22,056 nt of DNA. Origin: a virus. A program made the translations under genes and the position numbers. Below the pieces are notes generated by a model. That model was not told the origin of the DNA. It saw only the letters and a list, made by a program, of their open reading frames with translations, and did not search any database. Below, one piece after another: positions 1-22,056 of this stretch. The stretch lies in the IMG/VR virus record IMGVR_UViG_3300028082_000008, positions 1-22,056 of that record; one strand, written 5' to 3'. Position 1 is the first letter of the stretch. Each line of letters begins with the position of its first letter.

Positions 1-105
1 GACACAGCTCTTGCTGCGATAGTGGCATTTCTAATCTACCAGAAGCAATACGCTGGCGCGGCTGGATGTTCACTTCTAGGTATCCTGCAAGCTATAAGGA
101 GCTAA
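1..105 (+). CDS. C-terminal end of a small membrane protein (truncated by window edge)
   Basis: The frame is open from the first base and ends with TAA at 103-105, giving 34 residues. The visible part starts with a hydrophobic stretch (ALAAIVAFLIY), followed by a short Ala/Gly-rich tail, which would fit one transmembrane segment. The start lies outside the window, so full length and function are unknown. It is the first of three small rightward genes; the next begins 36 bases downstream behind a repeated leader. A holin or small accessory membrane protein is possible but nothing specific supports it. Confidence 0.4.
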   Translation, partial: DTALAAIVAFLIYQKQYAGAAGCSLLGILQAIRS

Positions 106-113
106 CCGCCCCC

Positions 114-137
114 GTGCGTATCGCGGGGAGAAGGATG
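114..137 (+). promoter_or_regulatory. Repeated translational leader, copy 1
   Basis: The bases GTGCGTATCGCGGGGA (114-129) are identical to 362-377; both are followed by an AGGATG segment and then the start codon of a small rightward gene (142 here, 388 for copy 2). The GGGGAGAAGG part can serve as ribosome-binding site. The flanking CCCC just upstream could pair with GGGG in this copy, but not in copy 2, so a conserved hairpin is not supported. Confidence 0.5.
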
Positions 138-141
138 GAAG

Positions 142-351
142 ATGAAAAACGAAAAATCTTTGCTTGAAGTTCTCGCTCCAATTGACAAGAAATATCAGGA
201 AGGACAAATCTGCAATGATCTCCAGAAGAAATTCAGAGAAAACACAAAACATCTTCTGATGCGTATTTTTGATCCAGATGCCGTTCTTCATTCTTTGTTT
301 GTGGAAGACGAGGATTTTGTCGAGCTTTCAGGCAAAGAGAATGAAAAATAA
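142..351 (+). CDS. Small charged hypothetical protein (69 aa)
   Basis: I do not recognise this protein. It is 69 residues, rich in Lys and Glu, with no signal peptide or membrane segment, and looks helical throughout, so it is probably a small soluble cytoplasmic protein. ATG at 142 is preceded by GGAGAAGGATGGAAG, which gives several Shine-Dalgarno options. It sits between two small rightward genes and shares the repeated leader with the downstream one. It is clearly AT-richer than the leftward structural genes, as expected for accessory phage DNA. No function can be proposed. Confidence 0.55.
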   Translation: MKNEKSLLEVLAPIDKKYQEGQICNDLQKKFRENTKHLLMRIFDPDAVLHSLFVEDEDFVELSGKENEK

Positions 352-361
352 AACCAGGCCT

Positions 362-383
362 GTGCGTATCGCGGGGAAGGATG
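362..383 (+). promoter_or_regulatory. Repeated translational leader, copy 2
   Basis: Second copy of the 16-base identical block (362-377), followed by AGGATG and the start codon at 388. It lies between the stop of the 69-aa gene (351) and the 41-aa gene. The GGGGAAGG part is a usable Shine-Dalgarno about 8 bases from the ATG. Confidence 0.5.
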
Positions 384-387
384 AGTA

Positions 388-513
388 ATGAATCTTAACG
401 CCACAGAGATAGCCGCTCTCATCAATGATATTGGTGAGTGGGCGGTCGGACTCATATTCGTGTCGGTAATTGCTAGAGGGGTGTTGCTGGCGGCGTTTGG
501 AAAAACCCGTTAA
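388..513 (+). CDS. Small single-TM hypothetical protein (41 aa)
   Basis: ATG at 388 opens a 41-codon frame ending with TAA at 511-513. An ATG seven bases earlier (381) hits a stop after five codons, so 388 is the start. The N-terminal third (MNLNATEIAALINDIGEW) is polar and helical, followed by a hydrophobic segment (about residues 19-37, AVGLIFVSVIARGVLLAAF, interrupted by one Arg) and a basic GKTR tail. It resembles many small phage membrane proteins of unknown role. It is the last rightward gene before the hairpin array and the convergent endolysin gene. Confidence 0.5.
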   Translation: MNLNATEIAALINDIGEWAVGLIFVSVIARGVLLAAFGKTR

Positions 514-525
514 CCGTCGGAGTGA

Positions 526-694
526 GTGCATCCCAGAAGTATCAGTGCGCTGAATAAGCGCAACGCGTCAAGGAATAGCACAAAGTTGCAAGGCAGTTAA
601 AGTGCATCGAGTAGATGCAACACGAGCAACCATTCGAAAATATCGAATAGTTCAAATTGCAGCAAGACGTATGAGTGCGCTGAGCAAGCGCAAC
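526..694 (+). repeat. Array of four boxB-like hairpins in the convergent intergenic gap
   Basis: Four perfect hairpins, each 17 nt with a 6-bp stem and 5-nt loop: 546-562 (TGCGCT-GAATA-AGCGCA), 603-619 (TGCATC-GAGTA-GATGCA), 632-648 (ATTCGA-AAATA-TCGAAT) and 676-692 (TGCGCT-GAGCA-AGCGCA). Three are preceded by AG and followed by AC. The first and last share a longer degenerate unit (526-564 and about 657-694, TGCA..C..GA.GTAT.AGTGCGCTGA..AAGCGCAAC). Read on the plus strand, three of four loops fit G-N-R-N-A, the pentaloop of lambda and P22 boxB RNA, and the first resembles P22 boxB (as I recall it, GCGCT-GACAA-AGCGC). Minus-strand loops do not fit. No T-tract follows any stem, so these are not ordinary terminators. 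The function is inference: an RNA-protein recognition or antitermination-like element, or DNA-level iterons. Confidence 0.65.
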
Positions 695-710
695 ATCATC
701 ATGGATAGCC

Positions 711-1136
711 TCACGACTTGAACAGAGCAACTTCTTCATTGCGACGAGCAAGTAGGCCGGAGTCGCTCACCATCTTCTCACCAACTTCTTTGTAGTGGTA
801 AAGGGGCATCTTAACGGGTGCCCACTTTAGGCCATGAGAAAGCATCTTCACCAGGTCGCCATCCCCCAAGTTATATCCGAATGAGCAGCAAGCATCGAAC
901 TGATTCTGGTTTGCCTGTGGCGCCATTTTGTTGATGGTGGGGTAGAGCTTGGCCGCATCCTTGGCGAGCAGAACCGTGCCGCCTGCTTCATCGATTCCGT
1001 TGGGGAATGATTCGCCGGGAAGCAGGTCGTGCCCATAGGCGATCGCGGGCTTGCCGTTGTCGTTGTAGACCTTCGGCCTGAACCCCTCACAGCGCTTGAT
1101 GAAGTTGATGCCGTTCTGGCTGATGCTCGTAATCAT
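711..1136 (-). CDS. Endolysin, T4-lysozyme-like (GH24) muramidase
   Basis: A 141-residue lysozyme-type endolysin that would cleave the glycan strands of peptidoglycan at lysis. The N-terminal core reads KRCEGF...YNDNGKPAIAYGH, matching the EG..L..Y.D...TIGYGH signature of GH24. Glu17 and Asp26 keep the nine-residue spacing of T4 Glu11/Asp20, but the catalytic Thr position is Ala31 (codon GCG). The C-terminal region keeps the usual QFDACCSFGYNLG helix. There is no signal peptide or SAR segment, so it needs a holin. Start 1136 is preceded by AAAGGAACGAGA and its ATG overlaps the upstream stop (ATGA); the longer frame back to 1292 lacks such a site and would lie inside the neighbour. It is the last gene of the lysis block, converging on the hairpin array. 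Confidence 0.85.
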   Translation of the reverse strand: MITSISQNGINFIKRCEGFRPKVYNDNGKPAIAYGHDLLPGESFPNGIDEAGGTVLLAKDAAKLYPTINKMAPQANQNQFDACCSFGYNLGDGDLVKMLSHGLKWAPVKMPLYHYKEVGEKMVSDSGLLARRNEEVALFKS

Positions 1137-1585
1137 TCTCGTTCCTTTTGAAAATAAGCTACTGATAGAAGAAATCCGTCCTGTGGCGTTACTCGGTTGC
1201 AGATGCGTGGGTCGAGATACTTGAGCAGTCCGAATGCGGTCATGCTGTCGTACCAGAGTTCTGAGCAGTCCCACTTGTCTGTGTTGTGCCAATCGCGATT
1301 GAGCAGCGTGGCCGCTATATCGAGAAAGTCATACCCTTTGCCAATCTGTGCCTTGAGGAACTGGGTACCGTTATAATATTGATCCTCTGGCACGTACGCT
1401 CGGAAGTACGTCTCTGTCGCGTAGTGGTCGAGGGGGCGCTTCAGCACGCCTCCCTCGCATCGTGCGCCGATAGTGTAGTTGTCGAACACGAATTCGATGT
1501 GCGAATACTCTCCCCGGCTGACGAACTTGATCGCCTCGGCAATGGGGTCGTTATTGCTTACACAACGCCAGCGGATGGTGGGCAT
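1133..1585 (-). CDS. Permuted NlpC/P60 (YiiX/YebB-like) papain-fold amidase/peptidase
   Basis: A 150-residue protein with the circularly permuted NlpC/P60 order: His first (His29 in GEYSHIEFVF), then the YDFLDIAATLL helix, then the Cys (Cys107 in DKWDCSELWYD). The C-S-E-L motif is characteristic of YiiX-like enzymes, which cleave amide bonds in peptidoglycan peptides or related substrates. It has no export signal. The start at 1585 has GGAGAGA seven bases upstream; the longer frame to 1615 would begin inside a hairpin and lacks a site. Its stop overlaps the lysozyme start by four bases, so the two are translationally coupled and probably form a two-enzyme lysis set. A role in virion entry is an alternative. 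Confidence 0.7.
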   Translation of the reverse strand: MPTIRWRCVSNNDPIAEAIKFVSRGEYSHIEFVFDNYTIGARCEGGVLKRPLDHYATETYFRAYVPEDQYYNGTQFLKAQIGKGYDFLDIAATLLNRDWHNTDKWDCSELWYDSMTAFGLLKYLDPRICNRVTPQDGFLLSVAYFQKERE

Positions 1586-1603
1586 GATTCTCTCCAAAAT
1601 AAA

Positions 1604-1648
1604 TGCCCGGGCCACTTTCGCCTCACCAGCGGAGCAGCTACCCGGGCA
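1604..1648 (-). terminator. Hairpin with U-rich tail before the lysis enzymes (terminator or attenuator)
   Basis: TGCCCGGG (1604-1611) and CCCGGGCA (1641-1648) form a perfect 8-bp GC-rich stem with a 29-nt loop. On the minus strand the stem is followed directly by TTTATTTTGG and then the Shine-Dalgarno GGAGAGA of the gene starting at 1585. The shape fits a rho-independent terminator or partial attenuator between the lipoprotein gene and the two lytic enzymes. The long loop makes it weaker than a textbook terminator. Confidence 0.45.
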
Positions 1649-1655
1649 AACTCGA

Positions 1656-2288
1656 TTACATCAACGTCTGATACTGCCCAAACGACGCAAACCCAGTCAC
1701 CGGGCGCAACTGCGTCACGAACTGACTCTTCTGTGTGGCCGTCCAGAGCGCTTCGTGCGCCTTCAGGGTAGCTTTCTGTGTTGCCAGCTTCGCCTTGACC
1801 GTGGAGGTGCTCTGCGTCGTCAGCACGGCGGTATAGATCGCATCGACCGCGAGGTCAATGGCAGCAAGCCAAACTTTGGCCTTTGCCTGGGAGTCTGCGT
1901 CCTTGATGCCGGTAAGATCGATCGTAGCCGAGGTACTTGCCTCAAGCGCATCGACTGCGGCAACCACGTCAGCCCACTTGCTACTCCCGGCCTTGTAGCT
2001 GGCGAGGATCGTCTCTACGGCGGTACCGTCAGTCTGAATCGTCGAGATGACCGTATCCAGTGTGCTGGTGGTCGCGTCAGTGCTCGTAGTGCTCAGCGCC
2101 GAGATGATCGACAAAATACTCGTCACATCGGTGAGAATGGTGGGCAAGTCAGCCGCAATGATCGTCTCGACGTTGTTGATCTGCGCCGTAGTGCAACCGG
2201 TCGTCATAAACGATGCGCTCAGCGTCAGGATGCACATGTATAGGCCGAGCAAGAACTTGTTAGTGATGTACTTCAAACGGATAGGCAT
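1656..2288 (-). CDS. Putative lipoprotein, possible outer-membrane spanin component
   Basis: A 210-residue exported protein. The N-terminus has basic residues, a hydrophobic core (FLLGLYMCILTLSASF) and MTTGC with Cys32, a plausible but imperfect lipobox because the -3 residue is Thr. The mature part is Thr/Ser/Ala-rich and predicted helical (ETIIAADLPTILTDVTSILSIIS), with a second region (about 130-195) rich in Lys and Ala. The start ATG overlaps the upstream stop (TAATG at 2286-2290) with GGAG nearby. Position after a holin candidate and a coiled-coil exported protein, and before the lytic enzymes, suggests a role in outer-membrane disruption. It is larger than usual o-spanins, so it could instead be a separate envelope lipoprotein. 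Confidence 0.6.
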   Translation of the reverse strand: MPIRLKYITNKFLLGLYMCILTLSASFMTTGCTTAQINNVETIIAADLPTILTDVTSILSIISALSTTSTDATTSTLDTVISTIQTDGTAVETILASYKAGSSKWADVVAAVDALEASTSATIDLTGIKDADSQAKAKVWLAAIDLAVDAIYTAVLTTQSTSTVKAKLATQKATLKAHEALWTATQKSQFVTQLRPVTGFASFGQYQTLM

Positions 2289-2572
2289 TACTTGATCTCC
2301 TTCTTCAGGTCGGGTTTGGTGGGTTCAGCGGCCTTCTTTGCGGCTTCGAGCGCAGCTTGTGCCTTCTGTGTCTCAGCTTGGACGCCGGGATACTGCGCTT
2401 GCGCAAGCTGAAACTGGAGCTGAAGCAACTGCTGTTTGAGCTGCGCAATCTCCACATCTTTCGTGGCGATCTGTACCTTCAAATCGGCAATGCTCTCCGG
2501 CTTTTGCGCGTTAGCAGTTACAGGAAAAATCATGGTGATTCCCATAACCAATGCGAAAATCAACTTCTTCAT
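2288..2572 (-). CDS. Exported coiled-coil protein, spanin-like candidate
   Basis: A 94-residue protein with a clear Sec signal peptide (MKKLIFALVMGITMIFPVTANA, cleavage about after residue 22) followed by a long predicted coiled coil (about 30-60: repeated K-x-x-x-A-Q-L-K-Q-Q-L-L-Q-L-Q-F-Q-L spacing) and an Ala/Lys-rich tail. Periplasmic coiled coils are typical of i-spanins, although those keep their N-terminal anchor. Here ANA-Q is a good cleavage site, so it may be fully periplasmic. The start has AGGGAGAGCT just upstream. It follows the holin candidate by nine bases and overlaps the lipoprotein start by one base, so the three form a tight unit. The spanin role is inference from context. 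Confidence 0.6.
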   Translation of the reverse strand: MKKLIFALVMGITMIFPVTANAQKPESIADLKVQIATKDVEIAQLKQQLLQLQFQLAQAQYPGVQAETQKAQAALEAAKKAAEPTKPDLKKEIK

Positions 2573-2581
2573 AGCTCTCCC

Positions 2582-2818
2582 TTAATTGCCCAGTTTGGAA
2601 TCAGACACTGTCGGCTCACCCTTGCGGTACCACGCGTACAGTGCCACGATCGCGGTCGCAGTCTCTTCCGCCCAACCGGGCAGAGCCTGATAGGCGTGAA
2701 TCACCAAGGTATGGAATGGGGGCACAGCGTAGAAAGCAGCAATCAGAAATGCCGCCGCCGCTGTAACACTGTGCGTGGTGATGTTATATGAAGCGAGCCA
2801 GTTCTTGAAACTGTTCAT
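2582..2818 (-). CDS. Putative holin (two transmembrane segments)
   Basis: A 78-residue membrane protein with two hydrophobic segments (about 17-34, SVTAAAAFLIAAFYAVPP, and 50-65, AEETATAIVALYAWYR) and a short polar tail with Lys and Asp. Size, two-TM layout and position at the head of the lysis block fit a class II-like holin that permeabilises the inner membrane. The ATG at 2818 is chosen because GGAG lies six bases upstream; an ATG at 2830 would put that site inside the gene. There is no sequence signature that proves holin function, so an accessory membrane protein remains possible. Confidence 0.55.
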   Translation of the reverse strand: MNSFKNWLASYNITTHSVTAAAAFLIAAFYAVPPFHTLVIHAYQALPGWAEETATAIVALYAWYRKGEPTVSDSKLGN

Positions 2819-2851
2819 AAAAATCTCCAATCAATGTTACCGCACATTTTT

Positions 2852-3625
2852 CTAAATTGCGCTTAAATCCTGTTCCAAAACTGCTTGCGCAAATCCATTC
2901 GGACTTACACTATTCTTGATCCAGTCGAAGGAAAGCAAGGTATGCGCTTCATCGACGTATTTGAGCCAAAACGCCCAAGTCATCTTGTAGACACTTCCCC
3001 ACGAAATGACGTACACATAATTAGTGTCGTAGCCGGCAACATGCACGCAATGTCCACCTGAGATAGGACCGGCACCGGCAATATCCCAGATTGCACCCGG
3101 GGTCTCGTCCATGTTGTTGGGAACGTCGAAGCCAATGTACAAGCCACCAAACAAGTAAATCGCCAACTTGACTTCGTTGATATCCTGCACGTCGGCGTCT
3201 GCGAACGCGTCGAGCTTGTGCCCGTCCATGCCACCATTACGCCATTGCTTCAAGACATTCAGTTCGATGCCGCCCTGGTCGCTGTCAGGATCGTTCGGTC
3301 TGTAGCCATCCCATGTTTCGTAGAACGACTCGATCACCGAATCAGGCAGCGTGACCATGCTTTCATTTGCCTGTGTCCACACCTGGATAGCGTGTGCGGC
3401 ACCAGCGATCGTGCAGTCGCCCAACTGGTCATTGAGCATCATGCCCCACGATTGCGTGCCCTTGGTCCAGTCCACCGATACAGGAGGTGTTGGCAACACG
3501 GCCTTGTTCAGATACTTTGCCAGTTTGAACGTGCGCGAATCACGCACAACGGCTTTGCGGCCAAGACGGAATTTTCCACACCAAATGATTGGTTCGGGAG
3601 GAAATGGATTAACAGGACGTGCCAT
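2852..3625 (-). CDS. Papain-like (C1-type) cysteine protease
   Basis: A 257-residue protein with the papain-fold landmarks in order: oxyanion Gln67 and nucleophile Cys71 in NDQLGDCTIAGAAHA, and His192 in GGHCVHVAGYD, which matches the papain H-x-V-x-x-x-G-Y pattern. The third landmark, usually N-S-W-G, is I-S-W-G (207-210), so the Asn that orients the His is missing. There is no signal peptide. The start has AAGGAGAAAATC directly upstream. It lies between a one-TM protein and the holin candidate. It might process virion or host proteins, or cut peptidoglycan peptides or host proteins at lysis. The fold is well supported; substrate and whether it is active are not. Confidence 0.7.
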   Translation of the reverse strand: MARPVNPFPPEPIIWCGKFRLGRKAVVRDSRTFKLAKYLNKAVLPTPPVSVDWTKGTQSWGMMLNDQLGDCTIAGAAHAIQVWTQANESMVTLPDSVIESFYETWDGYRPNDPDSDQGGIELNVLKQWRNGGMDGHKLDAFADADVQDINEVKLAIYLFGGLYIGFDVPNNMDETPGAIWDIAGAGPISGGHCVHVAGYDTNYVYVISWGSVYKMTWAFWLKYVDEAHTLLSFDWIKNSVSPNGFAQAVLEQDLSAI

Positions 3626-3635
3626 GATTTTCTCC

Positions 3636-3968
3636 TTATCGATCGGAACCGTCCGAAAGCGTATATTTGTTGGTTGCGGACACTACAGGTTCATTCGAGT
3701 ACGAGCGATGGTATACAGCAGCAGGATGATTGCGGTAATAATCATCAAGAACGATTTTGGCAGCAGGAATAAGGCCATTGAGTGCCCATGCAAAAATAGC
3801 CATAAAGACCACAAACATGACCCCCGCAGCCTTCAACATGCCGTTCTGGAAGCTAATTTGCTTTTCCATGCGGAGTTGGAACGCTCGAAAGTTGCTCACA
3901 CCCTGTTCAACAACTTTCAAACGATCATCGTGGTTGGTCAACTCGATTGCAGCTTCCTGTATGTTCAC
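3636..3968 (-). CDS. Coiled-coil plus one-TM protein, XhlA-like (GTG start)
   Basis: A 110-residue protein starting with GTG at 3966-3968, with GGAG six bases upstream. The N-terminal half is a polar predicted coiled coil (NHDDRLKVVEQGVSNF...RMEKQIS) followed by one transmembrane segment (about 46-67, LKAAGVMFVVFMAIFAWALNGLI) and a polar C-terminus. This layout resembles hemolysin XhlA-type phage proteins that assist a holin, although the C-terminal tail here is longer. It is the first leftward gene after the SGNH insertion and reads into the protease gene ten bases later. How transcription reaches it is unclear; read-through from the spike genes is the simplest view. Confidence 0.5.
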   Translation of the reverse strand: MNIQEAAIELTNHDDRLKVVEQGVSNFRAFQLRMEKQISFQNGMLKAAGVMFVVFMAIFAWALNGLIPAAKIVLDDYYRNHPAAVYHRSYSNEPVVSATNKYTLSDGSDR

Positions 3969-4109
3969 GTCGTCTCCGCTATTGCACGTAGATTCGCTCG
4001 TATAAACGAGTGCGGTTTCAACGTTTATTGTATTGGAATAAGGATTTTACGAAAGCTGTTGTTGCGGCGATACTGATACACGCGCATATTCCTCTATCTC
4101 CTATCGCCG

Positions 4110-4139
4110 TTGCACAATATCCAACTGCTATGGCATAAT
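4110..4139 (+). promoter_or_regulatory. Sigma70-like promoter for the SGNH hydrolase gene
   Basis: TTGCAC (4110-4115) and CATAAT (4134-4139) are separated by 18 bases and match the -35 and -10 consensus at four and five of six positions. A transcript starting seven bases after the -10 would begin at about 4146, which is the A of the gene's ATG. No Shine-Dalgarno precedes that ATG, consistent with leaderless translation. Confidence 0.6.
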
Positions 4140-4145
4140 CTCGAT

Positions 4146-4880
4146 ATGAAATCATCGCTTTTGAAAAATTTCCTGTGCACCTCCATACTTCTTGTCTTTG
4201 CATTTGTTGTGTTTACTGTAGGGATGGAATACAGGAAGATTCGTCCCTCTATGAATAATGGGAATATCGAAGCTGATCTCGATTTTTTCAACTCTCGCCC
4301 TGTTCCTTCGAATGCATTCCGAATCCTTTTTATCGGAGACAGCTTAACGCTGCATGGAAAGGTTCCCCAACTTTGGGATTATTTTGGGGGCATGGCCTCA
4401 AGCTCCATTTATAATGACTTCGTCCATCTTTTTGTCAACCACATTCAGCCCATTAACTCGAAACCAATCGAGATATTTTACGACAATGGCGGAGATGGCC
4501 ATTTGTCATCGATGCTGGAATATCTTAAAAAGCATCAAGAGATTAAACCGGACTTAATAATCTTCCAGGGGGGAGAAAACGATAAATTTAACCAAAAATT
4601 CCGCACTGAATATATGGAAATTATTCGTTCATCAAGAAGCATAATTGTTCTCGGTGATTGGTGGAGTGATAAAAAGAGCGACTTTGAACACGAGTTGTCA
4701 TCATCCGAGAGCTTGCCCTTTATCGATCTTCGGAAGATTCAGCGTGATCCACAAAACTCTGGCTATGATGGTCCATATCATTCCATAGGAGTTGCGGGCC
4801 ATCCTAATGACCGAGGGATGTACGAAATTGCAATGGCAATAAACCAAGTTTACGACATCCACCGCAGGGATTACCGGTGA
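4146..4880 (+). CDS. Membrane-anchored SGNH/GDSL hydrolase (moron)
   Basis: A 244-residue esterase-like protein. After an N-terminal membrane segment (about residues 8-26) comes FIGDSLT with the catalytic Ser66, then GGEND (Asn145) and GHPNDRG with His219, which are SGNH blocks I, III and V. The usual Asp three residues before the His is absent, so it may work as a Ser-His dyad or use another acid. Family members remove acyl groups from sugars or lipids; facing the periplasm it could deacetylate envelope polysaccharide. It is the only large rightward gene in a leftward operon, has its own promoter, and is AT-rich (22 of 60 bases G or C at 4141-4200). All of this is typical of a moron. A TTG start at 4110 was rejected because it is the promoter -35. 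Confidence 0.75.
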   Translation: MKSSLLKNFLCTSILLVFAFVVFTVGMEYRKIRPSMNNGNIEADLDFFNSRPVPSNAFRILFIGDSLTLHGKVPQLWDYFGGMASSSIYNDFVHLFVNHIQPINSKPIEIFYDNGGDGHLSSMLEYLKKHQEIKPDLIIFQGGENDKFNQKFRTEYMEIIRSSRSIIVLGDWWSDKKSDFEHELSSSESLPFIDLRKIQRDPQNSGYDGPYHSIGVAGHPNDRGMYEIAMAINQVYDIHRRDYR

Positions 4881-4908
4881 TGATCTGAAGCAAGATTCAT
4901 CAATCACC
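4876..4908. terminator. Possible bidirectional terminator hairpin between convergent genes
   Basis: GGTGAT (4876-4881) pairs with ATCACC (4903-4908), extendable by GAT/ATC around a one-base bulge. It overlaps the SGNH stop codon and lies 17 bases from the stop of the leftward spike gene at 4925. Neither side has a strong T-tract, so termination is likely weak. Confidence 0.3.
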
Positions 4909-4924
4909 TTCCCTGATGCCATGG

Positions 4925-7111
4925 TTAATTGCAAGTGCAAGTTCCGGAAGAGCTTACAACTGTTGAGCAGTAACCAATTACCACGGGGGGACCGACGGAC
5001 TTAACACAAGTAGCTTGATTAGCAGTTGACGCTCCAACTTGTGGTAAAACACTACTACTTGATATGCTTACACCCCCCCCAAAAGTAAACGTTCCAGCGG
5101 CTACCAACGATCCGTTTTCCCCTACCAGAAGATTGTTTATAGTCCCTGCTGCGTTTTGTACTGCTAAATCGGAGGTAGTCCCCGTTCCTCCCCTTAATAC
5201 AATAGCGCCGCTTGAACCATATACCAAATTACCCCCAACGATCATGTTTCCGCTGTTATCGAAATAAAGCGCGTTTGAAGGTGGCGATACCAGAATGTTT
5301 GCTCCACCCGTAGCCGAATATAAAACTGAATCATCAGTGTAAAAATTGCTTGCATGGACGATTGTCCCTGCCGTAGATGCGATTAAGGCTGCTCCCGACG
5401 ATATTATCGTAATTGAAGAGTTAGAAATCGAAGAGTATGGACCATAAAAAATAGCTCCTATTGACGAGTTTGTGCTAACAAAGTTGGTAATAGCAATGGA
5501 TGTTGGTACAGTGAATGAAATTGGAGACGTGTAATTATTGCACGAAAAGTTGCTAACAGTCGCGCCAAGAATAGTTCCACTGCCAGAAGACCCCGTAGAC
5601 TCTAGGCATACTCCTGACATCGTATCAGGGTTATTTACAGAAAAATTTGAAAATGAGACACGATTGTTATATAAGCCCGTTGCGGTATCTAGTCTAATAC
5701 CGGACCCTGCCCCTTGTGATACAGCCCCGGAGAAAGAAATGTCCTCTACATTGTACGTGCCGGATTGAACGTTAACAACCGATCCAGTATCTTCGGCAAC
5801 AATGCGATCGCATCTAATTCCTGTAATCGTGTCGTTAAAAGCTTCAGCAAATGTGTCACTTTTCACAAGAACGCATTCTGTCGCATGTCCTCTTCCGTAT
5901 ACTCCGCTTACTTCGCTGTTTTCTCCTTTAAGAACAAATCCGTGAGTACCGTACACTGTTTGCAAATCATTAACCGACGCCCCATTAACATTATTTAAAA
6001 GCACGGCATGATAAAGAGATGAAGAGGACAATATGAGCGATGCAACATGACTAATAACTGGATGATTTTGTGGGGTTTTTCCTACAACGCTGTTGACGTT
6101 GAACATTACCAGACCATTATCTGCGCTGCCACCGTAATTTGCATTCACAAAGGTATAACCAACATCAATACCTACATTAGACATCGAGAAATTGTCCGCA
6201 TCGCCGATATAAAAAGATCCTTGAATGATTGTCCCACTATCGGAGACAAAGCCACTGTAATCTGAGCTGTACGATGGCATACCAGACCCAATTATCGTCA
6301 CATTAGATTTGCTGAGATACGTGGGTAGAAGACCTGTCGAATATTCGATCACGCATGACCCTGGAACGCTGCACTCATACCCACTCCTAAACGTCCCTAC
6401 AGGTAAAATAATTGTACCGCCCGTAGATGGGAGTTCATCAACCATCTGCTTGATAGTCATGGAGGTAGTTCCGTAAATTGTCATAGTTCCTACGGAAACA
6501 GTTCCCGTAAAATCGAGCGGCGAGGAAATCGTCTGTGTAGTAGTTGATACGGACGAAATACCCCCCAAGTTAGCCAACGTTGTTTCCGCAGGCGTTCCCG
6601 TATCCCCACCAACCCATGCCAGCGCTCCCGCCAAAGTCTGGACGGTCGTCTGCGTCTTAGAAACGTACGTGTTCGGCAACGCACCCCCGCAAGGAGTGGT
6701 AGGCAGCGCAGCAATAATCTGACTACTGATGTCTTCAGTTCCTCCACCACCAGTTACCGCGACCGCGACAAAGAATCCCCCCGATGGCGATCCGGCAGGG
6801 CAAGAGAATGTGAACTGGAACGTCCATGTGCTCGGCGAAGGAATGATCTGTGCCGTGTCGGCAAGCAGCATGGTAGCGCTGCCGTTCGCGTCAAAGGTAC
6901 CATTCACGGTCTGCTGAAATGTGCTTAGGCCACCAAGCAATGCAAGTTGCGATGAACTGGACAAATTCGTCCATGATGCGCCATAGGCACCATTTGCCAA
7001 AGAAGGCACAGTCGCTGTCACCTGCACGAAACCGGCAGGAATTTGGGCGGCAGACAACGCTGCTACTAAAATCAAGAATGCTTCGACTTTTACAAACCAT
7101 TTCAAGATCAT
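4925..7111 (-). CDS. Tailspike-like beta-helix protein with N-terminal signal peptide
   Basis: A 728-residue protein. Residues 1-22 form a signal peptide (KWFVKVEAFLILVAALSAA). Residues 25-110 are a beta-rich module shared with the fibre encoded at 7130-8509. From about 218 (TIKQMVDELPSTGGTIILPVGTF) begins a pectate-lyase-type right-handed beta-helix of S/T/N-rich rungs up to about residue 610, as in phage depolymerase spikes. A G-rich segment (about 615-690) and a Cys-rich end (four Cys in the last 33 residues, ending GTCTCN) follow. The likely role is binding or degrading surface polysaccharide. The start at 7111 has only GCGGGG as ribosome site. The beta-helix part is much AT-richer than the N-terminus, suggesting domain exchange. 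The signal peptide is unexpected for a virion protein. Confidence 0.7.
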   Translation of the reverse strand: MILKWFVKVEAFLILVAALSAAQIPAGFVQVTATVPSLANGAYGASWTNLSSSSQLALLGGLSTFQQTVNGTFDANGSATMLLADTAQIIPSPSTWTFQFTFSCPAGSPSGGFFVAVAVTGGGGTEDISSQIIAALPTTPCGGALPNTYVSKTQTTVQTLAGALAWVGGDTGTPAETTLANLGGISSVSTTTQTISSPLDFTGTVSVGTMTIYGTTSMTIKQMVDELPSTGGTIILPVGTFRSGYECSVPGSCVIEYSTGLLPTYLSKSNVTIIGSGMPSYSSDYSGFVSDSGTIIQGSFYIGDADNFSMSNVGIDVGYTFVNANYGGSADNGLVMFNVNSVVGKTPQNHPVISHVASLILSSSSLYHAVLLNNVNGASVNDLQTVYGTHGFVLKGENSEVSGVYGRGHATECVLVKSDTFAEAFNDTITGIRCDRIVAEDTGSVVNVQSGTYNVEDISFSGAVSQGAGSGIRLDTATGLYNNRVSFSNFSVNNPDTMSGVCLESTGSSGSGTILGATVSNFSCNNYTSPISFTVPTSIAITNFVSTNSSIGAIFYGPYSSISNSSITIISSGAALIASTAGTIVHASNFYTDDSVLYSATGGANILVSPPSNALYFDNSGNMIVGGNLVYGSSGAIVLRGGTGTTSDLAVQNAAGTINNLLVGENGSLVAAGTFTFGGGVSISSSSVLPQVGASTANQATCVKSVGPPVVIGYCSTVVSSSGTCTCN

Positions 7112-7129
7112 GATCGAACCCCGCTTAAC

Positions 7130-8509
7130 TTATGGCTGGCATGAATAGTTTACCGTGAAAGTAACACCAAGTACAGATACTGCTGTCGTAACATTCATTC
7201 CTGTGGTGGTAGCAACGCTGTTCCCAATTCCGTAGGAGGTCGCTCCACCATTCATTGTTGCTGTACAAACATACGCTGTTGGTGTTGCCGTCCAACTAAG
7301 CGCAGCTACCGTACCTGTTGTCGCTGTTCCGCCTACGATCGTCAGTGTTCCGCGCAAATTGGTGCAGGCAGCAGATGCGCAAGTTACGCTTGTTACGCCC
7401 GTGCCTGGTGTCAGCGTTGCAGTATTGGCTGTTATTGCTGGGCTATTCGCGAATGCCCATACACCCGCCGAAGACACGGTAGCTGAATCAGTCGTCCCGG
7501 CATTCGTCACAAAATGAATGGCGTTGGCCGTTCCAGTGCCAAGTACAAGATCGCCGGTCTGCGCGTAGAGATAGACTGCGTTCGCCAGATTAAGACTTCC
7601 GGTTCCTGTAAAGGCGGAAGAATTCATCCCAAAATCGCCATAATACGTGGTATCAGTCGAGGAATTGTTATTGACGATGAAATCCGCCGACGCCGCCGTT
7701 CCCGACATTATGTTTCGAATAATAAATTGAAGGTAATTATTGACATTCCCTGAGAAAGAAGCAAGTGAATTTGCAGCAGTGTATCCAAGCGTACCTTCGG
7801 TGAGTCCTGTCACGGTAGCCGCACCAAGATTTGGCGTCACGAGCGTAGGCGAAGTCGCTCTTACCACGCTGCCCGATCCTGTCGTTGCCAACCAAGCCGG
7901 AGCAGCACCCACCGTCCCTGTCCCTGTTTGCGTCAACACATTAAGCGTCGTGGTGGTGTTCGGCGCAAGAATCGCAGTCGTATTCGGTGCGCTCTGATAG
8001 AAGGTCGAGCCAAGCACGCCACCGGATAAACTGGTGCTCGACGAACTTGAACCAGTTGTCGGATTGAATACATACAGTGCTGGTGCCGCCGCACTAAGAG
8101 TAGAAGAAATGCTTCCCGCGCCTGTAATCGTCACGCCAAGATTGAAGCAAACTTGCGCGGTCACCACCAGCGGAAGAGAAAGTGTCGGCGCTGCTGAACA
8201 AATATTGAATTCCCACTGCGTTCCCGCTTGATTAAAGTTAGCGTTCGCATAGAGATTCGCCGTCAATGCGCCAGAAGCGTTCAATGTCCCTGATAACTGC
8301 GTTTGCGTGATTGTGGTAGGACCCATGGCCGCTTGTTGCAACGCGTTACCGCTGGCATCCGCAAGCTGAATTGCGTAGGAGCCGTAAGCGTACGGGGTTC
8401 CATTGGCCCCCGTGATCGTCGCAGTTATTGCTACAGGCGTTTGCGCCCATGCTGTTAGAGAGCACAAAGCACACGCCAAAATCAAGAACAATTTCATCGT
8501 GATTTTCAT
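7130..8509 (-). CDS. Tail-fibre-like protein with N-terminal signal peptide
   Basis: A 459-residue protein with a signal peptide (MKITMKLFLILACALCSLTAWA, cleavage before QTPV), the same N-terminal module as the spike gene downstream (G.L.ASG.L...LY.N......G..W.F..CS), a central Gly/Ser/Thr-rich fibre region with repeats such as NLGAATVTGLTEGTLGYT (about 215-300), and a C-terminal beta domain with paired Cys (VTCASAACTN, YVCTA, YSCQP). The start at 8509 has GGAG seven bases upstream and that site overlaps the stop of the 28-aa gene; the longer frame to 8746 would cross that gene and the next. The role is probably host adsorption or surface modification; whether it is virion-bound or secreted is open. 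Confidence 0.65.
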   Translation of the reverse strand: MKITMKLFLILACALCSLTAWAQTPVAITATITGANGTPYAYGSYAIQLADASGNALQQAAMGPTTITQTQLSGTLNASGALTANLYANANFNQAGTQWEFNICSAAPTLSLPLVVTAQVCFNLGVTITGAGSISSTLSAAAPALYVFNPTTGSSSSSTSLSGGVLGSTFYQSAPNTTAILAPNTTTTLNVLTQTGTGTVGAAPAWLATTGSGSVVRATSPTLVTPNLGAATVTGLTEGTLGYTAANSLASFSGNVNNYLQFIIRNIMSGTAASADFIVNNNSSTDTTYYGDFGMNSSAFTGTGSLNLANAVYLYAQTGDLVLGTGTANAIHFVTNAGTTDSATVSSAGVWAFANSPAITANTATLTPGTGVTSVTCASAACTNLRGTLTIVGGTATTGTVAALSWTATPTAYVCTATMNGGATSYGIGNSVATTTGMNVTTAVSVLGVTFTVNYSCQP

Positions 8510-8519
8510 TGCTGATCTC

Positions 8520-8606
8520 CTACTCCCGCTTAAAGAAGCTCCAAAAAGCGATTGAAAAACCCGCCCCCGACACAAAAGCCCAAAAGATAATAGAAAGCAT
8601 ATGCAT
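8520..8606 (-). CDS. 28-residue membrane microprotein
   Basis: ATG at 8606 is preceded by AAGGAGG with six bases spacing, as good a Shine-Dalgarno as any in the window. The product is 28 residues: one aromatic-rich hydrophobic helix (LSIIFWAFVSGAGFSIAFW) and a basic/acidic FKRE end, so a single transmembrane segment with a cytoplasmic C-terminus is likely. Its stop (TAG, 8520-8522) lies inside the leader of the fibre gene and next to that gene's GGAG, so the two are coupled. It has no recognisable family. It could be a lysis accessory, a membrane modulator, or mainly a translated leader that controls fibre synthesis. Confidence 0.55.
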   Translation of the reverse strand: MHMLSIIFWAFVSGAGFSIAFWSFFKRE

Positions 8607-8610
8607 GTTT

Positions 8611-8661
8611 TCCTCCTTTTCACGCATAGTGTATCGCGTTTTCCCAACTTCCCGAGGAGGA
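8611..8661 (-). promoter_or_regulatory. RNA stem masking the Shine-Dalgarno of the 28-aa gene
   Basis: AGGAGGA (8655-8661) and TCCTCCT (8611-8617) are perfect inverted repeats. On the minus-strand RNA the first-made UCCUCCU, starting just after the stop of the upstream gene (8662-8664), can pair with the AGGAGGA that is the ribosome site of the 28-aa gene. A ribosome reaching the upstream stop would cover the 5' arm and free the site, so this looks like a translational-coupling switch. An inner ACGC/GCGT pair could close the 37-nt loop. Confidence 0.5.
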
Positions 8662-9762
8662 CTATTTTGCCCCAGACCATATCTTTTTTGCCACTTCTGT
8701 TGCACCGCCTACACCAAGGGCAGTGCCGCCAGCACGTAACGCCCATTTCCCCATTTCGCTCGCAACTCTTGCCATTGCCTTGGCGCGAGCGTATTCCTTC
8801 ATTGCCGCGTAGTATCTTGCTCCCTGTCCGACTTGTGCCGCCGCATCGCCAATGTCCTGCCGTAGCGCAGTCGCTAGTTCCCCAACCATCTTTGCCATTC
8901 TCGGGTTGGTTGCCATTTTGTCGCTGGCCGAAAGGGACGTGATATTACTGTAGAAACGGCGGGCATCCTCATATGTCAAAGGGGTTTCTGTCTGTTTGGG
9001 ACCAACTGCCTGCTTGACAATCCCCGTATATCTTTCCATCAAATCTCGGGCGGCCTTTGGAAGTGTTCCCCCGGACTTGCCCTCTTTGAACAGCGCAAGG
9101 AGTTTATCTCCAGAACGAGATAGCTTCACTGGAACAGCGCCCGCGCCTTTGACGAATCTTTCCCCTGTGGGAGCTGTACTATCCAAAACCTTTCCACCAT
9201 TTTCGATCAGATCGAACATCTTTCCGGCCCACTTCGCGCTGGGAACAGCCTCCGCAGCTTTGCTCAGAACTGGACCACCAACAAACGCGGAGGGAATCGT
9301 AGCCATTTGAGAAATTCCGCCCAAAGCTTTTGCGCCACCACGAAAAGGATGTCCCGACCAATAATCCACAATACCTTGCGCCGTCTTAACTGCTCCCAGA
9401 GGAACACTCTCTACGATGTCGGCGGCTCCTTTGGTAGAACCACTTTCCATGCCGGTGTACCCCCTGCCTCCACGTCCCTGTACCCATCCCAAGCCGCGAC
9501 CGACAGCCGTGCGACTGCCCCCACCGCGAAGATCGTTTTCAAGGTCAGACAGCCAAGCTCCCGTGCCGGTCTTCGCGGGGCCGATGGTAGAGGTAGGTCT
9601 CTCCGTAACAGTTGGCGTTGCTGGTGCCACCCTGCTCGCGTACTGCGGGTACTTCTGGAGCATGGCTGCGCCGACTGCCGCATCAGTACGATTTGCATAC
9701 GCAGGATATTGACGCTTCACCACTTGCCCGAATTGTTCTACCGTCATTTTTTGATCGGCCAT
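8662..9762 (-). CDS. Internal-virion/ejection-type structural protein (366 aa)
   Basis: A 366-residue protein. The N-terminus has a repeated segment type, Q-Y-P-x-Y-A and K-Y-P-Q-Y-A-S-R (about 18-45), seen in many podoviral internal proteins, followed by a Gly/Arg-rich linker and a helical, Lys/Ala-rich body. Two weakly hydrophobic stretches (about 140-170 and the last 30 residues, MGKWALRAGGTALGVGGATEVAKKI) could insert into membranes. Start ATG overlaps the upstream stop by one base (TGATG). It occupies the last internal-protein position before the fibre genes, as T7 gp16 does, but is far shorter and has no transglycosylase motif that I can see. Assignment is by position and composition. 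Confidence 0.5.
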   Translation of the reverse strand: MADQKMTVEQFGQVVKRQYPAYANRTDAAVGAAMLQKYPQYASRVAPATPTVTERPTSTIGPAKTGTGAWLSDLENDLRGGGSRTAVGRGLGWVQGRGGRGYTGMESGSTKGAADIVESVPLGAVKTAQGIVDYWSGHPFRGGAKALGGISQMATIPSAFVGGPVLSKAAEAVPSAKWAGKMFDLIENGGKVLDSTAPTGERFVKGAGAVPVKLSRSGDKLLALFKEGKSGGTLPKAARDLMERYTGIVKQAVGPKQTETPLTYEDARRFYSNITSLSASDKMATNPRMAKMVGELATALRQDIGDAAAQVGQGARYYAAMKEYARAKAMARVASEMGKWALRAGGTALGVGGATEVAKKIWSGAK

Positions 9763-11069
9763 CAGAAGTCCAATCCGAGGGGATTATCTTTTGTCACCTT
9801 CCCCTTTTTACCTGGAGTCACAGGGGTCGTATACCCAGGAAATGCCGGCTGTCCAGATTTTCCCGCTTCATACTGCGAACGCAGCGCCGACAATCTCCCG
9901 TTCATCTGCTGAGTAACCATGTCCAAAGAACCATAGAGTTGCGCAGGAGATCCTGCCCGATTGAACAATCCACTGGTCGTGGCAATTTCCTGATCGGTGG
10001 CACCAGCGCCCTTCAACACAGAAGCAAACTCGCTTGAAGCACCTGTTTTGATTGCATCAAAGTTCGTTGGAACAGGATTTCCCGTAGCTTGTGCCCATCT
10101 CTGTGCCAAACTGTTGAAGGCCGGAATATCGCCATTGTTAAGAGCAGTAGAAGCATCCTTCAGAACTTGCAGGTGCTGCGTCAGGGTATTGAACGACGCG
10201 ATGTTTTGCGATTGTTTCCCGCTCGTAAAAGCGCGCTGAATCGCCCGATCGGTTACAAAACCGATACTTTGCGGACTCCGCGCTCCAGACCGGGCTGCTT
10301 GACCGGCTGGCATGTAAACTACGGATTCGTTATCGTCACCAATCACTGGAATAATGCGCGATGCTCCAAACGCATAAGCACGAGCAATGCCCGGCGCGAC
10401 CTTCGTCTTGTTCGTCCAGAAATCATAAGCCGATTTGTACGCCGACTCTTCTGGGGTCAAAGGCTGCTTCAGTTGAAGTTTTTGCACGATAGCAATATAC
10501 TTGTCATCGCGTCCAAGCGTCTTTTGCGGCGGGTTATAATTCGGCCCAAGTGGACGCGGTACGATTCCCTCCGGTCCTTGCTCGTTCACATACCACTGGC
10601 CATCATTCCCCTTAAACGGTTTTCCCGCCTCTCCAGAAAGCTGTTTGTATGATGCCGGAGGGCTCTTGACGCCAAGCACCGAATACGCCATCTGCACCTG
10701 TTCTTCCGGCGTCGGATCGCGACCAGTAACTTGCTTGAACGTTGCAACTTCCTGCTTGGCCTTGCGGGTCTGCTCGGCTTCAGGACTTTCTCCACCCGGG
10801 ACCGGCATACGCACGATACCCTTCGCCGGATCAAGCGCCAAGACAGTATATTTATTCTGCGCAGCATCCCATTCTGGATTACCAAAAATAGCAGGTTCGT
10901 TCGCTTTGCGAATTCTCTGTTGTGCTTCTTGTGCTTGCACCGCAGCGGTATCGCGCTGACGCTGTAACTGCTCAGCCTGAATAGCTCTTTGCCGACGAAT
11001 CTCGTCCGCCTGCGCAGAGGCAGGAGCGACTGGGGCCAAGAAACTAAGCGCATTCAGAAATCCACCCAT
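9762..11069 (-). CDS. Internal-virion/ejection-type structural protein (435 aa)
   Basis: A 435-residue protein. It opens with a short hydrophobic helix (GGFLNALSFLAPVAPASA), then a strongly charged coiled coil (about 21-57, DEIRRQRAIQAEQLQRQRD...), a mixed middle containing FGNPEWDAAQNKYTVLALDP and DGQWYVNEQGPEGIVPRPLG, and a helical C-terminal half (NIASFNTLTQHLQVLKDASTALNNGDIPAFNSLAQ) ending in a Gly/Lys/Pro tail. No enzyme motif is visible. The start lies two bases after the upstream stop, with GGTGG as a weak ribosome site, so coupling is likely. Gene order places it among the DNA-ejection proteins (T7 gp14-16 region); this is inference. Confidence 0.5.
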   Translation of the reverse strand: MGGFLNALSFLAPVAPASAQADEIRRQRAIQAEQLQRQRDTAAVQAQEAQQRIRKANEPAIFGNPEWDAAQNKYTVLALDPAKGIVRMPVPGGESPEAEQTRKAKQEVATFKQVTGRDPTPEEQVQMAYSVLGVKSPPASYKQLSGEAGKPFKGNDGQWYVNEQGPEGIVPRPLGPNYNPPQKTLGRDDKYIAIVQKLQLKQPLTPEESAYKSAYDFWTNKTKVAPGIARAYAFGASRIIPVIGDDNESVVYMPAGQAARSGARSPQSIGFVTDRAIQRAFTSGKQSQNIASFNTLTQHLQVLKDASTALNNGDIPAFNSLAQRWAQATGNPVPTNFDAIKTGASSEFASVLKGAGATDQEIATTSGLFNRAGSPAQLYGSLDMVTQQMNGRLSALRSQYEAGKSGQPAFPGYTTPVTPGKKGKVTKDNPLGLDF

Positions 11070-11071
11070 GA

Positions 11072-11659
11072 TTAGCCACCAAATCCAGAAGAATAATCCG
11101 TTTCTGTCGGCATGGTCAGAGTGCTGGTGGGGACCGATCCAGACTGAATAAGCTGGTTGTAATCGGTGCCAGTCATCTTGTTGCTCCCCCCAAGATTCGA
11201 CAGGAGACTGCTCAGAGAAGTAAGCGCGTTGGAACTAGCATTGCTTCCACTTGTCGATTTCTCGCCAAGCTGCAACGCCTCCAGAGCCGTCTTATAGGCG
11301 TCCTGTTGCTCTTGCTGCACGTAGGGAGCAATCGCCTGTGCCTCGACTTCCTGGCTGATCTGTGGCGAGCTAGAGAGGCCACGGCTGGCAAGGTACGACT
11401 GTGTGTTGTTGCCTACGGCGCTCGTCAGGCCAGCGGTCAGCGGCTTCTCGAACTGGGCAGCGTATGCGGCCAACTTGGCGGGATTGGAGGCAAGATCGCG
11501 AATCTTGTTCTCGTACTGCTGGTTTTCGTACTGGTTGTACAAGTTGTAGCCAGTAGAACCAATCTTTGCAGCGCCGAGAATGTCGCTAAGGGTTCCGCCC
11601 GTGTTGCTTGCGCCACCCGCGCCGCCCAACTTTCCCAAATTAGACAACAGACTCGACAT
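11072..11659 (-). CDS. Internal-virion-type structural protein (195 aa)
   Basis: A 195-residue protein, Ser/Gly/Ala/Gln-rich and predicted helical, with Gly-rich ends (GKLGGAGGASNTGGT; DYSSGFGG). The middle holds a Tyr/Gln/Asn-rich amphipathic segment (GSTGYNLYNQYENQQYENKI) and AQFEKPLTAGLTSAVGNNTQSYLASRGL, a pattern common in small podoviral ejection proteins. The start has GGAGACGAGT directly upstream. It sits between two similar genes in one unbroken run. I recognise no specific family. Confidence 0.5.
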   Translation of the reverse strand: MSSLLSNLGKLGGAGGASNTGGTLSDILGAAKIGSTGYNLYNQYENQQYENKIRDLASNPAKLAAYAAQFEKPLTAGLTSAVGNNTQSYLASRGLSSSPQISQEVEAQAIAPYVQQEQQDAYKTALEALQLGEKSTSGSNASSNALTSLSSLLSNLGGSNKMTGTDYNQLIQSGSVPTSTLTMPTETDYSSGFGG

Positions 11660-11668
11660 ACTCGTCTC

Positions 11669-12169
11669 CTATACAAAAGGTGTTGCCAGTTCCATTCTTC
11701 CGGTAGCTGGTTGCGCTTGGCTCGTGGAAGTTCCACCCGAAATATTTCCACCGCTTGTCGCATTAAGTTGCGCCAAAAGAGCGGTAAGGTCGTTCGAAGA
11801 AGTCGTTCCTGACGTGCTTGTGCCCGAAGTCCCCAGAGCGGTCGATGACGTTCCTGCGGTTCCTGTCCCCGTCCCTGTTGTCAAAACCGAAGTGTCCTTG
11901 TAGCCGGGGTATCCTGCCAGCTGTGCGGCATACTCCTGAAAACCCGTGTCGGTTAAAGACCCGCCTGTCGCAGCTTGAGTATTCCCTTGCTGTCCAAGAA
12001 CAGCTTCTTTTTCCGTCAGAGCTTTCTGGTTTGCCGTAGCCTGCTGCTCCGCTTTAAGGGTTGCAGCAGAATTGTCCGTTACCTTGTTGTAGATGCTGTT
12101 TCCGAGAGTCGCTCCAGTACCAGCCAGAGCGGCAATAGCGGCCCATCCAGCCAAACCAATTGCAGGCAT
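11669..12169 (-). CDS. Small internal-virion-type protein with N-terminal hydrophobic helix (166 aa)
   Basis: A 166-residue protein with a Gly/Ala-rich hydrophobic N-terminus (AIGLAGWAAIAALAGTGATLGNSIY), a short charged helix (about 35-60), and a low-complexity Thr/Ser/Gly region (about 92-130: TTGTGTGTAGTSSTALGTSGTS). The N-terminus looks membrane-active rather than a cleavable signal and matches the T7 gp14 type of ejection protein in size and position. The start has GGAAGGAATGAT upstream. The Thr/Ser/Gly tract may be a flexible linker. Function is inferred from position only. Confidence 0.5.
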   Translation of the reverse strand: MPAIGLAGWAAIAALAGTGATLGNSIYNKVTDNSAATLKAEQQATANQKALTEKEAVLGQQGNTQAATGGSLTDTGFQEYAAQLAGYPGYKDTSVLTTGTGTGTAGTSSTALGTSGTSTSGTTSSNDLTALLAQLNATSGGNISGGTSTSQAQPATGRMELATPFV

Positions 12170-12170
12170 A

Positions 12171-12575
12171 TCATTCCTTCCCGGCCAAAGGCAGTACGGC
12201 CAAACTTCCGTGAGCGGGGAGAATCTTTCCTCCCAAGCGCAAAATGATTCGCGCGAGCTTCGCTTCTTGCGGGTACTGATCCCCCAACAGAGTTACCAGC
12301 GCCACACAACCCTTCCTCTTAGCATTTTCGAGTATTTGTGGCATAGCCTCAAGAAACCAATGCGGCGCTACTACTTTCGGCAAAGGATGAACAGAAATCA
12401 CGCGCCAAAGCACGAACCACCCATGCGCGTACGCCCCAACGACAATTGCAAAAGGAAGGTCTGCGCTTTCTGGCGTTACTACCCAGCACCATTCTGGATC
12501 AATCACCGGCGTACCGATGTCCAAAAGTGGGGCGGGGAGAAACTCTCCTGGTCGGTAATTTCTGACTTTTACCAT
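12171..12575 (-). CDS. T7 gp13-position protein, acetyltransferase-fold-like (134 aa)
   Basis: A 134-residue protein located between the nozzle-like gene and the internal virion genes, the place T7 gives to gp13 (about the same length). The order of elements (PFAIVVGAYAHGWFVLWRV as central strands, then WFLEAMPQILENAKRKGCVALVTLLGD and AKLARIILRLGGKIL) resembles a short GNAT fold with a helix rich in Lys/Arg, but the acetyl-CoA Q/RxxGxG/A loop is not evident, so catalysis is doubtful. The start overlaps the nozzle-gene stop (TAATG at 12573-12577). Most likely it is a morphogenesis factor or minor virion protein. Confidence 0.45.
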   Translation of the reverse strand: MVKVRNYRPGEFLPAPLLDIGTPVIDPEWCWVVTPESADLPFAIVVGAYAHGWFVLWRVISVHPLPKVVAPHWFLEAMPQILENAKRKGCVALVTLLGDQYPQEAKLARIILRLGGKILPAHGSLAVLPLAGKE

Positions 12576-15286
12576 TACCCAATGATACGACGACCCGAGC
12601 TAGATTTAGGCTCAATCATCCAGTCGATGGAATCAATTACGCACTGTCCTGTCCCGCTAATCTCCAGGTGGCACATCTGACCGTTCAGCCACAGAGTTAC
12701 TCTGACCTCGAACAGGTTGGAATTTGTTCCTTGCGAAATAATGTCACCGATCAAGGCCGCTTGCGTAACCCCATCAACAGTCGGGACAATCTTCATTTTT
12801 TGCGCCTGAGAAATTGTTCCGTGTCCGCGCAAAACCATTTCGCGATAGAAGATTTTTTGCGATCCGCCTTCCCCAAACACGTCCTGCGTTTGGAAAGACC
12901 ACGCGATAGTGGTTCCTCCCCAGGTCGTATCCCCCGTCTGCATCCGCTGCACAGTTCCATCGGTCTTCCCCGCAAGAACAAGCGGGCTTCCTTCACCGAT
13001 GCGTACCCGGTTCATTGCCGTAATGGCCCAAGGAAGATCGATTACGATCCACGCTTTCATAATCAGGTCGTAACAGAAGATTCTGGTCAAGTCCCCATCG
13101 TCGCCAGACAAAGGAAGTGCGCACATATACATGGGGGGATTGGTAGACTGCGCGCTCTTCGACAAATAGACGTACGTCATGTCGACCGGAATAAGATCGC
13201 TATCCTGCTCAATTCCGCCAAACAGGTACGGACGAATTTCTTCCGAGATCACGCGATCGCTCACACCGTCATACACGGCAAATCCAAGGTGAGAGAACCG
13301 AACAATCCCGAATCCAGGAATAAACTGAATGGATCTCGCTGCCAAGCATCCCATATCCGTCTGTGCCGGCTGAATCTCGAAACTGGTTGATCCGAACACG
13401 CCGATGATCTGGTAAGTCAAATATTCCTTGAACACCGCCATGCTTCCAGTGGGAGAAATGCCGAGAGCGGCAATGGTGAACGACGCCATACCCGTAATCT
13501 GTGTGCCGTCGTCCTTGCCGATAAACGCTGTGTTGACGGGATTCCACTGGTTAGGGTTATTCGACTCCGACATTTTGATGCAAGTAGGCCCATCGATTTC
13601 ATCACTTGTTGTTTGCGGATAGGTGTTGGCAAGCCACAACGATCCCGCATACACGATTCCGTGCGCAGCGCCGCGAGGGGCAACATTTGTATAAATCTCT
13701 CCCTCGCTTGTCCAGATCACAGATCCATCCGCCGTTTCTGCATTCTTCGTGTACGTCCACGTTGGCTCCGTTGTTCCGGCAGTTCCTCCCTGTGTCGCCT
13801 CTAATAGGTATTTTGTCGTCCCATCGAGCACATAGATTTCATCGCCTGCGGTCCACGTTACTGAAGCAGTCCATGCAGGATAAGCAGCTTCATAGGTATT
13901 CTCAAGCGCCGTAATCGTTGTGGACGATCCAGAACTCGGGTCGCAACTGTATGGAGTAACTCCATTGCCAAGTAGCAAAATCTCGTAGCTTACAAACTGC
14001 AAAAGCTGTGGGATAGGGCACGCTTGCCCGACAATTCCTCCATACGGGGAAAACGACTGGTAGGAGATAACGGACACGTAGATACCGGAGATAGACCCAG
14101 TAGAATAGACATCCGATCCGCTGAGATCGCTAGTATCTGCCGAAGCCACGATTCGCACGTACAAGGTGTCCAGATTTGTCAAAGAACTTTCGTCCAAAGT
14201 AATAGAAACAGTCTCGCTCCACGTTACAGTCTCTTGAGTGGACGAATTCTGTTCATAAAACGTGGCCCAGGTGCTACCGCTATCGTAAGAATATTCGTAC
14301 GACACATCCCCGTTCCCAGCTTGCCCGCTATTGGTAATTTCGCCACTCACCGACACAAAAAGCGTAAGCGATTCCCCAGAAGTTAAAACCTCGCTGGAAA
14401 AATCAGAAATCGTTACCGTGTCGTCACTCGGAGATGGATTATCTTGGGTCGCTGTCACTCCTGCGCTGATTGATGTCGTGGTCGGGCTGTAGGTGGTAGT
14501 CGAACTTTTAACGGTAGAAAATTCAAAATTAGGATCACCGGGAGCCAACGACGCTGGCTGGGGGGCTTGGGCGAGAAATGTTGCATCAGACACCGCATCA
14601 AAAATGACAGTTGTCGATGCCGGTGTAATCGAACCTACAAAAAGCTGCAACAGATAGCTGGTATTACCGGTTGGAAGACTTGTGGTTCCAGAAGCCAAAG
14701 TCCCGGTATACACATAAGGGGTTGTTGTGATCGTGGAAGACAGGAGAGTGCCTTCCGACGAACTCGCACTCGCCAGATAATAGATGCTGTAGGATGTAGC
14801 ATTGTTGACATTCGGCCACTGAAAGGTAATCGAGTTGAAAGCGTGCAGCGTCCCCATTGCAAAATAAGTAGGGTTCGTGTGTTCCCCGGTCACCACATCG
14901 CCATATGCGACGATGGCAAAATAATACGAGCCAGCGGGATTCGATCCGCCAGAAACCGAAGTAGGAATAGCCTCAAAAAAATCGGTAGACGATCCCCCTT
15001 CTTCGTTAATATCTGGGATAAGAACGCTTCCCGGGAACGAAAGAACGACATAATTTGGATATTCACCGGAAGAATTCTTCGAAAAAGCATCGATTACAGC
15101 CATATTGGTATATGTGCTCGATACCGTTCCGATAGACGCCGACCCATCGCAAACCTGAAGCGATCCGCGCTGGGTAAGTAACAGGTTTGAAGAGCGCACA
15201 ATAGTTCCTTGCTGCTCACTTAACAATCCAGTGGCAACATTTACGCCCTTCGAGAATCTCTTCTGACTGACCGTTTTCGATGCCAT
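12575..15286 (-). CDS. Tail nozzle/hub-like protein (903 aa)
   Basis: A 903-residue beta-rich protein. The N-terminus (RFSKGVNVATGLLSEQQGT...NLLLTQRGSLQVCDG) resembles the start of T7 gp12 and P22 gp10 type nozzle/hub proteins (GGV..QP......N......GL.+RPG). Residues about 115-215 and 275-400 look like immunoglobulin or fibronectin-type inserts (Ser/Thr-rich, GGSNPAGSYYFAIVAYGD). The C-terminal part (about 570-860) contains blade-like repeats (GIVRFSHLGFAVYDG, GVSDRVISEEIRPYLFG, TRIFCYDLIMKAWIVIDLP, GKTDGTVQRM) suggesting a propeller. It lies after the adaptor-like gene, as in T7. The ribosome site is weak (GAG). The inserts make it larger than T7 gp12. Confidence 0.55.
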   Translation of the reverse strand: MASKTVSQKRFSKGVNVATGLLSEQQGTIVRSSNLLLTQRGSLQVCDGSASIGTVSSTYTNMAVIDAFSKNSSGEYPNYVVLSFPGSVLIPDINEEGGSSTDFFEAIPTSVSGGSNPAGSYYFAIVAYGDVVTGEHTNPTYFAMGTLHAFNSITFQWPNVNNATSYSIYYLASASSSEGTLLSSTITTTPYVYTGTLASGTTSLPTGNTSYLLQLFVGSITPASTTVIFDAVSDATFLAQAPQPASLAPGDPNFEFSTVKSSTTTYSPTTTSISAGVTATQDNPSPSDDTVTISDFSSEVLTSGESLTLFVSVSGEITNSGQAGNGDVSYEYSYDSGSTWATFYEQNSSTQETVTWSETVSITLDESSLTNLDTLYVRIVASADTSDLSGSDVYSTGSISGIYVSVISYQSFSPYGGIVGQACPIPQLLQFVSYEILLLGNGVTPYSCDPSSGSSTTITALENTYEAAYPAWTASVTWTAGDEIYVLDGTTKYLLEATQGGTAGTTEPTWTYTKNAETADGSVIWTSEGEIYTNVAPRGAAHGIVYAGSLWLANTYPQTTSDEIDGPTCIKMSESNNPNQWNPVNTAFIGKDDGTQITGMASFTIAALGISPTGSMAVFKEYLTYQIIGVFGSTSFEIQPAQTDMGCLAARSIQFIPGFGIVRFSHLGFAVYDGVSDRVISEEIRPYLFGGIEQDSDLIPVDMTYVYLSKSAQSTNPPMYMCALPLSGDDGDLTRIFCYDLIMKAWIVIDLPWAITAMNRVRIGEGSPLVLAGKTDGTVQRMQTGDTTWGGTTIAWSFQTQDVFGEGGSQKIFYREMVLRGHGTISQAQKMKIVPTVDGVTQAALIGDIISQGTNSNLFEVRVTLWLNGQMCHLEISGTGQCVIDSIDWMIEPKSSSGRRIIG

Positions 15287-15288
15287 GA

Positions 15289-15561
15289 TTATTGCTCGTA
15301 CATCACGTCAAGCAACTGTGTGCTGGTGCCAATGGTGTAATACTGCGCGATGTTGATCGACTCTACAGGGCTTTCGATATAGAGAATGCTATTGGCTGCG
15401 CCCGATGCCGCCAACTGAATTCCCTTGGTCGTGGAAACCGTAGAATCTCCCACATGGCACGCTGCTGCTGCGTTGTTTTGGATGATAAGTACGCGCACCA
15501 TGATCGGCGTGGTACTGAGTTGTACAGCTGCGCCGGTTTGTGTAACCTGAATGAGCTGCAT
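15289..15561 (-). CDS. Small beta-rich head-tail protein (90 aa)
   Basis: A 90-residue protein, predicted all-beta (MVRVLIIQNNAAAACHVGDSTVSTTKGIQLAASG), of the kind found between adaptor and nozzle genes in many podoviruses. It could be a head-fibre, decoration or tail-completion protein. The start has AAGGAGATACAC directly upstream, among the best ribosome sites here, suggesting high expression. It ends two bases before the nozzle gene start. No specific family is recognised. Confidence 0.5.
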   Translation of the reverse strand: MQLIQVTQTGAAVQLSTTPIMVRVLIIQNNAAAACHVGDSTVSTTKGIQLAASGAANSILYIESPVESINIAQYYTIGTSTQLLDVMYEQ

Positions 15562-15573
15562 GTGTATCTCCTT

Positions 15574-16845
15574 TTATGGCAAAATCACGCCGCCGAAGTA
15601 ACCACCAGCGCCGCTCACGACCTCAACTCCACTACCTTGACCTGCCTGTACTTGTCTTGGTCCCATTACTTGACGATTACCCTTGATCGTTGTGCACTTT
15701 TTCTCGAATTCAGTGAGCAATTTCTGCGATCCGTCCAGATCCTGCTCGGCTTTCTTGAACCGCGACTCCAGGTAGATGCGCAGTGCGTCGATCCATGCTG
15801 GCGGTAGCTGCAAAACGTTTGACGCCTGACCCACGGTGTAATGCAGGGGGTAACGGATACCTGACAGATAAATGTTGAGTTCGGTAACTTGCGTCCCTGT
15901 CGGCCATGCCTGCGCGTACGTTCCACCCATGCCACGATTCAGCGGCATCAGTTGGCTTCCCGTTCCCGTGCCGGAGTAAGAGACAATCTCACATGCGGAT
16001 AAATCTGTGGGATATGGACCAAGCAGGGCAAGACCGAATCCAAGTACAAACCCTGTTGCCCCCGGCGTGTAGGTCAGTGTGGTTGCGCTGGCACTAATAC
16101 CCGTGGTCAAGGTACCCACGCCGGAAGTTCTGTCGGCCTGTGGCCAAACTTCCACCTGCTGCACCTGGGAATCCTGGTTCATCACCATGACACCTACGAT
16201 GCCAGTCACGTTGCTGTGGCGGAACACGTCGAATTTGTTGCCAAATCCGAATGGATATCCGTCATAGAAACCATTCGACATTTTGCGCCAGTTGCCAATC
16301 ACTTCATATTGCGCCTGACCACCGGTGGAAGGAACGCCAGTTACATCGCGAATGCCATCGGTTAAAGCCGTGGCAGCGTCCAAGCCCTCATTGATCCAGC
16401 GATAGAGAGCAGCCGCACTAAGCGCGGTTCCATCCGTGTCTGGGAGCGCAGCAGAGCTTCGTGACGGGGGATACCCGGTCACCAACGTACTCGACAGCGA
16501 AAATGCGATGCTGAAGGCACCTATGCCGGTTGTAGGCGTATAGGAGTAGTACCGATCTTCCGCGCCACTGGCGACGATCGACACATAGACTTTGAGGCCG
16601 GTCGCTGCGAACGAGCAGTTACCGGTTACCGTGACAGTGGCTGCCAAGGTTCCAAGAACGCTGATTTCCGTGCAGGGAATCGATTCTCCCCATGGCGTAA
16701 TCTGTGTGACCACGATATAGAAATCGGTCGTGCCAGAGGCAGACACAGTGGCGGCAACGTTCGTAGGCGCAGACAGGTACATCGGCGGATCGGTCGCCAT
16801 CTCGCGCACACCCATGATCAGATCGCCAACATAACTCGTTTGCAT
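15574..16845 (-). CDS. Adaptor-like head-tail connector protein with beta-rich insert (423 aa)
   Basis: A 423-residue protein. The N-terminus (YVGDLIMGVREMATDPPMYL) and the helical elements AAALYRWINEGLDAATALTDGIR (about 146-170) and PPAWIDALRIYLESRFKKAEQDLDGSQKLLTEFEKK (about 342-385) resemble podoviral adaptor proteins of the T7 gp11 / P22 gp4 type, which ring the portal. Between them lie two Ser/Thr/Gly-rich beta regions (about 26-125, containing ITPWGESIPCTEIS, and 230-330). The start lies two bases after the upstream stop; GGAA lies 11 bases away. The assignment rests on layout and gene order; a tail fibre-like attachment role for the beta regions is possible. Confidence 0.5.
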   Translation of the reverse strand: MQTSYVGDLIMGVREMATDPPMYLSAPTNVAATVSASGTTDFYIVVTQITPWGESIPCTEISVLGTLAATVTVTGNCSFAATGLKVYVSIVASGAEDRYYSYTPTTGIGAFSIAFSLSSTLVTGYPPSRSSAALPDTDGTALSAAALYRWINEGLDAATALTDGIRDVTGVPSTGGQAQYEVIGNWRKMSNGFYDGYPFGFGNKFDVFRHSNVTGIVGVMVMNQDSQVQQVEVWPQADRTSGVGTLTTGISASATTLTYTPGATGFVLGFGLALLGPYPTDLSACEIVSYSGTGTGSQLMPLNRGMGGTYAQAWPTGTQVTELNIYLSGIRYPLHYTVGQASNVLQLPPAWIDALRIYLESRFKKAEQDLDGSQKLLTEFEKKCTTIKGNRQVMGPRQVQAGQGSGVEVVSGAGGYFGGVILP

Positions 16846-16847
16846 CT

Positions 16848-17528
16848 CTACTGCGTTCCTTTCTGCGAAGACTTCCCGGTGTTGAGATAATCCTGCATCT
16901 GTTGCAATTCTTGGATTTGCTTCGGGGAATACATGGTACCCTTGGATTCTTCTTGCCCCTGTTTTCCGCCGCCCTCGTTAGCAATCCATCCCCGAATATA
17001 TGCGTCGTAGGTAGGATTCCCTTCCGGCCCCTTCGACTTGTTAACGTCCTCCCACCAGGTATTGTGTTGCTGCTGTCTAGAAAGTTCTTGTGGAGTAAAA
17101 CTTTGCATGAACTCGCTGCGGAGTTTGTTCCAGTAAGGGTCGGAAGCCATACCATGCATCAAATCTCCGTAGATGGCCTGTTGCAGATCGGACGGATTAG
17201 TCTCCAGTCTGGGGTCATAAACTTCGAGAACGTTCTTCCCCGGTGCGGGAGACGGGAAGTCCGCAGTACCTTTTTCGGTTGACGGCCAGAACTCTAACTC
17301 TCCTCTTTCCTCCTGGCCGCGTTGCGCTCTATCCCCGCTAGCCAAAACACCAAGAGTATTTTGCGCACTAAAATTCTTCGCCATTCCCGGATATTTTTTG
17401 AGAACTTGTTGCAAAACAGCAGTAATTGCCGGGTCACCAGCGACTGCCGGAGAGGCCGCAGTTTGTCGTGGATTTTGTGATTGCGGTCCACTAATCGTGC
17501 GCTGAAGTTCGGCAACGATATTCGGCAT
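16848..17528 (-). CDS. Conserved-looking structural or morphogenesis protein (226 aa)
   Basis: A 226-residue protein I cannot place in a named family. It has an N-terminal Gln/Pro-rich part, then a region with many aromatic and acidic residues: ELEFWPSTEKGTADFPSPAPGK (about 77-98), QAIYGDLMHGMASDP, FTPQELSRQQQHNTWWEDVNKSKG and YDAYIRGWI, then a Gln-rich tail. The spacing of the W, H, D and E residues suggests a folded domain, possibly enzymatic, but no known active site matches. The start at 17528 has ACGGAGCGAG upstream. It is the first gene after the capsid terminator, so its level should depend on read-through. Confidence 0.5.
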   Translation of the reverse strand: MPNIVAELQRTISGPQSQNPRQTAASPAVAGDPAITAVLQQVLKKYPGMAKNFSAQNTLGVLASGDRAQRGQEERGELEFWPSTEKGTADFPSPAPGKNVLEVYDPRLETNPSDLQQAIYGDLMHGMASDPYWNKLRSEFMQSFTPQELSRQQQHNTWWEDVNKSKGPEGNPTYDAYIRGWIANEGGGKQGQEESKGTMYSPKQIQELQQMQDYLNTGKSSQKGTQ

Positions 17529-17540
17529 CTCGCTCCGTCT

Positions 17541-17592
17541 TTGACCCTACATAAAACTGCGGCTGGCTGGAGGGTCAATCCAACCAGCCGCA
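17541..17592 (-). terminator. Rho-independent terminator after the capsid genes, with loop complementary to downstream RNA
   Basis: TGCGGCTGG (17558-17566) pairs with CCAGCCGCA (17584-17592), extended by TGG/CCA across one mismatch to a 12-bp stem with a 9-nt loop (17571-17579). On the minus strand the stem is followed by GTTTTATG, a classic terminator. In addition the loop bases AGGGTCAA (17571-17578) are the exact complement of TTGACCCT (17541-17548), which lies just past the T-tract and before the next ribosome site. This allows a pseudoknot or an alternative antiterminator pairing. Position after the capsid genes parallels T7 Tphi. Confidence 0.7.
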
Positions 17593-17596
17593 TATT

Positions 17597-17627
17597 TGGC
17601 CGAAGGGAGGAAGAGCATCTACGGCCA
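17597..17627 (-). other. Second hairpin upstream of the capsid terminator
   Basis: TGGCCG (17597-17602) and CGGCCA (17622-17627) form a 6-bp stem with a 19-nt loop, directly after the stop of the gene at 17634 and before the main terminator on the minus-strand RNA. It may stabilise the capsid mRNA 3' end or be an RNase processing site. Confidence 0.35.
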
Positions 17628-17633
17628 GCGCGA

Positions 17634-18065
17634 TTAAACCAAGGAAACTTCGACATCGATCGGGAACGAAGTAACCGTTCCTCCAGCAGTCACAACAAAG
17701 TTCACTGCCGTAATGCTTACGTCGGTCTTGAATTCACCGGTGAAGTCAAAATATCCACCAGCAGCAGTTGCCGAAATATTGGCCACTGCCCAAACGTTTG
17801 TTCCGTCCGTCACCTGGACAGCAAATGCGAGAGTGGAAGTCGAAGTTGCAGCCACCACGCGAAGATGCCACTTACCCGCCGTCGGAGCCGGCCCACCGCT
17901 TGTGTTAAACGCCGTGCCGCCTGTCGAAGGTGTGGTGCTGGTATTTGCGATAACGAGGGTCGCCGAACCAGTCGCCGTAAGCGTCTGAGTCGCTGACCCC
18001 TGATATGAGCCGGAGCCGAACCCCGGCATGCACTGAGAAACCGGATTTGCAAAAGGCAATGCCAT
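17634..18065 (-). CDS. Putative capsid decoration/minor head protein (143 aa)
   Basis: A 143-residue, almost entirely beta-type protein (GSATLVIANTSTTPSTGG, KWHLRVVAATSTSTLAFAVQVTDG, GGYFDFTGEFKTDVSITAVNFVV) with few charged residues, encoded 11 bases after the capsid gene. Small beta proteins here are commonly head decoration or cement proteins. The start at 18065 has AAGGAGACAAACC upstream; the longer frame to 18134 would run into the capsid gene. It is in the same highly expressed segment as the capsid gene, upstream of the terminator. Role is inferred. Confidence 0.55.
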   Translation of the reverse strand: MALPFANPVSQCMPGFGSGSYQGSATQTLTATGSATLVIANTSTTPSTGGTAFNTSGGPAPTAGKWHLRVVAATSTSTLAFAVQVTDGTNVWAVANISATAAGGYFDFTGEFKTDVSITAVNFVVTAGGTVTSFPIDVEVSLV

Positions 18066-18076
18066 GGTTTGTCTCC

Positions 18077-19063
18077 TTACACGATGCCGGTAAACGGCAC
18101 GTTCATGCGCGGGCTGATGCACGACAGGTTCCAAGTCAGATACATCGTGCTGACCAGAACGCGCTGGTTGCTCGGCTTCAAGAACGGATCGACGTTGAAG
18201 TAATCCGCCTCATGGAACACCGGGAAGATGTATTTAGAGTTCAGCAACATCGCCTGATTTGCCGTCGAGTAGTAATCGGCAACCGTAATCGCGTTGTTGA
18301 ACAGGAAGTGGTTGCGGAAACCAACTTGGAGCGCTTCGTCGTCCTGCATACCCTGGCCAAAGCGGACGAGTCCCACGAAGTTGTTTTTGAAGGCCGCATA
18401 ACTGGCGCGGTTCATCACGAACAAATCCGGCTCATCGTAGCCCCACGTCACCGACTGATAACCCGGCTCCGCGATGGTGGACGAAAGTGCAGCAGAACCA
18501 CCAGCGACGGAGGCCGCAGGGAGCCAGAATGAGTTCGCGGCCGTCGAGCGGTTGATGCCCGCAATCGTGTTTGCGTAATTGTTGACCCACGAGTTCAGAT
18601 CATCCACGTCCAACGTGGTGTTCTGCGGACTGGTGTGCCAAAGTGCGCGCGAAAGCTTCTGGAGGAAGCTGCCCGAGGCCGTCTGGAACTTGGTCTTGAT
18701 AATGTCCAGATTACCGGCACCACCGCGATTCAGAATGATATCCGTGATCGGGATAACGATCGGCTGACGGTACGGTTTCCACTGTTGGTTCGCGGGCTGC
18801 ACGGAATCAACCACGGAAGTGTCGAGCAACTGGTCGCCGTAATAAGCGCCACCAGGCAACTCTTCCTGATAGATTTCGGGGAAAATCAGTTCGCCTGCGC
18901 CAAACTTCTTGCCTTCCTTCGTCAATGCCCAGAACACCGGAGACGGCTTGAACACGTTGTCGCCCAAGACCGGCACGATGTACTTTTGGGAAATCGAATT
19001 GACGGTATTGGAAAGCTGAACCGGAGGTGAAGAAAGTCCGAGTCCAACTACGCTATTCGCCAT
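18077..19063 (-). CDS. Major capsid protein (HK97-fold type)
   Basis: A 328-residue protein with the style of major capsid proteins of podoviruses: a short N-arm, a helix-strand P-domain (about 45-125: FPEIYQEELPGGAYYGDQLLD, QWKPYRQPIVIPITDIILNRG), a spine-like helix (NLDIIKTKFQTASGSFLQKLSRALW), the EPDLFVMNRASYAAFKNNF element and a beta-rich C-terminus (TVADYYSTANQAMLLNSKYIFPVFHE). It follows the scaffold candidate and precedes the decoration candidate, the expected order. The start has GAGAGGTATGTGAG upstream. Length suits a T=7-type small capsid. No protease gene sits next to it, so maturation may be by scaffold exit only. Confidence 0.8.
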   Translation of the reverse strand: MANSVVGLGLSSPPVQLSNTVNSISQKYIVPVLGDNVFKPSPVFWALTKEGKKFGAGELIFPEIYQEELPGGAYYGDQLLDTSVVDSVQPANQQWKPYRQPIVIPITDIILNRGGAGNLDIIKTKFQTASGSFLQKLSRALWHTSPQNTTLDVDDLNSWVNNYANTIAGINRSTAANSFWLPAASVAGGSAALSSTIAEPGYQSVTWGYDEPDLFVMNRASYAAFKNNFVGLVRFGQGMQDDEALQVGFRNHFLFNNAITVADYYSTANQAMLLNSKYIFPVFHEADYFNVDPFLKPSNQRVLVSTMYLTWNLSCISPRMNVPFTGIV

Positions 19064-19110
19064 CTCACATACCTCTCACTGCACGTTAAATGTTAAAGTT
19101 ACAGGGTGGC

Positions 19111-19995
19111 TTACTGAACCATCCCAAAAGATGCTGCAGAATATGCGGATTCAAGCAAAGCATCATCGTTCGATGCTTCCGCAAGGGCTTGGTCAAAACT
19201 CTTGGCCACTTCGCGCGTCTTCCCATCCTTCAAGGTGATCTTCTGGAAAGGATCGAAGTCAGTCTTGGGCTGGTGATTCTGCGGGCCAGACACACGCGGA
19301 CGAGTAGCAGTGGCCATGCGGGCCTTGTTCTCGATCGCTTCCTGCGCCGACTCTTTCAGAGATGCGCGTTCCGATTTCTTGCGATCTTCCCAAGTCATGC
19401 GGTCAATCGCTTCGCTGAGGTTAAGGCGACCGTACTCATCCTTGAAGCCGTGCTTGTCAGCGAACTCGTACGCCTGCTGATAGTCCACCTTGACGCCAGA
19501 GGGAAGATCCTTGGCGGCTTTTTCAAAGTCGCTCTTGTAGCGGTCATCCAGATACGCTTTAGCCGTTGTCTGGACCACGCCGACAATAGTCTTCAGCGTC
19601 GAGCCAAACTCGTTCTTCATCGACTCCATGGCGTGATCACGCTTGGCCAATTCCGTCTTGAATTCCTTCACGACCGGGCCGAGCAAAGGATCGTTCGGAT
19701 CAAGTCCGAATTCCGCCGCAGCTGCCGTACGAATTTCTGCATCGGTTTTCGGCTGCGCGGCCTGAGCTACAATCTGGCCATTCTCGGTGAGCAAACCGGC
19801 TTGCTGAAATTCTTGAACCTTGCGCGCAACTGCCAGTTCGGCCTGTTCGACCAACTGCTGGCGTTGAGTCAAGGAAGCGCGATCTTCCGCTGAAAGGGCA
19901 CGCATTTCACCAATTGTGGCGGTGGTGCCATCGGGCAACGTAAGAACAATGTCGTCGCCATACTTTGCGCTATTGATAACGTCTTTGAGAGCCAT
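19111..19995 (-). CDS. Scaffolding protein candidate
   Basis: A 294-residue, highly charged and predicted helical protein immediately upstream of the capsid gene. It starts with a small beta part (DDIVLTLPDGTTATIGEMRAL), followed by coiled-coil segments (about 37-70, DRASLTQRQQLVEQAELAVARKVQEFQ; about 110-150) and a Lys-rich stretch before the C-terminus (DRKKSERASLKESAQEAIENKAR), the region scaffolds often use to bind the coat. The start overlaps the upstream stop (TAATG) and has GGAGGAGGGG upstream. Position and composition make a scaffold the best reading, though no sequence signature proves it. Confidence 0.65.
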   Translation of the reverse strand: MALKDVINSAKYGDDIVLTLPDGTTATIGEMRALSAEDRASLTQRQQLVEQAELAVARKVQEFQQAGLLTENGQIVAQAAQPKTDAEIRTAAAAEFGLDPNDPLLGPVVKEFKTELAKRDHAMESMKNEFGSTLKTIVGVVQTTAKAYLDDRYKSDFEKAAKDLPSGVKVDYQQAYEFADKHGFKDEYGRLNLSEAIDRMTWEDRKKSERASLKESAQEAIENKARMATATRPRVSGPQNHQPKTDFDPFQKITLKDGKTREVAKSFDQALAEASNDDALLESAYSAASFGMVQ

Positions 19996-20471
19996 TATTG
20001 TGCCCCTCCTCCAGAGGCGAAGTCTTGCAGACCCATGCCACCCATGCCCGGCCCTTGCGGATTAGGAATTGCGGCATTGTTGGCAATCGGAGGCTGAACC
20101 GTCTGCGCTGTCGCAGTTGCCTGTTCTGCTTCCTTGATCGCGTTGTCGATATACTTCTGAGCTTGGGCAATGTTGCGAGCTACACCGGGCATCTGAAATG
20201 CGGCGCGGACATAGGCGGGAACAATGATCGATTTGACCTGCTGAAGGAGCTTGAGCATGGCACCAGGATCAGCCCCCTGCAATTCGGCAAGCTGACGGGC
20301 GACCTGATCCCCCGCTTGTCCACCCTGTCCACCTTGCTGCGCGTTCATAGCAGCAGGAGCTCCAGGGCCGAGGGGAGACGCCCCACCGGGCGCAGCGCCA
20401 GGCGCAGCTCCACCTGCAAGCTTTGCTACAAGCTGCCGAGCCATTACCTGGGGTAAACTGGAAGTTGCCAT
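19995..20471 (-). CDS. Small Ala/Gly/Gln-rich head morphogenesis protein (158 aa)
   Basis: A 158-residue protein with Gly/Pro/Ala-rich low-complexity arms (GGAAPGAAPGGASPLGPGAP at about 20-40; NPQGPGMGGMGLQDFASGGG at the C-end) around a helical core (QVARQLAELQGADPGAMLKLLQQVKSIIVPAYVRAAF...NIAQAQKYIDNAIKEAEQ). Such proteins often lie between portal and scaffold in podoviruses and their exact job is unknown. The start at 20471 has GGAGACAT next to it. Its stop overlaps the scaffold start, so it may work with the scaffold. Confidence 0.5.
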   Translation of the reverse strand: MATSSLPQVMARQLVAKLAGGAAPGAAPGGASPLGPGAPAAMNAQQGGQGGQAGDQVARQLAELQGADPGAMLKLLQQVKSIIVPAYVRAAFQMPGVARNIAQAQKYIDNAIKEAEQATATAQTVQPPIANNAAIPNPQGPGMGGMGLQDFASGGGAQ

Positions 20472-20478
20472 ATGTCTC

Positions 20479-20574
20479 CTACCAACGTTTAGTGCGACGG
20501 GGTGCGGATGGCATCGCTTGACGCTTTACGCCACTCCGATGAAGAAACGGCTTCTTGGTTGCCTTGCCCTTCAT
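20479..20574 (-). CDS. 31-residue basic microprotein
   Basis: The ATG at 20572-20574 is preceded by AGGAGG with six bases spacing and overlaps the stop of the 61-aa gene (TAATG). The 31-residue product begins MKGKATKKPFLHRSGVKRQA and ends PRRTKRW, with about ten Lys/Arg and no acidic residues. It ends seven bases before the next gene. A nucleic-acid binding peptide is the natural inference. It belongs to a run of four such basic microproteins. Confidence 0.6.
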   Translation of the reverse strand: MKGKATKKPFLHRSGVKRQAMPSAPRRTKRW

Positions 20575-20759
20575 TAGCGGCCTCCTGCCTTCTTCGAGTC
20601 CCCGGGGATGAAGCCAAGCGGGTCACTCGGACGAGCAATAGGGTTGTTGTGGACATCAGGGCCGGGTTCATTCGAAGGCCGGCCAACAGTCAGCGGGCTC
20701 TTCAAAATGTCCGAGTCAAACGTATTGCCGAAAGAACCAATCTTCGAAGACTTTGCCAT
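20574..20759 (-). CDS. 61-residue hypothetical protein in the head operon
   Basis: A 61-residue, Pro/Ser/Asn-rich, probably disordered protein (SKIGSFGNTFDSDILKSPLTV...GPDVHNNPIARPSDPLGFIPGD) ending SKKAGGR. The start has AGGAG seven bases upstream. Unlike its neighbours it is near neutral. It lies between two basic microproteins and is translationally coupled to the downstream one. Linear motifs in a disordered chain suggest a small morphogenesis or scaffold-associated role, but I do not recognise it. Confidence 0.5.
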   Translation of the reverse strand: MAKSSKIGSFGNTFDSDILKSPLTVGRPSNEPGPDVHNNPIARPSDPLGFIPGDSKKAGGR

Positions 20760-20778
20760 GTCACTACTCCTAGGGTGT

Positions 20779-20804
20779 GGGGCCGGATGCGAGCAACCAG
20801 CCCC
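20779..20804 (-). other. RNA hairpin between microprotein genes
   Basis: On the minus-strand RNA, GGGGCUGG and CCGGCCCC form an 8-bp stem (one U-G wobble) with a 10-nt loop. On the plus strand the wobble becomes a C-A mismatch, which supports function in leftward RNA. No T-tract follows, so it is not a terminator; mRNA stabilisation or processing is possible. Confidence 0.4.
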
Positions 20805-20821
20805 TGTTAAATCTCTACCGC

Positions 20822-20875
20822 TTACTTGCGGTGCGTAGCACGACGACGGGTGCGAACTCCACCACGCTTTGCCAT
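20822..20875 (-). CDS. 17-residue Arg-rich microprotein
   Basis: ATG at 20875 is preceded by AAGGAGGT with six bases spacing, a near-perfect ribosome site, and a TAA follows at 20822-20824. The product is MAKRGGVRTRRRATHRK: eight Lys/Arg and one His in 17 residues, no acidic residue. Composition resembles viral core peptides and arginine-rich RNA-binding peptides. The strong ribosome site is the main reason to believe it is translated; at this length the call needs peptide evidence. Confidence 0.5.
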   Translation of the reverse strand: MAKRGGVRTRRRATHRK

Positions 20876-20899
20876 GTGTCTACCTCCTTCGCTGTTGAA

Positions 20900-20935
20900 T
20901 GGAGAGTGGCGCGAAGGCCAGCTACAAACTCTCCA
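20900..20935 (-). other. RNA hairpin upstream of the 17-aa gene
   Basis: TGGAGAGT (20900-20907) and ACTCTCCA (20928-20935) are perfect 8-base inverted repeats with a 20-nt loop. On the minus strand the stem is followed by TTCAACAG and then the ribosome site of the 17-aa gene. It is not a terminator by sequence; processing or stability is likelier. Confidence 0.4.
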
Positions 20936-20950
20936 GTTACCCAATCTTGC

Positions 20951-21055
20951 CTATGCGCGCTTGCTGCCACGTTTGGCGATCTTGGCTCGCATGGTACGCA
21001 GGAATTCCTTCGGTCTACCGTAATCCTTCACGATTTTTGATTTCGTTTCGGCCAT
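20951..21055 (-). CDS. 34-residue basic microprotein
   Basis: ATG at 21055 with GGAG eight bases upstream opens a 34-codon frame (MAETKSKIVKDYGRPKEFLR...) ending KIAKRGSKRA, TAG at 20951-20953. It has about twelve Lys/Arg and a few acidic residues near the start, and looks like one amphipathic basic helix (about 16-28). It is the largest of the basic microproteins and could bind DNA or the acidic surface of a head protein. Confidence 0.55.
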   Translation of the reverse strand: MAETKSKIVKDYGRPKEFLRTMRAKIAKRGSKRA

Positions 21056-21083
21056 AGTCCCTGCTCCATGTACGTCAGATAAA

Positions 21084-21131
21084 TTACTTCCGCTTGCTAA
21101 TGCGGTGAGCGGCTTTCTTGGTATGACGCAT
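21084..21131 (-). CDS. 15-residue basic microprotein
   Basis: ATG at 21131 is preceded by AAGGAG five bases upstream; TAA at 21084-21086. The product is MRHTKKAAHRISKRK: seven Lys/Arg and two His in 15 residues. It is the first of the four basic microproteins in reading direction. Its short length lowers confidence, but the ribosome site and the similarity in composition to its neighbours support translation. Confidence 0.45.
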   Translation of the reverse strand: MRHTKKAAHRISKRK

Positions 21132-21144
21132 GGTTACTCCTTCT

Positions 21145-21161
21145 AGCAGTCCAAAACTGCT
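21145..21161 (-). other. Short hairpin in the 5' leader of the microprotein cluster
   Basis: AGCAGT (21145-21150) and ACTGCT (21156-21161) form a 6-bp stem with a 5-nt loop, immediately before the ribosome site of the 15-aa gene. The 89-base gap (21132-21220) in which it lies contains no gene or clear promoter. Confidence 0.3.
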
Positions 21162-21220
21162 TGTCTATATCAACGCTAGTACGAGATAGAGAATCTGAAC
21201 AGTAGGTACTTGCGGCGCTA

Positions 21221-21409
21221 CTAACTAGCCAGCCCACATTGCGCATAAATATAGTGCCGATGGTTATATCGGCCACGCGAAACGCAGAACACCGGGATAC
21301 CAAATTCCACCAGTGTCCCGTTGTGCGCCCATTCCTGTACGGTACGTTCGGGGCGGCCCATCAAGTGGGCAAACTCACGCGGTGTAAGCCATTGGCGAGT
21401 CCAGATCAT
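21221..21409 (-). CDS. Small helix-turn-helix (MerR/excisionase-type) protein
   Basis: A 62-residue protein with a winged-HTH pattern: LTPREFAHLMGRPERTVQEWAHNG (about 8-31) is the helix-turn-helix with a tryptophan in the recognition helix, followed by the wing FGIPVFCVSRGRYNHRHYIY. This matches the helix-turn-helix_17/excisionase type. It would bind DNA in the cytoplasm. Its ATG overlaps the portal stop by four bases (ATGA) and AAGGGAGGG lies five bases upstream. Finding it inside a head operon is unusual; it may regulate late genes or take part in packaging-site recognition. No integrase is present here to make it a true excisionase. Confidence 0.6.
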   Translation of the reverse strand: MIWTRQWLTPREFAHLMGRPERTVQEWAHNGTLVEFGIPVFCVSRGRYNHRHYIYAQCGLAS

Positions 21410-22056
21410 TTTTTCCCTCCCTTTACACGGCCAAGAGCTTGTAATTCAAGATTGTGTCTCTGCTCTTCGGCAATTTCTTCAGCGCCCGGGTAACCAAGCG
21501 TGCGCAAACCGCGTTCCGTGGCGACAATACCCGTCTTCATCAAGTCCGGAGTCATGCGACGCACTACCGTTTCGCTCAGCGGACGGATAGAAGCTTCATC
21601 CAGCATCACATCGTATTGATCGGGGCGGATAAGTCCCTGCCACTCTGCCATTTCGATGCCATTGTTGCCACGCAAAGGCATGTTCTGGCGACCCATGTAG
21701 CGACCCATCGTGTAAAACATGAATTCGCCCAGCATCTGCAACGTGCCAGCCATCAGACGGCCAGAGAGCTGCAAAAGCCCGGACGATTGCAAAACAGAAG
21801 CGTCGTAAAGATCGGTGGAGATATTTCCTGCGCCGGGATTTCCCTGTCGCGCTTCACCGAATCCGAGCACTTGGTTCTGAAGTTGAAGAAGTTTTTCAGG
21901 AACTTGCATCGCGCTTGCAGAAAGCGCATTTGGCGATACGCAGGTAGGAGCTTGGCTTCCCTGGTTGATCATGACAACTTCGCCAGGCAAACCACCAAAA
22001 GCTTCAGGATCAATGCCCGTATTCTGCGGAACGAACCATACGCCATTGTTCAGGCG
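21406..22056 (-). CDS. Portal protein, C-terminal part (truncated by window edge)
   Basis: The frame is open to the right edge and gives the last 216 residues. The segment QVPEKLLQLQNQVLGFGEARQGNPGAGNIS and the following helices (SSGLLQLSGRLMAGTLQMLGEFMFYTMGRYM) fit the crown/wing helices of podoviral portal proteins, with a Gln-rich basic tail (EEIAEEQRHNLELQALGRVKGGKK). The portal forms the dodecameric DNA channel at one capsid vertex. An internal TTG at 21988-21990 is not a start. The stop overlaps the HTH gene start. The N-terminal part and terminase lie beyond the window. Confidence 0.7.
   Translation of the reverse strand, partial: RLNNGVWFVPQNTGIDPEAFGGLPGEVVMINQGSQAPTCVSPNALSASAMQVPEKLLQLQNQVLGFGEARQGNPGAGNISTDLYDASVLQSSGLLQLSGRLMAGTLQMLGEFMFYTMGRYMGRQNMPLRGNNGIEMAEWQGLIRPDQYDVMLDEASIRPLSETVVRRMTPDLMKTGIVATERGLRTLGYPGAEEIAEEQRHNLELQALGRVKGGKK

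What the first reader, a model, noticed from the sequence alone, without database searches (positions are those of the whole stretch)
526..694. Array of four identical-geometry hairpins with boxB-like pentaloops between convergent operons
Seen: four perfect 17-nt hairpins (6-bp stem, 5-nt loop) within 147 bases, with different stems (two share TGCGCT/AGCGCA) but similar loops GAATA, GAGTA, AAATA and GAGCA. Stems vary while pairing and loop pattern are kept, the hallmark of selection on structure. Known: lambdoid N proteins bind boxB, a 5-nt GNR(N)A-type loop on a short stem; the first hairpin resembles P22 boxB. Three of four loops fit on the plus strand, none on the minus. Inferred: a multi-copy nut-like or protein-titrating RNA placed at the end of the rightward genes, where antitermination would drive antisense RNA into the lysis genes. 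I know of no tandem boxB array of this form.
Basis: partly seen in the sequence, partly recalled or inferred. Interest (0 to 1): 0.78.

Follow-up and report, generated by a model that had tools for sequence, protein, structure and literature searches.

The report
Phage mini-CRISPR array, type V repeats
The hairpins are three drifting copies of a CRISPR repeat separated by two guide sequences, carried by a soil phage that has no Cas protein in the sequenced piece, so it probably borrows a Cas12-type protein, most likely against rival phages.

Summary
The hairpins are real, but they are not boxB. Three of the four (546-562, 603-619, 676-692) are the 3' halves of 37-nt direct repeats at 528-564, 585-621 and 658-694. 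A covariance model built only from other contigs finds exactly these three (E 9.5e-13, 1.1e-8, 3.2e-7). The fourth hairpin (632-648) lies inside a spacer. The feature is a CRISPR mini-array: three repeats and two spacers (565-584, 622-657). The same repeat family forms arrays with a ~71-nt period in 20-odd peat and soil viral contigs (up to 58 repeats each) and in two Acidobacteria MAGs. In two contigs it lies beside cas12, cas4, cas1 and cas2. Other spacers match phages, always with a 5'-YYC PAM, and never in controls. The effector (~745 aa) is closest to Cas12m. Repeat stems covary (40 double-changed cells; 13.6 expected by shuffling). The window and its two nearest array relatives have no detected effector or Cas1. 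Most likely the array is transcribed rightward into crRNAs loaded by a Cas12m-like effector supplied by the host or another phage. Against its nearest relative both spacers are identical (56/56) while the repeats differ. The targets of the window's own spacers were not found.

The parts
528..564 (+). CRISPR repeat 1 (gcatcccagaagtatc + AGTGCGCTGAATAAGCGCAAC); handle hairpin 546-562
   Evidence: covariance model R1, 35.0 bits, E 1.1e-8; same place and one substitution in relative L112/G063
565..584 (+). spacer 1, 20 nt, GCGTCAAGGAATAGCACAAA
   Evidence: identical in arrays of L112/G063, L100/G058 and L090/L125/L132; in IMG/VR found only inside arrays
585..621 (+). CRISPR repeat 2 (gttgcaaggcagttaa + AGTGCATCGAGTAGATGCAAC); handle hairpin 603-619; closest to consensus
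   Evidence: covariance model R1, 48.7 bits, E 9.5e-13
   Evidence: 36/36 identical in L112/G063; seed absent elsewhere in IMG/VR
658..694 (+). CRISPR repeat 3 (tgcagcaagacgtatg + AGTGCGCTGAGCAAGCGCAAC); handle hairpin 676-692; terminal repeat
   Evidence: covariance model R1, 30.2 bits, E 3.2e-7; identical in L112
388..513 (+). 41-aa ORF directly upstream, same strand; in the window, G063 and G058 the array follows this ORF, so it may be co-transcribed
   Evidence: sequence alignment of the three loci; co-transcription is inferred
711..1136 (-). endolysin (phage lysozyme), convergent with the array
   Evidence: PF00959 E 7.7e-17, phrog_7 E 4.8e-20

Best explanation
It is a phage-borne mini-CRISPR array of a type V (Cas12m-like) system: three diverged 37-nt repeats and two spacers, read rightward after the small ORF at 388-513. 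Inferred mechanism: the transcript is cut in the 5' half of each repeat, giving crRNAs made of the 21-nt handle hairpin (AGTGC-NNN-GNRNA-NNN-GCAAC) followed by a guide of about 20 nt. A Cas12m-like effector, not found in this contig and therefore supplied by the host, a co-infecting phage or the missing part of this phage, loads them, finds 5'-YYC-flanked DNA matching the guide, and binds or cuts it. The likeliest role is competition with other phages. Without Cas1-Cas2 the array no longer grows, so repeats drift while handle pairing, loop and guides are kept. Shown: array structure, repeat membership, covariation, PAM and phage targets of sister arrays, effector and cas genes beside sister arrays. 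Inferred: transcription, processing, trans-loading, and the targets of these two spacers.
For: Model from 56 repeats of other contigs finds exactly the three window repeats, next hit E 0.32. Arrays of the same repeat with unique spacers, mostly 33-36 nt, in 20-odd IMG/VR contigs and two Acidobacteria MAGs. cas12 next to arrays; cas12-cas4-cas1-cas2-array in G064 and G070. Six protospacers at >=80% full-length identity, all with 5' YYC, zero for reversed, complemented and shuffled spacers; two hit G058 and G063, the array-bearing relatives of this phage. Covariation. Spacers 56/56 identical to G063 while repeats differ at 6 sites. 3' half conserved 0.84, 5' half 0.57, as expected if only handle and guide are used. 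Spacer 1 (20 nt) is long enough for the 18-bp heteroduplex reported for Cas12m (PMC11013384). Phage mini-arrays that use host Cas proteins against related viruses are reviewed in PMC11656645.
Against: No target found for either window spacer. No effector in the window, G058 or G063 (for the two relatives), and the effector is rare in bacteria (3 of 300 genomes). Repeats 1 and 3 have weak 5' halves, so the array could be a relic. No expression data. Contigs are fragments, so absence of cas genes is not proven.
Confidence: 0.78

Rival explanations
1. RNA anti-CRISPR decoy: the drifted repeats are transcribed as crRNA mimics that occupy a host Cas12 effector and block its immunity; the spacers are incidental.
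For: Array-only phages lack a detected effector and repeats are degenerate; solitary repeat units acting as Racr are known (PMC11656645). Bacterial spacers with this repeat type target such phages, so there is something to evade.
Against: Racr loci are single repeat units; here three repeats flank two spacers that are 56/56 identical in G063 while repeats differ, the opposite of what a decoy needs.
Confidence: 0.12
2. Decaying relic of a larger CRISPR array, with no present function.
For: Only three repeats, two with poor 5' halves; no effector or cas1 in G058/G063 and none seen in the window contig; relatives have 5 to 58 repeats.
Against: All three handles keep perfect stems and GNRNA loops; spacers are identical to those of a relative whose surrounding DNA is ~85% identical; spacer 1 is kept in four array haplotypes. 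Covariation implies selection on the family.
Confidence: 0.15
3. Guide-RNA locus for gene control rather than competition: the conserved short spacers direct a nuclease-weak Cas12 to silence a host gene or a phage promoter.
For: Cas12m silences by binding (PMC10442227, PMC11013384); two phage effectors carry an E in place of the first RuvC Asp; spacer 1 is conserved across phages.
Against: No host match for spacer 1 (1 mismatch) or spacer 2 (3 mismatches) in 398 genomes; known targets of sister spacers are phage sequences.
Confidence: 0.12
4. Tandem boxB/nut-like array bound by an N-type antiterminator.
For: GNRNA pentaloops on short stems, plus strand, phage genome.
Against: The repeat unit is 37 nt with CRISPR-type spacers, cas genes and PAM-flanked phage targets; no boxA on the plus strand nearby; G064 arrays of the same family have non-GNRNA loops.
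Confidence: 0.02

Closest known systems
Virus-borne mini-CRISPR arrays (Medvedeva et al. 2019, reviewed in PMC11656645)
   Same: Few repeats and spacers in a virus with no detected cas genes; sister spacers target related viruses
   Different: Type V (Cas12m-like) repeats; known mini-arrays are described as having repeats identical to the host's, while here the repeats have diverged from each other and from every effector-linked array seen here, keeping the handle fold
Subtype V-M, Cas12m (formerly V-U1)
   Same: Best sequence relative of the neighbouring effector (PADLOC Cas12u1 E 3.8e-29; PDB Cas12m E ~1e-12); 3' hairpin in the repeat; T/C-type 5' PAM; found on mobile elements
   Different: Effector ~690-775 aa instead of ~600; strongest similarity only in the C-terminal RuvC/zinc part; G064 and G070 loci carry cas4-cas1-cas2; RuvC triads differ (D-E-D, E-E-D, D-E-N)
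Other phage type V systems (Cas12j/CasPhi, Cas-lambda)
   Same: Compact phage-encoded Cas12 of ~700-800 aa, repeat with a 3' hairpin (from general knowledge)
   Different: No match to these families among the PDB or PADLOC hits
RNA anti-CRISPRs (Racr)
   Same: Phage-carried CRISPR repeats without cas genes
   Different: Here several repeats with conserved spacers rather than a single repeat unit
Lambdoid boxB RNA
   Same: 5-nt GNRNA-type loop on a short stem
   Different: Part of a 37-nt CRISPR repeat with spacers, cas genes and PAM-flanked targets; no boxA

Membership tests
CRISPR array (mini-array) | two or more direct repeats of one family separated by unrelated spacers of similar length | tested here: met
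   three repeats by covariance model, spacers 20 and 36 nt; sister arrays mostly 33-36 nt. Caveat: spacer 1 is short, and repeats 1 and 3 diverge in the 5' half
CRISPR array (mini-array) | repeats associated with cas genes | tested here: met
   met in sister arrays: cas12 adjacent, cas4-cas1-cas2 in G064 and G070; not met inside the window contig
CRISPR array (mini-array) | spacers match mobile elements beside a PAM | tested here: met
   met for sister arrays, 5' YYC, controls zero; no match for the two window spacers
CRISPR array (mini-array) | transcribed and processed into crRNAs | not testable with these tools
   no RNA data
Subtype V-M (Cas12m) | effector is a Cas12m orthologue | tested here: inconclusive
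   best relatives are Cas12m/Cas12u1 but mainly over the C-terminal half; structure model too poor to use
Subtype V-M (Cas12m) | single crRNA, no tracrRNA | not tested
   the conserved 3' handle hairpin suggests it; no search for anti-repeats was made
Subtype V-M (Cas12m) | DNA binding without cleavage | not testable with these tools
   RuvC residues vary: D-E-D in G054, G064, G219, G283; E-E-D in G070, G071; D-E-N in L143
Lambdoid boxB/nut site | boxA upstream of the hairpin | tested here: not met
   no YGCTCTTWA with up to 1 mismatch on the plus strand near 526-694
Lambdoid boxB/nut site | cognate N-type protein | not tested
   N proteins are too short and variable to search for reliably
RNA anti-CRISPR (Racr) | solitary repeat unit without spacers | tested here: not met
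   three repeats and two conserved spacers

The most novel reading that the evidence does not exclude
These phages carry fixed CRISPR guide loci that have left adaptive immunity behind: without Cas1-Cas2 the repeats evolve freely except for handle pairing and the GNRNA loop, guides are maintained like genes, and a Cas12m-like effector is borrowed in trans from host or helper phage. The effector itself may be a new type V subtype centred on viruses of Acidobacteria.
Probability: 0.4. Interest if true: 0.75.

Novelty: new variant of a known kind. Interest (0 to 1): 0.62.

Why it matters
CRISPR arrays are usually recognised by near-identical repeats. Here is a virus-carried family whose repeats diverge while the handle fold is kept, so standard array finders that need identical repeats could miss such arrays, and the natural variation shows which handle positions a Cas12 effector needs (invariant GTGC/GCAAC, free three-base-pair stem segment, G-N-R-N-A loop). 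It also gives a testable case of phage-phage conflict in peat: arrays of some phages target the phages that carry the window-type array, and an Acidobacteria array targets several array-bearing phages.

Tried and rejected
Rfam on the whole window: no match. boxB/nut: rejected (no boxA; CRISPR context). REP, attC integron and CsrA-titrating hairpins were considered on sequence grounds and dropped once the 37-nt repeat and spacers were seen. Capsid relatives: 50 contigs with relatives of the window's major head protein or 257-aa protein lack the motif, so the array is not a fixed part of that capsid lineage. Most single hits of the repeat core in non-Acidobacteria genomes were treated as chance and not followed up. 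Effector by annotated-record search: none in the isolate phage collection; weak 24% hits in two plasmids. AlphaFold model of the effector: pLDDT 48.5, not used for a fold search. Targets of the window spacers: none in 398 Acidobacteria-family genomes, in fetched loci, or in IMG/VR outside arrays by exact match.

Full report
Observation. The window is a 22,056-base viral record with phage genes: major head protein, tail fiber, endolysin. Between a small rightward ORF (388-513) and the convergent endolysin (711-1136) lie four perfect 6-bp/5-nt hairpins at 546-562, 603-619, 632-648 and 676-692. Four in 169 nt never occurred in 20,000 dinucleotide shuffles (maximum 2). The RNA folds 3.7 sd better than shuffles. 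Three of the hairpins share flanking letters (AGTGC...GCAAC); the AT-rich one does not.

What it is. The same hairpin occurs in an eight-copy array with a ~71-nt period in a related phage contig. A scan of IMG/VR with the commonest stem gave 49 stretches from 20-odd contigs, with up to 31 copies in one stretch; a scan of 84,980 prokaryote genomes gave 11 stretches, of which two Acidobacteria MAGs (L143, L147) have arrays and a third (L144) one copy. Printed unit by unit, these are CRISPR arrays: in L096 the repeat GTAGCAACGTGGTTTGAGTGCATCGCGTAGATGCAAC recurs in 22 units with an unchanged handle and unrelated spacers. Spacers are mostly 33-36 nt.

Is the window a member? A covariance model was built from 56 diverse repeats, leaving out the window and its two nearest array relatives. 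In the window it finds 585-621 (E 9.5e-13), 528-564 (1.1e-8) and 658-694 (3.2e-7); the next hit is E 0.32. So the window holds three repeats and two spacers: 565-584 (20 nt) and 622-657 (36 nt).

Selection on structure. Among the 56 repeats 97.9% of cells pair; 40 cells are changed on both sides against 13.6 in shuffles (0 of 500 as high), and sliding the partner destroys the signal. In a set of 284 distinct hairpins the loop was almost always G-N-R-N-A; the purine at position 3 was not imposed by the collection scans. The loop is not universal: G064 repeats have another loop. The 3' half (handle) is more conserved than the 5' half (0.84 against 0.57). That fits a crRNA whose 5' part is cut away; this step is inferred.

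Effector and adaptation genes. Beside arrays lies a ~745-aa protein (L122, L151, L143; L166, L170) with RuvC motifs and a Cas12f1-like TNB zinc domain. PADLOC calls it Cas12u1/Cas12f (best E 3.8e-29) and its profile's best solved relatives are Cas12m proteins (E ~1e-12). It is present in 5 of 22 array-bearing viral contigs and in 3 of 300 Acidobacteria-family genomes. In G064 and G070 it is followed by Cas4, Cas1 and Cas2 and then an array of mostly identical repeats. G054 and G071 have effector and many diverged repeats but no Cas1. The window, G058 and G063 have a short array and no detected effector or Cas1 (for the relatives; the window is a fragment, so neither gene can be excluded elsewhere in the phage). 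This gives a graded series from complete locus to array only. RuvC residues vary: D-E-D in G054 and G064, E-E-D in G070 and G071, D-E-N in L143.

Targets. Of 245 spacers, six full-length matches of at least 80% were found outside arrays in the fetched DNA; reversed, complemented and shuffled spacers gave none. They come from four spacers. All are preceded by YYC (CTTC, CTTC, ATCC, ATCC, ATTC, GCTC) on the 5' side, as for type V. Spacers of phages G052 and G059 hit G058 (inside a coding region) and G063 (at a gene junction upstream of a zinc-finger protein gene); G058 and G063 are the phages that carry the window-type array. Spacers of the Acidobacteria MAG L147 hit several array-bearing phages. 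The two window spacers have no match.

Relatives of the window array. L112/G063 has the same three repeats at the same place and the same two spacers, 56 of 56 bases, while the repeats differ at six sites, five of them in repeat 2. The surrounding 2 kb is 85% identical, so conserved guides, or a recent exchange, are indicated. L100/G058 has five repeats and shares spacer 1. Spacer 1 is also in L090/L125/L132. The capsid relatives of the window lack the array, so it is an accessory element.

Mechanism. Established: phage mini-arrays that exploit host Cas proteins against related viruses, and Cas12m silencing by PAM-dependent binding with a crRNA alone and an 18-bp heteroduplex (PMC11656645, PMC10442227, PMC11013384). 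Inferred here: rightward transcription, processing in the 5' half of each repeat, loading on a Cas12m-like effector in trans, and attack on another phage. A decoy (Racr) role and decay of a once larger array remain possible.

Known or new. CRISPR mini-arrays in viruses, phage-borne type V systems and Cas12m are known. The 2025 classification says many rare type V variants remain to be found (PMC12669027). I found no paper in the searched library describing this Acidobacteria-phage family or arrays whose repeats diverge with compensatory changes, but the paper by Tordoff et al. on twelve new type V variants was not held, so the effector may already be named there. I therefore call it a new variant of a known kind.

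Noticed in passing
window 114-128 and 362-376 (+): A 15-nt element GTGCGTATCGCGGGG is repeated exactly, each time shortly upstream of a small rightward ORF start (142, 388); 0.07 matches expected by chance, allowing 2 mismatches. Could be a shared leader or ribosome-binding element.
   Followed up: no
window 2852-3625 (-): 257-aa protein (phrog_19005) shared at 36-53% identity with several large soil phage contigs, among them the array-rich G071/G072 phages.
   Followed up: partly
L010 16303-16501: Directly after the eight-repeat array lie 2.5 copies of an unrelated 81-bp tandem repeat.
   Followed up: no
L144 2940-2960 (-): A single handle hairpin (AGTGCATCGAACAGATGCAAC) in an Acidobacteriaceae MAG, between what look like ribosomal protein genes; could be chance or a solitary repeat unit.
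   Followed up: no
L143 155-2373: The chromosomal cas12 of Acidobacteriaceae bog_218 is split by a frameshift near its start and has N at the third RuvC position; its array has three drifting repeats.
   Followed up: partly
L147 4169-4300: Spacers 4 and 5 of this Acidobacteria array are close variants of each other (CTTTAAGGTGTGGGTGTTTACCC / TCTAAGGTATGGACGTTCACCC), as if taken from homologous sites of two related phages.
   Followed up: partly
L118 1837-1913, L125 1983-2258: Some units have hairpin-to-hairpin distances of only 37-50 nt, leaving the 21-nt handle and a 16-29-nt guide with no room for the 5' half of the repeat.
   Followed up: partly
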